From Clostridium sp. (GTDB lineage: Bacteria; Bacillota; Clostridia; Oscillospirales; Ruminococcaceae), in assembly GCA_023664445.1 (NCBI GenBank), contig JAMPFN010000002.1, positions 18,208 to 82,207 on the forward strand: DNA of 64,000 nt. Direction: 5' to 3'. Shown here piece by piece: positions 1-64,000 of the stretch; positions within the stretch are counted from its first letter, which is position 1, and each line of letters begins with the position of its first letter. The position numbers and the translations under genes were made by a program. The notes under the pieces were generated by a model. It saw only the letters and a list, made by a program, of their open reading frames with translations. It did not search any database and had not been told where the DNA came from.

Positions 1-127
1 AATTCTGTTCTGAAATTTTGACAATATCAGTTTGACTGCTTGATTCCATACCGGCAGTTGTTTTAGCAGTCGAACAGCCGCATAAAATTATGATAACTGA
101 TGTGAAAACCGATAAAAATTTTTTCAT
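1..127 (-). CDS. Lipoprotein, N-terminal part only
   Basis: Reading leftward from ATG at 127, the frame stays open for 42 codons to the window edge, so only the N-terminus is present. It starts MKKFLSVFTSVIIILCGCS: a lysine pair, a hydrophobic core and a cysteine in a lipobox-like LCGC, followed by a Ser/Thr-rich linker. This indicates a secreted lipoprotein anchored by the cysteine. A GAGGAA ribosome binding site lies just upstream. The mature domain is outside the window, so the function is unknown. Confidence 0.75.
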   Translation of the reverse strand, partial: MKKFLSVFTSVIIILCGCSTAKTTAGMESSSQTDIVKISEQN

Positions 128-159
128 AGCTATTCCTCGTTTCCTTATTCTTTGATATT

Positions 160-188
160 ATTATACCTGATATGCATTTTAATGTCCA
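160..188 (-). promoter_or_regulatory. Promoter for the lipoprotein gene
   Basis: On the minus strand TGGACA (188-183), 17 bases, then TATAAT (165-160), about 33 bases upstream of the lipoprotein start. The -10 is perfect and the -35 is one base off. Confidence 0.6.
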
Positions 189-607
189 ATACTTATTTCG
201 TATTACCGGAAATGCTTAAAAGGCATTCCCGCTGTTATCAGGAAAATCTGACGGAAAGACGTATGCTATGCCTATGAGAACAACTTCTTAGCTTAAAAGA
301 TAAAAAGAAAGGCTGATATTGTACTGTATTACGGAAATAAAACTTTAATTTTAGAAATAAGGTTGATGAAGTTAAACTAAAAAATCAAAACAAACGGTCT
401 GAATGTGAAAATTTATCATTTACAGTACCCGATTATAAAAACAGCTAATATGTCCGCTTCCGCAACTCACCCGCGGGGCGGGGAGATGTCCCGGAAGGAC
501 AGAGTGGACGGCTCTGTAAGAGGTATTTCATTTGGCAGGGGGTGGGGGACAGAGTCCCACATAAACTTCTCAAAAACTGATTTGCGTGATAATTTTCAAA
601 TAACATC
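189..607. other. Intergenic region without a convincing gene
   Basis: About 420 bases with no frame that has both a ribosome binding site and plausible protein composition. The left half is AT-rich. The right half (about 465-565) is G-rich and holds short hairpins such as GGGAC-aga-GTCCC at 546-558. Similar G-rich hairpins occur near 4.5 kb and 10.4 kb, so this may be a dispersed intergenic repeat. Confidence 0.4.
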
Positions 608-636
608 TTGACAAACGATGAAAAATGTGATAATCT
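608..636 (+). promoter_or_regulatory. Promoter of the T-box operon
   Basis: TTGACA at 608-613, a 17-base spacer, and TAATCT at 631-636. It would start transcription near 643, giving a leader of about 250 bases that ends in the T-box terminator. Confidence 0.75.
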
Positions 637-642
637 TATAAT

Positions 643-893
643 TGTAAAAACTGTGATGAAGGAAGATTTACCGTAAAACGCTATCCCAGAGAGGTTCTGA
701 CATCGGCTGAAATCAGAGCTATGGCTGACGGCAAATATACCGCCTTCGGAGTCCGGCTAATGACCGGCGGCTTGTTTCCGTTATAAAACAACCTGACGAG
801 GCGTGGAGCTTCCGCGTGAATAAGGGTGGAACAGCGGTTTATTATCGCCCCTTTGTACTTAGCTGCAAAGGGGCTTTTTGTTATGAAAGGAGC
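643..893 (+). promoter_or_regulatory. T-box riboswitch (probably tRNA-Thr responsive)
   Basis: The leader contains the conserved T-box core AGGGTGGAACAGCG at 823-836, which pairs with the 3' end of uncharged tRNA. An intrinsic terminator follows at 847-879, the usual antiterminator/terminator choice. T-boxes sense uncharged tRNA and let transcription continue when the amino acid is scarce. The operon carries thrS, so tRNA-Thr is the expected ligand. I could not place the specifier codon securely, so the specificity is inferred from context. Confidence 0.88.
847..879 (+). terminator. T-box regulated intrinsic terminator
   Basis: GCCCCTTTG (847-855) pairs with CAAAGGGGC (866-874) and is followed by TTTTT. 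It sits directly after the T-box core and before the first gene, so it is the attenuator. Confidence 0.9.
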
Positions 894-899
894 GATGTA

Positions 900-2213
900 A
901 TGGCTGTTATACACACGGTAATCACAGCCCTGATCTTTAATCTGCATATTATTTTTTATTCGTTTGACGTGGGGCTTAAGCCGGTTATAATACCGGTCAG
1001 CTGTATTTATTTTGTTGTGATGTGCTTATTTCCGGCATTTTCAAAAAAATACGGAAAAAAGATGCGCGCACTTCACGGCGGACAGATTTTGCTGACCGTA
1101 TTTCTGATAACCCTGACAGCGGAAGTCATAATGGTTCTGATCCTTATTTTCAGAACAGATATTCCCGTAAAAACGCTGATAATCAATTCGGTATTCTGCG
1201 GTATCGGCGAGTTCATCATATTCTGGGACGGTATGATCCGCGTATATCTTTTTTCAAAACAGCTTGGAATAAAATGGCGTATTGCCGGAGCGGTATGCGG
1301 AATGATACCTGTCCTCAACATAATAATGCTTGTAAAGATCATAACCGTAACGGCTTCCGAATACAGGTTTGAATGCATGGTCATAGATCGTGAAAGGAAA
1401 AGAAACGGGCAGAATATATGCAAAACAAAATACCCCATTTTACTGGTGCACGGCGTTTTTTTCCGTGATTCAAACTTCTTTAACTATTGGGGCAGAGCCG
1501 CTGAAGCTCTTGAAAAAAACGGAGCTGAAATTTATTACGGAAATCAGCAGTCAGCGGCGTCGGTCGAAAACAGCGCGAAAGAGCTTTTGGCAAAAATTGA
1601 AGAAATCGTTGAAAAGAGCGGCTGCGAAAAGGTAAATATTATTGCGCATTCCAAGGGCGGACTCGATTCAAGATACGCTTTGAGCGTACTCGGAGCTGAC
1701 AAGTATACCGCAAGCCTTACTACCGTCAACACGCCTCACAGGGGCTGTCTTTTTGCCGAATATCTTCTGAATAAAGTTCCGAATAACGTTCGCGAGGCGA
1801 TCGCAAATAAATACAACGCCGCTCTAAGAAAAATCGGGGATGCAGATCCGGATTTTATTGCGGCTGTAACAGAGCTTACCTCGTCCGCATGCAGCGCGCT
1901 TAATGAAAAGTGTCCAGACTGCCCGAACGTTTATTATCAGAGCGTAGGCTCAAAGGCAAAAAAAGCTTCTAACGGACAGTTTCCGCTTAATCTTTCATAC
2001 AGATTTGTGAAATTATTTGACGGAGAAAACGACGGACTTGTTTCTGTTGAATCCATGAAATGGGGAAACAGCTTTACGCTTCTTGAACCAAAAGGAAAAA
2101 GAGGTATCACACACGGCGATGTCATAGATCTGAACCGTGAAAATATAAAAGGCTTCGATGTAAGAGAATTTTATGTGGGATTGGTAAACGATCTGAAAGA
2201 AAGGGGGTTTTAA
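900..2213 (+). CDS. Membrane-anchored lipase/esterase-like alpha/beta hydrolase
   Basis: 437 residues from ATG at 900, chosen because GAAAGGAG lies 7 bases upstream and earlier in-frame codons lie in the T-box terminator. Residues 1-150 hold about five hydrophobic, probably membrane, segments. The catalytic domain follows: LVHG at 182-185, nucleophile elbow AHSKGG with Ser251, probable Asp378 (GENDG) and His405 (THGD). The layout resembles class 2/staphylococcal-type lipases. Substrate unknown. It is the first gene after the T-box, two bases before the next gene, so it should be co-induced with thrS. Confidence 0.8.
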   Translation: MAVIHTVITALIFNLHIIFYSFDVGLKPVIIPVSCIYFVVMCLFPAFSKKYGKKMRALHGGQILLTVFLITLTAEVIMVLILIFRTDIPVKTLIINSVFCGIGEFIIFWDGMIRVYLFSKQLGIKWRIAGAVCGMIPVLNIIMLVKIITVTASEYRFECMVIDRERKRNGQNICKTKYPILLVHGVFFRDSNFFNYWGRAAEALEKNGAEIYYGNQQSAASVENSAKELLAKIEEIVEKSGCEKVNIIAHSKGGLDSRYALSVLGADKYTASLTTVNTPHRGCLFAEYLLNKVPNNVREAIANKYNAALRKIGDADPDFIAAVTELTSSACSALNEKCPDCPNVYYQSVGSKAKKASNGQFPLNLSYRFVKLFDGENDGLVSVESMKWGNSFTLLEPKGKRGITHGDVIDLNRENIKGFDVREFYVGLVNDLKERGF

Positions 2214-2214
2214 T

Positions 2215-2472
2215 ATGACTTGTACGAATTGCGGCGAGGAAATGGAGTGCGGTATTCTTTTAAATAACGGAGGCGGCAGATACGGTTATACACATATACG
2301 TTGGCTTCCTAAAGAAGCCGCTATAAAAAGGCTCTTTCTGCCGTTCACAAAAAAGGGAGTAAACAAATGCGGCGGAGAGGTCATAAAGCTTTACAACAGC
2401 GATATTGCCATGCCTAAATATACCGATACGTATATATGTAAAAAGTGCCGTAAGCTTATAGTGAATTATTAA
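2215..2472 (+). CDS. Small zinc-ribbon protein (DUF6487-like)
   Basis: 85 residues. It begins MTCTNCGEEM and ends with CKKCRK, giving two CxxC pairs that probably bind one zinc ion. The middle has the GYTHIRWLP segment typical of small PF20097/DUF6487 proteins. Molecular role unknown. It starts two bases after the hydrolase stop and lies upstream of thrS in the same operon. Confidence 0.7.
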   Translation: MTCTNCGEEMECGILLNNGGGRYGYTHIRWLPKEAAIKRLFLPFTKKGVNKCGGEVIKLYNSDIAMPKYTDTYICKKCRKLIVNY

Positions 2473-2498
2473 AATAAAATTATTGAAGGAGAATAAAT

Positions 2499-4445
2499 AT
2501 GATTAAATTAACGCTTAAAGACGGAAGCATTCGCGAGATCGAAACGGCGCAATCCGCCGCTGATATCGTCAAAGGAATAGGCGCAGGACTTTACAAGGCT
2601 GCATGCTGCGTTAAGATCAACGGAGAAGTAAAGGATCTGCGAACCGTTATCGACAGCGACTGCGAATTTGAAGTAATGACCTTTGACTCGATCGAGGGCA
2701 AAAAGACATTCTGGCATACCGCTTCACACATTCTTGCACAGGCGGTAAAAAGACTGTATCCAAACACAAAGCTTGCAATAGGTCCCGCTATCGACAACGG
2801 ATTCTACTACGACTTCGACCTTGAAAAGCCGTTTACCGCCGACGACCTGACAAAAATCGAAGCGGAGATGAAAAGGATCGTCAAGGAGGGTATTTCGCTT
2901 GAAAGCTACACGATGACTCCCGACGACGCAGTTAAAGCCCTTGAAGAACAGGGCGAGATATACAAGGTCGAACTCTGTAAAGAGCATTCGGATAAGGGCG
3001 AACCGATCTCATTCTACAAACAGGGCGAATTTTCCGACCTCTGCGCAGGTCCGCATCTTATGACGACTTCGCCCGTCAAGGCGTTCAAGCTTCTTTCATG
3101 CACAGGCGCTTACTGGAGAGGCTCGGAAAAGAACAAAATGCTCTCGCGAGTTTACGCTGCGGCTTATCCGAAAGCGTCGCAGCTTGAAGAGCATCTGAAA
3201 GCTCTCGAGGACGCTAAAATGCGCGATCACAACAAGCTCGGACGCGAACTGGAGCTTTTCACAACTGTAGATTATATCGGACAGGGACTTCCGATACTTC
3301 TGCCAAAAGGAGCAAGAGTTGTACAGCTGCTTCAGAGGTGGGTCGAGGACGAAGAGCAGAAGAGAGGCTATCTGCTTACCAAAACGCCTTTTATGGCAAA
3401 GCGCGAGCTTTATAAAATATCGGGGCATTGGGATCACTATCTTGACGGAATGTTCGTTTTGGGCGATCCCGACGATGAAACAAAGGAATGCTTCGCTCTA
3501 AGACCGATGACATGTCCTTTCCAGTATCAGGTATTTCTGAACAGACAGCGTTCGTACCGCGATCTGCCAATGCGTCTTGGCGAAACGTCTACGCTTTTCA
3601 GAAACGAGGACAGCGGCGAAATGCACGGTCTTATCCGCGTGCGCCAGTTTACGATTTCCGAGGGACATATAATCCTGCGTCCGGAACAGCTCGAGGAGGA
3701 ATTTAAAAACTGTCTTGAACTGGCAAACTATATGCTTGAAACGGTAGGGCTTGCAGAAGACGTAAGCTACAGGTTCTCACAATGGGATCCCGAAAATCCG
3801 AAGAATAAATATGAGGGTACAAAGGAACAGTGGGAAGAGGCGCAGGGTCTTATGAAAAAGATCCTTGACGGTCTTGGGCTCGATTATTCTATCGGTATCG
3901 ACGAAGCGGCGTTCTACGGTCCTAAGCTCGATATACAGATAAAGAACGTGTTCGGAAAAGAAGATACTCTTATTACGCTCCAGATAGATATGCTGCTTGC
4001 TGAAAAATTCGGCATGGAATATATTGATGTTGACGGTTCAAGAAGGCGTCCGTATATAATCCACAGAACATCTCTCGGCTGCTATGAGAGAACTCTTGCG
4101 CTTCTGATTGAGAAATATGCCGGCGCGTTTCCTCTCTGGCTTGCTCCCGAACAGGTGAGATTTATCCCGATCGCGGACAGACATCTGCCTTATGTTAACG
4201 AAATTGCCGCAAAGCTCGACGCTGCCGGAATCAGATTCTCTATCGACGACAGGGCGGAAAAAATGGGCTACAAGATCAGGCAGGCGCAGCTTGAGAAAGT
4301 TCCTTACATGATAATTGCCGGCGATAACGAAGCTGAAACAAAGACTGTTTCGGTACGCTCAAGACGCGACGGCGATTTAGGCTCGATGACGGGCGGCGAG
4401 CTGCTTGACAGACTGCTCGACGAAATAGCCGAAAAGAAGATCTGA
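2499..4445 (+). CDS. thrS: Threonyl-tRNA synthetase
   Basis: 648 residues, the usual bacterial length. Order: TGS domain (1-61), editing/SAD domain with HTASH near 74, class II catalytic core (about 240-535) with MTCPFQY, RNEDSGEMHG and the RTSLGCYERT motif 3 region, then the anticodon-binding domain (about 545-648). It charges tRNA-Thr with threonine in the cytoplasm. GAAGGAGA precedes the ATG. Last gene of the T-box operon, so probably raised when charged tRNA-Thr falls. Confidence 0.97.
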   Translation: MIKLTLKDGSIREIETAQSAADIVKGIGAGLYKAACCVKINGEVKDLRTVIDSDCEFEVMTFDSIEGKKTFWHTASHILAQAVKRLYPNTKLAIGPAIDNGFYYDFDLEKPFTADDLTKIEAEMKRIVKEGISLESYTMTPDDAVKALEEQGEIYKVELCKEHSDKGEPISFYKQGEFSDLCAGPHLMTTSPVKAFKLLSCTGAYWRGSEKNKMLSRVYAAAYPKASQLEEHLKALEDAKMRDHNKLGRELELFTTVDYIGQGLPILLPKGARVVQLLQRWVEDEEQKRGYLLTKTPFMAKRELYKISGHWDHYLDGMFVLGDPDDETKECFALRPMTCPFQYQVFLNRQRSYRDLPMRLGETSTLFRNEDSGEMHGLIRVRQFTISEGHIILRPEQLEEEFKNCLELANYMLETVGLAEDVSYRFSQWDPENPKNKYEGTKEQWEEAQGLMKKILDGLGLDYSIGIDEAAFYGPKLDIQIKNVFGKEDTLITLQIDMLLAEKFGMEYIDVDGSRRRPYIIHRTSLGCYERTLALLIEKYAGAFPLWLAPEQVRFIPIADRHLPYVNEIAAKLDAAGIRFSIDDRAEKMGYKIRQAQLEKVPYMIIAGDNEAETKTVSVRSRRDGDLGSMTGGELLDRLLDEIAEKKI

Positions 4446-4857
4446 TCATAAAAAAATTAAAGAATGTCAAAAAAATCTTTCTAAATATAAAAGTTTAGGT
4501 CAAGCCTTTTCAAAGGCTTGTGGGGTGCATGGGGCAAAGCCCCTGCTCGACGTCCGCAGACGTCGAAACTCCTTGCCTTAGAAGCGCATTTCAAGGGGTG
4601 AATTTGAAAACGGCAGTTTTCAAAGAGGGGACGCTTTGCAAGTGAAAGCGTCCCCTTAAAATATTTAAAAGCATGTTTTCAGCAGGCTGAAATTTCGGTA
4701 AGTAAAGCTTGCCGAAATTTATAAATACATAAATAGTATTGTGTAAATTTTTGCGGATTTTAAACCGCCTTTCACAAAATAAACATATTTGTATGCGAAA
4801 ATATTCATAGATAAAGATAAGATCACTGAGGGAAACTTTAATTCAGGATGTGATTGT
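4446..4857. other. Intergenic region with terminator-like hairpins
   Basis: No gene seen. It holds short inverted repeats (CTTTTCAAAGG near 4506, GGGGCAAAGCCCC near 4528, CGACGTCCGCAGACGTCG near 4548). It also holds a strong hairpin, GGGGACGCTTT (4627-4637) with AAAGCGTCCCC (4645-4655), probably ending the thrS transcript. The last hairpin is nearly repeated after the next gene at 7044-7076. Confidence 0.55.
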
Positions 4858-6996
4858 ATGAAAAATTTCAGAAAAATATCCGCAGCTGTTCTCGCACTGT
4901 TATGCGCGTTTACAGTAACAGGCTGCAATAAAGAGAAAGAAACCGATTCCGAATCCAAAAGCGAATCTTCACAGGAAATGTCGGCTGAAACGCTTTCCGA
5001 TCTGAATACCGATACTGTATCGGAAATAAATTCGGAATACTTTGACGCCGACGATCTCGACAGCTCTTACGATAATATAGATGCCGAGATCACTTTAAAA
5101 GGCAGTACCGCCGAGATCAACGGCAAGGGAGCTGCGCTTTCCGGCAAACGCATAGAGATCGAAAACGGCGGCACATATCTTTTCAGCGGTACGCTTGACG
5201 ACGGACAGATCTATGTCAACACCAAAGAGAAAGTTCATATAGTACTCAACGGTGTCGATATTTCCTGTTCCGACTCTTCTCCTTTGTTTATTGAAGATTC
5301 CGACAACGCCGTTATAACCGTGGTCGGTGAAAACACAATGTCCGATTCCGCTGAATATGTATATGACGACGCACAGGAAAACGAACCCGACGCCGTTATT
5401 TACAGTAAGGACGATTTCGCTGTGAACGGCGACGGTATACTCAATATCACCGCCAATTATAACGAGGGGATAACAAGCAAAAACGATCTTAGAATAAGCG
5501 GCGTTACGCTGAATATTATCTCGTCGGGCAACTCGATAAAGGGTAAGGACTCGCTCGCTTTTATGAACGTTACGGTAACTGCCGAATCTATGGCGGACGG
5601 TCTTAAATCCTCCAACAATAAGGAAACCGACAAGGGCTATATCGCCGTTGAAAGCGGTGTCTTCAACATTACCGCCGCGCAGGACGCTTTGCAGGCGGAA
5701 ACCGACCTTATCATAAACGGCGGCACATTCAACATAAAAACAGGTACGCAGACAAATACTGCCCAGACTGAAAATGCTGAAAACGGCAATATAAATCAGC
5801 CGTTTAAAGGAAGAGGCTTTGTCGGAGAGGGTAATCCCGACAAGACCGATCAAAGCGAAAAGGGCTTCAAAGCCGGAAGATCCATTCAAATAAACGGCGG
5901 AGATATAACTGCCGACTGCACCGACGATACCGTACACACAAACGGCAGCGCCGAAATAAACGGCGGTACGCTTCAGCTTTCATCGGGTGACGACGGTATC
6001 CATGCGGACGAAACTCTTAATATAAACAGCGGAAATATAAATATTGAAAAGTCTTATGAGGGAATTGAAGCTACCGTCATAAACGTAAACGACGGAAGTA
6101 TAAATATCAAGTCAAGCGACGACGGCTTTAATGCAAGCGACGGAAGCGATGATGACCAAACCGAAAGCGATACGTCAAGTTTCAATCATAAAGGAGGTTT
6201 CGGCGACGTTTCCGAAAACTGTGAGCTTAACATAAACGGCGGCTATATCTATGTAAATGCCGACGGCGACGGTCTTGATTCCAACGGCGTAATTAATATG
6301 AACGGCGGAACAGCTATAGTAGACGGTCCTGTAAACGACGGTAACGGAGCTCTTGACTGCGGTACTGAAATACTTGTAAACGGCGGTACTCTTATCGCTG
6401 CGGGAAGCTCGGGAATGGCGGAAATCCCATCCGATACCTCTAAACAATATTCTCTTGCGGTAAGCTTCGAGCAGTCGCAGAATGAGAACAGCTTGATCTA
6501 TGTTCAGAATGAAAACGGCGAAAATATCATTGCCTACTCACCTGCCAAAACATTTTCTTCTATTATAATAAGTACGCCCGATATCAGTCAGAATCAGACC
6601 TACAGCGTATATTGCGGCGGCAGCTGTACAGGTACGCTCGAGAATGGTTTATACATCGGCGGCGAATGCTCCGACGGAACGCTTATCGGAAGCGGTGAAA
6701 CAAGCTCTGCCGTAACTCAGATAGGCGACGGTGTTCTTGGCATGACAGGCGGCGGTATGGGAAACGGTCATCAGGGTCAAAAATCTGACAAAGACTTTGA
6801 AAACAAAGAAATTCCGGATGATATGACGCCTCCCGACGGATTTGATGAGAACATGACGCCTCCAGACGGCTTCGGCGGCGGAATGACTCCGCCGGAAGGA
6901 TTCGATGAAAATATGACACCGCCCGACGGTTTTGACAGAGATATGCGCGGTAACGGCATAACGCGTTCCGACGAACAGGAAAACGGTACGATATAA
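4858..6996 (+). CDS. Secreted carbohydrate-binding beta-helix lipoprotein (Cthe_2159/DUF4353-like)
   Basis: 712 residues from ATG at 4858, which gives a proper lipoprotein signal (MKNFRKISAAVLALL...VTGC). An acidic Ser/Glu linker follows. Residues about 65-560 are many short Asn/Gly-rich rungs such as INGGTFNI and INGGDITADC, the pattern of the parallel beta-helix family typified by Cthe_2159, known to bind cellulose and pectin. The C-terminus (about 655-700) has four MTPPDGF/MTPPEGF repeats. Likely a cell-surface polysaccharide-binding protein. The start has only a weak AGGA site. Confidence 0.8.
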   Translation: MKNFRKISAAVLALLCAFTVTGCNKEKETDSESKSESSQEMSAETLSDLNTDTVSEINSEYFDADDLDSSYDNIDAEITLKGSTAEINGKGAALSGKRIEIENGGTYLFSGTLDDGQIYVNTKEKVHIVLNGVDISCSDSSPLFIEDSDNAVITVVGENTMSDSAEYVYDDAQENEPDAVIYSKDDFAVNGDGILNITANYNEGITSKNDLRISGVTLNIISSGNSIKGKDSLAFMNVTVTAESMADGLKSSNNKETDKGYIAVESGVFNITAAQDALQAETDLIINGGTFNIKTGTQTNTAQTENAENGNINQPFKGRGFVGEGNPDKTDQSEKGFKAGRSIQINGGDITADCTDDTVHTNGSAEINGGTLQLSSGDDGIHADETLNINSGNINIEKSYEGIEATVINVNDGSINIKSSDDGFNASDGSDDDQTESDTSSFNHKGGFGDVSENCELNINGGYIYVNADGDGLDSNGVINMNGGTAIVDGPVNDGNGALDCGTEILVNGGTLIAAGSSGMAEIPSDTSKQYSLAVSFEQSQNENSLIYVQNENGENIIAYSPAKTFSSIIISTPDISQNQTYSVYCGGSCTGTLENGLYIGGECSDGTLIGSGETSSAVTQIGDGVLGMTGGGMGNGHQGQKSDKDFENKEIPDDMTPPDGFDENMTPPDGFGGGMTPPEGFDENMTPPDGFDRDMRGNGITRSDEQENGTI

Positions 6997-7043
6997 ATAC
7001 TTATTTATAAAAAGTGAGCAGCAAAGAATAAGAACCTGCTTTT

Positions 7044-7076
7044 AAGGGGACGCTCTGCAAGAGAGGGCGTCCCCTT
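7044..7076. terminator. Hairpin after the beta-helix gene, near-copy of 4627-4655
   Basis: AAGGGGACGCTCT pairs with AGAGGGCGTCCCCTT with a small bulge. It shares GGGGACGCT(T/C)TGCAAG with the hairpin after thrS. It probably ends the beta-helix transcript. The two copies bracket that gene. Confidence 0.6.
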
Positions 7077-7143
7077 AACTAACAAAATTCTTAAAAATAA
7101 GCTTTTTATACAAAACCCTGAAATAATTTTATTCATTAAACTC

Positions 7144-7172
7144 TTGACAAATTGAAATAAATGTTATATAAT
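7144..7172 (+). promoter_or_regulatory. Consensus promoter for smpB
   Basis: TTGACA (7144-7149), exactly 17 bases, TATAAT (7167-7172). Both boxes are perfect and lie about 34 bases upstream of the smpB start. Confidence 0.85.
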
Positions 7173-7205
7173 AAAATATCCTTAAAGAGAACGGAGGTAT
7201 TGATC

Positions 7206-7670
7206 ATGGGAAAGGAAAACTTTAAAACCATAACAGAAAACAGAAAAGCAAGACATGAATACTTCGTTCTCGAAAGTATGGAAACAGGTATTGAACTTGT
7301 CGGGACAGAAGTGAAGTCGCTAAGACTTGGTCAGGTCAATCTTAAAGACAGCTGGTGTTCAATAGACAAAGGCGAACTTTTCATTAAAGGAATGCATATC
7401 TCACCCTATGAAAAGGGAAACATCTTCAATCGCGATCCTATGCGCGTGAGAAAGCTTCTCATGCACAAAAAGGAAATAAACCGTCTTTTCGGAAAGATCA
7501 AACAGGAGGGGTTGACTCTTATACCGCTTTCGCTTTATTTTAAAGGCTCAAAGGTTAAGGTTCAGCTTGGTCTTTGCAAGGGTAAAAAGCTTTACGATAA
7601 GCGTGAAGATGCCGCGAAAAAAGACGCTAAACGTCAGATCGAACGTGCTGTAAAAAACCGTTTGCAATAA
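7206..7670 (+). CDS. smpB: SsrA-binding protein SmpB
   Basis: 154 residues, typical for SmpB. The start at 7206 follows ACGGAGG. Recognisable parts: N-terminal [23 protein letters not shown], the INRLFGKI segment and the basic tail ending [17 protein letters not shown]. SmpB binds tmRNA and delivers it to stalled ribosomes for trans-translation. The stop codon lies one base before the 5' end of ssrA, so the pair is probably co-transcribed. Confidence 0.97.
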
Positions 7671-7671
7671 T

Positions 7672-8042
7672 GGGGGCGTAAAGGTTTCGACGGGGGTTTT
7701 GAACCACAATAAGCGAGTAGAGCAGGCGTATACTCTTAAAACTGCACCACGTTTAAATATAAACGCTAGAAATAACATTACTGTAAGCACAAGAAACTTA
7801 CAGGTAGCTGCCTAAGTCGGCTACTGTCCGCCTTTTGAGTACCACGGCAAAAGCTCGGGCATCGATTAGTGGTGAACGTTCTTCCGGAGTGTTCCTGCCG
7901 GCTGAATGTATTCGGAACTACTGATCCCGACAGCTTGTTTATCAGCGGTCGGTGAAAGGGAATCTTAAATGATGAACTACACTCGTAGAAAGTTGTGCGG
8001 ATTGACTCTCGGACACGAGTTCGACTCTCGTCGCCTCCACCA
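7672..8042 (+). ncRNA. ssrA: Transfer-messenger RNA (tmRNA)
   Basis: 371 bases. The 5' end GGGGGCG pairs with the 3' end CGCCTCC, and the CCA end is encoded. The T-arm is GGACACGAGTTCGACTCTCG. The most likely tag frame runs from GCT at 7765 to TAA at 7813-7815 and reads ARNNITVSTRNLQVAA, ending in the usual hydrophobic degron. tmRNA rescues stalled ribosomes and tags the nascent chain for proteolysis. The tag start is inferred from the frame, not from a recognised resume-codon context. Confidence 0.96.
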
Positions 8043-8047
8043 TGTAT

Positions 8048-8082
8048 GCGCTTAATCTTTGATACAAAGGTTAAGCGCTTTT
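8048..8082 (+). terminator. tmRNA terminator
   Basis: GCGCTTAA (8048-8055) pairs with TTAAGCGC (8071-8078). An inner CTTTG/CAAAG stem and a following TTTT support intrinsic termination just after the tmRNA 3' end. Confidence 0.8.
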
Positions 8083-8123
8083 GTTATGCCCGGAAACCAC
8101 GTAAAATAGGGAAAAAACAAGGC

Positions 8124-8173
8124 AATGCCCTTTTCTGAAACGTAAAAGTTCGTTTCGGAAAAGGGCATTTTTT
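8124..8173 (+). terminator. Second strong intrinsic terminator
   Basis: AATGCCCTTTTC and CGTTTC-type arms (8124-8142 with 8151-8169) form a stem of about 18 pairs, followed by a run of T. It may back up the tmRNA terminator, or serve leftward transcription from 8504. Confidence 0.75.
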
Positions 8174-8201
8174 GTACCCTGATAAGAAAATCACGAAATA
8201 C

Positions 8202-8252
8202 AATCGTTGTGCCTTTTGAGTAATCGTTGTGATTTTACCAGTAATCGTTGTG
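8202..8252. repeat. Three AATCGTTGTG direct repeats, 20-21 bp apart
   Basis: AATCGTTGTG occurs at 8202-8211, 8222-8231 and 8243-8252, about two helical turns apart, so a protein could bind all three on one face. The array ends four bases before the stop codon of the leftward zinc-ribbon gene. Such arrays occur at ends of IS21-like elements or as operators. No transposase is present. Confidence 0.6.
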
Positions 8253-8255
8253 ACT

Positions 8256-8504
8256 TTAGGGTTTGAACTGCTTGCCGCAGTTCTGGCATACGGCAACTGT
8301 TTTAGTCTTGTTTACAGACTTCTGTTTTTTAGGTATAAAAATTTTGGCAAGCAGAGCCGGAACGGTAAGAACGAGCCATTTAAACGGAACCCATAACCAC
8401 CCTATACACAGCCACCAGACGCATCCATGACGCTGATTTTTAAGCGATACCTCATTGATAGCCTGAATCTGAACGTTTTCACTTCCACACTTCGGACACT
8501 TCAT
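8256..8504 (-). CDS. Small zinc-ribbon protein with one membrane segment
   Basis: 82 residues. The start at 8504 (MKCPKCGSEN) is chosen because AAGGAG lies 9 bases upstream. CxxC pairs occur at both ends (CPKC and CQNC). The middle is Trp-rich and hydrophobic (WWLCIGWLWVPFKWLVLTV), which looks like a membrane segment. Role unknown. It is transcribed away from the prophage and may be the last chromosomal gene or the first accessory one. Confidence 0.6.
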   Translation of the reverse strand: MKCPKCGSENVQIQAINEVSLKNQRHGCVWWLCIGWLWVPFKWLVLTVPALLAKIFIPKKQKSVNKTKTVAVCQNCGKQFKP

Positions 8505-8616
8505 TTGCATCTTCTCCTTTTTGGTAAATTTATTAGCTTTTTGCAAGCACTAACATATTACCATAATGCAGAAATAAAGTCAACGGGGATAATGCCTTAT
8601 TTTAAAAATAAATGTC

Positions 8617-8860
8617 CGCATGAACTGCGTCATGCCCAAGAGGTCTAAGCTACACTTTCTCAAAGACCCTTTCAAAAGTTATGGGAAGTGAGTTTCTAAG
8701 CTGTTGTGCGAGAACAGTAGCTTGCGATCAGAAAGCCGAGGGCCCACAAAAAACTTAGGGACGTTGGATGGAGGGAGAGCAGAGAGAGAATTAAGATGCT
8801 ATTGTAGGCTGTCTGATATTACTTGCCAGAAGGAAAGTAATCTTAAGGCAAAGGAGGTGA
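8617..8860 (+). ncRNA. Candidate structured RNA or long 5' leader
   Basis: No gene fits here, yet stems are frequent: GCATGA/TCATGC, GGTCT/AGACC, a long stem of TTTCT/AGAAA, AAGCT/AGCTT and GTT/AAC enclosing GTGCGAG, and ATTACTT/AAGTAAT just before the next ribosome binding site. It reads as a structured RNA of about 240 bases or the leader of the next gene. I do not recognise the class. Confidence 0.35.
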
Positions 8861-8865
8861 AGGAG

Positions 8866-9168
8866 ATGGGAGAATATCTGTGCGAAGTAAAACAGAAACA
8901 CGTTGATGCAGCGTACGAGATAATGCAGACAATTATCAATTACGGAATTTCGTATAAGGATGTAGAGGGTACGTTGACGCTTGTAAAAAATGCATTTGGC
9001 GATTGTGTGGCAATGCCGAACTTTGAAGCACTGGAAAGATATGAAGAGTACATCAAGAATTCATGTGCTGCCAGTCGTGCCGGTTTTAGAGAATTTGGAG
9101 ATCCTCCATACAAGGCACTTGAAATTAGGGCTCGCCGGGAAACAAAAGAGAAAAAGAAGTCCCCATAA
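8866..9168 (+). CDS. Hypothetical protein, first rightward gene of the prophage region
   Basis: 100 residues from ATG at 8866, preceded by AAAGGAGGTGAAGGAG. Mostly helical, with a basic C-terminus (ARRETKEKKKSP). No family recognised. A hairpin AGTCCCC/GGGGACT overlaps its stop codon and probably ends the transcript. It faces the leftward gene at 9201-9557. Confidence 0.6.
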   Translation: MGEYLCEVKQKHVDAAYEIMQTIINYGISYKDVEGTLTLVKNAFGDCVAMPNFEALERYEEYIKNSCAASRAGFREFGDPPYKALEIRARRETKEKKKSP

Positions 9169-9200
9169 TCGGGGACTGATAACAATCACGGTTTAAGTTT

Positions 9201-9557
9201 TTATGATTTGTTGCCAAATTTAGAATCATTATATGCTTTTTCAAATTCTTTGTAAAAATTGAGAGCACCTGCATAAGATTCTAATTCAGCCACTGCAGAA
9301 AGAACTTCTGATGCAAAAAGTTCAAACTTATCAAGAAGTTCTTTTTCATCATCAAGGTCTTTTAAAATCTCGCTGTTTGAAATGAAAATCGCTCGCAATG
9401 AAGTAACATATGACGCCGCATAATTCAGATAACCTAAAATTACTGCTGCGTTCTCTTTATGGTTGAGCATTGCATCAGCGCATAAATCAGAATAGTGCAT
9501 CACTTTGCTTGCGAGTGGTTTCATTTCATCTAATAAATTAAGATGGGAAAAATCCAT
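9201..9557 (-). CDS. Hypothetical protein expressed divergently near the prophage left end
   Basis: 118 residues, acidic and helical, with a GGAGG site before the ATG at 9557 and a strong promoter of its own (9590-9618). No domain recognised. Being divergent to the HTH gene at 9635, it is a candidate for expression in the lysogen. Confidence 0.7.
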   Translation of the reverse strand: MDFSHLNLLDEMKPLASKVMHYSDLCADAMLNHKENAAVILGYLNYAASYVTSLRAIFISNSEILKDLDDEKELLDKFELFASEVLSAVAELESYAGALNFYKEFEKAYNDSKFGNKS

Positions 9558-9589
9558 GTGTTATACCTCCTTATATAATATTTGATTAA

Positions 9590-9618
9590 ATTATACTACA
9601 TAAGGCGAAAAAAGTCAA
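9590..9618 (-). promoter_or_regulatory. Promoter of the 9201-9557 gene
   Basis: On the minus strand TTGACT (9618-9613), 17 bases, TATAAT (9595-9590), followed by GGAGG and the start. Confidence 0.75.
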
Positions 9619-9634
9619 CAAAAAGGAGAATGAA

Positions 9635-9859
9635 ATGAAAAAAAGTGGAGAGGTCTATTATCCCAGACTTGAATCGGAGATAATTGGCAGAGGAATACAG
9701 AAAAAAGATATATATGGTTTGCTTGAAATCGACCGTTCGTCACTTACGAACAAACTTAACGGCAACAGTTCTTTTACAATTGAACAGGCTTTGTTGATTT
9801 GGAAAAAATGGTTCAGCGATATTCCGATTGATAAATTATTTAAATCATCAAGGAAGTGA
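9635..9859 (+). CDS. Small HTH (XRE/Cro-like) regulator
   Basis: 74 residues with an AAAGGAG site. Residues 17-60 form a helix-turn-helix of the XRE type (KKDIYGLLEIDRSSLTNKLN), with the IDRSSLTNKL recognition helix. Likely a Cro-like regulator of early genes. A divergent partner lies at 9201-9557. No large CI-type repressor is seen nearby. Confidence 0.75.
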   Translation: MKKSGEVYYPRLESEIIGRGIQKKDIYGLLEIDRSSLTNKLNGNSSFTIEQALLIWKKWFSDIPIDKLFKSSRK

Positions 9860-9884
9860 TAAAAGTGTAATCAAAATTCCCATC

Positions 9885-10304
9885 TCCTGAGTAAGAGATG
9901 TAAAACCATCTGCTTGCCATGCCGAAAGGCAAAAAATTACATAACGGTTTTTAAGAGCAAGAAGTTTCCGTAAAAAACATAGGGTGAGGGCAGCCGACGC
10001 TATAAAATGTCCGGCTCTTCGAAACGTAGTCCTGACGTTCCGGACAAGCAGGAGAGGAATCTTAGATGCTAAAAATCCTCAATAAACAAAGAGCATAGGT
10101 AGGATGTTCCACCGGAAGGAAAATACAGCGGAAGAAAAAAGAACGTGGGATGGAATGCGTTAGTGGATATGATCCGACTGCTGTAACGGCTGAAAAACCG
10201 TGCTGTCAGGACGCCGATGAAGCGACCGAACGACCGATATACGGCGAAAAAGCATCATAAGGCACAGCTTTTTTATTTTCCGCTAAGCCGGGAAAACTGT
10301 GCCT
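9885..10304 (+). ncRNA. Candidate large structured RNA of the prophage
   Basis: About 420 bases with no gene but dense pairing: CATCTC/GAGATG (near 9896-9921), TGCC-GAAA-GGCA with a GNRA loop, GCCGAC/GTC(C)GGC, GTCC/GGAC, GAGGA/TCCTC, GGAT/ATCC, CGCCG/CGGCG, and a closing AGGCACAG (10260-10267) with CTGTGCCT (10297-10304) that continues into TTTTCC/GGAAAA. Large ornate phage RNAs such as ROOL and GOLLD sit in comparable places. I cannot assign it to either class from memory. Confidence 0.5.
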
Positions 10305-10334
10305 CTTCACTCCCTCGCTCCCTCAACCGGTCAG

Positions 10335-10382
10335 TTTTCAACTGTTAAGCCAACAGTTTCAACGTTGAAAATATGTTGAAAA
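10335..10382. promoter_or_regulatory. Cluster of GTTGAAA operator-like boxes
   Basis: TTTTCAAC at 10335-10342, a perfect 14-bp palindrome TTTCAACGTTGAAA at 10357-10370, and GTTGAAAA again at 10375-10382. The last two boxes start 11 bp apart. An AACTGTT/AACAGTT hairpin overlaps them. Lying between the HTH gene and the first long early operon, this is a plausible operator. Confidence 0.5.
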
Positions 10383-10413
10383 AATACATTTTTCTTTTTT
10401 AAATCATCGGGGG

Positions 10414-10434
10414 TGCAGGGGGTGTCCCCCTGCA
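10414..10434. repeat. Nine-bp GC-rich hairpin ahead of the early operon
   Basis: TGCAGGGGG, TGT, CCCCCTGCA: a perfect stem about 45 bases before the first early gene. G-rich hairpins of this kind also occur near 0.5 and 4.5 kb, which suggests a repeat family. It has no U-run. Confidence 0.45.
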
Positions 10435-10477
10435 GAGCCCTACGGGAACTTTTGAAAAAATTTAGGAGAGGATAAAA

Positions 10478-10795
10478 TTGAAATCAAGGATAATAACCAG
10501 CAGTTCTGAGGTCAGACGTCTTGCAAAAGAAGAGTACTTACGGCTGAAAGATACGGTTTATGAAAATGTAATAAAAGATGTAATTCCCCAGTTTATGGGC
10601 GTTTGCATGGTGATTTTAAACCGTGAAAACGGCTTTGGAGAAAAGCGTTTACAGCGTTTTCTTGACAGCGTTACATCAGAATTTGAAATCATGAATCGCG
10701 GTGTTTTTGGAAGAAACTATGATCCTCTGGATTGTCTTAAATTTCTGAAAGACAGATATAAAATTGATGTCGATAAGGAGTTTGGAAATGATTGA
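10478..10795 (+). CDS. Hypothetical phage early protein
   Basis: 105 residues starting with TTG at 10478, eight bases after AGGAGAG. Helical, no recognised domain. First gene of the long rightward early run; its end overlaps the next start. Confidence 0.65.
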   Translation: MKSRIITSSSEVRRLAKEEYLRLKDTVYENVIKDVIPQFMGVCMVILNRENGFGEKRLQRFLDSVTSEFEIMNRGVFGRNYDPLDCLKFLKDRYKIDVDKEFGND

Positions 10796-11147
10796 CTGGA
10801 ATACACAAAGAGACGTTATGTCCAATCCGTTTAACATTACAGTTCACAAAAGAACGTTTAAAAACTATCTTGAAATCATACTTGATGAAAATGGAAATGC
10901 ATATTATGCCGTACCAAGCCATCAGACGTGGCTGATTCAAAAGGCCTGTGAAACACTTAACGTGAACCAAGAGGAATTAATGAAGCTCACACCTCGTGAA
11001 TATTACTGCGATATGCTGACATGGCTTACAAAAATTACAGATTGTGTGGCTGTATGGGACATGGCATACATAGGTACTCTGAATAAAAATCAGAAATCAC
11101 AATTAGAATTACTGACATTGGAAAACTTATATAAAGGGAGTATTTAA
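10788..11147 (+). CDS. Hypothetical phage early protein
   Basis: 119 residues from ATG at 10788 (MIDWNTQRDV), with AAGGAG upstream, overlapping the previous gene by 8 bases. No family recognised. It is followed without a gap by the antirepressor gene, so the two are translated together. Confidence 0.65.
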   Translation: MIDWNTQRDVMSNPFNITVHKRTFKNYLEIILDENGNAYYAVPSHQTWLIQKACETLNVNQEELMKLTPREYYCDMLTWLTKITDCVAVWDMAYIGTLNKNQKSQLELLTLENLYKGSI

Positions 11148-11777
11148 ATGGAAAATCCGGAAATTTTTAAAAATGATGAATTCGGCACAGTCAGAACGCT
11201 GAATATAAACGGTGAACCGTGGTTTGTAGGCAAAGATATAGCAGAGATTTTAGGGTATCATAACACTCGTGATGCGATTGCTAAAAGAGTTGATGCAGAG
11301 GATGAATTGTGTGGCGTAGCTGTTTGCGACTCCATCGGCAGAGAACAATATCCGGTACTCATCAATGAAAGCGGACTTTACAGTATGATACTTTCAAGCA
11401 AGCTTCCTAAAGCCAAAAGATTTAAGCGATGGATAACATCAGAGGTGCTGCCGTCAATTCGCCGAACAGGTAAATATGTACATGAAAAAGCTCGTGAAGC
11501 CGAGGAACTTAAAATGCGTACACGGCTTGCAAAAACACTTATAGAGTGTGCCAATGAAATACTGGATATTCAGTCTGTGAAGAAATCGGTCAGCTTATCG
11601 CAGCAAATTTATTCGGCTAAGGAAATAGCTGAAATACTTGATGTTTCCGTTCAGAAAATAGCATATTTATCAAAGTTAAACGATATGAAAATTGATGAAT
11701 ATGGCAAGCGGATGTATGGAAGCTTTTTATATAACGAAAGGGCTGTTGAAAAATTCAGGGAAATATTGAAAAAGTGA
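11148..11777 (+). CDS. Phage antirepressor with BRO-N domain
   Basis: 209 residues. Residues about 8-105 form a BRO-N domain (EPWFVGKDIAEILGYHN, LINESGLYSMILSSKLP, FKRWITSEVLPSIRRTG). The C-terminus (about 145-205) is HTH-like (AKEIAEILDVSVQKIAYLS). Proteins of this type counter phage repressors or regulate early genes by binding DNA. Start follows AAAGGGAG. Confidence 0.88.
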   Translation: MENPEIFKNDEFGTVRTLNINGEPWFVGKDIAEILGYHNTRDAIAKRVDAEDELCGVAVCDSIGREQYPVLINESGLYSMILSSKLPKAKRFKRWITSEVLPSIRRTGKYVHEKAREAEELKMRTRLAKTLIECANEILDIQSVKKSVSLSQQIYSAKEIAEILDVSVQKIAYLSKLNDMKIDEYGKRMYGSFLYNERAVEKFREILKK

Positions 11778-11784
11778 AAGGGAT

Positions 11785-12102
11785 ATGACAATGAATAATA
11801 ATGAAATAGAACGGTACGGAATGTGTTTGCCGGAGGTTAAAAAGATTTGCAATGGATATAAGGAAACTGAGATCATACGGCTGTCAGCCAGAACTACGTG
11901 GCTCAGCAACAATGACATACCAATCAGTGAAAATATTGCCGTGGCTCTGAACGCTATTGCGCAGTTAATGCATAATGCCGAGGTTGATAGAATCATGGAC
12001 GGATATACGCAAAAATCAAGAGAAAGCAGGAATGAAAATGACTATAACAGAGTTTCAACAGAAACAGTCGCTTCCTTACGAAGCAAAAGTGGCGCATGCT
12101 GA
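11785..12102 (+). CDS. Hypothetical phage protein
   Basis: 105 residues with GAAAGGG upstream; ATG at 11791 is an alternative start. The first 70 residues look like a real protein (CLPEVKKICNGYKETEIIRL), but the last 20 overlap the next gene in another frame. No family recognised. Confidence 0.5.
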   Translation: MTMNNNEIERYGMCLPEVKKICNGYKETEIIRLSARTTWLSNNDIPISENIAVALNAIAQLMHNAEVDRIMDGYTQKSRESRNENDYNRVSTETVASLRSKSGAC

Positions 12103-13093
12103 AATAAGAGCATGGGAATTTTACAATACGATAACAGGGAGAGGCGATAATGTTCATGTCAGTGTTGGCGGTCTTGACAGCATTACGTTACTAATGTTTT
12201 TACGGAATATCGGCATCGATGTTCCTGCAATTTCCGTAAGCAGCCTTGAAGATAAAGGTAATCAGAAAATACATGAGCAGCTTGGTATAATAGATATAAA
12301 ACCTTACAAAAGCAAAACACAGGTACTGAATGAATTAGGTTTTCCGGTTGTGTCCAAAGCAAAGGCAACCAAAATATCATATTTGCTGAATCCTGATGCT
12401 GAAAAGCAAACCTTTATACACGCCATTATGACCGGAGATATGGGCGAACAAGGAAAATTTCAGCATTCAAACAGAATCAAGCTTCCTGATAAATGGCTGA
12501 AAAAATTCGGCAAAAATTACGCTGAACATCGTCCCGATTTAGATTATGAAGATATTCCGGATTTCAAGGTATCTTCAAGGTGTTGTTATTACATGAAGGA
12601 AAAGCCTTGTGACGATTGGGCAAAGCAGCATAACAGCTATCCATATCTTGGGCTTATGGCTTCCGAGGGTGGACAGCGTGAAATGGGATTGATGAAAAAC
12701 GGATGTAATTATTACGGCAAATCTGTTACAAGAAGCTGTCCTTTCGCTATTTTCAGCCGTCAGGATTTGTTACAGCTTGCACTTGATTTGAAAGTGCCTG
12801 TTCCAAGAGCATACGGTGAAATAGTCAGAGATGATAAAGGGCTGCTTAAAACAACAAGAGCACAGCGAACAGGGTGTTCTATGTGTGGGTTCGGTATACA
12901 TATTGAAAAACGTCCGCATCGATTTGATCGTTTGCGAGAGGATAATCCTGCTGAATGGCGTTATTGGATGTATGACTGCTGCACCGACAGTAACGGTGAA
13001 AAATACGGCTGGGGAAGAGTGCTTGATCATATCGGAGTAGAATGGGAAGATGAATATTGTGAACAAGTGCAATTGCCACTTGATGAATTTTAG
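12038..13093 (+). CDS. PAPS reductase-like (PP-loop) phage protein
   Basis: 351 residues from ATG at 12038 (MTITEFQQKQ), with AGCAGGA upstream; ATG at 12032 is also possible. A PP-loop ATP-binding motif (SVGGLDS) opens the phosphoadenosine phosphosulfate reductase-type fold. Paired cysteines (SSRCCYYMKEKPC, CSMCGFG) could bind iron-sulfur or zinc. Related phage proteins are common but their reaction is not settled; base modification by thiolation is one idea. Sulfate assimilation is unlikely here. Confidence 0.8.
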   Translation: MTITEFQQKQSLPYEAKVAHAEIRAWEFYNTITGRGDNVHVSVGGLDSITLLMFLRNIGIDVPAISVSSLEDKGNQKIHEQLGIIDIKPYKSKTQVLNELGFPVVSKAKATKISYLLNPDAEKQTFIHAIMTGDMGEQGKFQHSNRIKLPDKWLKKFGKNYAEHRPDLDYEDIPDFKVSSRCCYYMKEKPCDDWAKQHNSYPYLGLMASEGGQREMGLMKNGCNYYGKSVTRSCPFAIFSRQDLLQLALDLKVPVPRAYGEIVRDDKGLLKTTRAQRTGCSMCGFGIHIEKRPHRFDRLREDNPAEWRYWMYDCCTDSNGEKYGWGRVLDHIGVEWEDEYCEQVQLPLDEF

Positions 13094-13103
13094 GAGGCTG
13101 AAA

Positions 13104-13544
13104 ATGGAACGGGAAATTTTGTTCAGAGGGAAAAGGGTTGCTGATGAAGAGTGGGTTTATGGATATTATCTGTATGCCGATGAAGATGCTGCGCCTGTTA
13201 TTATTGACAAGCATTGTTATTCCTACGTTATTATCCCCGAAACTGTCGGACAGTACACAGGCTTGACCGACAAGAACGGCACGAGGATTTTTGAAGGAGA
13301 TATACTTAGTTTAAAGCATTACATGATAAATGATCTTGTTGTTGTAAAATTTGGTAAATATGAAGATGGTAATATCCACGATGATATTCCCTGTGGTCAT
13401 GTTGGTTTTTACCTTGATTTCAGCGAAAGTTTTAAAGAAAAAAATTATTACAGAAATGATATTTGTTTTTTTGCTCCTAAATGTGAGGTCATCAGCAATG
13501 TACACGATAACCCGGAGATGATTGGAGATAATGAAAATGCCTGA
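13104..13544 (+). CDS. YopX family phage protein
   Basis: 146 residues from ATG at 13104 with TAGGAGG upstream. It has the YopX pattern: MEREILFRGKR, WVYGYYL, IIPETVGQYTGLTDKNG and IFEGDIL. YopX proteins are widespread in Firmicutes phages; their function is unknown. Confidence 0.9.
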   Translation: MEREILFRGKRVADEEWVYGYYLYADEDAAPVIIDKHCYSYVIIPETVGQYTGLTDKNGTRIFEGDILSLKHYMINDLVVVKFGKYEDGNIHDDIPCGHVGFYLDFSESFKEKNYYRNDICFFAPKCEVISNVHDNPEMIGDNENA

Positions 13545-13737
13545 AATAAAATTAAAACCCTGTCCGTTTTGTGGTGGATTGCCGATTCTAAATAACGAAA
13601 AAAACAGAGCATGCAGTTTTGTGAAGTGCATAGAATGCGGTGCAGAATCAGGTTTGGTAAAAGTATCGGCAGAATACTGCTCAGATGAAAAGGCAGCTGA
13701 AGCTTGGAACAGGAGGACAAGCAATGAGACTGATTGA
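13537..13737 (+). CDS. Lar-like restriction alleviation/zinc-finger protein
   Basis: 66 residues from ATG at 13537 (MPEIKLKPCPFCGG), chosen for its 9-base distance from GGAG. It has CPFCGG, a second CxxC (CIECG) and the ending EKAAEAWNRR, the layout of the Lar_restr_allev family. Lar of Rac prophage eases type I restriction; whether this protein does is unknown. It overlaps both neighbours. Confidence 0.75.
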   Translation: MPEIKLKPCPFCGGLPILNNEKNRACSFVKCIECGAESGLVKVSAEYCSDEKAAEAWNRRTSNETD

Positions 13738-14224
13738 TGCTGAAGAATTTTATGAAATTCTGGATATTATAAAATTTAAAGACGAAAATGAATCATCCTT
13801 ATGGCATCAGGGCTGGAACGAAGCGATTGATGCTGTTATAGATCATCTTGCAGAAATGCCTGTTATAGTAGGGGTGAGAAAGAAAAAACTTAATAAAATT
13901 TTAGCAGCTGCTTGTAGCAATAGCCATTTAAAGATGAAATATTGTGAGGCTGTTGAGCGACTTGAACGCATGATGGTAAGTAAAATAAAGGATTTAAAGG
14001 AAGCTGAAAGCAATATCCCAAGCAAAAAGCTAATAGATTATATAAGCCGTGATATTTCTGCACTTGATTTAGGAATTAAAAAACTTGGTAGAACAGGAGA
14101 ATGGATACCGGATGGTCACAAATATAACCATTGTTCCGAATGCCATTGTGGTTATGATGAACCGAACTATGCAACGCCTTACTGTCCAAACTGCGGGGCG
14201 AAGATGGAGGGTAAAAATGAATGA
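13724..14224 (+). CDS. Phage protein with C-terminal zinc ribbon
   Basis: 166 residues from ATG at 13724 with AGGAGG upstream. The N-terminus is helical (MRLIDAEEFYEIL). The last 45 residues form a zinc ribbon (CSECHCGY...YCPNCGAKM). The function of the family is not known. Confidence 0.75.
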   Translation: MRLIDAEEFYEILDIIKFKDENESSLWHQGWNEAIDAVIDHLAEMPVIVGVRKKKLNKILAAACSNSHLKMKYCEAVERLERMMVSKIKDLKEAESNIPSKKLIDYISRDISALDLGIKKLGRTGEWIPDGHKYNHCSECHCGYDEPNYATPYCPNCGAKMEGKNE

Positions 14225-14550
14225 AACAGATAGTTTGTAAAAAGTGTGGGAGCGTTTCACTATATACCGAGCTAAAAGGCAATAATACAGGGTTGTATTG
14301 CAGCGAGTGTGGTGCATGGATAAAATGGCTAAACAAAAATGAGTTAAGAGCATTTGAACATAGTAAAAAGATGAAAAATGATAAAACATCAAATAATGCT
14401 AAATGGATTTATACAGTACTTTGTGATTGCAATTTATCAGAGGTAAAATGTTCAAATTGTGATTATGCTGTTATAACAGAATCTCATAAAGCCGCAAAGG
14501 TTTCTGAATTTAAATATTGCCCCAACTGTGGGGCGAAGATGGAGGTGTAA
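14221..14550 (+). CDS. Phage protein with two zinc ribbons
   Basis: 109 residues, overlapping the previous stop by four bases (ATGA). CKKC and CSEC pairs at the N-terminus, then CSNC and CPNCGAKM at the C-terminus. The CPNCGAKM ending matches the previous gene, which suggests recombination among small zinc-ribbon genes. Confidence 0.7.
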   Translation: MKQIVCKKCGSVSLYTELKGNNTGLYCSECGAWIKWLNKNELRAFEHSKKMKNDKTSNNAKWIYTVLCDCNLSEVKCSNCDYAVITESHKAAKVSEFKYCPNCGAKMEV

Positions 14551-14552
14551 AA

Positions 14553-14744
14553 ATGAATGAAACAGATTTTTACATAAATCAAAAACCTGTCTCGATCGCA
14601 TTTGAATGTCCAAATTGTAATTGCGATGTGATTATCGACTGGGGAGAATTAGATGTTCCTGAATATTGGGGAGATGATTGGGGCGAGGTAGAATGTCCTC
14701 AATGTGGGAAAACTGTTTCACTTGGAGATTATGACATGGATTGA
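14553..14744 (+). CDS. Small zinc-ribbon phage protein
   Basis: 63 residues from ATG at 14553 after GGAGGTG. CPNC and CPQC pairs surround an acidic Trp-rich middle (EYWGDDWGE). No function recognised. Confidence 0.65.
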   Translation: MNETDFYINQKPVSIAFECPNCNCDVIIDWGELDVPEYWGDDWGEVECPQCGKTVSLGDYDMD

Positions 14745-14760
14745 AAGGAGAGTGCAGAAA

Positions 14761-15120
14761 ATGTCAAAATGTAAAAATTGTTATCATAACAAGGTTTGTT
14801 CTCTTGCGAGAACCTATGAATCAGAAAATCACCTTATAGGTTATCAGGAGCTGATAGAAAAATGCGAGAACTTCAAGAACAAGGATTTGATATTGGAGTT
14901 GCCTTGTAAAGTTGGTGATACGCTGTATGTGATACTTAACAAATCCGAAAAATTCGGAGGTTATTACATAAAAAGAGAAAGAATCGTTGAAATATCAACA
15001 GCCGGAAGAATATGGACAAATGACTGCTATTACGATAATGACGATATAGGAAAAATGGTATTTTTAAGCCGTGAAGAAGCTGAAAAAGCGTTAGAGAGGT
15101 GTGAAAATGGAAAGTATTGA
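14761..15120 (+). CDS. Hypothetical cysteine-containing phage protein
   Basis: 119 residues from ATG at 14761, with AAAGGAG upstream. Cysteines near the N-terminus (CKNCYHNKVC), then a VGDTLYVI strand and the ending FLSREEAEKAL, which is common in small Clostridia phage proteins. Function unknown. Confidence 0.7.
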   Translation: MSKCKNCYHNKVCSLARTYESENHLIGYQELIEKCENFKNKDLILELPCKVGDTLYVILNKSEKFGGYYIKRERIVEISTAGRIWTNDCYYDNDDIGKMVFLSREEAEKALERCENGKY

Positions 15121-15331
15121 AAATAAATGTTTTTTTACAGGCGACAATAATTCTTGCAGAATATTAGATGTTGAAAATTGCGATGGAGCAAATACAAATT
15201 GCAAGTTTTTCAAAACAGAAAAGAAATTCAACGATGACAGAAACAAAGCTATTGACATGTGCCGTGAACGAGAACTATGTACAAGATGTAAATATAAGGC
15301 AAAGCCTTGTATGAAAAGTGATGAGGTGTAA
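15107..15331 (+). CDS. Small cysteine-rich phage protein
   Basis: 74 residues from ATG at 15107, with AGAGGTG upstream, overlapping the previous gene by 14 bases. Eight cysteines suggest metal binding. No family recognised. Confidence 0.6.
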   Translation: MESIENKCFFTGDNNSCRILDVENCDGANTNCKFFKTEKKFNDDRNKAIDMCRERELCTRCKYKAKPCMKSDEV

Positions 15332-15333
15332 AA

Positions 15334-15573
15334 ATGTATGATATGATAAAAGACAACGTGAACCACCCTGAACATTATGAAACGGGTAAATTTGAGTGCA
15401 TTGATGTAATGCAGGAAACACAGGGCATTGATGCTGTCAAGAGTTTTTGTATATGCAATGCATTCAAGTATCTGTACAGGCATCAGAGGAAAAACGGTGT
15501 TGAAGATATTCATAAGGCTATTTGGTATCTGAAAAAATACATAGAATTGGAGGAAATGAAAAATGAAGTATAA
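15334..15573 (+). CDS. DUF3310 family phage protein
   Basis: 79 residues. The DUF3310 pattern is clear: VNHPEHYETGKFECIDVMQ, FCICNAFKYLYRHQRKNG and DIHKAIWYLKKYI. Common in phage early regions, sometimes fused to nucleotide kinases. Function unknown. Confidence 0.88.
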   Translation: MYDMIKDNVNHPEHYETGKFECIDVMQETQGIDAVKSFCICNAFKYLYRHQRKNGVEDIHKAIWYLKKYIELEEMKNEV

Positions 15574-15898
15574 AATACTGCTGTTTCTGGTTTTGCTGGG
15601 GATGCTTACGGCGTGCGATTCAGACAAAAACTATACTTACGAGGACGTTGAGATAACTGGTACTGTAACTAAGCAGTATATTGAAGACGAAGTGACCGGA
15701 CTTCATTCACACACATCTCATTACTACTACACCATTGTGGATTACGGTGGTGATGATCTCAAAGTGATAGAGGACAAAAAGTACTATCAGAGGCACAATA
15801 TAGGTGATGAGGTGAAGCTCGTCAAACACCGTACATACAAAGACGGGAAGTGGATAAAAACTGAAATAAAATGGGAGGAAAATAATGATAGAGATTGA
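15563..15898 (+). CDS. Phage-encoded lipoprotein
   Basis: 111 residues. Signal peptide MKYKILLFLVLLGMLTAC with lipobox LTAC, then a small beta-rich domain (EDVEITGTVTKQYIED). A surface lipoprotein inside an early operon is unusual. Phage lipoproteins can block superinfection, but nothing here proves that. Overlaps both neighbours. Confidence 0.75.
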   Translation: MKYKILLFLVLLGMLTACDSDKNYTYEDVEITGTVTKQYIEDEVTGLHSHTSHYYYTIVDYGGDDLKVIEDKKYYQRHNIGDEVKLVKHRTYKDGKWIKTEIKWEENNDRD

Positions 15899-16613
15899 AA
15901 ACGAAGAAGTTTACGGCTGGGAAATCGCAATCAGGGGTATGAGAAACCCTATGAACAGCTGGGATAAGTCGGATAGTTTTTACGGTTGCCGTGCTGGTGA
16001 CTATGGTCGTACAGAAGCTGAGAAGTGTAACAAGATTTGTAGAGGCGACTGCTCATACTGCATCGGATTGAACGACCTTACACTGATGAGAAAGCTTGTT
16101 TTATTGGGTACAGACCACAGTAAATTCATGAGAATGCTAACCGTAACGTGCGACATCACAGCTCCACTTTACTGGTGGAAAGAGTTTGATACATATAAGG
16201 TCGGAACGGTCAGAAATTCATGTTCCACAATGCATAAAATTCACGAAAAAGAGTTTACTCTTGACGATTTTTCACATGAGCATTTAGGAGTGGATTACCT
16301 TAATGAAGGAGACGCAGCGCATAATAACTTATGGTTTTTTCATATGGTGAAAATCATAGAAGCTTTGAATATCGCCCGTGACTATTATAACCGTGAGTCA
16401 CATTCTGAGTTAAAAAAGAAATACTGGTGGCAGATGATACAGCTTCTTCCGTCAAGCTACAACCAGCGTGCGACTGTACAGATGAATTATCAGGTTCTCA
16501 GAAATATGTACCATGCAAGGAAAAATCATAAGCTCGATGAATGGCGTGACTTCTGCAAATGGATAGTATCATTGCCTTATTCAGAGCTGATAACAGGAGG
16601 TAATAAAAAATGA
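15885..16613 (+). CDS. Phage protein, possible distant ThyX-fold relative
   Basis: 242 residues with GGGAGGA upstream. It has conserved-looking blocks (TDHSKFMRMLTVTCDITAP, LYWWKEFDTYKVGTV, SCSTMHKIH) and a C-terminal QRATVQMNYQVLRNMYHAR stretch. These resemble the layout of flavin-dependent thymidylate synthase ThyX, whose C-terminus has a similar helix. The RHR signature of ThyX is missing, so thymidylate synthase activity is doubtful. The fold relation is my inference. Confidence 0.55.
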   Translation: MIEIENEEVYGWEIAIRGMRNPMNSWDKSDSFYGCRAGDYGRTEAEKCNKICRGDCSYCIGLNDLTLMRKLVLLGTDHSKFMRMLTVTCDITAPLYWWKEFDTYKVGTVRNSCSTMHKIHEKEFTLDDFSHEHLGVDYLNEGDAAHNNLWFFHMVKIIEALNIARDYYNRESHSELKKKYWWQMIQLLPSSYNQRATVQMNYQVLRNMYHARKNHKLDEWRDFCKWIVSLPYSELITGGNKK

Positions 16614-17053
16614 CGATTGAAACAAAATTACAGATCGAGGCTTTGAAAGCCTTAGAAAACGAGGTAAAAAAAGAAAGTTATGCAGAAGATGAAGATTATG
16701 TGTATTTTACGTTTGATGGCTATCGTGCTACCCGTATTGCAAAGCAGGATTTTTTCCTTGATACGGACAAGCTGACATTGTCGGAAAGTCTGTCCGAGAA
16801 TTTCGATTCAGGAAGGCTTGCGGATACATATAAGCTTTCAGTCACTGATGAAATGAGAGATTTAAAACCGGGTACTTTAACAATTTTGAAATGCGAAAAA
16901 TTCCGCACAGGAATAAATACCGACTTTCTGAAAATGTATTTAAAAAAGGGCGGTACGCCTTATGCAAAAAGCGAAAAATCTCCGATATATTTTACTTGGG
17001 GTGATAAGATTTTTGCAATTGTTATGCCGATATCTCTTAAACAGGAGGAATAA
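16610..17053 (+). CDS. Hypothetical phage protein
   Basis: 147 residues, overlapping the previous stop by four bases, with AGGAGG upstream. Mixed alpha/beta composition (YVYFTFDGYRATRI near the N-terminus). No family recognised. Confidence 0.65.
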   Translation: MTIETKLQIEALKALENEVKKESYAEDEDYVYFTFDGYRATRIAKQDFFLDTDKLTLSESLSENFDSGRLADTYKLSVTDEMRDLKPGTLTILKCEKFRTGINTDFLKMYLKKGGTPYAKSEKSPIYFTWGDKIFAIVMPISLKQEE

Positions 17054-17056
17054 AAT

Positions 17057-17227
17057 GTGTATAAAATGAAATGTCCTAAATGTGGTAAACGTGCTTTCGA
17101 CATATCTGTTCTGCCGATAGTTCCGGTTATAGTGGAGCTGAAATGCCCGAACTGCCGCAATATTGTAAAAATACCTTGCACGCCTAAGATGTGCATGAAA
17201 AATAATCATACCGAGCAAAGGAACTAA
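17057..17227 (+). CDS. Com-like small zinc-finger protein
   Basis: 56 residues from GTG at 17057, 8 bases after GGAGG; ATG at 17066 is further away. The sequence has CPKCGKR and CPNCRNIVKI, the two CxxC pairs of Mu Com-like zinc fingers. Com of phage Mu activates translation of a DNA-modification gene; the role here is unknown. A terminator follows. Confidence 0.65.
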   Translation: MYKMKCPKCGKRAFDISVLPIVPVIVELKCPNCRNIVKIPCTPKMCMKNNHTEQRN

Positions 17228-17238
17228 AGTTGCCAAAT

Positions 17239-17294
17239 AGCCGGATGACATACAGATTGACATATAGTCTTTCTGCGTGTTGTCCGGCTTTTTT
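17239..17294 (+). terminator. Intrinsic terminator inside the early region
   Basis: AGCCGGA (17239-17245), extended by TGACA, pairs with TGTTGTCCGGCT (17278-17289), then TTTTT. It separates the small early genes from the replication module starting at 17326. Confidence 0.75.
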
Positions 17295-17325
17295 GTATAT
17301 AAAAATATTATTAGGAGGTAAAACT

Positions 17326-17661
17326 ATGAATCAATCTGAACTTTTGCAGAATGTCATCAAATGTGTTGAGAATCTTGCTGAAAGCCTGAAAACCCTTGCG
17401 ACTTCCATGACGTTGTCAGACGATTTCAAGCAGATCAGTCCGCCTTTGGAAGAACCTGTAACCGAAGAAAAACCAAATGAAAAGCAAGTCACGCTTGCCG
17501 AGGTCAGAGGGCTGCTTGCCGAAATTTCACAATCAGGATGTACAGCCGATGTAAAAAATCTGATAGCCAAGTACGGCGGTAAGAAACTGAGCGACATCAA
17601 GGAAGAACACTTCAACAGCTTGTATAAGGAAGCGAAGGAATTGAAAAATGCCGCCGATTAA
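17326..17661 (+). CDS. Small phage protein upstream of DUF2800 nuclease
   Basis: 111 residues from ATG at 17326 after AGGAGG. N-terminal helix, a Pro/Glu-rich linker, then VTLAEVRGLLAEIS and KNLIAKYGGKKLSDI, a short helical domain found beside DUF2800 in many Clostridia phages. Its role, perhaps in recombination or replication, is inferred from position only. Confidence 0.7.
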   Translation: MNQSELLQNVIKCVENLAESLKTLATSMTLSDDFKQISPPLEEPVTEEKPNEKQVTLAEVRGLLAEISQSGCTADVKNLIAKYGGKKLSDIKEEHFNSLYKEAKELKNAAD

Positions 17662-18772
17662 ACATGCCGTTCTCTCTGCTTCATCAAGTCACAGATGGCT
17701 TAATTGTACGCCGTCTGCACAGCTGGAACGAAGCTTTGAGAACAAGGATACTATTGCTGCCGCCGAGGGTACTGCCGCGCACGCTCTATGCGAATACAAG
17801 CTGAGAAAAGCATTAGATGAAGACGCCGGAAACCGTCCTGTTTCCGAATACGATTCGCAGGAAATGGAAGACCATACATCTGATTATGTATCGTATGTAT
17901 TGGAACAGCTTGAACTTGCAAAGAAAAACTGCTCTGATCCACTTTTGCTTATAGAGCAGAGACTTGATTTCAGCAGCTATGTACCTGATGGATTCGGCAC
18001 AGGCGACTGCCTTATAATTTCAGACGATACGCTTCACATTATTGACTTCAAATACGGAGTCGGCGTGTTGGTAGAGGCTGAAAATAATCCGCAGATGATG
18101 CTTTACGCTCTCGGCGCATTGTCGCTTTATGATTCGCTTTACGACATAAAAAACGTGTCCATGACCATTTTTCAGCCGCGCCGTGAAAACGTTAGTACGT
18201 GGGAAATCCCTGTATCTGAATTGCTGAACTGGGCAGAAAATGAACTCAGACCAAAGGCACAGCTTGCGAATAAGGGTGAGGGAGAATTCTGTTGCGGAGA
18301 ATGGTGTACATTCTGCCGTGCGAAAGTAAAATGCAGGGCGAGAGCTGAAGCCTGTCTGGAGCTTGCAAAATATGAATTTCAGACGCCTCCTCTTTTGGAA
18401 GATTCTGAAATAGAGGAAATACTTGAAAAAATAGATACTCTGACAGCTTGGGCAAGCAGCATCAAAGACTACGCTTTTAATGCGGCTTTACAAGGCAAGC
18501 AGTGGAATAATTTCAAGCTCGTAGAGGGCAGGTCAAACCGAAAGTACACCGATGAGGAACAGGCTGCAGAAGCTGTAAAATCAGCCGGATTTGACCCTTA
18601 TGAACACAAGATCATCGGCATCACGGCTATGACAAAACTTCTCGGAAAAAGCAGGTTTGAAGAACTTCTCAAAGACTTTATTTATAAGCCGCAGGGAAAG
18701 CCTGTATTAGTGCCGATGTCAGATAAACGTCCGGCTATCAATACGGCACAGGCAGATTTCAGCAGTATTTAA
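17648..18772 (+). CDS. DUF2800 family nuclease (PD-(D/E)XK, RecB/Cas4-like)
   Basis: 374 residues. N-terminal SASSSHRWLNCTPSAQLE and EGTAAHALCEY are typical of DUF2800. The nuclease core has GDCLIISDDTLHIIDFKYG. Four cysteines (CCGEWCTFCRAKVKC, near 215-230) look like the iron-sulfur cluster of Cas4/RecB nucleases. Probably processes phage DNA ends in recombination with the DUF2815 protein next door. Confidence 0.9.
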   Translation: MPPIKHAVLSASSSHRWLNCTPSAQLERSFENKDTIAAAEGTAAHALCEYKLRKALDEDAGNRPVSEYDSQEMEDHTSDYVSYVLEQLELAKKNCSDPLLLIEQRLDFSSYVPDGFGTGDCLIISDDTLHIIDFKYGVGVLVEAENNPQMMLYALGALSLYDSLYDIKNVSMTIFQPRRENVSTWEIPVSELLNWAENELRPKAQLANKGEGEFCCGEWCTFCRAKVKCRARAEACLELAKYEFQTPPLLEDSEIEEILEKIDTLTAWASSIKDYAFNAALQGKQWNNFKLVEGRSNRKYTDEEQAAEAVKSAGFDPYEHKIIGITAMTKLLGKSRFEELLKDFIYKPQGKPVLVPMSDKRPAINTAQADFSSI

Positions 18773-18815
18773 AAGTGCGAATATGATTACAAAATTAAAA
18801 TCTGGAGGTATTATT

Positions 18816-19373
18816 ATGTCAAATGAAAGAAAAACAAAGGTTATCACAGGTCCGGTACGTCTCAGCTATGCGAATATCTGGGAGCCGAAATCCATCAACG
18901 GCAGCGATGCGAAATACAGCGTTTCGCTTGTTATTCCCAAGTCGGATAAGTCTACCATTGATAAAATAAAGGCTGCGATTCAGGCGGCTTACGAGGACGG
19001 CGAAAGCAAGCTGAAAGGAAACGGCAAGTCTGTACCCTCTCTTAAAAATCTTAAAACACCGCTCCGTGACGGCGATGAGGAACGCCCGGATGATGAGGCT
19101 TACAAGGACTGCTATTTTGTAAATGCCAACAGCAAATCAGCTCCCCAGATCGTAGATCAGAGAGTACAGCCGATTCTCGATCAGAACGAGGTTTACAGCG
19201 GCTGTTATGCGAGGGTTTCAATCACGTTCTATGCATTCAACAGTAACGGCAATAAAGGAATTGCCTGTGGTCTGGGCAACATTCAGAAGGCCAGGGACGG
19301 CGAGCCTCTTGGTGGTCATACCAATGCAGAGGACGATTTCGATACGCTGGATGATGATGATTTTCTTTCTTGA
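18816..19373 (+). CDS. DUF2815 family ssDNA-binding-like protein
   Basis: 185 residues from ATG at 18816 after GGAGG. TGPVRLSYANIWEPK, KYSVSLVIPKSDK and an acidic C-terminal tail (DDFDTLDDDDFLS) are characteristic. The acidic tail resembles that of T7 gp2.5-type single-strand binding proteins. Likely coats ssDNA for replication and recombination. Confidence 0.88.
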   Translation: MSNERKTKVITGPVRLSYANIWEPKSINGSDAKYSVSLVIPKSDKSTIDKIKAAIQAAYEDGESKLKGNGKSVPSLKNLKTPLRDGDEERPDDEAYKDCYFVNANSKSAPQIVDQRVQPILDQNEVYSGCYARVSITFYAFNSNGNKGIACGLGNIQKARDGEPLGGHTNAEDDFDTLDDDDFLS

Positions 19374-19424
19374 TTTAAGCAAAAACAATTAAATTCAGAT
19401 GGGTGGGAGGGCGGTTTTAAATTT

Positions 19425-21383
19425 ATGAAAAATATATCTATTGATATCGAAACATTTTCCGATGTAGATTTATCAAAATGCGGTGTTTACAAATATGTGG
19501 AATCTTCAAATTTTGAAATTCTGCTGTTCGGATACTCCGTTGACGGCGAAGATGTGCAGGTTGCAGACCTTGCGAACGGTGATAAAATACCTGATGAAAT
19601 TCTGTCGGCTTTGACTGACAACAGCGTTATAAAATGGGCTTTCACTGCAAATTTTGAAAGAGTATGCCTGTCGGCATATCTTAAAAAACATTACTCACAG
19701 TATAATTTTGACGGAGATTATCTTGACTCATCATCATGGCGATGTACTATGATATGGTCGGCATATCTCGGACTTCCATTATCGCTGAAAGGCGTGGGAG
19801 CAGTTCTTAAGCTGGACGAACAGAAAATGGACGAGGGGAAAGAACTTATCAGATATTTTTGTGTTCCATGCAAGCCTGCCAAAACCAACGGCGAAAGAAC
19901 GAGAAACTATCCTTGCCATGCACCGGATAAGTGGTACACTTTCAAAAAATACAATAAACGTGACGTTGAGGTGGAAATGGCAATACAACAAAAATTATCA
20001 CGTTTTCCCGTTCCCGATTTTGTCTGGAAAGAATATCAGCTTGACCAGAAAATCAACGACAGAGGTATTAAAGTTGATCTGGAAATGGTGAAAAACGCGA
20101 TAGAAATTGACGAAATGTCACGGTGCAAATTATCAGAAAAAATGTGGAAACTTACACATATAGAAAATCCAAACTCCGTACAGCAGATGAAAAACTGGCT
20201 TTGCGAACATGGATTAAAGGTGGATTCTCTCGGTAAAAAAGAAGTATCTGAACTGATCAAGACCGCAGCTCCAAAGCTCACAGAAGTTCTTGTTTTACAT
20301 CAGCAGCTTGCAAAATCATCCGTGAAAAAATATCAGGCAATGCAGAATTCCGCTTGTAAGGACAGCCGTACAAGGGGTATGTTTCAGTTTTACGGAGCGA
20401 ATCGCTCCGGTCGCTGGGCAGGAAGAAATATTCAGCTCCAGAACCTGCCCCAGAACCATATAGAAGATCTGGAACAAGCAAGAGGACTTGTAAAATCGGG
20501 CAATTTTGAGGCTCTTGACTTGCTTTATGAAAATATTCCCGATACGCTGTCTCAGCTTATCCGTACTGCATTTGTTCCACGTGACGGAATGAAATTTATT
20601 GTCGCTGATTTTTCGGCGATCGAAGCTCGTGTGATCGCATGGCTTGCAAATGAAAAATGGCGTATGAAAGCCTTTGCAAACGGCGAGGATATTTACTGCG
20701 CTTCAGCGTCAAAAATGTTCGGCGTGCCTGTTGTAAAGCATGGTGAAAACGGGCATTTAAGGCAGAAAGGCAAGGTTGCGGAACTGGCGTGCGGCTACGG
20801 CGGATCAGTGGGAGCGATGAAATCTATGGGCGGCTCGGAACTGGGATTGTCCGACAGCGAATTAAAGCAGATAGTTGACGATTGGAGAACGGCAAGTCCT
20901 AACATTGTAAAGCTCTGGTGGGACGTAGATAAAGCCGTAAAAGACTGTGTCAAGATGAGAATCGAAACAGAAACCCACGGCTTAGAGTTTACATACGAAA
21001 GCGGATTTTTATTTATATGGCTTCCTTCAGGCAGACATCTTGCTTACGTAAAACCACGTATCGGTGAAAACAAATTCGGCGGTGAATCCGTTACTTACGA
21101 GGGTATCGGGACAAATAAAAAGTGGCAGAGACTTGAAAGCTACGGTCCGAAGTTTGTAGAAAATATTGTACAGGCAATTGCCCGTGACCTTTTGATGCAT
21201 TCTATGCAGTCGCTGAAAAATCATGCGATTGTCGCTCATGTACATGATGAAATAATTATTGAATGCAATAAAGATTTATCGCTTGAAACTGTCTGTGAGA
21301 TAATGAGCAGAACTCCGGGCTGGGCAAGCGGATTACTGCTTCGGGCAGACGGATACGAATGTGAATTTTATAAAAAAGATTGA
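19425..21383 (+). CDS. Phage DNA polymerase, family A
   Basis: 652 residues. 3'-5' exonuclease region at the N-terminus (ISIDIETFSD). Polymerase motifs follow: A (FIVADFSAIEARVIAWLA, near 395), B (RQKGKVAELACGYGGSVGAM, near 447) and C (VAHVHDEIIIE, near 607). Replicates phage DNA with the primase-helicase downstream. Confidence 0.95.
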   Translation: MKNISIDIETFSDVDLSKCGVYKYVESSNFEILLFGYSVDGEDVQVADLANGDKIPDEILSALTDNSVIKWAFTANFERVCLSAYLKKHYSQYNFDGDYLDSSSWRCTMIWSAYLGLPLSLKGVGAVLKLDEQKMDEGKELIRYFCVPCKPAKTNGERTRNYPCHAPDKWYTFKKYNKRDVEVEMAIQQKLSRFPVPDFVWKEYQLDQKINDRGIKVDLEMVKNAIEIDEMSRCKLSEKMWKLTHIENPNSVQQMKNWLCEHGLKVDSLGKKEVSELIKTAAPKLTEVLVLHQQLAKSSVKKYQAMQNSACKDSRTRGMFQFYGANRSGRWAGRNIQLQNLPQNHIEDLEQARGLVKSGNFEALDLLYENIPDTLSQLIRTAFVPRDGMKFIVADFSAIEARVIAWLANEKWRMKAFANGEDIYCASASKMFGVPVVKHGENGHLRQKGKVAELACGYGGSVGAMKSMGGSELGLSDSELKQIVDDWRTASPNIVKLWWDVDKAVKDCVKMRIETETHGLEFTYESGFLFIWLPSGRHLAYVKPRIGENKFGGESVTYEGIGTNKKWQRLESYGPKFVENIVQAIARDLLMHSMQSLKNHAIVAHVHDEIIIECNKDLSLETVCEIMSRTPGWASGLLLRADGYECEFYKKD

Positions 21384-21392
21384 GGTGATATT

Positions 21393-21836
21393 TTGAATAA
21401 ATACAACAAAGAGGGCTATTTTGACCCGACAGCATTTTCGGCACTTTCACGGATAGAACATCAGGAAAAGAAGAAAAAGAAACGCCGTTCAAGGAAACGC
21501 AAAGAACCTTCATACCCTGTCGTTTATATATGCTCGCCGTATTCGGGCGATACCGAAAACAATATGGAAAAGGCGCGCAAATACAGCAGATTTGCTGTTG
21601 AAAAAGGCTGCCTGCCCATAACTCCGCATATCTATTTCACGCAGTTTATGAATGACGATATACCTGAAGAACGCAGCACGGCAGTTTCTATGAACCTTGT
21701 TTTAATGCGCAAGTGCAGCGAGCTTTGGGTGTTCGGAGACGTCATATCCAAGGGCATGAAAGCAGAGATCGGCAATGCTAAAAGAAAGCATATAAAAATC
21801 CGACATTTCAGTGAAGATATGGAGGAAAAAGCATGA
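21393..21836 (+). CDS. DUF4406/deoxyribosyltransferase-like phage protein
   Basis: 147 residues from TTG at 21393 after TGAGGTGA. After a very basic stretch (KKKKKRRSRKRK) comes a domain like nucleoside 2-deoxyribosyltransferases (VVYICSPYSGDTENNMEKA, ELWVFGDVISKGMKAEI). It could act on nucleotides or bind a ligand; catalysis is not shown. Confidence 0.75.
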   Translation: MNKYNKEGYFDPTAFSALSRIEHQEKKKKKRRSRKRKEPSYPVVYICSPYSGDTENNMEKARKYSRFAVEKGCLPITPHIYFTQFMNDDIPEERSTAVSMNLVLMRKCSELWVFGDVISKGMKAEIGNAKRKHIKIRHFSEDMEEKA

Positions 21837-24073
21837 AATTTACATTGTATACGGCGGACTGCCGTGAGAATGCAAAAAATGTATATTATACAAATAGTAT
21901 AAATATAACCGATGAAGAAAGTCTGAAAAAAGCCGTCCGATTTGACCATGTTTCGGCAAGATTCAAGGACGGCAAAAGGAGCAACGATAATTTTGAAACA
22001 GGCAACTGCCTTATGTTTGACTGCGACAACAGTCATTCGGAAAATGTAAATGACTGGGTAACTCCCTTTGAACTTGCGTGTACATTCCCGAATGTTGAAT
22101 TTGCAGCAGTCTACAGCCGAAATCACATGAAGGCAAAAGGTGAAAAAGCAGCAAGACCAAAGTTTCATGCGTACTTCGGTATTTCCGGATCGCTGAACAA
22201 TGAGGAACGAACACAGCTGAAAAAAGATATACTGGAACAGTTCCCATATTTCGACAATAAGGCTCTTGATGACGCACATTTTTTCTTTGGCGTGGAGAAT
22301 CCGGAAGTGGAAATATACAGTGGAGATATGAACGTTGACGAATATTTCGGAAATGATGATTTTGCAAAATGGGACGAACAGACGGAGTATATCGGAGAGG
22401 GTTCACGAAACAGCACAATGAGCCATATCGCCGGAAAGCTCATCAAGAGATACGGAAATACGGAAGCCGCATACAAGCTGTTTATGAGATCGGCTGAAAA
22501 ATGTATGCCGCCTTTGCCCGATGATGAATTGAATGCGATATGGAACAGCGCAAAGAAATTCGGCGCAAAGGTATCAAAACAGGACGGATATATTCCACCT
22601 GAAATTTATGGTCAGATGTACAGCTTACGTCCTGATGATTACTCCGATATCGGACAGGCAAAGGTACTTGCAGCAGAATATGCAGGAGAAATGGCGTATA
22701 CAGACGCAACGGAATATTTATGCTTTGACGGTACGCACTGGACGGAATCAAGGCAGACGGCTGTCGGCAGATGCGAGGAATTTCTTGACAGACAGCTTGA
22801 AGAAACAAGAACGGCGATAGAACAGACAAGAAAAATGCTTACCGATTCCGGCGTTGATAAGGATTTGATAGCTGTCGGTGGAAAGGCTCTTGAAAAAGCA
22901 ATAAATCCGAAAAGCGAGAACGCTTTTATGGAGTATAGATCTGCTCTTTCTTATCGAAATTTCGTCATGAAACGCCGTGATATGAAGTACATAACGTCTG
23001 CTTTGCAGGCTGCTAAACCTATGCTTCTGAAAAATATTTCTGAGTTTGACAGTCAGGAATTTTTGCTGAATACTCCCGATTTTACGGTTAATTTAAAAAA
23101 CGGAACGCATAGAGAACATCGTGCGGAAGATTTTATTACTAAAATGACCTCCGTATCTCCGGATACGGAAAATAAAGAACTCTGGGAAAATGCTGTAAGG
23201 CAGTTTTTCAGTGATGACGAAAATCTGATCGATTATGTTCAGCAGATAACGGGACTTTGTGCGATCGGTAAGGTTTATGTTGAATCGCTTATTATCGCTT
23301 ACGGAGAGGGCAGCAACGGCAAATCGACTTTCTGGAACGCCATTGCAAAGGTTCTGGGAACGTATTCGGGAGCTATGTCCGCCGATACTCTCACAATGGG
23401 TTGCAAGCGCAACGTCAAGCCTGAAATGGCAGAGCTGAAAGGTAAACGCCTTGTAATTGCTGCTGAACTTGAAGAGGGCATGAGGCTGAATACAAGCATT
23501 GTAAAACAGCTGTGCTCCACAGATGAGATCACAGCAGAAAAGAAATACAAAGACCCATTTCGCTATACTCCTGCGCATACGCTGGTGCTTTACACAAACC
23601 ATCTTCCAAGAGTAGGCGCTAACGATGACGGTACTTGGAGACGATTGATAGTCATTCCGTTCAACGCAAAACTGGAGGGCAATTCGGACATCAAAAATTA
23701 TGCGGATCACCTTGTTCAGAACGCAGGAGGCGCTATACTGCAATGGGTTATAGACGGAGCTGAAAAGGTCGTCAAAAACAATTTCAAGCTTACTGTTCCG
23801 CAGTGCGTGAAAGAGGCTGTTCGCCGATACCGTGAGGGCAACGACTGGCTGTCAAGCTTTATTGAGGAATGCTGTGAAACGGATAGGACTTATACTCAGA
23901 AATCAGGTGAAATATACCAAGAATACAGAGCTTATTGCGCAAGAAATGGAGAGTACACCAGAAGCACCACCGACTTTTATACCGGATTGGAGAATGCAGG
24001 ATTTGAGAGATTTAAAAATCAGAACAGGAGCTTTGTAAGAGGTCTGAAATTGAAATCAGAATTTTCAGAGTAA
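21833..24073 (+). CDS. Phage primase-helicase (P4/D5 type)
   Basis: 746 residues. N-terminal primase-like domain (NCLMFDCDNSH), then a D5-N-like helical part and the SF3 helicase with Walker A GEGSNGKST (near 490), TMGCKRNVKPEMAELKGKR and LVLYTNHLPRVGANDDGTWR. C-terminal winged helix. It unwinds and primes phage DNA. A likely origin lies just downstream. Confidence 0.92.
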   Translation: MKFTLYTADCRENAKNVYYTNSINITDEESLKKAVRFDHVSARFKDGKRSNDNFETGNCLMFDCDNSHSENVNDWVTPFELACTFPNVEFAAVYSRNHMKAKGEKAARPKFHAYFGISGSLNNEERTQLKKDILEQFPYFDNKALDDAHFFFGVENPEVEIYSGDMNVDEYFGNDDFAKWDEQTEYIGEGSRNSTMSHIAGKLIKRYGNTEAAYKLFMRSAEKCMPPLPDDELNAIWNSAKKFGAKVSKQDGYIPPEIYGQMYSLRPDDYSDIGQAKVLAAEYAGEMAYTDATEYLCFDGTHWTESRQTAVGRCEEFLDRQLEETRTAIEQTRKMLTDSGVDKDLIAVGGKALEKAINPKSENAFMEYRSALSYRNFVMKRRDMKYITSALQAAKPMLLKNISEFDSQEFLLNTPDFTVNLKNGTHREHRAEDFITKMTSVSPDTENKELWENAVRQFFSDDENLIDYVQQITGLCAIGKVYVESLIIAYGEGSNGKSTFWNAIAKVLGTYSGAMSADTLTMGCKRNVKPEMAELKGKRLVIAAELEEGMRLNTSIVKQLCSTDEITAEKKYKDPFRYTPAHTLVLYTNHLPRVGANDDGTWRRLIVIPFNAKLEGNSDIKNYADHLVQNAGGAILQWVIDGAEKVVKNNFKLTVPQCVKEAVRRYREGNDWLSSFIEECCETDRTYTQKSGEIYQEYRAYCARNGEYTRSTTDFYTGLENAGFERFKNQNRSFVRGLKLKSEFSE

Positions 24074-24191
24074 TATTTTAATTATTACATTATAGTTACA
24101 ATTGTAATCGATGCGCAACAAAAATCCATATTTTTACGAAAATTTGATAATGGCTTACAAATCGCATAAATACGGCATTTTTGAAATTTGT

Positions 24192-24307
24192 GTTAGGGTC
24201 GATTAGGGTCAATATATAAAACCCTTTAGTACTGAAAATTTATTACAAAATAGTAACAAAAAATATATATAAGAGAAGTTTTAGAAATGACCCTAATCGA
24301 CCCTAAC
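24192..24307. other. 20-bp perfect inverted repeat around AT-rich DNA; candidate origin
   Basis: GTTAGGGTCGATTAGGGTCA at 24192-24211 is exactly inverted at 24288-24307. Each arm contains two TTAGGGTC units 11 bp apart. The 76 bases between are very AT-rich. The site follows the primase-helicase gene in an otherwise gene-free 247-base gap, as expected of a replication origin; an operator for the next gene is the alternative. Confidence 0.6.
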
Positions 24308-24320
24308 GTCAGGAGGTTTT

Positions 24321-24611
24321 ATGAAAGAAAAAGAAATTGAAAAAAGACTTGTTCGGGAGGTCGGAAAAAGAGGAGGTCTTTGCTGGAAGTTTACCAGTCC
24401 GGGGACTGATGGCGTGCCGGACAGGATCGTATTGATGAAAAATCGGAAAATTGCTTTTGTGGAACTGAAAGCCCCCGGAAAGAAAATGCGTCCTTTGCAG
24501 GAGCGTAGAAAATTACAGCTTGAAAAGACAGGCTTTCCGGTTTACTGCATTGATAATTCTGATGATATAATTCCCATGATTGATGAAATAGAAAGAGGTG
24601 GAGACGCATGA
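24321..24611 (+). CDS. VRR-NUC domain nuclease
   Basis: 96 residues after AGGAGG. WKFTSPGTDGVPDRIVL and AFVELKAPGKK are the VRR-NUC (PD-(D/E)XK) signature, with the acidic and lysine catalytic residues present. Stand-alone VRR-NUC proteins are common in phages beside SNF2 helicases, as here. Probably a structure-specific nuclease. Confidence 0.93.
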   Translation: MKEKEIEKRLVREVGKRGGLCWKFTSPGTDGVPDRIVLMKNRKIAFVELKAPGKKMRPLQERRKLQLEKTGFPVYCIDNSDDIIPMIDEIERGGDA

Positions 24612-25966
24612 AGTTCATACCGCATGATTATCAGAAATATGCAATTGATTTTATTGAAACACATGAAACGGCTGCTTTATTCCTTGATTGCGGACTCGGC
24701 AAAACGGTCACAACGCTTACGGCAATTCAGGATCTGATGTACGACAGCTTTGATGTGAGAAAGGTTCTGATCATAGCTCCCCTGCGTGTAGCGAAAAATA
24801 CATGGTCTGCTGAAATCGAAAAATGGGAGCATCTCAAACACCTGACTTATTCCATCGTTGTCGGAACGGCAGAAGAACGCAAAACGGCATTATCAAAACA
24901 GGCTGATATTTATATTATCAACCGTGAAAATATCCAGTGGCTTGTGGAGCAGGGCGGCTTTGATTTTGATATGCTTGTCATCGATGAGCTTTCATCATTC
25001 AAATCCGGACAGACAAAACGATTCAAGTCCTTGTGGAAAGTACGCCCGAAGGTAAAACGAATAGTCGGACTTACGGGAACGCCAAGCAGCAACGGACTTA
25101 TGGATCTATGGGCTGAATTTAAATTGCTTGATTTCGGTGAACGTCTGGGACGGTACATAACGAATTACAGGAATGAATTTTTTATTCCCGACAAGAGAAA
25201 CCAGCAGATAATTTTTTCGTACAAGCCGAAAGAGTTTGCAGAGGAAGAAATATACAAGAGGATCTCGGATATCACCATTTCCATGAAAGCCCTTGACCAT
25301 TTACAGATGCCTGAATGTGTGATGAACGAGGTCATAGTAAAGCCTTCCGAATCCGAAAGACAGAAATATGACAGTCTGAAAAAAGACATGGTTCTTGCAT
25401 TGGGCGATACTGAAATTGACGCTGTTAATGCGGCAAGTCTCAGCAATAAGCTGTTACAGATGGCGAACGGTGCGATCTATGACGAGGACAAAACGGTAAT
25501 TCCAATTCATGATAAAAAACTTGACGCATTAGAGGACCTGATCGAATCGGCAAACGGTAAGTCTGTTTTGGTGGCGTATTGGTTCAAGCATGATCATGAA
25601 AGAATTTCCGAAAGACTTCATAAGCTGCATATTCCCTTTTCAAGTCTGGACAGCGACAGCAGTATCAGGAGATGGAACAAGGGCGAATTGCCTGTTGCAT
25701 TAATACATCCGGCTTCGGCAGGTCATGGACTGAATTTACAGTCGGGAGGTTCAACGCTGATATGGTTCGGCTTGACGTGGAGTCTGGAGTTGTATCAGCA
25801 GACAAATGCAAGATTATGGAGACAGGGACAAAAAGCCGAAACCGTGGTAATTCATCACATCATAACTCAGAATACCGTTGACGAACAGGTCATGAAAGCA
25901 CTGCAAAGGAAAGAAAAAACACAGACAGCCTTGATGGACGCTGTCAAGGCTGAATTGGGTGCGTGA
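24608..25966 (+). CDS. SNF2-type DEAD/DEAH helicase
   Basis: 452 residues, overlapping the VRR-NUC gene by four bases. Walker A LDCGLGKTVTTLTA (near 28), motif II LVIDELSSFKS, motif III GLTGTPSSNG and motif VI QTNARLWRQGQ. A double-strand DNA translocase; with the VRR-NUC it probably forms a helicase-nuclease pair in replication or recombination. Confidence 0.93.
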   Translation: MKFIPHDYQKYAIDFIETHETAALFLDCGLGKTVTTLTAIQDLMYDSFDVRKVLIIAPLRVAKNTWSAEIEKWEHLKHLTYSIVVGTAEERKTALSKQADIYIINRENIQWLVEQGGFDFDMLVIDELSSFKSGQTKRFKSLWKVRPKVKRIVGLTGTPSSNGLMDLWAEFKLLDFGERLGRYITNYRNEFFIPDKRNQQIIFSYKPKEFAEEEIYKRISDITISMKALDHLQMPECVMNEVIVKPSESERQKYDSLKKDMVLALGDTEIDAVNAASLSNKLLQMANGAIYDEDKTVIPIHDKKLDALEDLIESANGKSVLVAYWFKHDHERISERLHKLHIPFSSLDSDSSIRRWNKGELPVALIHPASAGHGLNLQSGGSTLIWFGLTWSLELYQQTNARLWRQGQKAETVVIHHIITQNTVDEQVMKALQRKEKTQTALMDAVKAELGA

Positions 25967-26057
25967 CCGCACAGGACATACCGTACAGTTCATAACTGTA
26001 AAATCCTATAAAACTCTTGCGAGGATAATTAGCGTAAAATTGAAAGGATGGATAAAA

Positions 26058-26840
26058 ATGAAAATAGAATTATTTAACGATAATTTCCAGAATTATAAAC
26101 GCTATGGAATACCAAAAGCGCAGCTTGTGATTGCTGATATTCCGTACAACATCGGCAACAACTTTTATGGCAGTAATCCGATGTGGTACAACGGCGGCGA
26201 TAACAAAAACGGTGAAAGCAAGCTTGCGAAAAAGGCGGCGTTTAACACTGATTACAGTTTTAACATTGCCGAATATTTCCACTTCTGTAACCGATTGCTG
26301 AAAAAAGACCCGTTAAAAGGCGGAGAAAGAGGGAAAAGTTCCGATGCGCCGTGCATGATAGTTTTCTGTGCTTTTGAGCAAATCCAAACAGTTATTACAT
26401 ACGCTGAAAAATATGGATTCAAGCATTACATTCCACTGATATTCTGTAAAAATTACAGTCCACAGGTTCTTAAGGCAAATATGCGTGTATGTGGTGCAAC
26501 TGAATATGCATTGCTGCTTTATCGTGACAAGCTTCCAAAGTTCAGAAATGACGGTCACATGATACTTAACTGGTTTGAGTGGAAAAAGGAAAACAAAAAT
26601 ATTTATCCGAAAATACATCCGGCACAAAAGCCTGTAAGCGTGCTGAAAAGGCTGATTGAAATTTTTACAGACGAAGGCGATGTGGTAATCGATCCTTGTG
26701 CCGGAAGCGGTTCAACTTTGAGAGCTTGTGCCGAGCTTAATCGCAGCTGTTACGGTTTTGAAGTTGATAAAAACTTTTACAGAGAGGCTAATGAAAAAAT
26801 GCTGACCAATATTCAGCAAAGCATGGAGGTACATATATGA
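26058..26840 (+). CDS. DNA adenine-type methyltransferase (beta class)
   Basis: 260 residues from ATG at 26058 with AAAGGATG upstream. Motif IV appears as DIPYNIG near the N-terminus (P to I in the usual DPPY), motif I as DPCAGSGST near the C-terminus, and HPAQKP between. That order marks the N4/N6 beta class. It probably protects phage DNA. No cognate restriction enzyme is nearby. Confidence 0.88.
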   Translation: MKIELFNDNFQNYKRYGIPKAQLVIADIPYNIGNNFYGSNPMWYNGGDNKNGESKLAKKAAFNTDYSFNIAEYFHFCNRLLKKDPLKGGERGKSSDAPCMIVFCAFEQIQTVITYAEKYGFKHYIPLIFCKNYSPQVLKANMRVCGATEYALLLYRDKLPKFRNDGHMILNWFEWKKENKNIYPKIHPAQKPVSVLKRLIEIFTDEGDVVIDPCAGSGSTLRACAELNRSCYGFEVDKNFYREANEKMLTNIQQSMEVHI

Positions 26841-27265
26841 CCGCAAAGGAATATCTGGAACAAGCAAGATTTCTTGATCTGCGTATTAATGCAAAGCTTG
26901 AAGAAGTCGAGCAGCTGAACGCTTTGGCAACAAAAGCAACGTCTGTATATAGCGATATGCCGGGCAGTCCTAACAGGGATACTGCAAAAATGGCAAAAAC
27001 CATTGAAAAAATCGTAGATCTGGAAAATGAGATAGACAGGGACATTGATGAGCTTGTAGACCTCAAGCGTGAAATATCAAATGTGATCAAAAGGGTTCAG
27101 AATCAGGAACATCAATACATTTTGGAACAAAGATATCTGCATTTTGTAAAATGGGAATATATTGCAGTTGATATGGCACTTGAACTGCGATGCGTATACA
27201 GGCATCATGGTTCTGCGCTTTCCGAGGTTCAAAAAATTATTGATAATTTTAAAATTTGTCACTAA
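26837..27265 (+). CDS. DUF1492/RinA-like late transcription regulator
   Basis: 142 residues. Long helices at the N-terminus, then VIKRVQNQEHQYILEQRYLHF and WEYIAVDMALELRCVYRHHGSAL, which resembles a sigma region 4/RinA-ArpU type domain. Such proteins switch on late phage genes. A promoter with GTCA boxes overlaps its 3' end. Confidence 0.82.
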   Translation: MTAKEYLEQARFLDLRINAKLEEVEQLNALATKATSVYSDMPGSPNRDTAKMAKTIEKIVDLENEIDRDIDELVDLKREISNVIKRVQNQEHQYILEQRYLHFVKWEYIAVDMALELRCVYRHHGSALSEVQKIIDNFKICH

Positions 27266-27300
27266 AAGTCATTGAAAGTCACTATTGACTTATGATATAC
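27258..27300 (+). promoter_or_regulatory. Late promoter with three GTCA boxes at 10-bp steps
   Basis: GTCACT (27258), GTCATT (27268) and GTCACT (27278) recur exactly every 10 bp. TTGAAA (27272-27277), a 17-base spacer and TATACT (27295-27300) form a promoter within the array. It faces the late genes. The DUF1492 protein encoded just upstream is the obvious candidate activator. Confidence 0.65.
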
Positions 27301-27362
27301 TTAGAATAGCAAAAAAGTAAAACCCCGGCTTTTTACGGTCGGGGTTAGTTATGAAGGGAGCG

Positions 27363-27560
27363 ATGAAAAAATTGTTTTTCAGAAATAAAAAAAGAATGCT
27401 TTATGTTTGCAACCCAAGAAAAAATAACGAGTGTGCTAAAACTGAATGTCAAAAAGACTGCTTTATGACAACAAAAAGAAAATTCGCAAAGCGTAATAAA
27501 CTGCATAGACCCGTTAAAGCAGATTGTTCCCTTCTGTATTTTGTGAATTTTCTTTTTTGA
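27363..27560 (+). CDS. Small cysteine-containing phage protein
   Basis: 65 residues from ATG at 27363 after GGGAG. CNPRKNNECAKTEC and CFMTTKRKFAKR are shared by small proteins found at this position in other Clostridia phages. Function unknown. Its 3' end overlaps the leftward HTH gene by 47 bases, so its C-terminus may be foreign sequence from an insertion. Confidence 0.5.
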   Translation: MKKLFFRNKKRMLYVCNPRKNNECAKTECQKDCFMTTKRKFAKRNKLHRPVKADCSLLYFVNFLF

Positions 27561-27723
27561 TGTTAGTATCAAGATATGCATAAATCATTTTTGGAAGCCA
27601 TTCCGGTGGTTTACGAATCCCACGTTCCCAAGCTTCAATTGTACTTTTAGGAATATCGGTTAGGTCACTCAATTTTTGCTGAGTTAAGCCGAAATGTGCT
27701 TTTAAATCTTTTATCCAGTTCAA
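27514..27723 (-). CDS. HTH (XRE-type) regulator of cassette C
   Basis: 69 residues from TTG at 27723, with AAGGAG upstream. HTH at residues 10-45 (GLTQQKLSDLTDIPKSTIEAWERG). It lies downstream of the small leftward gene 27849-27962 and starts 11 bp from the -35 of an opposing promoter. Probably binds the palindrome in the cassette promoter (28014-28030). Confidence 0.75.
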   Translation of the reverse strand: MNWIKDLKAHFGLTQQKLSDLTDIPKSTIEAWERGIRKPPEWLPKMIYAYLDTNIKKENSQNTEGNNLL

Positions 27724-27733
27724 AATATTCTCC

Positions 27734-27762
27734 TTGACTAATTTTCGATTTTAGAGTATAAT
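27734..27762 (+). promoter_or_regulatory. Opposing promoter of cassette C
   Basis: TTGACT (27734-27739), 17 bases, TATAAT (27757-27762). No coding gene follows; it would make the short hairpin RNA at 27768-27850 against the leftward cassette transcript. Confidence 0.7.
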
Positions 27763-27767
27763 ATAAG

Positions 27768-27850
27768 CAAGAACCACAGCAGTAAGGCTTGCAGCGGTTC
27801 TTGGTGGTAATCTAAGTGGCTGGGGTTAACGTGTCAGCCGCTTATTTTTT
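27768..27850 (+). ncRNA. Candidate small antisense RNA of cassette C
   Basis: Directly after the promoter: stem CAAGAACC (27768-27775) with GGTTCTTG (27796-27803), then an intrinsic terminator TAAGTGGCTG (27813-27822) with CAGCCGCTTA (27835-27844) and six T. About 83 bases, complementary to the 3' untranslated part of the leftward small-protein mRNA, up to its stop codon. Confidence 0.5.
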
Positions 27851-27962
27851 ATCTTGTATTGCTTATGTATTCGAGGCATTCAACGATTTCTGCATCGCTG
27901 TGACCGTGACTTCTAAGCCATTCAATCAGTGCAGCCAATTCACTTTTGGTCATTTCGTCCAT
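27849..27962 (-). CDS. Small prophage protein of cassette C
   Basis: 37 residues from ATG at 27962 (MDEMTKSELAALIEWLRS); ATG at 27980 would add six. It ends ECLEYISNTR. Short, acidic and helical, not hydrophobic. A GTGAGGA site and a strong leftward promoter (28009-28037) support it. Function unknown; its place matches the toxin slot of cassettes A and B. Confidence 0.55.
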   Translation of the reverse strand: MDEMTKSELAALIEWLRSHGHSDAEIVECLEYISNTR

Positions 27963-28008
27963 TTCCTCACTTCCTTCCATAAGAGTTTCTTCTCTGCCTT
28001 ACAATAAT

Positions 28009-28037
28009 ATTATACCATACATTGTATGGTATGTCAA
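28009..28037 (-). promoter_or_regulatory. Leftward promoter of cassette C with palindromic operator
   Basis: On the minus strand TTGACA (28037-28032), 17 bases, TATAAT (28014-28009). The spacer is a palindrome, ACCATAC-ATT-GTATGGT (28014-28030). A repressor there would block RNA polymerase directly. Confidence 0.8.
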
Positions 28038-28120
28038 GCCTTTTTTACAAATTTTTTGAAAAAATTTTTTAGCCCTAACCGATTTGGTCAGGGCTTTTAT
28101 TATGCCATAACGGAGGTGTA
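28032..28120 (+). repeat. 89-base direct repeat, copy 1 (copy 2 at 29290-29379)
   Basis: The stretch from TGTCAAGCC to GGAGGTGTA holds a leftward -35 box, an A/T hairpin, a terminator (AGCCCT...AGGGCT) and a ribosome binding site. It is repeated at 29290-29379 with about three differences. The copies bracket cassette A, which suggests insertion or duplication. Confidence 0.8.
28071..28099 (+). terminator. Terminator inside the direct repeat
   Basis: AGCCCT-a-ACC, loop GATTT, GGT-c-AGGGCT, then TTTT (28071-28099). The same hairpin is at about 29330-29357 in the second copy. It would stop rightward or antisense transcripts before the next gene. Confidence 0.65.
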
Positions 28121-28125
28121 TTCAA

Positions 28126-28344
28126 ATGAAAAAGCAGGAACTTCAACTTGCTGATATAAACAATAATCTGCAAAATATTTACACATTGCTTGAAAAACTG
28201 GTTTCTATAAATTTACGAGCTGAAAGTAAACCTACCCCGTGGCTAACTGATAAGAATCGTAAAAAAGCTGAGATGTTAAGAACAAGCAACCCAGATGTGT
28301 ACGATTACATTATCGAAGTTTTCAAGTGCTATTTTACGGATTAA
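28126..28344 (+). CDS. Hypothetical small phage protein
   Basis: 72 residues, ATG after CGGAGGTG. An N-terminal coiled-coil-like helix (LADINNNLQNIYTLLEKLV), then a basic segment. No family recognised. Its leader is the duplicated 89-base repeat that also precedes the HNH gene. Confidence 0.55.
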   Translation: MKKQELQLADINNNLQNIYTLLEKLVSINLRAESKPTPWLTDKNRKKAEMLRTSNPDVYDYIIEVFKCYFTD

Positions 28345-28649
28345 GCAAGAGCAAATATGGAAATAACAAGTGCAGCCAAAGAAATAAAAACGGGAATCCA
28401 AAAGCGTTGTTTATCACGGGATAGATGCACAAGATATCGGTTACCTTTATCAGTTATCCTTACATATTCTTTAACTGGAACATGATTAGCTATTTTGTCA
28501 ATTTTAAATTCTGTAAACTGAGCATAACCTTCAGATATCAAAATGTCGAAATCGGACGAATATTTGATAGTGCCTTTATTACGAAGTTTTTTTAATAATT
28601 TCTGTTCAGAACGCAATAAAACAGTATTTGAAAAATTTGTATTTTCCAT
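28341..28649 (-). CDS. Hypothetical protein with C-terminal membrane anchor
   Basis: 102 residues; the last 22 (RFWIPVFISLAALVISIFALA) form a membrane segment. The middle (KEYVRITDKGNRYLVHL) looks like a winged-helix wing. It lies downstream of the cassette A HTH gene beyond a terminator. Weak ribosome binding site. Function unknown. Confidence 0.6.
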   Translation of the reverse strand: MENTNFSNTVLLRSEQKLLKKLRNKGTIKYSSDFDILISEGYAQFTEFKIDKIANHVPVKEYVRITDKGNRYLVHLSRDKQRFWIPVFISLAALVISIFALA

Positions 28650-28682
28650 AAAATCTATCTTCTTTCTTTGTAAAAATATAAT

Positions 28683-28732
28683 GATAAAACCTTTAATGAG
28701 ATTTTAAAGAAAACTACATCAAAGGTTTTATC
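28683..28732. terminator. 12-bp stem after the cassette A HTH gene
   Basis: GATAAAACCTTT (28683-28694) is perfectly inverted at 28721-28732. It lies just past the leftward HTH gene and before 28649, so it probably ends the cassette A transcript. Confidence 0.7.
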
Positions 28733-28738
28733 TTTTAG

Positions 28739-28930
28739 TTATTCTTTCGGCTTATCCCTGCAAAGTTCGTCAAGCGTTACGCCGAGTGCATCGGCAAGCT
28801 TGATGGCGTTTGAAACAAGGCAATCTCCGTTTCGGAGAATGTTTTCAACGGTTCTTTTAGGCAATCCGGCTGAATCTGCGAGTTGCTGAACTGTTAAGCC
28901 TTTTTCACTGCGAAACTGTTTTAAGTTCAT
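28739..28930 (-). CDS. HTH (XRE-type) regulator of cassette A
   Basis: 63 residues after GAAAGGAAAG. HTH over residues 10-50 (GLTVQQLADSAGLPKRTVEN), ending GVTLDELCRDKPKE. It is a close paralogue of the cassette B regulator at 59610-59810, sharing GDCLVSNAIKLA and ALGVTLDELC. It overlaps the peptide gene upstream by three bases, so the two are coupled. Confidence 0.8.
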   Translation of the reverse strand: MNLKQFRSEKGLTVQQLADSAGLPKRTVENILRNGDCLVSNAIKLADALGVTLDELCRDKPKE

Positions 28931-29031
28931 CTTTTCTTTCCTTTCAAGTAAAAAAATACAATTAGCTTTGCGAGCCCGAAAGCTATAAGCAGAATGCCAA
29001 GTTTTGTAAGTATTCCCATTGCTATTGACAT
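28927..29031 (-). CDS. Small membrane peptide upstream of the HTH gene (cassette A)
   Basis: 34 residues: MSIAMGILTKLGILLIAF..., one membrane helix and the basic end KGKKR. Its TGA overlaps the HTH start (ATGA). The matching slot in cassette B holds a 30-residue membrane peptide. No good ribosome binding site is visible, so translation is less certain. Confidence 0.45.
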   Translation of the reverse strand: MSIAMGILTKLGILLIAFGLAKLIVFFYLKGKKR

Positions 29032-29053
29032 TGGCAATTTAATATGCTATAAT
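29025..29053 (+). promoter_or_regulatory. Opposing (antisense) promoter of cassette A
   Basis: TTGACA (29025-29030), 17 bases, TATAAT (29048-29053), both perfect. It points into the leftward toxin-like gene 29101-29238, so its transcript is antisense to that mRNA. Confidence 0.75.
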
Positions 29054-29059
29054 CATTGG

Positions 29060-29091
29060 TAGCAGTGAGGGTGGTTTCCCACCCTTTGCTA
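29060..29091 (+). ncRNA. 5' hairpin of the candidate antisense RNA, cassette A
   Basis: Just after the promoter: TAGCA-gtg-AGGGTGG, loop TTTC, CCACCCT-t-TGCTA. Cassette B has the same design with different bases (59939-59971). The RNA would run on across the small gene, perhaps to the terminator near 29357, about 300 bases. Confidence 0.5.
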
Positions 29092-29100
29092 TCCATTCTG

Positions 29101-29238
29101 TTAATCCATGAGCTTGTCAATCAGGATAAGCAGAATTCCGATTATGAGGTCTACTAACGCTCCAATCAGAAGATTGATGAGGTCAATCTTTGTTTTAGGT
29201 TTTTTGCGTTTAGTGGACTTCTTTTTGTGCTTTGCCAA
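29101..29238 (-). CDS. Lysine-rich hydrophobic peptide, type I toxin-like (cassette A)
   Basis: 45 residues from TTG at 29238, six bases after GGAGGTGA. A very basic start (MAKHKKKSTKRKKPKTK) is followed by a membrane helix (IDLINLLIGALVDLIIGILL) and DKLMD. Small cationic membrane peptides opposed by an antisense RNA are typical type I toxins (TxpA, BsrG and clostridial prophage toxins). Toxicity is inferred. Confidence 0.6.
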   Translation of the reverse strand: MAKHKKKSTKRKKPKTKIDLINLLIGALVDLIIGILLILIDKLMD

Positions 29239-29266
29239 TGCTTGTCACCTCCTTTCTACATTTATT

Positions 29267-29295
29267 ATTATACCACATTTCAAGGTGGTTGTCAA
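29267..29295 (-). promoter_or_regulatory. Leftward promoter of cassette A with palindromic operator
   Basis: On the minus strand TTGACA (29295-29290), 17 bases, TATAAT (29272-29267). ACCAC (29272-29276) and GTGGT (29285-29289) form an inverted repeat in the spacer, as in cassettes B, C and D. Confidence 0.8.
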
Positions 29296-29379
29296 GCCTT
29301 TTTTACAAATTTTTTGAAAAAATTTTTTTAGCCCTAACCGATTTGGTCAGGGCTTTTCTTATACCATAACGGAGGTGTA
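29290..29379 (+). repeat. 89/90-base direct repeat, copy 2
   Basis: Second copy of the 28032-28120 repeat, with one extra T and two substitutions. It ends in the ribosome binding site of the HNH gene. The simplest history is that cassette A and the 28126 gene entered between a duplicated leader. Confidence 0.8.
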
Positions 29380-29383
29380 AACA

Positions 29384-29734
29384 GTGCCAAGAAAAAGCAA
29401 ACGCCCATGCAGTCACCCCGGCTGTCCGAACTTAACAGACAGCAGATATTGCGATGAACATAAACCAATGTACCCGGACAGACCATCGGCTGCCAAGCGT
29501 GGTTACGGCAGTAAATGGCAAAAGGTAAGCCGCGCATACCTCCGGAAGAATCCGTTGTGTGTGATATGCCTGAGCAAAGGCAAGTACACCGCCGCAACGG
29601 TAGTCGATCATATCACTCCCCATCGCGGCGATAAGGTTTTGTTCTGGAATGAAAGTAACTGGCAAGCCCTATGCAAGCCGTGCCACGACCGAAAGACGTG
29701 GACGGAGGACAACAATCCCGAATACAGATATTAG
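29384..29734 (+). CDS. HNH endonuclease next to the terminase
   Basis: 116 residues from GTG at 29384 after CGGAGGTG. Zinc-binding cysteines (CSHPGCPNL...YC, CVICLSKG, CKPCHDRK) surround the HNH core VVDHITPHRGD and NWQALCKPCH. HNH proteins beside terminase are needed for cos cleavage in several siphoviruses. First gene of the packaging module. Confidence 0.93.
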   Translation: MPRKSKRPCSHPGCPNLTDSRYCDEHKPMYPDRPSAAKRGYGSKWQKVSRAYLRKNPLCVICLSKGKYTAATVVDHITPHRGDKVLFWNESNWQALCKPCHDRKTWTEDNNPEYRY

Positions 29735-30003
29735 AAACGCCGAGAACGCGCTGTAAAGCTTTGTACGGCGTTTTGTTTTTGGTGGTGAAGCTATACTAAA
29801 AAATATCAAGAGGGGCATTGTTGGGCGTTCTGGCGCACGTGAGGGGGTATCAAAATCTCTGTGGGCGTTTTAACGAAAGACCGGCGCCCAGCTCCGTGTG
29901 CAAAAATCGGATTTCAAAGGGGGTATTAACCCCGAAATTTCGTGGTACAAGCCGAAACTTACGCAGTTTCGGTTATTTTTATAGCTAAAGGCAGGTGAAA
30001 ACA
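29735..30003 (+). other. Gap between HNH and TerS; candidate cos site
   Basis: 269 bases without a gene. A terminator-like stem AACGCCG/CGGCGTT with GTTTTT follows the HNH gene (about 29732-29775). A GC-rich part with GAGGGGGTATCAAAATCTC (near 29842-29862) resembles a sequence I have seen before TerS genes in HNH-type cos phages. CCGAAACT/AGTTTCGG forms a hairpin near 29952-29973. The cos assignment is inference. Confidence 0.45.
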
Positions 30004-30540
30004 ATGGCAAAAGACGGTACGCAAAGAGGCGGCGCAAGAGTAGGCGCAGGACGTAAATCAAAAGCGTTGACGGATAAGATCAACGAGGGGCTTTCAGCAT
30101 CTGTCCTGAACTTTCCCGATGCAGACGCTCTGACAGGCGCTGATGTACCTCCGGTGAAAGAATTCATGAAAGCGAAACAGAAAAACGGCAAAGATTTTCT
30201 TGCAGAAGAAATTTACAACGAAACTTATCAATGGCTGAAAGCAAGAGGATGTGAAAAAGCCGTTTATTCCGAACTTGTCGCACAATATGCAATGTCCGTC
30301 AGCCGTTGGATTCAGTGCGAAGAAGTCGTATCGGAATATGGATTTCTTGCAAAGCATCCTACAACAGGAAATGCGATCGCATCTCCGTATGTTTCCATGA
30401 GCCAGTCTTACATGAAACAGGTAAATCAGCTCTGGTATCAGATTTTTCAGATAGTCCGTGAAAACTGCTCGTCTGAATTTTCGGGAACGCCTATGAACGA
30501 TACAATGGAAAAGCTGCTCTCTTTAGGGAAAGGACGATGA
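30004..30540 (+). CDS. terS: Phage terminase small subunit (P27 family)
   Basis: 178 residues from ATG at 30004 after GGCAGGTG. The start GGARVGAGRKSK and the helical C-terminus with MSQSYMKQVNQLWYQIFQIV match P27-type small terminases. It recognises the packaging site and hands DNA to TerL, which here lies 7.6 kb downstream. Confidence 0.92.
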   Translation: MAKDGTQRGGARVGAGRKSKALTDKINEGLSASVLNFPDADALTGADVPPVKEFMKAKQKNGKDFLAEEIYNETYQWLKARGCEKAVYSELVAQYAMSVSRWIQCEEVVSEYGFLAKHPTTGNAIASPYVSMSQSYMKQVNQLWYQIFQIVRENCSSEFSGTPMNDTMEKLLSLGKGR

Positions 30541-30541
30541 T

Positions 30542-30880
30542 ATGGAATGCATATTTGAAAAAGTTTCTGACGCACAGATGCACGATGTATCTTTTGAATC
30601 CGATTTTGAGAATCCTGAATTTTTCGGAAGCATCAGAGCCGAAACAGAAAATCTGATGAAGTCAGAGTCCGAATATTTCAGCCGGACAGGTAACGGTGAG
30701 AGCGTACCTATCAATATGACTGCGCAGTTCGCTGAAAATCTCGCAAGAAGCCGTCAGAGCGATATGTGTATTTCAGAATTCGGCGAGCCGATGGTTGAAA
30801 TAAGTGTGAAGTATACTTCACAGGCTATTGACGCATGGCGGCAGATAAAAAATCTTTTAAAGGGCGGTGAAACGCAGTGA
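30542..30880 (+). CDS. Hypothetical phage protein
   Basis: 112 residues, one base after TerS, with AAAGGACGA upstream. Acidic N-terminal half; C-terminus ends AIDAWRQIKNLLKGGETQ. No family recognised. It overlaps the methylase gene by four bases. Confidence 0.65.
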   Translation: MECIFEKVSDAQMHDVSFESDFENPEFFGSIRAETENLMKSESEYFSRTGNGESVPINMTAQFAENLARSRQSDMCISEFGEPMVEISVKYTSQAIDAWRQIKNLLKGGETQ

Positions 30881-32130
30881 AAACTACAACAGAATTTCAG
30901 CTTATTGACATAAACAGGCTTGTGCCATACGCAAACAATGCAAGAACGCACAACAAGGAGCAGATTTTAAAATTACGTTCTTCCCTGCGAGAGTTTGGAT
31001 TTGTTAATCCGGTTATTATTGATAAGGATTACAACGTAATTGCAGGGCATGGCAGGATCATGGCGGCGAAAGAAGAAAATATCACAGAAGTGCCGTGTGT
31101 ATTTGCCGACCATCTTACAGAGGCTCAGAAGAAAGCATACATACTTGCTGATAACCGTATGGCATTAGACGCCGGCTGGGATGATGAGCTTCTTGCCGTT
31201 GAAATGGAAGAATTACAGAATCTCGGATTTGACCTCGGTCTGACGGGATTTGATGAATCCGAAATTTCTGACCTTTTTGATACAAATTCTGAAAATGATG
31301 TAAAAGATGATGATTTTGATTTGACTGCCGCACTTGAAAAAGCCGCATTTGTACAGCGTGGCGATGTCTGGTCTGTCGGCAGACATAAGCTTATGTGCGG
31401 AGATGCGACCAGTGCGGACGACGTTTCTGCACTTATGGGCGATACGAAAGCAAATCTTATTCTGACCGATCCGCCTTATGGCGTTTCATTTAAGAGTGCA
31501 AGCGGTCTGACAATCCAGAATGACAGCATGAAAAATGAGGAATTTTATAGTTTCCTGCTTTCGGCATTTCAGAATATGGCTTACCATCTGGAAAAAGGCG
31601 GTGCAGCGTATATTTTTCATGCAGATACGGAAGGACTGAATTTTCGCAGAGCGTTTGTTGATGCCGGATTTCACCTTGCCGGATGCTGTATCTGGGTAAA
31701 AGACAGTCTTGTACTCGGACGCTCCGATTATCAGTGGCAGCATGAGCCTGTACTTTACGGTTTTATGCAGAATGGTAAACACTCGTGGTATTCCGACAGA
31801 AAGCAGACTACCATCTGGAATTTTGACAAGCCGAAACGAAATGCGAATCACCCTACTTCAAAGCCTCTTGACCTGCTTGGATATCCTATCGGCAATTCCA
31901 CGCAGGAAAATGCTGTTGTTATTGATACTTTCGGCGGCAGCGGTTCTACTCTTATGTCTTGCGAGCAGATGAACCGTATTTGCTACACAATGGAGCTTGA
32001 CGAAAAATATGCGTCTGTAATTTTACGGCGATATGTTGAAGATACAGGAAATGTTGACGGTGTATTTGTAATCCGTAACGGAAAGCAGATACCGTATTCC
32101 GAGCTTGTGAAGGAGGTGGAGCAACCATGA
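30877..32130 (+). CDS. ParB-domain DNA methyltransferase
   Basis: 417 residues. Residues 1-100 are a ParB/Srx-type domain (NNARTHNKEQILKL, VIAGHGRIMAA, ILADNRMA). Residues about 165-400 are an N4/N6 methylase with TDPPYGV and DTFGGSGST. This fusion is common in phages, where the ParB part probably guides DNA binding. Likely protects or marks phage DNA. Confidence 0.93.
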   Translation: MKTTTEFQLIDINRLVPYANNARTHNKEQILKLRSSLREFGFVNPVIIDKDYNVIAGHGRIMAAKEENITEVPCVFADHLTEAQKKAYILADNRMALDAGWDDELLAVEMEELQNLGFDLGLTGFDESEISDLFDTNSENDVKDDDFDLTAALEKAAFVQRGDVWSVGRHKLMCGDATSADDVSALMGDTKANLILTDPPYGVSFKSASGLTIQNDSMKNEEFYSFLLSAFQNMAYHLEKGGAAYIFHADTEGLNFRRAFVDAGFHLAGCCIWVKDSLVLGRSDYQWQHEPVLYGFMQNGKHSWYSDRKQTTIWNFDKPKRNANHPTSKPLDLLGYPIGNSTQENAVVIDTFGGSGSTLMSCEQMNRICYTMELDEKYASVILRRYVEDTGNVDGVFVIRNGKQIPYSELVKEVEQP

Positions 32131-32351
32131 CCAAACATGAATGCGCAATCGTGACTGCATATACAGAAGTTAGCATGCTCTGCGGTGATGATCTGAAATA
32201 TTTCTATGATTACCTTTCCGGAATTATCGGCAGAAAAATATATTCACACGAAATCCCCATGGTAGTATCGCAGTACAAAGATACCGTTATCCGTGAGGAT
32301 TTTTTGGCACTCTGTAAAAATGCCGTTGACAAGGAGACAGACAATGAATAG
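32127..32351 (+). CDS. Small hypothetical phage protein between two methylases
   Basis: 74 residues, overlapping the previous stop by four bases (ATGA) and the next start by eight. MTKHECAIVTAYTEVSMLCG and a helical remainder; similar small genes often sit beside phage methylases. Function unknown. Confidence 0.7.
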   Translation: MTKHECAIVTAYTEVSMLCGDDLKYFYDYLSGIIGRKIYSHEIPMVVSQYKDTVIREDFLALCKNAVDKETDNE

Positions 32352-33942
32352 AAAACTTACACTCGGCAGTTTATTTTCCGGTTCCGGTTCATTTGAAACT
32401 GCTGCTTTATTATCGGGTATACGACCTGTCTGGGCAAGTGAAATTGAACCGTTCTGTATCAGAGTAACAACCCAAAGACTGCCACAGGTAAAGCATTTAG
32501 GCGATATTTCGCAGATTAACGGTGCGGATATTGAACCGGTGGACATAATCACATTCGGCAGTCCATGTACCGATTTATCTATCGCCGGAAAAAGAGCCGG
32601 ACTGAATGCGGAACGTTCGGGACTGTTCTTTCAGGCTGTCAGAATTATCAGAGAAATGAGGTGTGCAGCGAATGGCAAATATCCGAGATTTATCGTGTGG
32701 GAAAACGTCACAGGAGCTTTCAGTTCCAACAGCGGAGCAGATTTCAGAAACGTCCTCGAAGAAATCTGTAAAATCAAAGACAGCTCAGTTTCTGTTCCTG
32801 AACCTTCGGGAAAATGGGCAAAATCAGGAGAAATCATGGGAGACGGTTTCTCCGTTGCCTATAGAACCCTCGATGCGCAATACTGGGGAGTTCCCCAGAG
32901 AAGAAAACGCATCTACCTTGTCGCAGATCTTGATGGAGAATGCGCCGGAAAAATACTTTTTGAGTCCGAGGGCGTGTCTGGGTATTCTTCGGAGAGCTTC
33001 CGAGCGTGGCAAGAAACTGCCCGAGGTGCTGAAAATCGCTCTGGAACGGCAGTCACTAACCTGATTTTATGTGATCAGGGCGGCGAAAGAATGGATGTTT
33101 TAAGCGATATTTCAGCAACTTTAAGAGCAGAAGCGCATCATTCTCCCTGCGTTTTATCTTCCGTATTTGAAAATCATTCACAGGATTCAAGATATACAGA
33201 TCCGTTAGAAGTTGCGCCAACATTGTCTGCCAAACTTGGAACAGGCGGCAACAATCAGCCTTTTGTGGTTGAAAAACAAGCTTATGGAATCTGCTCCAAA
33301 CATAGTAATTCCATGATGTCTGATAATCCCGACAGCGGATTTTATAAAGCTGAAACTTCACGGACTATCGACACAAGCAATCAGTCTCCATGTAAAAATC
33401 AAGGAGGCATGGTTGTGATAGAGGGAAATGGTTCACGTCCGTCACATCATGGTAACGGATACAAAGAAACCGATACCATGTACACCCTGAATTGTACGGA
33501 AAATCATGCGGTGGCTTTTTCGCAGGACGCTTATGACAAATATTCGGAAAATACGCGCGGTAGTTCTTTGAAAGCAAGCGGTGGAAGTTATGGAGGCGGT
33601 TCGGAAACAATCGTTTGTTCAAAATCCGAATATATCGTTCGCCGTCTTACGCCGCAGGAATGCGCGCTGCTTCAAGGTATGCCGACTTGGTGGTGCGATG
33701 GCCTGAAAACGGAAAATTCAACTGCCGAAGAAATTGACAGATGGTATGATATTTTTGAAACGCACCGCAAAGCCGTAGGAAAATCAACCAAACTAAAAAG
33801 CCGTAAGCAAATAGAAAAATGGCTGAAAAATCCGTATTCAGACAGCGCCGCCTATAAAATGTGGGGAAATGGAATAGCAATGCCGTGCGCATGGTTCGTA
33901 CTTTCCGGAATAGCGTATTATGCACAAAATAATGATGGATAA
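32344..33942 (+). CDS. DNA cytosine-5 methyltransferase
   Basis: 532 residues from ATG at 32344. Motif I LFSGSGSFETAA, motif IV FGSPCTDLS with the catalytic Cys, motif VI WENVTGAFSS, motif VIII VPQRRKRIYLVADLDG, motif IX RRLTPQECALLQGMP, motif X GNGIAMPCAWFVL. The long, Gly/Ser/His-rich segment between VIII and IX (about residues 240-430) is the target recognition region. With the methylases at 26058 and 30877 it gives the phage three modification enzymes. Confidence 0.95.
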   Translation: MNRKLTLGSLFSGSGSFETAALLSGIRPVWASEIEPFCIRVTTQRLPQVKHLGDISQINGADIEPVDIITFGSPCTDLSIAGKRAGLNAERSGLFFQAVRIIREMRCAANGKYPRFIVWENVTGAFSSNSGADFRNVLEEICKIKDSSVSVPEPSGKWAKSGEIMGDGFSVAYRTLDAQYWGVPQRRKRIYLVADLDGECAGKILFESEGVSGYSSESFRAWQETARGAENRSGTAVTNLILCDQGGERMDVLSDISATLRAEAHHSPCVLSSVFENHSQDSRYTDPLEVAPTLSAKLGTGGNNQPFVVEKQAYGICSKHSNSMMSDNPDSGFYKAETSRTIDTSNQSPCKNQGGMVVIEGNGSRPSHHGNGYKETDTMYTLNCTENHAVAFSQDAYDKYSENTRGSSLKASGGSYGGGSETIVCSKSEYIVRRLTPQECALLQGMPTWWCDGLKTENSTAEEIDRWYDIFETHRKAVGKSTKLKSRKQIEKWLKNPYSDSAAYKMWGNGIAMPCAWFVLSGIAYYAQNNDG

Positions 33943-34063
33943 TTCTACAGTAATTCGGCGAAAAACAGCTTGCAATCTGTGCGGAAAAGAGGTAATATGT
34001 GACTACGGCAGCCGAAAGAAAATCACTGCTGTACGCTTCGCCGGAAAATACGAAGCGAATTAA
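33935..34063 (+). CDS. Very small cysteine-containing phage protein
   Basis: 42 residues from ATG at 33935 (or 33932), overlapping the end of the cytosine methylase gene. MDNSTVIRRKTACNLCGKEV then a basic, aromatic end. CxxC plus one Cys suggests metal binding. A good AGGAGG follows for the next gene. Reported because it fills the gap and has protein-like composition. Confidence 0.4.
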   Translation: MDNSTVIRRKTACNLCGKEVICDYGSRKKITAVRFAGKYEAN

Positions 34064-34078
34064 AAGGAGGTCACTCAT

Positions 34079-34732
34079 ATGGAAATCAAATACCTGATCG
34101 AAAAAAGTCAAAGAAAGGCTATGGCACAGAAAATTGCAGAGCTGACGAATGAAACTGTCAAGTATCTCGGCGTTCCAAGCTGTGCATATCAGATAGGAAT
34201 TTTTACGCTCAGCAAGGACTTTGTTCTTTCTTTTGATGACAAAACAGAATCCGAAATTGTGAAAGCAGTTCTTGATGGGTTGGAAAAGGCGGGATATACT
34301 TCCGAGAAAGAATCCGAAACGTTGACAATTACAATGCCAAGATCATTTTTTACAGATGGATCAATTGAAAATCTGAAAAAAGTTACTGCCAATAAAGAAA
34401 GGCTACTTAAACATGCTCTCAATGCAGATTCTCTGGAAATTATTGAATCAGATGAAAACATTAAATTTCCATGGTTCACGATTGAACATGATGGCGATGC
34501 GGAAGCTTACAGCAGGTTTATTTCCATGCTTTGCGAGTTTGCCAAAAATCATAAACGCATAAATAATAAACCGGATACGAGCGACAATGAAAAATATGCG
34601 TTCAGGTGTTTTCTGATTCGGCTTGGCATGATCGGAACGGAATACAAATCCGTCCGCAAAGTCCTGCTTCGCAATCTGTCGGGCAGTTCGGCATTCAGAA
34701 ACGGAGGTAAAAATAATGCAGTTTCCGAATAA
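34079..34732 (+). CDS. Phage protein of the 'virulence-related' type
   Basis: 217 residues with AAAGGAGG upstream. The N-terminus (EKSQRKAMAQKIAELTNETVKYLGVPSCAYQIG) matches a phage family often labelled 'virulence-related' without real evidence. The last 45 residues (FLIRLGMIGTEYKSVRKVLL) resemble the C-terminus of the amidoligase at 35155. Function unknown. Confidence 0.65.
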   Translation: MEIKYLIEKSQRKAMAQKIAELTNETVKYLGVPSCAYQIGIFTLSKDFVLSFDDKTESEIVKAVLDGLEKAGYTSEKESETLTITMPRSFFTDGSIENLKKVTANKERLLKHALNADSLEIIESDENIKFPWFTIEHDGDAEAYSRFISMLCEFAKNHKRINNKPDTSDNEKYAFRCFLIRLGMIGTEYKSVRKVLLRNLSGSSAFRNGGKNNAVSE

Positions 34733-34955
34733 AGAGCAAATTAATACACTGCGGCAAAAATATCCGACAGGCACAACGGTGCAGCTCATTTCAATGGAAG
34801 ATGAGCAAGCTCCGCCTGTAGGAACGATCGGCGAGGTGACATTTGTCGATGATATCGGCAGTGTCCATGTGAAGTGGCAAAACGGCAGCAGTCTTGCTGT
34901 TATTCCAAATGTCGACCAAGTTAAGATTTTAAGCAGCCCCAAAGGTGATTTTTAA
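34716..34955 (+). CDS. DUF4314 family protein
   Basis: 79 residues. The pattern of DUF4314 is clear: VQLISMEDEQAPPVGTIGEV, FVDDIGSVHVKWQNGSSLAV and a final DQVKIL. Small barrel-like protein common in Firmicutes mobile elements; role unknown. Its 3' end (CGATTTTTAATTGAGAT-like) recurs at about 36961. Confidence 0.88.
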   Translation: MQFPNKEQINTLRQKYPTGTTVQLISMEDEQAPPVGTIGEVTFVDDIGSVHVKWQNGSSLAVIPNVDQVKILSSPKGDF

Positions 34956-35035
34956 TTGAGATGTTCTTCCATCGTACTGTATATTACCATAGAAAAGCAA
35001 GTTTATCAAGAATGTAAACTACACAATCATTTGAA
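34956..35035 (-). repeat. Leftward-promoter repeat, copy 1 (others near 36970 and 37983)
   Basis: ACCATAGAAAAGCAAGTTTA is shared with 36992-37021. Read on the minus strand it gives TTGATA, 17 bases, TAATAT. A diverged, inverted relative is at 37983-38060. These repeats edge the accessory genes between TerS and TerL. Confidence 0.6.
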
Positions 35036-35069
35036 AAAATAAGGCTGTAAAGATTGTGCAGTAATGGTA

Positions 35070-35098
35070 TTGCTATATTCTCCGTTTAGAGTTAATAT
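35070..35098 (+). promoter_or_regulatory. Promoter of the amidoligase gene (TTGCTA-17-TAATAT)
   Basis: TTGCTA (35070-35075), 17 bases, TAATAT (35093-35098). The same boxes and spacing occur at 37087 and 37603, so three accessory units share one promoter design. The leader carries GGGCGAAAGCC. Confidence 0.6.
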
Positions 35099-35154
35099 GT
35101 AACACAACGAAAGGGCGAAAGCCTGAAAAAGCTAAAACTACGGAGGAAAATACA

Positions 35155-36096
35155 ATGACCGAAAAAACAAGAATGCAGATCGAAAATATGAAAAAGCAGA
35201 CCATCGGGGTTGAAATTGAGATGAACAATATCGCCAGAAATAAAGCCGCCAAACTTGCCGCCGACTTTTTTGGAACAGGCAGATTTGAAAATACGGCAAG
35301 CAGAAACGGTTACCAGACATGGAGCGCATGGGATTCACAAGGCAGAGAATGGAAGTTTCAAAAGGACGTTTCCATTTCCGGAACCGACAGCGAAAAGTGT
35401 GAAATGGTAACCCCGATACTTACATACGGCGATATTGAAACCCTGCAGGAACTTGTGAGAAAGCTTCGCAGGGCAGGAGCGAAAAGCGATTACACAAGAG
35501 GCTGCGGAATCCATGTTCACATCGGAGCAAACGGGCACACACCACAAAGCCTCAGAAACCTTGCCAATCTTATGGCAAGCCATGAGGAACTTTTGATCGA
35601 AAGCCTGAAAATCGACAGAGGACGCACAAACCGCTATTGCCGAACGGTAAACACACGCTTTTTGGAACAGCTCAACATAAAAAAGCCGACAACGATGGCA
35701 CAGCTTGCGGATATCTGGTATGGTTCGCAGGGCTGCACCTACGGCAGAAACCAGCATTACAACGACAGCCGTTACGCTCAGCTCAATCTTCACAGCGTAT
35801 TCACAAAGGGAACGATCGAATTCAGACTTTTTCAATTCAACAAGCCTGAAAACGGCAGAAAAAACGGACTTCACGCCGGAGAATTGAAAACCTTTATACA
35901 GCTTGCCCTCGCCCTTTCCGAAATGGCAAAGGAACTTAAAACCGCAAGTCCAAAGAAAAGCGTTTCGGAAAACAAAAAGTTTTTGATGAGAACATGGCTT
36001 ATCCGATTAGGGTTTGTCGGGGACGAATTCAAAACGGCAAGAGAAATTTTAATGCGAAACCTTGACGGCAACGCCGCATGGAGATTCGGAAACTAA
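35155..36096 (+). CDS. Amidoligase family protein
   Basis: 313 residues after CGGAGG. GVEIEMNN near the start, GCGIHVHIGANG in the middle, YAQLNLHSVF and TIEFRLFQFN mark the amidoligase fold (glutamine synthetase/GCS related), which joins amino groups to carboxyls using ATP. It is paired with a gamma-glutamyl cyclotransferase gene, a known pairing. Substrate unknown. Own promoter, so perhaps a moron. Confidence 0.9.
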   Translation: MTEKTRMQIENMKKQTIGVEIEMNNIARNKAAKLAADFFGTGRFENTASRNGYQTWSAWDSQGREWKFQKDVSISGTDSEKCEMVTPILTYGDIETLQELVRKLRRAGAKSDYTRGCGIHVHIGANGHTPQSLRNLANLMASHEELLIESLKIDRGRTNRYCRTVNTRFLEQLNIKKPTTMAQLADIWYGSQGCTYGRNQHYNDSRYAQLNLHSVFTKGTIEFRLFQFNKPENGRKNGLHAGELKTFIQLALALSEMAKELKTASPKKSVSENKKFLMRTWLIRLGFVGDEFKTAREILMRNLDGNAAWRFGN

Positions 36097-36098
36097 GG

Positions 36099-36158
36099 GG
36101 ACAGCCTCCTGCCACCTACCGCTTCGGCGGTCTTTAGGTGGTAGAAGGGTATCCCCTT
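36099..36158 (+). other. UUCG-capped hairpin between amidoligase and GGCT genes
   Basis: CCACC-TACCGC, loop TTCG, GCGGT-cttta-GGTGG, enclosed by GGGGA and TCCCC. A stable stem with no U-run; it may protect or tune the downstream message. Confidence 0.5.
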
Positions 36159-36176
36159 CGGAAAGGAAAGATCACA

Positions 36177-36635
36177 ATGAAAAAATACTACCTTGCCTAC
36201 GGTTCGAATCTCAACGTTCGTCAAATGAAGTACCGTTGCCCCGATGCAAAACCTGTCGGCACGGCATTCATCAAGGGTTACGAACTGCTTTTCAAAGGCT
36301 CGAAAACAGGCTCTTACCTCACTATCGAAAAAGCTGAAAAGTCCGATGTTCCCGTTGCCGTGTGGGAAGTTTCCGAGGACGATGAACTAAGGCTTGACGC
36401 TTATGAGGGTTTCCCGGATTTCTACTACAAAACGGAAATGAAAGCGCAGATTTCGGAAACCGGAAAAACGGTAACGGCTTTTGTGTACATCATGCATGAA
36501 AACCGAAAAATCGGAATTCCAAGCAGCTCCTATGTCAGAACCTGCGTTAAGGGCTACCGTGATTTTGGTTTTGAACTGAAACACTTAAGACGTGCTTTGG
36601 ACGTCAGCGAATGGAGGTGCTGCAATGAAAACTGA
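36177..36635 (+). CDS. Gamma-glutamylcyclotransferase-like (AIG2) protein
   Basis: 152 residues from ATG at 36177 after GGAAAGG. The YGSNLN motif at 6-11, RCPDAKPVGTAFIKGYEL and LDAYEGFPDFYYK (with the likely catalytic Glu) are the GGCT signature. It cleaves gamma-glutamyl amides, so with the amidoligase it could make and unmake one kind of amide link. Confidence 0.9.
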   Translation: MKKYYLAYGSNLNVRQMKYRCPDAKPVGTAFIKGYELLFKGSKTGSYLTIEKAEKSDVPVAVWEVSEDDELRLDAYEGFPDFYYKTEMKAQISETGKTVTAFVYIMHENRKIGIPSSSYVRTCVKGYRDFGFELKHLRRALDVSEWRCCNEN

Positions 36636-36825
36636 GATCAGTGAAAAAAAGGTATGTCCGAAATGCGGTAATTCGTATACGGAAAGACCTGCATTTTCCA
36701 GAAGAGACAATTCAACTGCCATCTGTCCCGACTGCGGAACAAGAGAAGCCCTTGAATCTATCGGTATCTGCTCCGAGGAACAGGAAAAAATTATCGGCAT
36801 CATTCATCGCAATTACGCTGAATAA
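36625..36825 (+). CDS. Small zinc-ribbon phage protein
   Basis: 66 residues from ATG at 36625 after ATGGAGG, overlapping the GGCT gene by 11 bases. CPKCGNSYTERPAFSRRDN and CPDCGTREALESIG form a zinc ribbon found in small Clostridia proteins near GGCT/DUF4314 genes. Function unknown. Confidence 0.75.
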   Translation: MKTEISEKKVCPKCGNSYTERPAFSRRDNSTAICPDCGTREALESIGICSEEQEKIIGIIHRNYAE

Positions 36826-36837
36826 TTCCTTGTAAGC

Positions 36838-36923
36838 CTCACAGCCGCCTCACGTTCGCCGTTTGATTTGTTTTCGCAAAAGTTATCCGATTGCAAAACA
36901 ACGGCGCACAGGGCGGCTGTGGG
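36838..36923. other. 86-base three-part hairpin
   Basis: Outer stem CTCACAGCCGCC (36838-36849) with 36912-36923; then CGCCG (36857-36861) with CGGCG (36902-36906); then TTGTTTT-c-GCAA (36868-36879) with TTGCAAAACAA (36891-36901). About 28 pairs. Too large and lacking a U-run for a simple terminator. Strand unknown. Confidence 0.6.
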
Positions 36924-37086
36924 GTCTTTGGGTGCGCTTTGATTTTTTTGGAGCTATGGGGCGATTTTTAATTGAGATTGCCCTTTCATTGTAATGTATT
37001 TTACCATAGAAAAGCAAGTTTATCAAGCAATAAACTACACAATCATCTACGCCGTTTTTTACCGTTTTTTCTGTACATTTAGCCGC

Positions 37087-37115
37087 TTGCTATATTTTGC
37101 TAAAAGAGTTAATAT
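37087..37115 (+). promoter_or_regulatory. Promoter of the 37161 gene (TTGCTA-17-TAATAT)
   Basis: TTGCTA (37087-37092), 17 bases, TAATAT (37110-37115). The stretch from TTTTTCTGTACATTT to ACCGAAAGGG (about 37067-37130) is repeated almost exactly at 37583-37648. Confidence 0.6.
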
Positions 37116-37160
37116 GTAACTACCGAAAGGGAAAAACGAAAAAAACGGAGGAAAACAAAA

Positions 37161-37424
37161 ATGGAAAGAATCACAAAGGTAACGATCACATGGGCAGACG
37201 CAGATTGGGAATATGAATTCGAACTTACCGGTTCGGAAGCCGAAGATTTCAAAGAAAAATACGCCGAGGAATACGCCAGAGAGGATGCGGAAGAAAAGGG
37301 TACGGTTTTTGAAGAACTGATAAGCGTTGATCTTGAAACCGAGGAAATTGATGAAAATGAGTTTAATCGTGAGCAATACGAAATTTGGGCAGAATTTGAA
37401 TGGGAACTTCGAACAGGACGCTAA
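37161..37424 (+). CDS. Small highly acidic phage protein
   Basis: 87 residues after CGGAGG, about a third of them Asp/Glu (AEEYAREDAEEKGTVFEEL). Such acidic proteins can mimic DNA or bind basic partners, as anti-restriction Ocr-type proteins do, but no family is recognised here. Its own promoter marks it as an accessory unit. Confidence 0.65.
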   Translation: MERITKVTITWADADWEYEFELTGSEAEDFKEKYAEEYAREDAEEKGTVFEELISVDLETEEIDENEFNREQYEIWAEFEWELRTGR

Positions 37425-37433
37425 CAAAAGGTC

Positions 37434-37486
37434 ACGCCCCGAAAGGGGGCGTGGGTGTCCGGTGGACACCTCTGCGCAGCAGAAGC
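37434..37486 (+). other. Three hairpins in a row after the acidic-protein gene
   Basis: CACGCCCC-GAAA-GGGGGCGTG, then GGTGTCC-ggt-GGACACC, then CTGCGCAGCAG. The following AGCGACAGCT...TATTGCTCGT recurs after the DUF6900 gene (37866-37900), so both accessory units share 3' flanks as well as promoters. Confidence 0.55.
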
Positions 37487-37602
37487 ATCGACCGAAGCGA
37501 CAGCTAAGACCTATTGCTCGTGCTGCATCCTTATTTTTGATTGTCATAATGTGCACAATCATCCGAGCTGCTTTCCTTTAGTTTTTCTGTACATTTAGCC
37601 GC

Positions 37603-37631
37603 TTGCTATATTCTGCTAAAAGAGTTAATAT
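37603..37631 (+). promoter_or_regulatory. Promoter of the DUF6900 gene (TTGCTA-17-TAATAT)
   Basis: TTGCTA (37603-37608), 17 bases, TAATAT (37626-37631). The leader can fold CCGAAAGGG/CCCTTCGG before the ribosome binding site. Confidence 0.6.
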
Positions 37632-37682
37632 GTAACTACCGAAAGGGGAAAGCCCTTCGGAAAAAATTTGGAGGAAACGAAA

Positions 37683-37862
37683 ATGAACGAAAAAATCAAA
37701 AAGGCACTTGAAAGAATTGCGATGGAGGAAAGCTACACCATTGAGGTCAGGGGTGGACTTGACGAACATGGTAACGATGGGGACGATTTCAAGGAAATCA
37801 GCGTAACGGCACTCCAAAGAATGCTCGAAAGAGCCTACGAGTTGGGCAAAAACAGCAAGTAA
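37683..37862 (+). CDS. DUF6900-like small phage protein
   Basis: 59 residues from ATG at 37683 after TTGGAGG. MNEKIKKALERIAMEE, DFKEISVTALQRMLERAYELG match the small DUF6900 proteins found in gut Firmicutes elements. Function unknown. Last accessory gene before TerL. Confidence 0.75.
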   Translation: MNEKIKKALERIAMEESYTIEVRGGLDEHGNDGDDFKEISVTALQRMLERAYELGKNSK

Positions 37863-37982
37863 CTCAAAAGCGACAGCTCCGAAAGGGGCTATTGCTCGTA
37901 CAGGCTTTTTTGTTTCCTCCGGCGGTACAAAAATCACAAATTCATCGGCCTAACTTTGTGTAGTTTATTGTTTCAAAAAGGC

Positions 37983-38098
37983 TTGCTTTTCTTGCTTTTT
38001 TGTGGTAATATAGTTACAATGAAAGAGCGATCTCATTTCAGAATCGCCCCACGGGCGTTTAAAAATAACCTTTCAGACCTGACTTTTCAGGTCTTTTT
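37983..38098 (+). ncRNA. Promoter plus short hairpin RNA ending before terL
   Basis: TTGCTT (37983-37988), 17 bases, TAATAT (38006-38011) would start an RNA at about 38018. It folds GCGAT/ATCGC, CGCCC-cac-GGGCG, and ends in AGACCTGA-cttt-TCAGGTCT with seven T (to 38098). About 80 bases. It is an inverted relative of the repeats near 34956 and 36970, so it may instead be a leftover promoter-terminator unit. Confidence 0.45.
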
Positions 38099-38122
38099 TT
38101 ATGTCAATTTGGAGGTGACAAG

Positions 38123-40744
38123 ATGGCAAGATTTAAACCGACACGCTTTATGGCAAAGGATTCCAAATACAATAAAAAGGCGGCTGATTATGCCGTCAAT
38201 TTTATTGAGTGCCTTTCTCACACCAAAGGCACATGGGCAGGGAAAAAGTTTGAACTGCTCGACTGGCAGGAACAGATAATCCGTGACTTATTCGGCGTTC
38301 TGAAACCAAACGGCTACCGACAGTTCAATACAGCGTACATCGAAATTCCAAAGAAAAATGGCAAACAACTGTCACTTGATACACTGATTCCAACTCCCGA
38401 TGGATTTACAACAATGGGAGAAATTCAAATCGGTGATACTGTTTTTGATGAAAATGGAAACCCATGTCATGTTGTAGCTAAGAGTAAAGTTGATTATGCG
38501 GAACAGGCATACCGCATTACATTTAAGGACGGTCAGATAATCGAAGCCGGAGAGCATCATCAATGGTGTGGAGAATATACAAGGGGTAAACGGAAAAGGT
38601 GCATCATGACAACGGGAGAGCTTTTCAGAATGCCAAAAGATAATGAAAGTTTCAGATTTAGAATTTCCGTTGCACAGCCAATTCAGACAGTCGAAATTTC
38701 TCTGCCGATAGAACCATATTTAATGGGATATTGGCTTGGAAACGGTAACGCTGTCAAACCTGAAATTACAGTTCAGACCTGTGATATTCCCGGAGTTCTT
38801 TCAAAAATACTGCCATTCTATCAGGATGTGACAGCGTGGAATAATGTGGGAAACAGCGTTATTTTCAGAATTCCTGTACTGAAAAAAATCCTGCTGAAAA
38901 ATTTTCATGACAAAGTAATTCCGCATGAATACCTACGTTCTTCCTACTATCAGAGACTTGAACTTTTGCAGGGGCTTATGGATTCCGATGGCTGTATTTC
39001 AGAAGTGAAAGGACAGGCGATTTATACTTCAACAGAAAAAAATCTTGCTGAAAGCGTAAGCGAATTATTGTGGAGTTTAGGCATAAAGAATGCCGTATCA
39101 ACCGCTGTCAGCACACAGCGAAACGACTGGAATTTACCAAGTACAGAATGCGGCAGAACGCAAACCGGAGAAACCTTGTACTATGTTAAATTTACAGCTT
39201 TTGACGATATCCCGATTGCAGGATTAAATAGAAAAGCAAAAAATCAAGTTCCGAGAAACCCTGAAACACGCAGTCATTTTCGATACATCAACAAAATTGA
39301 AAAGATAGAAAACCGTGGAATGCAGTGCATTCAGGTTGACAGTCCGTCCCATCAGTATCTGGTAGGACGTTCTTTTTTGCCCACACACAATAGTGAGCTT
39401 GCTGCTGCCGTTGCACTTCTGCTGACTTGTGGTGACGGCGAGGAACGTGCAGAGGTTTACGGCTGTGCAGCAGACCGTCAACAGGCAGCTATAGTTTTTG
39501 ACGTTGCCGCCGATATGGTGAGAATGTGTCCGGCTTTGAATAAGCGAGTTAAAATTCTTGCATCGCAAAAGAGAATTGTTTACTTGCCTACGAATAGTTT
39601 TTATCAGGTGCTTTCGGCAGAAGCCTACTCAAAGCACGGCTTCAACATTCACGGAGTCGTATTTGACGAGCTTCACACACAGCCTAACAGAAAGCTGTTT
39701 GACGTAATGACGAAGGGTTCAGGCGATGCGAGAATGCAGCCGTTATACTTCCTTATCACAACGGCAGGAACGGACACAAACTCTATCTGCTACGAGGTTC
39801 ATTCCAAGGCAAAGGATATTCTTGAGGGCAGAAAACACGATCCGACTTTTTACCCTGTAATTTACGGAGCTGACGAATCCGAGGACTGGACTGATCCAAA
39901 GGTCTGGAAGAAAGCAAATCCATCACTTGATAAAACTATTGGAATGGATAAAGTTGTAGCCGCGTGTAATTCTGCAAAGGAAACACCCGGCGAGGAGAAC
40001 GCATTCCGACAGCTTCGTCTTAATCAATGGGTAAAGCAGTCTGTTCGTTGGATGCCTATGGAAAAATGGGATAAGTGCAAGATCACATTTGATGAGAATT
40101 TTCTTGCAGGACGTGTCTGCTACGGCGGTCTTGACCTTGCGTCAACTACCGATATTACGGCATTCGTGCTTGTTTTTCCTCCGACAGATGAGGATGATTT
40201 TTATTATGTTATTCCCTATTTCTGGATTCCGAAAGAAACAATTCCTCTTCGTGTTCGCCGTGACCACGTCCCCTATGATTTGTGGGAACGGCAGGGGTTT
40301 TTACAGACTACCGAGGGCAACGTTGTTCACTACGGCTTTATTGAAAATTTCATTGACGAATTGGGTACAAAATTTCACATCAAAGAGATAGCGTTTGACC
40401 GTTGGGGAGCAGTACAGATGTCGCAAAACTTAGAGGGGTTAGGCTTCACACTGGTGCAGTTCGGGCAGGGTTATCGTGATATGTCGCCGCCGACCAAAGA
40501 ACTGATGAAATTAACGCTTGAACAGAAACTTGCTCATAACGGGCATCCGGTTCTGAGGTGGATGATGGACAACATTTTTATAAAGCGTGATCCTGCCGGA
40601 AATATCAAGCCTGACAAGGAAAAATCTACGGAAAAAATCGATGGCGCTGTTGCTTTGATAATGGCTCTGGACAGGGCGATTCGGTGTGGTTCGGGCGATA
40701 CAGGTGCGAGTATTTATGATGAAAGGGATTTGTTGGTGTTGTAG
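38123..40744 (+). CDS. terL: Phage terminase large subunit containing an intein
   Basis: 873 residues: terminase 1-81 and 424-873 (531 residues, normal TerL length), intein 82-423. The ATPase Walker A PKKNGKS is split between Lys81 and Ser424. Walker B is GVVFDELH; the nuclease part has CYGGLDLASTTDITAF, FDRWGAVQM and KIDGAVALIMA. It pumps and cuts DNA during head filling. Packaging depends on removal of the intein. Start follows TTGGAGG. Confidence 0.95.
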   Translation: MARFKPTRFMAKDSKYNKKAADYAVNFIECLSHTKGTWAGKKFELLDWQEQIIRDLFGVLKPNGYRQFNTAYIEIPKKNGKQLSLDTLIPTPDGFTTMGEIQIGDTVFDENGNPCHVVAKSKVDYAEQAYRITFKDGQIIEAGEHHQWCGEYTRGKRKRCIMTTGELFRMPKDNESFRFRISVAQPIQTVEISLPIEPYLMGYWLGNGNAVKPEITVQTCDIPGVLSKILPFYQDVTAWNNVGNSVIFRIPVLKKILLKNFHDKVIPHEYLRSSYYQRLELLQGLMDSDGCISEVKGQAIYTSTEKNLAESVSELLWSLGIKNAVSTAVSTQRNDWNLPSTECGRTQTGETLYYVKFTAFDDIPIAGLNRKAKNQVPRNPETRSHFRYINKIEKIENRGMQCIQVDSPSHQYLVGRSFLPTHNSELAAAVALLLTCGDGEERAEVYGCAADRQQAAIVFDVAADMVRMCPALNKRVKILASQKRIVYLPTNSFYQVLSAEAYSKHGFNIHGVVFDELHTQPNRKLFDVMTKGSGDARMQPLYFLITTAGTDTNSICYEVHSKAKDILEGRKHDPTFYPVIYGADESEDWTDPKVWKKANPSLDKTIGMDKVVAACNSAKETPGEENAFRQLRLNQWVKQSVRWMPMEKWDKCKITFDENFLAGRVCYGGLDLASTTDITAFVLVFPPTDEDDFYYVIPYFWIPKETIPLRVRRDHVPYDLWERQGFLQTTEGNVVHYGFIENFIDELGTKFHIKEIAFDRWGAVQMSQNLEGLGFTLVQFGQGYRDMSPPTKELMKLTLEQKLAHNGHPVLRWMMDNIFIKRDPAGNIKPDKEKSTEKIDGAVALIMALDRAIRCGSGDTGASIYDERDLLVL
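38366..39391 (+). mobile_element. Intein (class 3 features) with LAGLIDADG endonuclease in TerL
   Basis: 342 residues, TerL 82-423. It starts with Gln, not Cys/Ser, yet block A follows (SLDTLIPTPDG, IGDTVFD). The class 3 triplet is present: Trp148 (HHQW, block B), Cys402 (MQCIQV, block F) and Thr421 (PTHN, block G), followed by Asn423 and Ser424. LAGLIDADG motifs: LMGYWLGNGN, with Asn207 where Asp is expected, and LLQGLMDSDG. The endonuclease may therefore be dead. Confidence 0.9.
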
Positions 40745-40761
40745 AATGGAGTGTGATATTT

Positions 40762-42012
40762 ATGGGCATTTTCAAAGGACTATTCAAAAGCCGTGACAAG
40801 CCGAAAAACAGTTATGCTTCGCCGTCATACGGATATTATTTCGGGCGCAGCAGCAGTGGAAAGAGAGTAAACGACCGGACAGCTATGCAGCACACGGCTG
40901 TATATGCTTGTGTAAGAGTTTTAAGCGAGGCTGTAGCACAATTACCGCTGCACGTTTATAAATATACAGACAAAGGAAAAGAGCGTGTTCCGAAACACCC
41001 TCTTTATTTTTTGCTTCACGATCAGCCTAATCCGGAAATGACAAGTTTTGTTTTCCGTGAAACTCTGATGTCTCATCTGCTGATCTACGGCAATGCTTAC
41101 GCTCAGATCATCCGAAACGGCAGAGGTGAAGTCATGGGGCTGTATCCGTTAATGCCGGATAAGGTCAAGGTCGACCGTGATGAGCATAACCGTCTGATAT
41201 ACATTTACAGTCGTTACGATGAAGCAAATCCGAATCTGAAAGAGCAGGGCGAAATAGTTCTCACGGCTGAAAAGGTTCTGCATATTCCGGGCTTGGGTTA
41301 TGACGGTCTGGTAGGATATTCGCCAATAGCAATGGCGAAAAATGCGATAGGGATCTCTCTTGCCTGTGAAGAATACGGCTCAACGTTCTTTGCAAACGGA
41401 GCAAGTCCCAGCGGTATTTTGGAACATCCGGGAGTTATCCAAGACCCTGATAAAGTACGTAAGGCATGGCAGCATGCTTACGGTTCAAATAACGCTCACA
41501 AGGTTGCGGTTCTCGAAGAGGGCATGAAATATCAGCCGATCTCCATTCCGAATAACGAGGCGCAGTTCCTTGAAACAAGAAAGTTTCAGGTTGAGGAAAT
41601 TGCGAGGCTCTATCGTGTGCCGCTTCATATGATAGGCGATCTTGACCATGCAACGTTTTCAAATATCGAGCACTTGTCTCTTGAATTTGTAAAATACACT
41701 CTTGATCCTTGGCTTGTTCGTTGGGAGCAGTCATTGCAGAAATCGCTTCTGAACGACAATGAAAAAGGACAGTATTTCACTAAGTTCAACGTTGAGGGAC
41801 TTCTTCGCGGAGATTATTCTTCACGAATGCAGGGTTATGCAACAGCAAGACAGAACGGCTGGATGTCGGCTAACGATATACGTGAACTGGAGGATATGAA
41901 CCGTATTTCTGCCGAGGAAGGCGGCGATCTGTATCTTTGCAACGGTTCATTTACAAAACTTGCAGACGCAGGAGCGTTTGCGGAAAGGAAGAGCGGTCAG
42001 AATGAAAATTAA
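40762..42012 (+). CDS. Phage portal protein (HK97 family)
   Basis: 416 residues from ATG at 40762, 10 bases after GGAG. HTAVYACVRVLSEAVAQLPL near residue 40, GLYPLMPDKV, and the LEFVKYTLDPWLVRWE helix are typical of HK97-type portals. Forms the dodecameric ring for DNA entry and exit. Confidence 0.96.
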   Translation: MGIFKGLFKSRDKPKNSYASPSYGYYFGRSSSGKRVNDRTAMQHTAVYACVRVLSEAVAQLPLHVYKYTDKGKERVPKHPLYFLLHDQPNPEMTSFVFRETLMSHLLIYGNAYAQIIRNGRGEVMGLYPLMPDKVKVDRDEHNRLIYIYSRYDEANPNLKEQGEIVLTAEKVLHIPGLGYDGLVGYSPIAMAKNAIGISLACEEYGSTFFANGASPSGILEHPGVIQDPDKVRKAWQHAYGSNNAHKVAVLEEGMKYQPISIPNNEAQFLETRKFQVEEIARLYRVPLHMIGDLDHATFSNIEHLSLEFVKYTLDPWLVRWEQSLQKSLLNDNEKGQYFTKFNVEGLLRGDYSSRMQGYATARQNGWMSANDIRELEDMNRISAEEGGDLYLCNGSFTKLADAGAFAERKSGQNEN

Positions 42013-43231
42013 TCTTGTATATGGTGCGCCTTGCAGTGGAAAGTCAACGTATGTCAGAGAAAATGCAGGAGCGAATGACATTATTTATGATCATGATTGT
42101 ATTTTAAAAGCCATCACTACTAAAGAAAATCATTCTGTACCGGACATCACTTTAAGTCGTGTGGTTTCAGACATTCGTCAATCTTTATTGCAAGCCGCAA
42201 GCGAAAGAGAAATAGCCCTTTTTTGGTTGATTACAAGTTATCCCACAGAGTATGTTCTGAAACTTGTTGAGGGTTTTGATTATGAGAAAATAATGATGAA
42301 CGCAACTCTTGATGAATGCCTGGATAGATTAGAAAAAGATGATACACGTCCGGATAAGGAGGCATGGGAAGAAATCATAAGAAATTGGTTTGAAAAACAT
42401 TCAAACTCAGACAATAGAGGTGAAAACATAATGAAAAATAAATTCTGGAATTTCGTGAAAAACGAAGAAACGCCGGAAACAGAGTTGATTTTCAACGGTC
42501 CGATATCAGATGAAACTTGGTGGGGAGATGAAATCACTCCTGCCCTGTTCCGTGACGAACTGTCTAAAGTCAGTGGAAATCTTACTGTCTGGCTGAACTC
42601 GCCGGGCGGCGATGTATTTGCTGCAAGCCAGATATATACCATGCTTTGTAATCACAAGGGCAAAGTTACGGTAAAAATTGACGGACTGGCGGCAAGCGCA
42701 GCGTCTGTTGTTGCAATGGCAGGAGATGAAACGCTTATAAGTCCGACAGGCATGATAATGTGTCATAATCCGGCTACATGCGCTATGGGCAACAAGTCGG
42801 ATATGGAAAAAGCAATTGAACTTCTGGAAGAAGTCAAGGAATCCATTATCAATGCTTACGCCCGAAAAACAGGACTTTCACGCAATAAAATCTCCCGTCT
42901 TATGGACGAGGAAACATGGATGAACGCCGAAAAAGCCTTACAGCTTGGCTTCGTTGACGGCATTCTTTTTGATGAAAAGTCAAAGAAAGAGCCGATCGTT
43001 CCGGAAGAGGACGATCCTGATGAAGAACCGGAAGAAGAAAAACCGGACGAGGATACTCCCGATGAAGACGCTCCTGACGAGGAACAGGAAAAGAAAAAAC
43101 AACAGGCAACTATGATGTATTCGCCGTTAAAAACTACTGCATCATTCATGCAGAAAATATCCGCATCAGCGCCTATGAAAGGCGTGCCGATAGATCAGCT
43201 CAATAAAAGGCTGGAACTTCTTAAAAAATGA
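42002..43231 (+). CDS. P-loop kinase-like domain fused to ClpP-type prohead protease
   Basis: 409 residues. Residues 1-135 are a P-loop NTPase (NLVYGAPCSGKSTYVRE), like small phage AAA proteins. Residues about 155-330 are a ClpP/S49-like protease (FNGPISDETWWGDE, NSPGGDVFAASQIY, GLAASAASVVAM with the likely Ser, MIMCHNPA with the His). Then an Asp/Glu/Pro-rich linker. An internal ATG at 42431 after AGAGGTGAAAA could give the protease alone. The protease matures the capsid. Confidence 0.88.
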   Translation: MKINLVYGAPCSGKSTYVRENAGANDIIYDHDCILKAITTKENHSVPDITLSRVVSDIRQSLLQAASEREIALFWLITSYPTEYVLKLVEGFDYEKIMMNATLDECLDRLEKDDTRPDKEAWEEIIRNWFEKHSNSDNRGENIMKNKFWNFVKNEETPETELIFNGPISDETWWGDEITPALFRDELSKVSGNLTVWLNSPGGDVFAASQIYTMLCNHKGKVTVKIDGLAASAASVVAMAGDETLISPTGMIMCHNPATCAMGNKSDMEKAIELLEEVKESIINAYARKTGLSRNKISRLMDEETWMNAEKALQLGFVDGILFDEKSKKEPIVPEEDDPDEEPEEEKPDEDTPDEDAPDEEQEKKKQQATMMYSPLKTTASFMQKISASAPMKGVPIDQLNKRLELLKK

Positions 43232-43245
43232 TTGGAGGAATTATT

Positions 43246-44412
43246 ATGACAATTCAGGAACTCAGAGAAAAAAGAGCAAAGGCATGGGAAGAGGCTAAAA
43301 ATTTCCTCGATTCCAAACGTAATGACAGTGGATTACTCTCCGCAGAGGATTCTGCTAAATATGATGAAATGGAGCAGAATATTGTAAATCTCGGTAAGGA
43401 GATCGAACGTCTGGAACGACAGGAAAAGCTTAATGCCGAACTGAACAAGCCGACAGATTCGCCTATTCTGGGTGTCCCCGATGCTAAAATCGGCAGAGCC
43501 TCTGACGAATACAAAAACGGTATGTTACAGGCTCTTCGTACCAATTTCAAGCAGATAAGCAACGTTTTACAGGAAGGCGTTGACGCAGACGGCGGCTATC
43601 TTGTTCCGGTTGAATACGACCGCCGTCTTATTGATGTGCTTGAAGAAGAAAATATCATGCGTAAGCTCGGTACAAGAATCACAACAAGCGGCGAACACAG
43701 AATAAATATTGCAGCCGCTAAACCTGCTGCTGCGTGGATAGAAGAGGGTGCAGCCCTTACATGGGGTGATGCAACCTTTGATCAGATACTTATGGACGCT
43801 CACAAACTCCACGTTGCTGTCAAAGTCACGGAAGAACTTCTTTATGACAACGCTTTCGGACTTGAAAACTATATCATCAAGCAGTTTGGAAACGCTCTTG
43901 CAAATGCCGAAGAGGATGCGTTCCTTAACGGTGACGGAACAGGCAAGCCTACAGGTATTTTCAATGCCACAGGCGGTGGACAGGCTGCCGCAACTGCAGG
44001 TTCTGCTGTCAAGAGCGATGATGTTATCGATTTAGTTTACGCTCTTAAACGTCCTTACAGAAAGAATGCGGCGTTTATCATGAACGATAAAACTCTTGCT
44101 GCACTCCGTAAGCTCAAAGACAACAACGGCGCATATCTCTGGCAGCCGTCATATCAGATGGGAGAACCTGACAGAGTACTTGGATATGCGGTTCATACGT
44201 CTGCGTATGCTCCTGAAAATGCTGTTGCATTCGGCGATTTCAAGTATTACAACATAGGCGACAGGGGTTCACGTTCGTTCAAGCAGCTTAATGAACTTTT
44301 TGCAGGAAACGGCATGATAGGATTTGTTGCAAAGGAGCGTGTTGACGGCAAGCTGGTACTGCCGGAAGCCGTACAGATCTTAAAGCTTTCATCAACTAAA
44401 TCTACACAGTAA
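43246..44412 (+). CDS. Major capsid protein (HK97 family)
   Basis: 388 residues from ATG at 43246 after TTGGAGG. N-terminal coiled coil (about 1-75), the delta/scaffold part removed by the protease, then the HK97 fold (DGGYLVPVEYDRRLI, AWIEEGAALTWGDATF, FLNGDGTGKPTGI). Forms the head shell. Confidence 0.96.
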   Translation: MTIQELREKRAKAWEEAKNFLDSKRNDSGLLSAEDSAKYDEMEQNIVNLGKEIERLERQEKLNAELNKPTDSPILGVPDAKIGRASDEYKNGMLQALRTNFKQISNVLQEGVDADGGYLVPVEYDRRLIDVLEEENIMRKLGTRITTSGEHRINIAAAKPAAAWIEEGAALTWGDATFDQILMDAHKLHVAVKVTEELLYDNAFGLENYIIKQFGNALANAEEDAFLNGDGTGKPTGIFNATGGGQAAATAGSAVKSDDVIDLVYALKRPYRKNAAFIMNDKTLAALRKLKDNNGAYLWQPSYQMGEPDRVLGYAVHTSAYAPENAVAFGDFKYYNIGDRGSRSFKQLNELFAGNGMIGFVAKERVDGKLVLPEAVQILKLSSTKSTQ

Positions 44413-44426
44413 AAATCCGAAAGGGG

Positions 44427-44708
44427 TTGGTGGGATTGGTAACTTTATGCGAGGCAAAAAATTATCTTCGTGTTGACGGAGACGAAGACGATAAGCTGAT
44501 TTCCGAACTCTTAACGACTGCAAAAAGGCTGTGCATGAATGTCGGACGCATGAGCGAGGAACAGTTTGAACGCAGCGAGGACACCACAAGAACGGCAATG
44601 CTGTTTACGGTGTCATATCTTTATGAAAACCGAAATACAGCTGATTTTCACAAGTTAACGCTTACCCTGCGTTCGCTTCTTTTTGCGCAGAGAGAGGGCG
44701 TGATTTAA
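44427..44708 (+). CDS. Head-tail connector (gp6-like)
   Basis: 93 residues if started at TTG 44427; GTG 44430 or TTG 44436 fit the AAAGGGG site better. LCEAKNYLRVDGDEDDKLISELLTTAKRLC is the usual start of phage connector proteins. Joins portal to the tail-side adaptors. Confidence 0.88.
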   Translation: MVGLVTLCEAKNYLRVDGDEDDKLISELLTTAKRLCMNVGRMSEEQFERSEDTTRTAMLFTVSYLYENRNTADFHKLTLTLRSLLFAQREGVI

Positions 44709-45065
44709 TTGGAAATCGGGAAACTGAATCAGCGTATCACAATTCTTGAACACACCACAAAAATTGATAATATCGGCAATCACAAAGCTCAGTGGGAGGA
44801 ATTATTCTCCTGCTGGGCTTTTGTTTCCGTCAAAAATTCTGTGGAAAATTCCGATAACGGCACGGCAAAAGAAATACAGACCTTGCAGTTTATGATACGG
44901 CAAAACAGTATGACTATGAGCATTTCTACGACTGCAAACCGTATTTCTTTTCGCGGCGTTTTATATGATATTATCGGAATTTCACCGGACTTTGAACGCC
45001 GTGATTATCTGAAAATTACTGCAAAAGCAAGAAAGACAGGTGAAAACAGCGATGACTTCTATTGA
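44709..45065 (+). CDS. Phage head closure protein
   Basis: 118 residues from TTG at 44709, directly after the previous stop. GKLNQRITILEHTTKIDNIGN and YDIIGISPDFERRDYLKITAK are characteristic of head-tail adaptors/head closure proteins. Confidence 0.88.
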   Translation: MEIGKLNQRITILEHTTKIDNIGNHKAQWEELFSCWAFVSVKNSVENSDNGTAKEIQTLQFMIRQNSMTMSISTTANRISFRGVLYDIIGISPDFERRDYLKITAKARKTGENSDDFY

Positions 45066-45420
45066 CGATATGGCAGACGAAATCATGAAAGGATTGCAGG
45101 AATACAGTGAGCTTGCAGACGATGCAATGAAAAATGCTGTCAAAAAAACGGCATCGTCTGTCAGAAAAGAAATTTCTGCAAACGCTCCGAAGCGTACAGG
45201 CAAATATGCTAAAAGCTGGGCAGCAAAAAAGGTTTCTGAGAACAGTCACAAGCTTGAAATGACCGTTCATTCCAAAAACCGATATCAATTGGCGCATCTT
45301 CTTGAAAAAGGTCATGCCAAGCGAGGCGGCGGACGTGTTCAGGGCAAACCCCATATTGCTCCAGCCGAAGAAAACGGAGCAGATTTGCTGGAATCGCTTA
45401 TTGCAGAGGAGTTAAGATGA
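45052..45420 (+). CDS. HK97 gp10-like tail completion protein
   Basis: 122 residues from ATG at 45052; GTG 45040 is an alternative. APKRTGKYAKSWAAKK and HLLEKGHAKRGGGRVQGKPHI are the HK97 gp10 family signature. Acts at the head-tail join. Confidence 0.9.
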   Translation: MTSIDDMADEIMKGLQEYSELADDAMKNAVKKTASSVRKEISANAPKRTGKYAKSWAAKKVSENSHKLEMTVHSKNRYQLAHLLEKGHAKRGGGRVQGKPHIAPAEENGADLLESLIAEELR

Positions 45421-45734
45421 GTTACGAAGAAATAAACGAAATGATGCAGGAAATGGGACTGCCTTTTGCATATCATCATTTTTCAGAGAGAGAAAGTCCT
45501 GAACCACCTTTTCTGATTTTCCTGTCACCGGGAGAGCATACTTTTTCAGCTGATAATCTGATGTATTACAGCTTCAAGGAGCTTGACATTGAGTTATATA
45601 CTGATGAAAAATCTCCTGAAACAGAATCGGAAATTGAGGAAATTTTAAAGAGACATCATATTTTTTACAACAAAACAGAGGTATGGATCGAGAGTGAAAA
45701 GCTCTATGAGGTCCTGTATAAAATGGAGGTTTAA
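45417..45734 (+). CDS. Tail terminator/minor tail protein
   Basis: 105 residues, overlapping the previous stop by four bases. LPFAYHHFSERESPEPPFLIF and the DIELYTDEKSPETE strand are typical of small tail terminator-type proteins located between gp10 and the major tail protein. Confidence 0.8.
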   Translation: MSYEEINEMMQEMGLPFAYHHFSERESPEPPFLIFLSPGEHTFSADNLMYYSFKELDIELYTDEKSPETESEIEEILKRHHIFYNKTEVWIESEKLYEVLYKMEV

Positions 45735-45736
45735 TT

Positions 45737-46375
45737 ATGGCTGTTGGAGATAAAAACAAGGTCAAATTTGGTTTAAATAAAGTACACTGGGCAAAAATTG
45801 AATCCTATGATAAAGACGGTATGCCTGTTTATGGAATAATCAACAGACTGCCGGGTGCAGTATCTCTTTCAATTGATGCAGAAGGTGAAAATGAAAATTT
45901 TTATGCCGATAACAGCGTTTATTATGTTATCAACAATAATTCAGGATACACAGGAGACCTTGAAATAGCTCTTGTACCGTTGGATTTCGCCACAAATATA
46001 TTAGGTGAAAAGATCGATGAAAAAGGCGTTCTCTATGAAATAAATACAGCAGAGGCAGCGCAGTTTGCGTTATTCTTTGAATTTGACGGAGATAAAAGAC
46101 ATATTCGTCATGTGTTCTATTGCTGTACTGCAAGCCGTCCTGCAACAGAATCAAGTACTATAGAGGACAGCAAGGAAGTAAAAACAGAAACGCTGTCGCT
46201 TACTGCCACGGCTCTTGTTAATGGTCTTATAAAGTCAAAAACCTGTGAAGCAACCATAGATACAACATATGAAAACTGGTTTAAGTCGGTGTATATGCCC
46301 GATGAATCCGTACTTGCTTCAAATAGCTCTTCCGCAAAAACTACTGCAAGTTCATCGGCTAAATCAACATCTTAA
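45737..46375 (+). CDS. Major tail protein
   Basis: 212 residues after GGAGG. VKFGLNKVHWAKIESYDKDG near the start and YYVINNNSGYTGDLEIALVP fit the phi13-type major tail protein. The last 20 residues are Ser/Thr/Ala-rich. Polymerises into the tail tube of a long, flexible tail. Confidence 0.9.
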   Translation: MAVGDKNKVKFGLNKVHWAKIESYDKDGMPVYGIINRLPGAVSLSIDAEGENENFYADNSVYYVINNNSGYTGDLEIALVPLDFATNILGEKIDEKGVLYEINTAEAAQFALFFEFDGDKRHIRHVFYCCTASRPATESSTIEDSKEVKTETLSLTATALVNGLIKSKTCEATIDTTYENWFKSVYMPDESVLASNSSSAKTTASSSAKSTS

Positions 46376-46387
46376 AGGAGGCGCGTT

Positions 46388-46771
46388 ATGGCTATAAAGG
46401 AAAATATTCTTGTTGACGGTATAGAAGTGCCTTTTAAGGCGAGCGCGGCTGTGCCTCGTCTTTATCGTATTAAATTCGGAAGAGATATTTACAGGGATTT
46501 TGCAGATTTGCAGAAATCTGTCGGTGAAAATTCGGACGCTGAAAATTCTGCTCTGAGCATTGAATCTCTTGAAGTATTTGAAAACATAGCATACATCATG
46601 GCAAAGCATGCAGACCCTGAAAATGTTCCGAATTCTCCCGATGAGTGGCTCGAAAATTTCAACACATTCAGCATTTACGAGATTCTTCCGAAGCTTCTTG
46701 AATTATGGGGACTGAACATCGAAACGCAGGTTGAATCTAAAAAAAACATCGCCCGATTGACAGGGAAATGA
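46388..46771 (+). CDS. Tail assembly chaperone (G-type)
   Basis: 127 residues after AAAGGAGG. VDGIEVPFKASAAVPRLYRIKFGRDIYRD is typical. Helps the tape measure protein load before tube growth. A slippery A AAA AAC near the 3' end could fuse it to the next frame. Confidence 0.88.
   Translation: MAIKENILVDGIEVPFKASAAVPRLYRIKFGRDIYRDFADLQKSVGENSDAENSALSIESLEVFENIAYIMAKHADPENVPNSPDEWLENFNTFSIYEILPKLLELWGLNIETQVESKKNIARLTGK
46741..46747 (+). promoter_or_regulatory. Likely -1 ribosomal frameshift site
   Basis: A AAA AAC in the correct phase of the chaperone gene (codons AAA AAA AAC at 46739-46747). A -1 slip continues through CAT CGC CCG into the frame of 46768-46932 without a stop, giving a G-T fusion as in many siphoviruses. 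Confidence 0.65.
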
Positions 46772-46932
46772 CAACGCCCCTTTTTATGCTCCGATGCGTT
46801 CAGCTTGGGTTGAGTTTATCTGAACTCGACCTGCTGACCATCGGCATGGTAAACGATATGTTTATCGAAAGAGAAAATGATGATTTTAAATATCCGTACA
46901 AGCCGACACAGGATGACTTCGATAAATTTTAG
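46768..46932 (+). CDS. Tail assembly chaperone T-type extension
   Basis: 54 residues if started at ATG 46768 (ATGA overlap). MTTPLFMLRCVQLGLSLSEL and MVNDMFIERENDDF are typical of the T part. It is probably made mainly by -1 frameshifting from the previous gene. Position just before the tape measure gene supports this. Confidence 0.75.
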   Translation: MTTPLFMLRCVQLGLSLSELDLLTIGMVNDMFIERENDDFKYPYKPTQDDFDKF

Positions 46933-46949
46933 ATTCCGGAGGTGAGATA

Positions 46950-49900
46950 ATGGCAAACAGAATCAAAGGCATAACCGTTGAAATAAACGGCGATACTACC
47001 AAGCTTTCAAAGGCTCTTGAGGGCGTAAATAAAAATATCAGGAATACTCAAAGTCAGCTTAAAGACGTTGAGAAGCTTTTGAAACTCGATCCGGGCAATA
47101 CTGAACTTTTAGCGCAAAAGCAAAAGCTTTTGTCACAGGCGATATCCGAAACTTCAAAAAAATTAGAGGTTCTAAAAACTGCTGCAAGTCAAGCGCAGTC
47201 TGCATTAGAACGAGGCGAAATATCACAGCAGCAGTATGACGCTCTGCAGCGTGAAATTATCGAAACGGAACATACTCTTGACGATTATAATTCCACTCTT
47301 GAAGAAACTGCTGATTCATCGGAAGATGCTTCTAAAAGTCTGAAATCCGCAGGAAACAGCGCTGAAAATGCCGGAAAAAAAGCGTCTGAAAGCGATGGAA
47401 AGTTCTCAAAGCTCGCCGGAACTCTGGGAAAAGGCGTAGCTGCAGGAGCAAAGGCGGCAGTAAAAGGATTTGAAGCTTACGCCGGAGGTGCGGCTGCTCT
47501 TGGAACTGCCGTTGCGGTCTCAAGCCTGAAAACGTATACAGGCTTTGAAAGCGCTATGTCGCAGGTTCAGGCAACTATGGGAATCACCAAGGAGTCTATG
47601 TCAGAGGTTGACGGTCAGTCCGTAAATACAATGGATGCTCTTAATGCATTGGCACAAAAAATGGGAGCTGAAACGGCATTTTCTGCAAGCGAATGCGCCG
47701 AAGCTTTGAATTATCTTGCGCTTGCCGGATATGATACACAGCAGATGACAAATACCCTTCCTACTGTTCTTAATCTTGCCGCTGCCGGAGGAATAGACCT
47801 TGCATCAGCATCGGATATGGTAACGGACGCTATGTCGGCTTTGGGAATGCAGACAGAAGAAGCCGATCTGATGGTTGACCAGATGTCAAAAACAGCGTCG
47901 ACCACAAATACCTCTGTTGCACAGCTCGGCGAAGGTATATTGACCATAGGAGCAACTGCAAAATCAATAAGAGGCGGAACTGCCGAACTGAATACGGCTC
48001 TTGGTATTTTAGCCAACAACGGAATCAAAGGTGCAGAGGGTGGTACGCATTTAAGAAATGTTATTCTTTCTTTGCAGGATAAGTGTGAGAACGGAGCAAT
48101 TGCCGTCGGAGATATGTCCGTGCAGGTCTATGACGCCGAAGGCAATATGCGTTCCATGAACGATATTTTAGGTGATCTTAATGCCAGTATGGACGATATG
48201 ACGTCAGCCGAGAAGAATGACATCATCAGCACAATTTTCAATAAAACCGACCTTGCCGCCGTTAATTCGCTCCTTGCCAATACCGGAGATTCATGGAACG
48301 ATATGCAGAATGCTATTGTTGACAGCGCCGGAGCAGCACAGCAGATGGCTGATACACAGCTTGACAATATTTCAGGTCAGCTTACTCTTTTGAAGTCGGC
48401 GGCAGAGGGAGCACAGGTGGCTCTTGGAGAAAAGCTCGCTCCTGCTACAAAGGACGCTGTTGTTGGCATAGCCGGAATTGTCAATGCGTTTAATACAGGT
48501 GGTTTGGAAGCGGCAATACCTAAAGTAAATGAATTTGTCACACAGCTTGCAGAAGCATTAAAAACGAAAGTTCCGCAGATTTTACCGGAGCTTATGAATG
48601 CTTTCAGCAGTATTGTAATGACGCTTATTCAAAGTTTGGGAACTATCCTGCCGCCTTTAGTCGGTACGCTTTTGCCAATAGTAGTCAATGCATTTTTAGA
48701 TTTGATAACGCAGTTAGGCTCATATCTTGCCACAGCTCTCCCGAATATTCTGGAGAGCGCTTTTTCTGCGCTTTTTCAGATCGGAAATGCAATTACACAG
48801 TCAGCGCCTACAATTTTAAGGGCGATAACTGATATAATAAAACGAGTTGTTTCGACTTTGGCGTCAAATCTGCCTGAATTCATTTCAGTGGCTTTGACTT
48901 TGATTTCAGGACTTGCCGTTGGTATCCTTGATGCGCTTCCCGAAATAATCGATGCCGCCTTGCAGCTTGTTGACGGTTTGATAAATGGTATAATCGATAA
49001 CCTTCCATTGATCGTAGATACTGCTATGCAGCTTGTAGAAAGTTTGTGTGACGGCTTGATTAAGAATCTTCCGAAAATTATTCAGGCAGCAGTAGAGCTT
49101 GTTTTAAAACTGGTAGATGGATTATTACAAAATCTTCCCAAAATTCTGAATGCCGCATTGCAGATGATAGAAAGCCTGATTCAAGGACTGCTTGATTGCT
49201 TACCTGATATTATACAGGCTGCGATTCAGCTTATTGAAGGATTAATTGACGGTATTATTCAGAATCTTCCAATGATTTTACAAGCTGCAGTGCAGCTGAT
49301 AACAGGATTGATAACCGGACTTCGGAATGCGATTCCACAGTTGATTACTTGTGCTATGGATTTAATAGCCGGGCTTGCAAGTGGATTGATTTCGGCAATA
49401 CCGGAGCTTATCGCAGCCATTCCTCAACTTGTTATGGCTCTTGTAAACGGCATTATGGCAACTGACTGGCTGACTCTTGGTATGAATATTCTACAGGCAA
49501 TATGGAACGGTATTATTTCTATCAAGGACGCCGTTCTTGAATCTTGGGGAGAGATTTTTTCAAATCTTTTTGACAAGGTCAAAGAGTGGGCGTCAAACAT
49601 CTGGGACAAGGCCAAAGAAGCAATATCAAACTTCTGGAACGCTATTGTGGAAACTCTTCAAAATCTTCCGGGTGAAGTCTGGAATTGGCTCTGCAGTGTT
49701 ATTTCCAATGTTGCAAACTGGGTTTCAGATATGCACAGAAAGGCAACAGAAGCAATATCAGGCTTTTTCAGCAACATCATCAACAAGCTCAGCAGTTTGC
49801 CGGGAGAGGTATGGAACTGGCTTTCTAACGTAATTTCCAAAGTCGGCAGTTTTGTTACTGATATTGGAAATAAAGCAAAGGAGGCGGCAGCAAATTTATT

Positions 49901-50393
49901 CAACAATCTTGTTGATGGTATAAAGGGTCTGCCCGATAAGATTTACAGCATAGGTTCTGATATTGTCAAAGGATTATGGAACGGTATCAGCGATATGGTC
50001 GGCTGGATAGGCGACAAAATAAAAGGCTTCGGTGACAGTGTTTTAAGCGGTCTTAAAAGCTTCTTCGGCATAAATTCGCCATCGAGGGTATTCAAGGAAG
50101 AAATAGGTTTTAATCTTGTTTACGGTTTTGCAGAGGGCGTTGACGATAAAATAAAGAATGCCGTCAATGCTGTTAATTCTATGGGGAAGAATGTTATGAA
50201 AGCTGCTGAAAAGTCGCTGCAATTAGACTGGAACCTTGATGGAATGGGCAATGCTCCGAAGTCGGATTCCGTTGTCAATAACTACTACAATACCGACAAC
50301 AGCAAGACTGTAAATCAGACCAATAACAGTCCGAAGGCTTTAAACAGGCTTGAAATTTTAAGACAAACAAGAAATGCAGTAAGGGGGTGGTAG
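46950..50393 (+). CDS. Tail tape measure protein
   Basis: 1147 residues. Coiled coil at 1-130, a TP901-type core (about 210-480, with ETAFSASECAEALNYLALAGYD), then about nine 22-residue repeats of the form LPxIIxAAxxLIxGLIxGI (about 640-840), and two repeats starting LPGEVWNWL (about 905-990). It sets tail length and passes through the tail during DNA entry. Confidence 0.95.
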   Translation: MANRIKGITVEINGDTTKLSKALEGVNKNIRNTQSQLKDVEKLLKLDPGNTELLAQKQKLLSQAISETSKKLEVLKTAASQAQSALERGEISQQQYDALQREIIETEHTLDDYNSTLEETADSSEDASKSLKSAGNSAENAGKKASESDGKFSKLAGTLGKGVAAGAKAAVKGFEAYAGGAAALGTAVAVSSLKTYTGFESAMSQVQATMGITKESMSEVDGQSVNTMDALNALAQKMGAETAFSASECAEALNYLALAGYDTQQMTNTLPTVLNLAAAGGIDLASASDMVTDAMSALGMQTEEADLMVDQMSKTASTTNTSVAQLGEGILTIGATAKSIRGGTAELNTALGILANNGIKGAEGGTHLRNVILSLQDKCENGAIAVGDMSVQVYDAEGNMRSMNDILGDLNASMDDMTSAEKNDIISTIFNKTDLAAVNSLLANTGDSWNDMQNAIVDSAGAAQQMADTQLDNISGQLTLLKSAAEGAQVALGEKLAPATKDAVVGIAGIVNAFNTGGLEAAIPKVNEFVTQLAEALKTKVPQILPELMNAFSSIVMTLIQSLGTILPPLVGTLLPIVVNAFLDLITQLGSYLATALPNILESAFSALFQIGNAITQSAPTILRAITDIIKRVVSTLASNLPEFISVALTLISGLAVGILDALPEIIDAALQLVDGLINGIIDNLPLIVDTAMQLVESLCDGLIKNLPKIIQAAVELVLKLVDGLLQNLPKILNAALQMIESLIQGLLDCLPDIIQAAIQLIEGLIDGIIQNLPMILQAAVQLITGLITGLRNAIPQLITCAMDLIAGLASGLISAIPELIAAIPQLVMALVNGIMATDWLTLGMNILQAIWNGIISIKDAVLESWGEIFSNLFDKVKEWASNIWDKAKEAISNFWNAIVETLQNLPGEVWNWLCSVISNVANWVSDMHRKATEAISGFFSNIINKLSSLPGEVWNWLSNVISKVGSFVTDIGNKAKEAAANLFNNLVDGIKGLPDKIYSIGSDIVKGLWNGISDMVGWIGDKIKGFGDSVLSGLKSFFGINSPSRVFKEEIGFNLVYGFAEGVDDKIKNAVNAVNSMGKNVMKAAEKSLQLDWNLDGMGNAPKSDSVVNNYYNTDNSKTVNQTNNSPKALNRLEILRQTRNAVRGW

Positions 50394-50394
50394 T

Positions 50395-51243
50395 TTGAAA
50401 TTCACTTTGATTTTAGAAGATGAACACGGAGAACAGGTCGATATGACAACTACCGCCAACAAGTACATGACCTCTGAAATTGACGGTCTTTATCCTCCTG
50501 CCGGAATGATAAGCACATCAGCATATGCATGTACAGACGGCAGCTATCTGAACAATGCTTTTATTGAAAAGCGCAATCTTGTTATTTCTTTTCAGATGCG
50601 TGGAATCGGAATTGAAAAACGCCGTCATGCCTTGTATAGTGTGGTCAAGCCCTCAAGATATATCAAGGTTTATTACAGAACGGCGAACATTGATGTTTAT
50701 ACGGAAGGCTATGTTGAAACCTGTACAGTCAGCAATTTCTCCAATCTTACAAGTGGTCAGATTTCAATTATCTGCCCTGATATTTACTGGTACAGCGTAG
50801 CTCCTACCTATGCTTATTACAGTTATATTATGGGAGCGTTCCATTTTCCTTTTCCCGAAAGCGATGAGCCTTTTCCACTTGGATACTACAATTACGATCA
50901 GTCAATAAGGTTTATAAATAACGGCGATGAAGTAGGCTTTACAATAAAAATCGAAGCTCTGAAAGACGGACAGCTGCCGTCAATTTACAATGAATTCGGA
51001 GAATATTTGATAATTAACAGCAGCGTTAATTCAGGAGAAGTCGTTACAATCACCACGCAGACAGGCAATAAAACGGTAACTCTTACACGCAATGGTGTTG
51101 ATTCTAATATCATCAATCGCTTGGCTTCCGGTTCAACGTGGTTTACTCTGAAAAAAGGAGAAAACGCTTTTTTCCTGACCGGAAAAAATGTAAAGGATTT
51201 TCGTGTTACCATCATACATACGGACGCTTTTCTGGGGGTATAA
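50395..51243 (+). CDS. Distal tail protein
   Basis: 282 residues from TTG at 50395 after AAGGGGGTGG. KFTLILEDEHGEQVDMTT, then LVISFQMRG and VVKPSRYIKVYYR are typical of Dit-type tail family proteins that cap the tail tube and hold the baseplate. Confidence 0.88.
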   Translation: MKFTLILEDEHGEQVDMTTTANKYMTSEIDGLYPPAGMISTSAYACTDGSYLNNAFIEKRNLVISFQMRGIGIEKRRHALYSVVKPSRYIKVYYRTANIDVYTEGYVETCTVSNFSNLTSGQISIICPDIYWYSVAPTYAYYSYIMGAFHFPFPESDEPFPLGYYNYDQSIRFINNGDEVGFTIKIEALKDGQLPSIYNEFGEYLIINSSVNSGEVVTITTQTGNKTVTLTRNGVDSNIINRLASGSTWFTLKKGENAFFLTGKNVKDFRVTIIHTDAFLGV

Positions 51244-51244
51244 A

Positions 51245-52375
51245 ATGCTGATAGAAATTTATGAAATGCAGTTTGAAGCCGATGAAGTTTCCATTGTTTT
51301 AGATGCAGTCTGTGACAGCTTTTCAAGTCTTTTATGGGACGTGAAATATTACGAATGCGGACAGTTTGAAATCTACATTGCCGCAAGTCCTGATAATATG
51401 AAAACCTTTAAAATCGGAAAAATCATAGGCAGAAGCGATGATAAAACTCACTATGGAATTATCGAATCCGTAAAGCTTGAAACAAATGAAGAAAACGGTG
51501 ATTATATGACCGTTACAGGACGATTTTTAATGTCGCTGCTGTCACGCAGAATAATTTATCCTACCTTATATTTTTCAAAACGCACAAGTTATGGTAATAT
51601 ATTGCAGACTGCTGTTAAAAGAAATTGTATAGAGCCATTTTTTGACAGCAAGGGAAGCAGAAAAATTCCCGGATTAGAGCTTGGAAATATCAGTGGAGAC
51701 TGCTGGAATAAGATGCGCATGCTTCAGATAAGCTATGAAAATCTGATGGACTGGATATATCAAATATGCGAGCTTATAGGCGGTACGGCTAACATCAGAT
51801 TACAGGAAACAGGCGTTAACACCGGAAAATACAAAATGTATTTTGAACTGTCAGAGGGCGTTGACAGAAGTATTTTACAGGAAGAAAATCCGCATATTGT
51901 TTTTTCCGATACATACAACAATCTGCTTGGATTTACTTACTTTTCAGATCACTCTGCAATGAAAAATACTGCATATGTTTTCGGATGCGGCGAGGGAAAC
52001 AGCCGTAAAAGAACTGTATTTTTTCAAGGAAGTGAACCTGAAAAGCTTGATCGATATGAAATATATGTTGACGCAAAGGATATTCAGCAGGAAACACAGG
52101 AAAACGGCGAAACTGTAAAAGTACCCGACGCTGAATATCTTGAATTATTACAGGAAAAGGGCGCTGAAAATCTTATACCGATAACCGAATCAAGCGAATC
52201 GACTATCGTAACTGATGACAGGCAATATCAGTATAACAAGGATTATTTTGTAGGCGATTACGTTACTGTAAAGCATGAACATTTCGGCTTGACGCAGTCA
52301 AAAATACAGCTTATTGAAATTATCGAAAGCTTTGATCAGAACGGCAGAGGATTAACGCCGACATTTAAAATTTAA
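51245..52375 (+). CDS. Siphovirus Gp37-like tail/baseplate protein
   Basis: 376 residues from ATG at 51245, a few bases after the Dit gene. LLWDVKYYECGQFEIYIAAS, LSRRIIYPTLYF and the C-terminal DYVTVKHEHFGLTQSKI match Gp37-like/tail-associated proteins of Firmicutes siphoviruses. Forms the tail hub. Confidence 0.85.
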   Translation: MLIEIYEMQFEADEVSIVLDAVCDSFSSLLWDVKYYECGQFEIYIAASPDNMKTFKIGKIIGRSDDKTHYGIIESVKLETNEENGDYMTVTGRFLMSLLSRRIIYPTLYFSKRTSYGNILQTAVKRNCIEPFFDSKGSRKIPGLELGNISGDCWNKMRMLQISYENLMDWIYQICELIGGTANIRLQETGVNTGKYKMYFELSEGVDRSILQEENPHIVFSDTYNNLLGFTYFSDHSAMKNTAYVFGCGEGNSRKRTVFFQGSEPEKLDRYEIYVDAKDIQQETQENGETVKVPDAEYLELLQEKGAENLIPITESSESTIVTDDRQYQYNKDYFVGDYVTVKHEHFGLTQSKIQLIEIIESFDQNGRGLTPTFKI

Positions 52376-52387
52376 AGGGGTGATTTT

Positions 52388-53755
52388 ATGGCAACTTCAT
52401 ACGGATTTTTTGACGCAAAAAATCTTGACAGAGTATATACGGCAGAGGATTTCAATAAATATCTGTCGGGACTTATATGCAACGGCGTTTTTGACACATA
52501 CGGAGACTGCTTTAAAGTGACGTCAAACGGTGATTTAACGGTTACCGTAGGAACGGGAAAGGCATGGATAAACGGACATTATTTTATGAGCGATACTCCT
52601 CTTATATTTGATTTGAGCAATCTTGTAAAAGCGGCGGTAACCACGTATGCAATTATAGGGATAAGCTGTGATACGGCTGAAAGCGCAAGAATGTGCAAGC
52701 TTGAAATTTTAGCGAATACCGGAAGCGCTCCTGCGTTTACGGACACTGAAACCAAAAAGCATCTTACAATTGCTAAAATACAGCTTGCGGCAGGTACTGC
52801 GTCTATATTGCAGTCCAACATCACCGACTATCGTGAAATTGCAGATAAGTGCGGTTACGTAAAGTGTATTTTAGGGAAATGCAAGGTATCTGAAATTTTA
52901 TCAAAACTGGACAGCTATAATAAGACTGTTACGGAATTAAACGAGCGTGTAAAGGAATTGCAGGACAGATTGACGGAGGTTGAAGAAGTGACAGGCGCAA
53001 CAGGCGTTGTGCTTGTTTCTGCCGGACAGTGCGGCAATAATGTTTTCTATGCTCTTTATTCGGATGGACTGCTTAAACTGACAGGAACAGGAGCTACATA
53101 CGATTATGATGATTCCAGTGGTTCTCCTTTTTATGAAAATGAAGTTATCAAAAAAATAGAGATAGCACACGGTATTACTACTCTTGGAAAGAATATTTTT
53201 GGTAAGACTGTTAATTTGACTTCTGTAGAACTTCCATCGACTTTAACATCAATCGGTGACAGAGCTTTTTATCAGCATAACAATGATGCCTCAAATCGTC
53301 ACAAGTTGGAGTCATTAGTGATACCAAACACAGTAAAAATACTGGGAACTTATGCTCTTTCTCGCACAGGACTTAGAGAAATTATTATACCTTCAAGTAT
53401 TACTGAAATAGGTGATTATGCATTTGATAACTGTAACAAATTAAAAACAGTCCGAATTGAAAGTAACTTGACAGGAAAGCTTATGTTTACCGGATGTGAG
53501 GCGTTATCAAGCGTAACCATTTCAAAAGCTTGTAAGACATTTGGCAATTATATGTTTCCATATTGCAGCAGTCTTTCAACGATTATTTATGAGGGTACGA
53601 TCGCCCAATGGAATGCAATTACTAAACCTACAGGGTGGACAGGTCTGCATCCTGACTATACAAATTACAATGGTTATTTGAAAAAAATCCAGTGTACCGA
53701 TGGTTATCTGGAATGGAACGACAGTAATAATACATGGAGAGGAGTTTATACCTGA
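52388..53755 (+). CDS. Baseplate/receptor-binding candidate with BspA-type leucine-rich repeats
   Basis: 455 residues. Residues 1-165 resemble a phage baseplate/upper fibre part (SYGFFDAKNLDRVYTAEDF, GKAWINGHYF). 167-200 is a coiled coil. 205-455 are BspA-like LRR_5 repeats (SVELPSTLTSIGDRAF, SLVIPNTVKILGTYAL, IIIPSSITEIGDYAF). The LRR part is of a kind used by bacterial surface proteins, so it may bind the host receptor. Confidence 0.82.
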   Translation: MATSYGFFDAKNLDRVYTAEDFNKYLSGLICNGVFDTYGDCFKVTSNGDLTVTVGTGKAWINGHYFMSDTPLIFDLSNLVKAAVTTYAIIGISCDTAESARMCKLEILANTGSAPAFTDTETKKHLTIAKIQLAAGTASILQSNITDYREIADKCGYVKCILGKCKVSEILSKLDSYNKTVTELNERVKELQDRLTEVEEVTGATGVVLVSAGQCGNNVFYALYSDGLLKLTGTGATYDYDDSSGSPFYENEVIKKIEIAHGITTLGKNIFGKTVNLTSVELPSTLTSIGDRAFYQHNNDASNRHKLESLVIPNTVKILGTYALSRTGLREIIIPSSITEIGDYAFDNCNKLKTVRIESNLTGKLMFTGCEALSSVTISKACKTFGNYMFPYCSSLSTIIYEGTIAQWNAITKPTGWTGLHPDYTNYNGYLKKIQCTDGYLEWNDSNNTWRGVYT

Positions 53756-55146
53756 TGTGGAAATTTCTTGTAAAACAGCAGAAAATCGAAGTTCTGGAGC
53801 GTGAGGTTATCGCCGATAAGCAGATAGCCTTTGTGAATCTGAAATTTATCTTTGACGGAGACTGGAAAAAGTTTCACAAGGTGGTGCAGTTTACACAGTG
53901 TGACGAAACCTATAACCGTGTGCTTGGCTGTGACGGCACGTCCTGTCTACTTCCCTCGGAGCTTCATGCAGGTTCGGTAAAAATGAGCGTTTTCGGATAT
54001 GACGCAGAAAACATAAACGGACTTCGTGCGACTACTGTTCCGGTAAATCTGCATATAAGACCATCAGGATTTACTGCCGAGGGTGCGGAAGAAGTACCGC
54101 CAACGCCCGATTTGTATACACAGCTTTTGCAGAAGCTTGACGAAAAGGCGGCGAATCTGCAAAACGGAGCTGACGGAAAAGACGGCATTGACGGAAAATC
54201 AGCTTATGAAATTGCTGTTGAAAACGGCTTTTACGGTACAGAAACAGAATGGCTTGAAAGTCTGAAAGGCTCTGACGGCTTGCCGGGCAAGGACGGCGAA
54301 AACGGTACAAACGGCATTAATGGGCAAGACGGTAAAAATGGTACTGATGGGGTTGACGGTATAAGTCCGTCAATTTCAATTACTGAAACTAAAAACGGTT
54401 ATTCAGTGACTGTTACAGATTCTGCGCACACTGAAAGTTTTGAACTTCATAACGGTGAAAATGGCAGAGACGGTATTAACGGCGAGGACGGCGCAGACGG
54501 TAAAAACGGAACTGACGGCATCAACGGTCAGAATGGTACAGATGGAAAATCCGCATACATCATTGCTGTAGAGCATGGATTTTCAGGAACAGAAGCAGAA
54601 TGGCTTGAAAGTCTGAAAGGTTCTGACGGTTTGCCGGGTAAGGACGGCGAAAAGGGCGCTGATGGCATTAACGGACAGGACGGTAAAGACGGCTCTGATG
54701 GGGTTGACGGTATCAGTCCGAGCGTTAGCCTTACCGAACAAGATGACGGCATTCGTATTTCTATTACAGATTCAGACGGTGTACATACTGCATTTATTCG
54801 TCATGGAAATGACGGCGGTGTTGATTTATCACCTTATGCTAAAACGGCAGATGTAACATCTCAGATACGGGCTGTTTCTCAAAAAACGGATAATTTGAAA
54901 AGTGAACAAAATAAGCTTGCTGAAGATTTTACGACATACTGTGATGAGAATACCCTTGCTGTTGAGTCCAATAGAGATGAAATCCAGAAGCTTGAGGTTG
55001 ATACTCATAGGCATGGCAATAAAGAGTTTCTGGATTCTCTTAACGAACAGGTTCTTGATGAAAAATATGCATTAAAATCGGATGTTGAAACCCTTATCAA
55101 TGATATACAGGCAGCTCTTGCAGAGATAGTGGAGGTGGAGGAATAG
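53755..55146 (+). CDS. Tail fibre with collagen-like repeats
   Basis: 463 residues from ATG at 53755 (overlap of one base). Residues 1-110 are a tail-binding module (MWKFLVKQQKIEVLEREV). From about 138 there are Gly-X-Y runs (GADGKDGIDG, GLPGKDGENG). A segment of about 120 residues (KSAYEIAVENGF... to ...HNGENG) occurs twice, also evident in the DNA (about 54200-54460 and 54545-54815). Collagen-like rods trimerise tail fibres. Confidence 0.85.
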   Translation: MWKFLVKQQKIEVLEREVIADKQIAFVNLKFIFDGDWKKFHKVVQFTQCDETYNRVLGCDGTSCLLPSELHAGSVKMSVFGYDAENINGLRATTVPVNLHIRPSGFTAEGAEEVPPTPDLYTQLLQKLDEKAANLQNGADGKDGIDGKSAYEIAVENGFYGTETEWLESLKGSDGLPGKDGENGTNGINGQDGKNGTDGVDGISPSISITETKNGYSVTVTDSAHTESFELHNGENGRDGINGEDGADGKNGTDGINGQNGTDGKSAYIIAVEHGFSGTEAEWLESLKGSDGLPGKDGEKGADGINGQDGKDGSDGVDGISPSVSLTEQDDGIRISITDSDGVHTAFIRHGNDGGVDLSPYAKTADVTSQIRAVSQKTDNLKSEQNKLAEDFTTYCDENTLAVESNRDEIQKLEVDTHRHGNKEFLDSLNEQVLDEKYALKSDVETLINDIQAALAEIVEVEE

Positions 55147-55787
55147 TGGCGAACATATCACAGTATTTAAAAGAATTAGACAGGCAGCGTGATTGTTTAG
55201 CTGCAAATCTTACGGCTATGGGAGTTCCGGCAAACGCTTCTGAAAAGCTGAATACCCTTGTTCCTAAAGTGCTGGATATATCGCAGTCGGGCGGCATAGT
55301 TCCATCAAAAACTGTGCTTTTTGATGCTGAAAAGCGTAATGATATATATTTGCAATTCAAAAATACGCTTTATAGTATTGATGAATTTACCGCTTTGTAT
55401 CCCGATTTTTGCAGTGCGGATAACGAGTATGCCTTGAATTACACTACGTCAGCATTCGGCTGGGATTCACAGGTTTTTACCTGCTGCACCCGTCAGATTT
55501 CAATTAAATCGTCAATGCAGATAGCGGTGCGCTTTTTATCAGGCAGTACCGAAACGGGAGTTATGCGTTTGGCGCAATCGGGCAGTAATTCTCCGATTGA
55601 TATTATAAACGCCGCCCAGACCGATGGAAGTTATATTGAGCTTCCTTTTCAGTGGATTTACAGTACGGACTATGTTACTACTTTAACGCCGTGTGAAAAT
55701 GCCTCTGTCGGAGATTACTATCTTGTATGGGTAGGACGTTCAAACAACAGTCATCCGCTTGTAAAAAGCATAGAAATTTATCCTTAA
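55146..55787 (+). CDS. Phage tail-associated protein
   Basis: 213 residues from GTG at 55146, overlapping the fibre gene by one base. The N-terminus ISQYLKELDRQRDCLAANLTAMGVPAN is widespread in gut phages after fibre genes; the rest is beta-rich and probably a head or chaperone domain. Function not established. Confidence 0.7.
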   Translation: MANISQYLKELDRQRDCLAANLTAMGVPANASEKLNTLVPKVLDISQSGGIVPSKTVLFDAEKRNDIYLQFKNTLYSIDEFTALYPDFCSADNEYALNYTTSAFGWDSQVFTCCTRQISIKSSMQIAVRFLSGSTETGVMRLAQSGSNSPIDIINAAQTDGSYIELPFQWIYSTDYVTTLTPCENASVGDYYLVWVGRSNNSHPLVKSIEIYP

Positions 55788-55800
55788 GGAGGGAAAGAAA

Positions 55801-56121
55801 ATGCAGAATATTATCACGGCCATAATTTCAATTTTATCTGCTTCGGGCGTATTGAGTATCGGAGCAAAGGCTATACTTTCACGACTTAAAAATCAGGAAT
55901 CAAGGCAAAAAGCTGTTGAATTGGGAGTACAGGCTCTGCTTAGAGACCACATGATACATAATTACAACAAGTATACGGAGCTTGGATACGCTCCACTTTT
56001 TGCAAAAGAAAACTTTGAAAATATGTATCAGCAGTATCATGGACTGGGTGGTAACGGCGTTATGACTCAGCTGCATTCAGAGTTTATGGAACTGCCTACA
56101 GAAAGTGAGGAATCAAAATGA
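55801..56121 (+). CDS. Holin-like phage protein (LLH type)
   Basis: 106 residues after GGAGGG. One N-terminal membrane helix (IITAIISILSASGVLSIGAKAIL), then a helical cytoplasmic part. Such proteins precede holin and endolysin in many Firmicutes phages and are often called LLH holins. Confidence 0.7.
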   Translation: MQNIITAIISILSASGVLSIGAKAILSRLKNQESRQKAVELGVQALLRDHMIHNYNKYTELGYAPLFAKENFENMYQQYHGLGGNGVMTQLHSEFMELPTESEESK

Positions 56122-56327
56122 AAAACTGGAAACCATGGGCAAAAGCAGCAGCAGTCAGAGCAGTTAAAACAATAGCTCAGACTGCTGTTGCTACAATAGG
56201 AACATCTGCTGTAATGGACGAGGTAAACTGGATTGCTGTGGGTTCAGCAGCCGTTTTAGCAGGAGTTTTGTCTATGCTTACGAGTGTAGCAGGACTGCCG
56301 GAAACAAATAACAATTTTAAAGAATGA
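56118..56327 (+). CDS. Holin (r1t-like)
   Basis: 69 residues, overlapping the previous stop by four bases. Two hydrophobic segments (KTIAQTAVATIGTSAVM and IAVGSAAVLAGVLSMLTSVAG) match r1t-type holins. Opens the membrane for the amidase at the end of infection. Confidence 0.85.
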   Translation: MKNWKPWAKAAAVRAVKTIAQTAVATIGTSAVMDEVNWIAVGSAAVLAGVLSMLTSVAGLPETNNNFKE

Positions 56328-56339
56328 GAGGTAAAAATA

Positions 56340-57275
56340 ATGGCAATTTTAAAACCCGATAAAACTTCAGCTTTAGGCGGCGTGACCGTTAACGAGTATT
56401 TGCTCACAAAACATAACCCTAACAAAATCGATATGCCGTCCGGCTCTATGGACGGTAAAATTTTAGGCGTTACAATTCACAATACCGACTGGATTTCTGT
56501 TGCAAGCTCCACAACTCCGGCTGAACAGTACACAAGAGCAACAGTCAATGGCAACATGGGTGATGTTCGAGTTCATTATTATGTGGATAATAAATGTGCG
56601 TGGCAGAATCTTCCGATTACTCTCCCCGGCTGGCATGCCGCTGACGGCAACGGAAACGGAAACAGACGTACAATTGCCATCGAGTGCATTATGTCTTCAA
56701 AGTACAACTATACGGATAAGAAGTCGGAGGACAATGCAGCAAAACTTGCTGCAGCTTTATTAATGAAATACAATCTTGGCATCGATTCGCTTTATACTCA
56801 TAATCACTGGTATAGTAAAAAATATTGTCCTGCTTACATACTTCCGCATTGGGATAGCTTTAAAGCAAAGGTAAAATCTTACATGAACACTGGAAGTACA
56901 ACAACGACTGCTGTAGTGGGTTCAGAGACTGCGAAAAAATATTATCGTGTAAGAAAAACTTGGGCGGATTCGGCAAGTCAAATAGGCGCTTTTACAAGCC
57001 TTGATAACGCTAAAAACGCTTGTAAAGAAGGATATAGCGTTTTTGACTGGAACGGTAAGTCCGTATATACTAAGTCGGCGGCTGACACTTCCATAAAAAA
57101 AGGCGATAGCGTAAAAGTCAAATCCGGTGCTAAAGACTACAACGGTGGTTCTCTTGCAAGCTTCGTGTACAAAACTACGTATGCGGTTTTGGAAGTGAAC
57201 GGCGATAGAGTCGTAATAGGTCTTAATGGTCTTGTAACGGCGGCGGTGCATAAAGACAATTTGTTAAAAGTTTAG
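56340..57275 (+). CDS. N-acetylmuramoyl-L-alanine amidase (endolysin)
   Basis: 311 residues after GAGAGG. An amidase_2 domain at about 20-185 with zinc ligands from VTIHNTD, THNHWYSKKYC and the catalytic IAIECIM strand. A linker, a repeat-like YRVRKTWADSASQIGAF cell-wall segment and an SH3-like end (SVKVKSGAKDYNG) follow. Cuts peptidoglycan to release phage. Confidence 0.93.
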   Translation: MAILKPDKTSALGGVTVNEYLLTKHNPNKIDMPSGSMDGKILGVTIHNTDWISVASSTTPAEQYTRATVNGNMGDVRVHYYVDNKCAWQNLPITLPGWHAADGNGNGNRRTIAIECIMSSKYNYTDKKSEDNAAKLAAALLMKYNLGIDSLYTHNHWYSKKYCPAYILPHWDSFKAKVKSYMNTGSTTTTAVVGSETAKKYYRVRKTWADSASQIGAFTSLDNAKNACKEGYSVFDWNGKSVYTKSAADTSIKKGDSVKVKSGAKDYNGGSLASFVYKTTYAVLEVNGDRVVIGLNGLVTAAVHKDNLLKV

Positions 57276-57320
57276 TATCCGTCATCCGGAAATTAAAAAT
57301 AAAACATATAAGTATAAATT

Positions 57321-57355
57321 GACCCCGTCAGAATTATATTTGCTCTGACGGGGGT
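57321..57355. terminator. Bidirectional terminator after the lysis genes
   Basis: ACCCCGTCAGA pairs with TCTGACGGGGGT. It lies between the amidase gene and the convergent lipoprotein gene and probably ends the late transcript. Confidence 0.85.
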
Positions 57356-57373
57356 TGACTTTATTGTGCTGTT

Positions 57374-57913
57374 TTAATTATTCAACTCAATTGTTTCTTC
57401 AAACAAGGTTTTTGTACCCAGTAAATCTGTAATTATTACATCTACGGGTTTGCTTAAATCCTGTACATGATATCCTACCTTTAGCGTATATGTATTTCCC
57501 GGCTGAACATTATTAAGCTGCTCCTGCGCATCAACATCATCGCATCCTACTACCGTACTGTCACACTCAATACCGTCCTGAAAAACTGTATCCTGACAAG
57601 ACATTGTAAACGAATTTGCTTTATCAGAATTGTTAGTAAAATCATACTCGATCACAAGTACGTCTTCACCTTCATAATCAGTGCTGAGTGATGTTGATTT
57701 AACAGCAAATTCAAATCCTGATTTTTCGGCTTCTTTCTCTGTTGGTTCTTCTTCAGACTCCGAAGAAGCATCAGAATTATCTTCTTTTTTTTCTTCCGTA
57801 GCCGTTTTAGCTTCCCTATTTGAGCTTTCACTTCCGGTTGAACTGCAAGCAGTAAAAGCGGTAATCATTGAAATTGAAATTATAAAAGCTACTACTTTTT
57901 TTAGTCTTTCCAT
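57374..57913 (-). CDS. DUF5067-like lipoprotein (moron)
   Basis: 179 residues. Signal and lipobox MITAFTACSS, a Glu/Ser-rich linker (about 30-65), then a DUF5067-like beta-sandwich (VLVIEYDFTNNSDKANSF). GGAGAA precedes the ATG. Leftward orientation after the lysis genes points to expression in the lysogen, perhaps changing the host surface. Function unknown. Confidence 0.8.
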   Translation of the reverse strand: MERLKKVVAFIISISMITAFTACSSTGSESSNREAKTATEEKKEDNSDASSESEEEPTEKEAEKSGFEFAVKSTSLSTDYEGEDVLVIEYDFTNNSDKANSFTMSCQDTVFQDGIECDSTVVGCDDVDAQEQLNNVQPGNTYTLKVGYHVQDLSKPVDVIITDLLGTKTLFEETIELNN

Positions 57914-58119
57914 TACAATATTCTCCTTAAATGTAAAATTATGTATTAAATTATAGCATTAAAAATAATTAATTTCAATCAACAAAATGTCAGATTTTTA
58001 TTTTATTTTTTTTTTTTTTGTACAAGATGCACAAAGAATAATTGTGCAAATTTTAAATCTGGAAAATCAATCCATTAAACAGAAACGGCAGGGAAATCAA
58101 TCTCTGCCGTTTTTTTGAG
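57914..58119. other. Short gap with T-tract and terminator
   Basis: AT-rich; a run of about 13 T near 58007-58019 and the hairpin CGGCAG/CTGCCG (about 58086-58112) with TTTTTTT. On the minus strand that hairpin follows the HTH gene and ends the hicAB cassette. No gene seen. Confidence 0.6.
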
Positions 58120-58314
58120 TCAGCGTATCAGTTCGTCAATAGTGCATTCAAGTGCTTTGGCTATTCGGTTAAGATTTCCGACCGTTACATTTTCGATATT
58201 GATATAACAGTTTTCATAGTCAGTGATTTTTTTGTAGTGAACGCCGGAAAGCTCTGCTAATTCTTTCCGGCTTATTCCTTTTTGTTCACGGATTTCTTTG
58301 ATGTTATTCGCCAT
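58120..58314 (-). CDS. HTH (XRE-type) regulator of the hicAB cassette
   Basis: 64 residues from ATG at 58314, overlapping the end of hicB. HTH at about 5-45 (IREQKGISRKELAELSGVHY). It probably represses the promoter at 58878-58906. HicAB systems often carry the DNA-binding part in HicB; here it is a separate gene. Confidence 0.8.
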   Translation of the reverse strand: MANNIKEIREQKGISRKELAELSGVHYKKITDYENCYINIENVTVGNLNRIAKALECTIDELIR

Positions 58315-58597
58315 TGTTACTGCACTCCACAAGTGGATAATTTGTTGTGTCGGCAAGAATCAGCGTTACAAAGCTGTCTGAATCCGTTTTGATGTCATTG
58401 ATTGCCGAGGCTTTTGGAATTGGTTCACCATCTTTTTCGTGACAGCAAAGCATCATTGCAAGTGCATCTTCTGCCATTTCCATTCCCTCAAGTATTGAAT
58501 CGCCACTTGTGTGACATCCATCAATATCGGGAAAATCAATAGCGTACAATCCATTTTTTTCAAGCGTAAAAACTGCTGGGTAAACGTACTTAGCCAT
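58304..58597 (-). CDS. hicB: HicB family antitoxin
   Basis: 97 residues. The HicB core is clear: YPAVFTLEKNGLYAIDFPDI, GCHTSGDSILEGMEMAEDAL. Binds and blocks HicA. No HTH or ribbon-helix-helix at its C-terminus, which fits the separate HTH gene after it. It is separated from hicA by hairpins at 58642-58681. Confidence 0.93.
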   Translation of the reverse strand: MAKYVYPAVFTLEKNGLYAIDFPDIDGCHTSGDSILEGMEMAEDALAMMLCCHEKDGEPIPKASAINDIKTDSDSFVTLILADTTNYPLVECSNNGE

Positions 58598-58659
58598 TTT
58601 TAATCAGCTCCTTTTTATTTCAGAGAGGGAAAGCAAAAGCATTTACGCCCCTTTAGGGG

Positions 58660-58681
58660 TTGGGGCTTATTTCAGCCCCAA
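58660..58681 (-). other. Hairpin over the hicA stop codon
   Basis: TTGGGGCT (58660-58667) pairs with AGCCCCAA (58674-58681) with the hicA stop at its edge, and CCCC-ttta-GGGG lies next to it. No U-run; it may stall or process the mRNA between toxin and antitoxin. Confidence 0.5.
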
Positions 58682-58852
58682 GTCTTTGAAGATTTTGTTT
58701 ACGGTTCCTGTTGCAATTTCTTTTCCTTTGTGGCGTTCAACCTGTGTTTTTTGGTTGTTCCGTGGATTGTACCAAATTTCGTGGTTTCCGCCTTGCCTTA
58801 AAAGTCTGCAACCGCTTTTTTTAAGTTTTTTTATAAGCTCACCGTACTGCAT
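58667..58852 (-). CDS. hicA: HicA family toxin (mRNA interferase)
   Basis: 61 residues, full length for the family. MQYGELIKKLKKSGCRLLRQGGNHEIWYN holds the double-stranded RNA-binding-like fold and the catalytic His (GNHEIW), and HKGKEIATGTVNKIFKDLG follows. Cleaves mRNA when free of HicB. First gene of the cassette. Confidence 0.95.
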   Translation of the reverse strand: MQYGELIKKLKKSGCRLLRQGGNHEIWYNPRNNQKTQVERHKGKEIATGTVNKIFKDLGLK

Positions 58853-58877
58853 TCGCTTTCCCCCTTTCTGTAATTAT

Positions 58878-58906
58878 ATTATACCACGTTTTCGTGGATT
58901 TGTCAA
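58878..58906 (-). promoter_or_regulatory. Leftward promoter of the hicAB cassette with palindromic operator
   Basis: On the minus strand TTGACA (58906-58901), 17 bases, TATAAT (58883-58878). CCACG-TTTT-CGTGG (58884-58897) fills the spacer. Same design as cassettes A, B and C. Confidence 0.82.
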
Positions 58907-58938
58907 GCCTTTTTTTAAAATTTTTTTGATTTTTTTAT

Positions 58939-58968
58939 TTGACATTAAATACATTCATGTATTATAAT
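58939..58968 (+). promoter_or_regulatory. Rightward promoter with palindrome for the 59001 gene
   Basis: TTGACA (58939-58944), 18 bases, TATAAT (58963-58968). ATACAT-TC-ATGTAT (58949-58962) lies in the spacer, a probable repressor site. It is divergent from the hicAB promoter. Confidence 0.75.
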
Positions 58969-59000
58969 GATATTACATCATAAATAAGGAGAGTAAGACA

Positions 59001-59570
59001 ATGCCTAATAGACACAATAATCGGAAAGAGCGCGTTCCGTTATATGGCAGTTTTAAGCTGCCGAAACCTAATGAAAAGGTTTCCGAAAAGCCTATACCCC
59101 AGAAGTCTGAGCACAAAGATATTAAAGCTATGGATAAAACAATCCATCGATTTTCTATCATAGCTGTAAGGGATGAATTCAGAGAATTTCCGAAAAAATT
59201 TTTATTATATTATGACGAACGTTGGGACTGTGATTTTTTCTTTAGCTTTAAAACTGTTGATGGCGATAATATTCGGGAAATCACTGAAAATTTGTCTAAT
59301 GAACTTCAAATTGAACAAAGATATATAAGGTTGGATTACAAAGACGTAAGAGTTTACAGCAAATATTCTGTGAGTGATAAAATATATAAAGTTTATGAGC
59401 ACAAATTATATTTTGCTGATATTTCACATTTTAGAGATTTACTTAAAAATGATTATTTTGAAATAAACGGAAAGAAATTTAAATGGATGACTATTGAGCA
59501 AATGGAACAAGATGAAAGCATAAAAAATAAAAATCTTGATGTCGTAGATTTTGTTAAAACCTACGCATAA
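59001..59570 (+). CDS. Moron protein, possible NUDIX-fold domain (SMODS-associated type)
   Basis: 189 residues with AAGGAGAG upstream. After a Pro/Lys-rich start, residues about 50-185 have FLLYYDERWDCDFFFSFKT, KYSVSDKIYKVYEHKLYFADI and FKWMTIEQMEQDE, a layout like the NUDIX domains found beside CD-NTase (SMODS) genes in defence. The classic NUDIX box is not visible and no cyclase is nearby. It is expressed alone, so it could be an accessory defence or immunity gene; this is a guess. Confidence 0.5.
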   Translation: MPNRHNNRKERVPLYGSFKLPKPNEKVSEKPIPQKSEHKDIKAMDKTIHRFSIIAVRDEFREFPKKFLLYYDERWDCDFFFSFKTVDGDNIREITENLSNELQIEQRYIRLDYKDVRVYSKYSVSDKIYKVYEHKLYFADISHFRDLLKNDYFEINGKKFKWMTIEQMEQDESIKNKNLDVVDFVKTYA

Positions 59571-59576
59571 AAACTA

Positions 59577-59600
59577 CCGCCTGATGTTGTTGTCAGGCGG
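59577..59600. terminator. Bidirectional terminator
   Basis: CCGCCTGA (59577-59584) pairs with TCAGGCGG (59593-59600), followed rightward by CAATTTTTG. It separates the convergent 59001 gene and cassette B. Confidence 0.8.
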
Positions 59601-59609
59601 CAATTTTTG

Positions 59610-59810
59610 TTATTCGCTTGTTTTCTCGTCATCGCTCCAGCAAAGTTCATCAAGTGTAACTCCTAATGCTTTGGCAAGCTTGATGGCATTTGAAACAAGG
59701 CAGTCACCACGTTTTTGAATGTCCTCAATTGTACGTTTAGGTATTCCGGTGACTTCGACAAGTTTAGGGATTGTCATTCCCCTTTCGGTTCGGATTTGTT
59801 TTAGGTTCAT
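59610..59810 (-). CDS. HTH (XRE-type) regulator of cassette B
   Basis: 66 residues from ATG at 59810 after AAAGGAG. HTH like the cassette A regulator (MNLKQIRTERGMTIPKLVEV, GDCLVSNAIKLAKALGVTLD). The two are paralogues about 31 kb apart. It probably represses the cassette B promoter. Confidence 0.8.
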   Translation of the reverse strand: MNLKQIRTERGMTIPKLVEVTGIPKRTIEDIQKRGDCLVSNAIKLAKALGVTLDELCWSDDEKTSE

Positions 59811-59811
59811 T

Positions 59812-59904
59812 TTATAATTCTCCTTTGAATGCAAAATAGATAAACAAAAGTATTCCGACCAATTCAAGAGCAAATAAAAAAATTTTTAAAACTTCTTTTT
59901 TCAT
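59812..59904 (-). CDS. Small membrane peptide upstream of the HTH gene (cassette B)
   Basis: 30 residues: MKKEVLKIFLFALELVGILL then FIYFAFKGEL, a single membrane helix. It ends two bases before the HTH gene start and carries that gene's ribosome binding site. Same slot as the 34-residue peptide of cassette A. AAGGGTG is a weak upstream site. Confidence 0.5.
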   Translation of the reverse strand: MKKEVLKIFLFALELVGILLFIYFAFKGEL

Positions 59905-59905
59905 C

Positions 59906-59934
59906 TTGACACCCTTTGAAACTTATGGTAAAAT
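59906..59934 (+). promoter_or_regulatory. Opposing (antisense) promoter of cassette B
   Basis: TTGACA (59906-59911), 17 bases, TAAAAT (59929-59934). It points into the small gene 59968-60090, as the matching promoter does in cassette A. Confidence 0.7.
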
Positions 59935-59938
59935 CTTA

Positions 59939-59971
59939 TTAAGGGTGAGGGCTTTCGCCCTCTTCCCTTAA
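59939..59971 (+). ncRNA. 5' hairpin of the candidate antisense RNA, cassette B
   Basis: TTAAGGG-t-GAGGGC, loop TTTC, GCCCTC-tt-CCCTTAA. Same architecture and loop as cassette A but different paired bases, i.e. compensatory changes. The transcript could run to the terminator at 60186-60224, about 285 bases. Confidence 0.5.
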
Positions 59972-60090
59972 TCTTTCAGAATGTGTATCAGGTAAAGTAT
60001 CCAGCCTAACCACGATACTATTCTTACTGTGAGCTTTTCGAGTTCTGTGATAATTTCGGAAAGCTCTTTAATTTTATCCTTAAGCTTCAA
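59968..60090 (-). CDS. Amphipathic small peptide, toxin-like slot (cassette B)
   Basis: 40 residues from TTG at 60090 after AAAGGTGGTGA: MKLKDKIKELSEIITELEKL, then TVRIVSWLGWILYLIHILKD. A charged helix is followed by a Trp-containing hydrophobic helix. It lies between the cassette B promoter and the antisense hairpin, as the lysine-rich peptide does in cassette A. Confidence 0.55.
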   Translation of the reverse strand: MKLKDKIKELSEIITELEKLTVRIVSWLGWILYLIHILKD

Positions 60091-60117
60091 GTTGTTCACC
60101 ACCTTTCTACATTTATT

Positions 60118-60146
60118 ATTATACCACGTTTTAACGTGTTTGTCAA
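60118..60146 (-). promoter_or_regulatory. Leftward promoter of cassette B with palindromic operator
   Basis: On the minus strand TTGACA (60146-60141), 17 bases, TATAAT (60123-60118). CACGTT-TT-AACGTG (60125-60138) lies in the spacer. Confidence 0.82.
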
Positions 60147-60185
60147 GCCTTTTTTTGAAAAAAAATCAAAAAAATTTGAAAAATT

Positions 60186-60224
60186 TTTCCCGTATCGGTA
60201 TAATTCCGGTGCGGGAATTTTTTT
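60186..60224 (+). terminator. Terminator before the recombinase operon
   Basis: TTCCCG pairs with CGGGAA, with an inner CGG/CCG, then TTTTTTT. It would end rightward or antisense transcripts coming through cassette B. Confidence 0.8.
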
Positions 60225-60275
60225 GACTTGGAATAAAAGCTGCCGGATTTTAAAAAGAAATCGGAGGAAAAACAG

Positions 60276-60644
60276 ATGACAGATAATCAGAAACAACAGA
60301 TCGACAGCCTGAGAAATCAGGGATACGGCTACAAGAAAATTGCTGAAAGGCTTGACATTTCAGTGAATACGGTAGCTTCACACTGTCGCAGAAAAGCCGA
60401 TAAATGCCTACAGTGCGGAACTGTTTTGACGCACACTCCAAAGCATAGGAAAAAGAAATTCTGTTCCGACAAGTGCCGCATGGCGTGGTGGAACACACAC
60501 CAAGACAGCATAAACCGTAAGCCGTCATGGATAGTTTGCAAGCAGTGCGGAAAGCCTTTTGACGCTCGTTACAAGCTTTCAAGAAAGTTCTGTTCCCGTA
60601 AGTGTTATGCGGATTCACGCAGAAAGGACGGCAAAACATCATGA
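60276..60644 (+). CDS. HTH and zinc-ribbon regulator of the recombinase operon
   Basis: 122 residues after TCGGAGG. Residues 1-40 form an HTH (LRNQGYGYKKIAERLDISVNTVASHC). Two zinc ribbons follow (CLQCGTVL...CSDKCRMAWW and CKQCGKPF...CSRKCYADS). Such proteins sit directly before serine recombinases in many Clostridia elements and may control or assist them. Confidence 0.8.
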   Translation: MTDNQKQQIDSLRNQGYGYKKIAERLDISVNTVASHCRRKADKCLQCGTVLTHTPKHRKKKFCSDKCRMAWWNTHQDSINRKPSWIVCKQCGKPFDARYKLSRKFCSRKCYADSRRKDGKTS

Positions 60645-60814
60645 ACTACGAAAATGTTATGCTGTATAAGACCGTTATGTCGCTTATTCGTGAGTTGATT
60701 AATAAAGAGCTGATAACGAAATCCGAATACAGTCAGATAAGCACAATTCTTGCCGAAAAATGCGGTCTGAGTTCGTCAAGCATATTCCTTGATATTTTTC
60801 AGGATATTGAGTAA
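60641..60814 (+). CDS. Small SHOCT-domain-like protein
   Basis: 57 residues, ATGA overlap with the previous gene. MSLIRELINKELITKSEYSQI resembles the SHOCT helix pair. Common before paired recombinases; function unknown. Confidence 0.75.
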   Translation: MNYENVMLYKTVMSLIRELINKELITKSEYSQISTILAEKCGLSSSSIFLDIFQDIE

Positions 60815-60838
60815 TATGTATAACGAAAGGAGATTGCA

Positions 60839-62143
60839 ATGGAGCGTTTGATACAAAAAGTTGAGTTTGAAAAAGTCGATTGTCCGAAGTTGCTGAAAGT
60901 TGCAGCGTATGCACGTGTTTCAAGCGGAAAAGATGCGATGCTGCATTCGCTTTCGGCACAGGTGAGCTATTACAACCGACTTATTCAAAGTAATCCTGAA
61001 TGGTTATTTTGTGGAGTTTATGCCGATGAAGCTATGACTGGAACAAAGGATAACCGTGAAAACTTTCAGAAAATGCTTTCAGAATGCAGAGCCGGAAATC
61101 TGGATTTGATTATCACAAAATCAATTTCAAGGTTTGCAAGGAATACGGTCACGCTGCTTGAAACGGTTCGTGAGCTGAAAGGTTTAGGCGTTGGCGTATA
61201 TTTTGAAGAGCAGAGCATTAACAGTCTTTCGGCAGACGGCGAACTTATGCTGACGATTCTTGCAAGCTATGCGCAGGAAGAAAGCTATACGGCAAGCGAG
61301 AATCAGAAATGGAGGATCCGCAGAGATTTTGAACTGGGAAAAGTCAGCAGTATCCGTATGCTTGGATATCGCAGAACGCCGGACGGCAGTCTTGAAATCA
61401 TAGAGCCGGAAGCCGAAACAGTACGTATGATTTTTCATGATTACCTTGATGGTATGGGAAAACAGGCGATCGCCAATAAGCTGAATAATATGCATATCCC
61501 CACGCTGAACGGCTGTGAATGGAAAGCCGGAGATATTCGCAGAATACTTCAAAATGAAAAGTATTCAGGCGATATGCTGCTTCAAAAAACGTTCAGTGAA
61601 AATCATCTGACAAAGCGAAAGATTATAAATAACGGAAATTTACCACAATATTTTGTGAAAAATTCGCATGAAGCAATTATCGAAAAGTCCGTTTTCAATG
61701 CAGTACAGAAACGCTTTAAGGAGCAGAATAAACGCTTTTCAGTTTCAAAACCCACTACAACGGCATATCCGTTTACAGGCAAAATCCAATGTGGAAACTG
61801 TGGTAAAAATTATCGTAGAAAAACAACTGTAACAGGCATTGTCTGGATATGTGCTACATACAACACAAAAGGCAAAAAATACTGTCCGACTGCAAAGCAG
61901 ATACCTGAAAATACGCTGTTTTCCGTATGCTGCGATGTACTGACTCTAAAGGAATTTGACGGAGAAATTTTCGGGAGCAGGATCGATAAAATCCTTGTTC
62001 CTGCACCTAATGAGCTGATTTTTATTTTTCATGATGGACATGAAGTTTCGGCAAACTGGCAAGACCGTTCACGTTCCGAAAGCTGGACAGATGAAATGAA
62101 GAAAAAGGCAAGGGAAAGGAGCAGGAAATGGCGCGAAAGGTAA
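60839..62143 (+). CDS. Large serine recombinase, first of a pair
   Basis: 434 residues after AAAGGAG. Resolvase domain with catalytic Ser28 (AYARVSSG) and ITKSISRFARN, recombinase domain (LNGCEWKAGDIRRILQNEKYSGD), and a zinc ribbon (CGNCGKNYRRK). The C-terminus is shorter than in typical integrases. Probably acts with its neighbour in integration or excision. Confidence 0.94.
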   Translation: MERLIQKVEFEKVDCPKLLKVAAYARVSSGKDAMLHSLSAQVSYYNRLIQSNPEWLFCGVYADEAMTGTKDNRENFQKMLSECRAGNLDLIITKSISRFARNTVTLLETVRELKGLGVGVYFEEQSINSLSADGELMLTILASYAQEESYTASENQKWRIRRDFELGKVSSIRMLGYRRTPDGSLEIIEPEAETVRMIFHDYLDGMGKQAIANKLNNMHIPTLNGCEWKAGDIRRILQNEKYSGDMLLQKTFSENHLTKRKIINNGNLPQYFVKNSHEAIIEKSVFNAVQKRFKEQNKRFSVSKPTTTAYPFTGKIQCGNCGKNYRRKTTVTGIVWICATYNTKGKKYCPTAKQIPENTLFSVCCDVLTLKEFDGEIFGSRIDKILVPAPNELIFIFHDGHEVSANWQDRSRSESWTDEMKKKARERSRKWRER

Positions 62144-63708
62144 TGGTTATCCCATCAAAAGCTATGATTCCCACAGCAAAAAATACAGACGAAAAAACGC
62201 CCAAAAAGCGTGTTGCTGCCTATGCCCGTGTATCTACGGATTCAGAGGAACAGATGACCTCTTATGACGCACAAGTCAGCTATTACACCGATTACATAAA
62301 AAGCCGCAGCGACTGGGAATTTGTTTCGGTCTACGCTGACGAGGGAATATCAGGCTGTAATACGGCAAAACGTGAGGCGTTCAATAGAATGATTTCCGAT
62401 GCACTGGACGGAAAAATTGACCTTATAATCACCAAGAGCGTGAGCAGATTTGCACGAAATACCGTTGATTCTCTTACCACTGTACGAAAGCTGAAAGAAA
62501 AGGGTATAGAGATTTATTTCCAAAAAGAAAACATCTATACGCTTGATTCAAAGGGAGAACTGCTCATCACAATAATGTCAAGTCTGGCACAGGAGGAAAG
62601 CCGTTCTATATCTGAAAATGTGACGTGGGGACAGCGAAAGCGCATGGCTGACGGCAAAGTTACACTTCCCTACAGTAACTTTCTGGGTTATAAAAAAGGT
62701 ACTGACGGCTTGCCCGAAATAGTACCTGAAGAAGCTGAAACAGTAAGGCTGATTTACCGAAGTTTCATAAACGGCATGACTCCTTATCATATCGCAAAAA
62801 TGCTTATGGAAAAAAGAATTCTTTCACCAAGAGGAAAATTAAAATGGTCTGCAAGTACGGTCAAAAGTATTCTGACTAATGAAAAATACAAGGGTTCGGC
62901 TCTGCTTCAAAAGACTTTTACCGTTGATTTTCTTACAAAAAAGAAGAAGATAAACGAGGGCGAAGTTCCGCAGTATTACGTAGAAAACAGCCATCAGGCT
63001 ATTATAGAACCGGATGAATTTGAATTGGTTCAGGCTGAAATCGCAAGAAGAAAGGCAACCGAAAAATACTACCACAGTAAAAATCCTTTTGCCGCAAGAA
63101 TCATATGCAGTGAATGCGGTGGATTTTACGGTTCTAAGGTCTGGCATTCATCAAGCAAGTACCGCCGCGTTATCTGGCAGTGCAACGAAAAATATAGAAA
63201 AGACATGAACTGCACAACTCCGCATCTTGACGAAAACGAGATAAAAGAGAAGTTTTTGACTGCTTACAATCGCCTTTTCAGCGATAGAGAAAGCGTTATG
63301 AATCTCTGCAAGGCGGTACTGCAAACGCTTTACGATCATAGTCGCATCGATATTGAAATAGCCGGAATCAAGGCAAAAATGGAAGCCGTAGCCGACAAGG
63401 TAAAGTACATGATATCTGTTAACAGTCGAATTGCACAGGTACAATCAGTCTACGCAGAGGAATATGAAAGGCTTGTAAAAGAGTATGATGCTTTGGAATC
63501 TGAGGTAAAAAAGCTTTATGCAGAAAAGGCAGAACGTACAGAAAAAGGAGTCATCATTGACAGATTTATGCATGAACTTTCGGAAAGAGAAAATCTGCTC
63601 GTTGAATTTGACGAGCATTTATGGATCGCTTCAATCGAAAAAGTGACGGTTTTCCCGGATAAAAAAATGAAGTTTTTGTTCAAAAATGGAAGTGAAATCG
63701 AAATTTAA
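62128..63708 (+). CDS. Large serine recombinase, second of a pair
   Basis: 526 residues, overlapping the first recombinase gene by 16 bases. Catalytic Ser36 (AYARVSTDSEEQMTSYDAQ), ITKSVSRFARNTVDSLTTVR, the recombinase domain (LKWSASTVKSILTNEKYKGS), zinc ribbon (CSECGGFYG) and a long C-terminal coiled coil (about 400-480) as in phage integrases. The likely main integrase. Confidence 0.95.
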   Translation: MARKVMVIPSKAMIPTAKNTDEKTPKKRVAAYARVSTDSEEQMTSYDAQVSYYTDYIKSRSDWEFVSVYADEGISGCNTAKREAFNRMISDALDGKIDLIITKSVSRFARNTVDSLTTVRKLKEKGIEIYFQKENIYTLDSKGELLITIMSSLAQEESRSISENVTWGQRKRMADGKVTLPYSNFLGYKKGTDGLPEIVPEEAETVRLIYRSFINGMTPYHIAKMLMEKRILSPRGKLKWSASTVKSILTNEKYKGSALLQKTFTVDFLTKKKKINEGEVPQYYVENSHQAIIEPDEFELVQAEIARRKATEKYYHSKNPFAARIICSECGGFYGSKVWHSSSKYRRVIWQCNEKYRKDMNCTTPHLDENEIKEKFLTAYNRLFSDRESVMNLCKAVLQTLYDHSRIDIEIAGIKAKMEAVADKVKYMISVNSRIAQVQSVYAEEYERLVKEYDALESEVKKLYAEKAERTEKGVIIDRFMHELSERENLLVEFDEHLWIASIEKVTVFPDKKMKFLFKNGSEIEI

Positions 63709-63737
63709 CACAGTATAAAACTTAACAAAAATATCAA

Positions 63738-63773
63738 AGCAGATTTGTATATAAGTTACAAATCTGCTTTTTT
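63738..63773 (+). terminator. Terminator after the recombinases
   Basis: AGCAGATTTGTA (63738-63749) pairs with TACAAATCTGCT (63757-63768), then TTTTT. Ends the recombinase operon. Confidence 0.88.
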
Positions 63774-63786
63774 GAAAAAATTTTTC

Positions 63787-63815
63787 TTGACATTTTGAAA
63801 TTTATGGAGTATCAT
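63787..63815 (+). promoter_or_regulatory. Promoter reading out of the right end
   Basis: TTGACA (63787-63792), 17 bases, TATCAT (63810-63815). No gene starts inside the window after it, so it belongs to a leader or RNA running past 64000. Confidence 0.6.
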
Positions 63816-63871
63816 GTAATCAGAACATTTACGAACCGAAAGGTCATCGGCTTTGGTGCGTTTCTTTGAAA

Positions 63872-63921
63872 TTTGCACACCCCTATAGCCGTTTTGCACA
63901 CCCTGACATAAGGGGGTGCAA
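63872..63921. repeat. TTTGCACACC repeats with an inverted copy
   Basis: TTTGCACACC at 63872-63881 and 63893-63902 (21 bp apart) and the inverted GGGGGTGCAA at 63912-63921. Such arrays look like binding sites of a replication or transfer protein. Together with hairpins at 63968-63994 this may be the start of another element or of chromosomal DNA. Confidence 0.5.
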
Positions 63922-63967
63922 TTGTATCAAAGACTTAAAGTATTGCCAACACAATATTACACAAAAC

Positions 63968-63994
63968 CCTACATCTTTGTAGGCGGCTTTGCCG
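63968..63994. other. Two adjoining hairpins at the window end
   Basis: CCTACA-tctt-TGTAGG at 63968-63983 and CGGC-ttt-GCCG at 63984-63994, back to back. The role is unknown because the window stops here. Confidence 0.4.
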
Positions 63995-64000
63995 TTACGG

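What the first reader, a model, noticed from the sequence alone, without database searches (positions are those of the whole stretch)
28739..29295. Cassette A: second copy of the same design, with compensatory changes in the antisense hairpin
It has the same order as cassette B: promoter with palindrome, 45-residue lysine-rich membrane peptide, antisense promoter (perfect TTGACA-17-TATAAT), membrane peptide overlapping an HTH start. The antisense 5' hairpins of A and B keep the same stem lengths and TTTC loop but differ in paired bases, which argues for selection on RNA structure.
Basis: partly seen in the sequence, partly recalled or inferred. Interest (0 to 1): 0.85.

Follow-up and report, generated by a model that had tools for sequence, protein, structure and literature searches.

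The report
Doubly locked prophage membrane-toxin cassette
A likely prophage carries a small gene cassette, seen in 66 distinct versions in bacterial genomes and viral contigs, that encodes two tiny predicted membrane peptides, the first a likely toxin, which would be kept silent both by an antisense RNA and by a small DNA-binding repressor, a combination I did not find described.

Summary
On the minus strand lie a promoter with a palindrome between -35 and -10, a 45-aa lysine-rich membrane peptide, a convergent perfect TTGACA-17-TATAAT promoter, a hairpin, a 30-aa membrane peptide, and a 63-aa Xre protein overlapping it by 4 bases. Cassette B is a diverged copy 31 kb away. Among 102 distinct regions around Xre relatives, 66 have the whole cassette. 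The hairpin keeps pairing through changed bases, but 31 of 38 distinct tetraloops are GNRA (28) or UUCG (3) on the mRNA strand and none on the antisense strand, so selection acts mainly on the mRNA, just after the peptide's stop codon. The antisense promoter and terminator are conserved. One Xre residue (E or Q) matches the outer operator base in 74 of 74 scorable rows of 80, which ties repressor to operator. The two peptides co-vary (r 0.91) but hardly follow the Xre protein: a swappable effector pair under an exchangeable control unit. Best reading: a type I toxin-antitoxin-like locus with a dedicated co-transcribed repressor. Toxicity, transcription and binding are untested.

The parts
29267..29296 (-). 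Cassette A sense promoter; operator-like near-palindrome CCACCTTGAAATGTGG at 29273-29288, in the spacer
   Evidence: operator matched to the HTH residue
29101..29238 (-). Peptide 1 of A, 45 aa, lysine-rich then hydrophobic; likely toxin
   Evidence: two unnamed relatives at 78 percent identity besides itself
29060..29091 (-). Hairpin 15 bases after the stop of peptide 1; GAAA loop on the mRNA strand, TTTC on the antisense strand
29025..29053 (+). Antisense promoter, TTGACA-17-TATAAT with extended -10
29060..29360 (+). Predicted antisense RNA across the hairpin, peptide 1 and the sense promoter, ending at a terminator-like hairpin (29330-29360)
   Evidence: promoter, terminator; ends are inferred
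28927..29019 (-). Peptide 2 of A, 30 aa, hydrophobic
28739..28930 (-). Xre-family HTH protein of A, 63 aa (HTH_3, 1e-9)
60118..60147 (-). Cassette B sense promoter with palindrome CACGTTAAAACGTG
59968..60102 (-). Peptide 1 of B, 44 aa from GTG (40 aa from TTG); PHROG 7712 (unknown function), 9.5e-8
59939..59971 (-). Hairpin of B at the stop of peptide 1; GAAA loop on the mRNA strand
59906..59934 (+). Antisense promoter of B, TTGACA-17-TAAAAT; terminator-like hairpin at about 60187-60225
59812..59904 (-). Peptide 2 of B, 30 aa, hydrophobic
59610..59810 (-). Xre-family HTH protein of B, 66 aa from its ATG; 66 percent identical to that of A over 59 residues

Best explanation
This is a cassette of a likely prophage in which the gene of a 45-residue predicted membrane toxin would be silenced twice: by a predicted antisense RNA from a convergent promoter, and by a small Xre protein, encoded last in the same predicted operon, that is predicted to bind the palindrome inside the toxin promoter. 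Shown by sequence: the order of parts; the conservation of both promoters, the antisense terminator, the hairpin after the stop of peptide 1 and the two peptides; the tie between the Xre residue and the operator base. Inferred: (1) the Xre protein keeps RNA polymerase off the promoter and so limits its own operon; (2) the antisense RNA pairs with the mRNA over hairpin, coding region and ribosome site and blocks translation or brings RNase III cleavage; (3) the GNRA-capped hairpin steadies or processes the toxin mRNA and offers its loop to the complementary antisense loop; (4) peptide 1 damages the membrane; (5) peptide 2 is its dedicated membrane partner, a second toxin subunit or an antidote. 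Loss of the prophage or of the repressor would then release translation of the toxin and harm the cell, so the cassette would act as an addiction or exclusion module.
For: 66 of 102 distinct HTH regions have the whole cassette. Operator-promoter searched alone in viral contigs: 21 of 21 stretches have a small ORF and an Xre protein of this family behind it; 12 of the 21 were contigs already found by the HTH, 9 were new (L120 seen). HTH residue E with outer base G in 54 of 54 and Q with C in 20 of 20 rows, Fisher 1.7e-18; the label needs 3 changes on the HTH tree. Antisense promoter score 11.2 against 7.6 in shuffles and 7.9 on the sense strand, extended -10 in 56 of 65. Antisense terminator in 43 of 66 against 1.0 expected and 9 on the sense strand. 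Hairpin: 242 of 266 cells paired, 31 of 38 tetraloops GNRA or UUCG on the mRNA strand. Peptide 1 pN/pS 0.26, changes by codon position 600, 317, 1270; 56 of 66 pass a hydrophobicity mark. Peptides 1 and 2 co-vary, r 0.91, and 0.90 given the HTH. One relative of the control unit sits on DUF4160/DUF2442 (L028), a pair reported as type II system dhiTA (PMC8198452, table passage).
Against: No toxicity, transcript or binding data. Nine of 102 regions have another or unresolved layout and in 27 my finder saw no operator-promoter; some of these are cut by contig ends or are remote relatives, and in at least one (L042) the finder missed an operator-like promoter that one search shows. Ten of 66 first peptides fall below the hydrophobicity mark; two (L034, L081) are not hydrophobic at all, nor are their second peptides. 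Four of 65 regions have a weak or no antisense promoter (L020, L022, L083, L094). 23 of 66 lack a terminator by my score. The antisense strand folds better overall in 51 of 64 stretches. No Rfam family matches and no curated toxin family covers the peptides.
Confidence: 0.7

Rival explanations
1. A phage exclusion or abortive-infection module: peptides 1 and 2 form a membrane pore that is released when an infecting phage disturbs the repressor or the antisense RNA, and any prophage stabilisation is a side effect.
For: Two co-varying membrane peptides; accessory placement: patchy carriage and, in 31 of 72 HNH relatives examined, no operator-promoter in the slot where A sits (some of the 31 have little sequence there).
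Against: No match to PADLOC families for the four peptides scanned, and only weak general HTH matches for the Xre proteins; no trigger is visible.
Confidence: 0.3
2. A two-gene type II toxin-antitoxin system: the Xre protein is the protein antitoxin of peptide 1 and the convergent promoter is incidental.
For: Toxin gene before an Xre gene in one operon is known for HTH-controlled type II systems (recalled); the HicA-HicB-Xre unit of this window has a promoter of the same build.
Against: HTH and peptide 1 hardly co-vary once peptide 2 is allowed for (partial r 0.11, permutation maximum 0.13), and 197 of 277 HTH-close pairs have unlike first peptides. Antisense promoter and terminator are conserved.
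Confidence: 0.08
3. A regulator with a membrane partner, as CylR1/CylR2: peptide 2 and the Xre protein form one sensory unit and peptide 1 is a leader or signal peptide.
For: The HTH profile matches CylR2 in the Protein Data Bank (5e-5). That CylR2 has a membrane partner, CylR1, is recalled; one search gave listings only.
Against: Peptide 2 follows peptide 1 and not the HTH (0.90 against 0.05 as partial correlations), although it lies next to the HTH gene.
Confidence: 0.07

Closest known systems
yonT / SR6 / yoyJ type I system of prophage SPbeta, Bacillus subtilis (PMC5848175; abstract and passages seen)
   Same: Prophage operon with two small toxin genes; an antisense RNA promoter between them with an extended -10; the RNA overlaps the 3' end of the first toxin gene.
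   Different: Here an Xre gene is the third gene and its operator sits in the toxin promoter; the predicted antisense RNA runs across the whole first gene; a GNRA hairpin follows the first stop. Sequence relatedness was not tested. No Xre repressor appears in the passages I saw; I did not read the paper whole.
Type I systems of Clostridia such as the RCd loci of C. difficile (PMC6563280; listing and two passages seen)
   Same: Small hydrophobic peptide and convergent antisense RNA, also on prophages (abstract start).
   Different: In that review the words repressor, transcriptional regulator, Ruminococc and Lachnospira do not occur; Sigma B-dependent promoters are described there, not a co-transcribed repressor.
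Type II toxin-antitoxin operons with an HTH protein (HicAB in this window; dhiTA, PMC8198452)
   Same: Autoregulated-looking operon with a palindromic promoter; the same Xre family stands behind DUF4160/DUF2442 in L028.
   Different: In the cassette the HTH hardly co-varies with peptide 1, and there is an antisense promoter.
CylR1/CylR2 regulator pair (CylR2 matched)
   Same: Small Xre protein of about 66 aa; encoded with a small membrane protein (recalled).
   Different: Here the membrane peptide follows peptide 1, not the Xre protein, and an antisense promoter lies between.

Membership tests
Type I toxin-antitoxin system | Small hydrophobic toxin ORF | tested here: met
   56 of 66 first peptides pass the hydrophobicity mark; ORF under purifying selection. 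Two of 66 are not hydrophobic.
Type I toxin-antitoxin system | Own promoter and end for an RNA antisense to the toxin gene | tested here: met
   Promoter conserved over 65 regions, terminator-like hairpin in 43 of 66; sequence evidence only, no transcript seen.
Type I toxin-antitoxin system | The RNA silences the toxin mRNA | not testable with these tools
   Needs expression experiments.
Type I toxin-antitoxin system | The peptide is toxic | not testable with these tools
   Needs expression experiments.
Type I toxin-antitoxin system | Member of a described RNA family | tested here: not met
   No Rfam match at gathering score in the window or 13 loci apart from tmRNA and tRNA; SIB antitoxin RNA only at 20.8 bits against a cut-off of 56. 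Not a defining feature of the class as such.
yonT/SR6/yoyJ | Two toxin genes in one operon with an antisense promoter between them | tested here: met
   Layout only, compared with the passages.
yonT/SR6/yoyJ | Sequence homology of the toxins and the RNA | not tested
   No direct comparison was run.
Type II toxin-antitoxin system | Cognate protein antitoxin that pairs with the toxin | tested here: inconclusive
   HTH-peptide 1 partial r 0.11 with permutation maximum 0.13, against 0.90 for peptides 1 and 2: the HTH is unlikely to be it, peptide 2 could be.
Operon under its own Xre repressor | The repressor recognises an operator in its own promoter | tested here: met
   54 of 54 and 20 of 20 rows agree on residue and base; indirect, no binding assay.

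The most novel reading that the evidence does not exclude
A new class of prophage toxin-antitoxin locus with three separate brakes on one membrane toxin: an antisense RNA, a dedicated Xre repressor and a cognate membrane antidote (peptide 2). It is built from two exchangeable modules: a control unit (operator plus Xre protein) that can be mounted on different effectors, a type II pair among them, and an effector unit (peptide 1, antisense RNA, peptide 2) with many sequence types. The mRNA carries a GNRA hairpin right after the toxin stop codon that is the docking site for the antisense loop.
Probability: 0.3. Interest if true: 0.85.

Novelty: new variant of a known kind. Interest (0 to 1): 0.68.

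Why it matters
If right, it adds a type I-like toxin-antitoxin architecture whose toxin promoter has its own co-transcribed repressor, and a large set of paired membrane peptides without named families, in mobile elements of Clostridia. The E/Q switch gives a ready test of repressor specificity, and the hairpin on the mRNA strand makes the question of where antisense pairing starts directly testable. Six literature searches aimed at such a system and three on neighbouring topics listed no paper that, by title and start of abstract, describes it; only open-licence PubMed Central papers are held.

Tried and rejected
Rejected: intrinsic terminator as the role of the hairpin; I saw no T run after it on the mRNA strand in the stretches (by eye). 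Not used as decisive: fold energy by strand (antisense lower in 51 of 64), because the stretch holds the antisense promoter; the loop identities were used instead. Weak: wobble asymmetry 10 to 5 (this count includes L076 and L127, which are not full cassettes).

Led nowhere or nearly so: family libraries for the peptides. 37 first peptides (of 66) were scanned: Pfam and NCBIfam gave only single or double weak matches, the best being coiled-coil or unrelated families at about 1e-5 to 1e-4; PHROGs gave family 7712 of unknown function for 9 of 37, other unknown families, and weak holin (4 of 37, 0.002) and haemolysin (1 of 37, 1e-4) matches. Plasmid records: 1 match, from Streptomyces. Phage records: 4 matches, the best without annotation. 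Strict operator pattern in 391 genomes of the class: only the window's own genome. Relatives of the neighbouring HNH gene: 72 fetched, the first 31 looked at, none with an operator-promoter upstream on that strand by my pattern; L163 and L164 have under 250 bases there.

Rows dropped before counts: 22 duplicate or re-fetched regions (124 to 102); L127 and L076 left out of cassette counts, and L125 too; 63 non-redundant cassettes; two rows skipped (L041, L127) and two of its 80 rows misread by my pattern (L144, L160; read by eye they agree with the rule). The cassette finder requires a palindromic promoter, so 'operator in 66 of 66' would be circular and is not claimed. The first automatic choice of the peptide 2 frame was wrong for several loci; one search took the most hydrophobic open frame ending near the HTH start, which favours hydrophobic frames, so its 64 of 66 hydrophobic is not an independent test.

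Full report
What is there. On the minus strand of window 28739-29296 lie, in order of transcription, a promoter whose spacer holds CCACCTTGAAATGTGG, a 45-codon ORF with a good ribosome site, a hairpin 15 bases after its stop, a 30-codon ORF and a 63-codon Xre gene that overlaps it by 4 bases. On the plus strand a perfect TTGACA-17-TATAAT points back across the 45-codon ORF, and beyond the sense promoter stands a terminator-like hairpin with a T run. Cassette B, 59610-60147, repeats this with diverged sequence; its Xre protein is 66 percent identical over 59 residues. A third Xre match, with a stop inside, lies on another contig. An HNH endonuclease gene of a phage family follows A and a gene of a phage family of unknown function follows B, then two ORFs that I read as large serine recombinases (not searched); this is why I call the element a likely prophage. 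Both cassettes run against these neighbours.

How wide it is. With the Xre protein and then an alignment of relatives I fetched 14, 49 and 59 loci from viral contigs, genomes and viral contigs again. With A and B these are 124 regions, 102 of them distinct. 66 have the whole cassette. Nine have an operator-promoter with another or unresolved layout, among them L028 with DUF4160 and DUF2442, a pair listed as the type II system dhiTA in PMC8198452 (table passage). In 27 my finder saw no such promoter; several of these are cut by contig ends or are remote relatives, and L042 was missed by it. Records with the HTH are named Ruminococcus, Oscillospiraceae, Lachnospiraceae, Blautia, Clostridium and, with other cargo, Sedimentibacter. 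The HTH is patchy: 4 of 391 genomes of the class and 2 of 11 of the genus, the window's own counted each time. In one genome of the same genus (L139) a cassette sits before what looks like the same HNH gene start but with another first peptide, the one of L025, which clusters with B.

Repressor and operator. A search of viral contigs for the operator-promoter alone gave 21 stretches; all 21 have a small ORF and an Xre protein of this family behind it. Twelve of these contigs had already come up by the HTH, nine had not (L120). In the HTH the residue after RT[ILV] is E or Q. E goes with outer base G in 54 of 54 rows and Q with C in 20 of 20 (Fisher 1.7e-18, which ignores relatedness); the remaining 6 of 80 rows are four with A or T at that base, all E, and two that my pattern misread. 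On a tree of 80 HTH proteins the label needs 3 changes, 3-4 in bootstrap trees, although the well-supported branches alone force only 1. That the residue lies in the recognition helix is recalled from the fold. Cassettes with near-identical first peptides but different classes, such as L088 and L063 (similarity 0.98) or L040 and L037 (0.87), differ in operator and HTH together.

Antisense RNA. Over 65 regions the best promoter on the antisense strand between hairpin and HTH scores 11.2 on average, against 7.6 in dinucleotide shuffles and 7.9 on the sense strand; 56 of 65 have an extended -10. The low sense-strand score also gives no sign of a separate promoter for the Xre gene. A terminator-like hairpin lies on the antisense strand beyond the sense promoter in 43 of 66, against 1.0 expected in mononucleotide shuffles and 9 on the sense strand. 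L020, L022, L083 and L094 have a weak or no antisense promoter by this score.

The hairpin. It stands 3-39 bases after the stop, most often 4-7. In 38 distinct tetraloop hairpins 242 of 266 cells of the first seven pairs are Watson-Crick, against 147 when the 3' letters are shuffled. On the mRNA strand 28 loops are GNRA and 3 are UUCG, two classic stable loop types (recalled) that replace each other here; read on the antisense strand none is of either type. I therefore place selection chiefly on the mRNA. The same hairpin would lie near the 5' end of the antisense RNA, 4-33 bases after the -10 box for the 42 higher-scoring promoters, and may serve there too. Hairpins with 3-, 5- or 6-base loops are outside the 38, A's closest relatives among them, and the antisense strand had the lower fold energy in 51 of 64 stretches.

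Two peptides as a pair. Peptide 1 is under purifying selection (pN/pS 0.26) and falls into 17 similarity clusters among 63 cassettes. A second ORF ending near the HTH start was found in 66 of 66. Similarities of peptides 1 and 2 correlate at 0.91, and at 0.90 after allowing for the HTH (permutation maximum 0.13); the HTH correlates with peptide 1 at 0.35 and with peptide 2 at 0.33, and at 0.11 and 0.05 after allowing for the other peptide. Peptide 2 lies next to the HTH gene, so linkage alone would predict the reverse. Among HTH-distant pairs r is still 0.80. The pair is thus a unit apart from its control, and peptide 2 probably acts with peptide 1.

Mechanism and limits. The layout fits a type I toxin-antitoxin locus with an added dedicated repressor. 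The nearest described case I saw is yonT/SR6/yoyJ, where an antisense RNA from an extended -10 promoter lies between two toxin genes of one operon (PMC5848175, abstract and passages). No Xre repressor appears in the passages seen, but I did not read that paper whole. Toxicity, transcripts and binding are untested here. Whether the natural role is addiction or exclusion of other phages cannot be told from sequence.

Literature. Searches. I saw their listings, plus passages of PMC6563280, PMC5848175, PMC12548467, PMC8198452 and PMC12654330. None that I saw describes this combination.

Noticed in passing
window 58120-58907: A HicA-HicB-Xre unit on the minus strand has a perfect promoter with CCACGAAAACGTGG in the spacer, close to the operator of A and B; L127 is a relative.
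   Followed up: partly
window 27514-28038: A 43-aa ORF and an Xre-like ORF on the minus strand stand behind a perfect promoter whose spacer holds another palindrome (CCATACAATGTATGG): possibly a third self-regulated unit.
   Followed up: no
L003 (G000:C100:4144-4257): A third Xre match in the same genome, 87 percent identical over 38 residues, with a stop codon inside: a likely decayed copy.
   Followed up: no
L028, L053, L056, L122: The same operator and Xre family stand with other cargo; only L028 was identified (DUF4160/DUF2442), the other three proteins match no Pfam family.
   Followed up: partly
L034 and L081: Cassettes with hairpin and antisense promoter whose two peptides are both not hydrophobic; a different effector chemistry?
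   Followed up: no
window 7672-8042: A tmRNA gene (Rfam RF00023) on the plus strand; tmRNA genes are common attachment sites (recalled).
   Followed up: no
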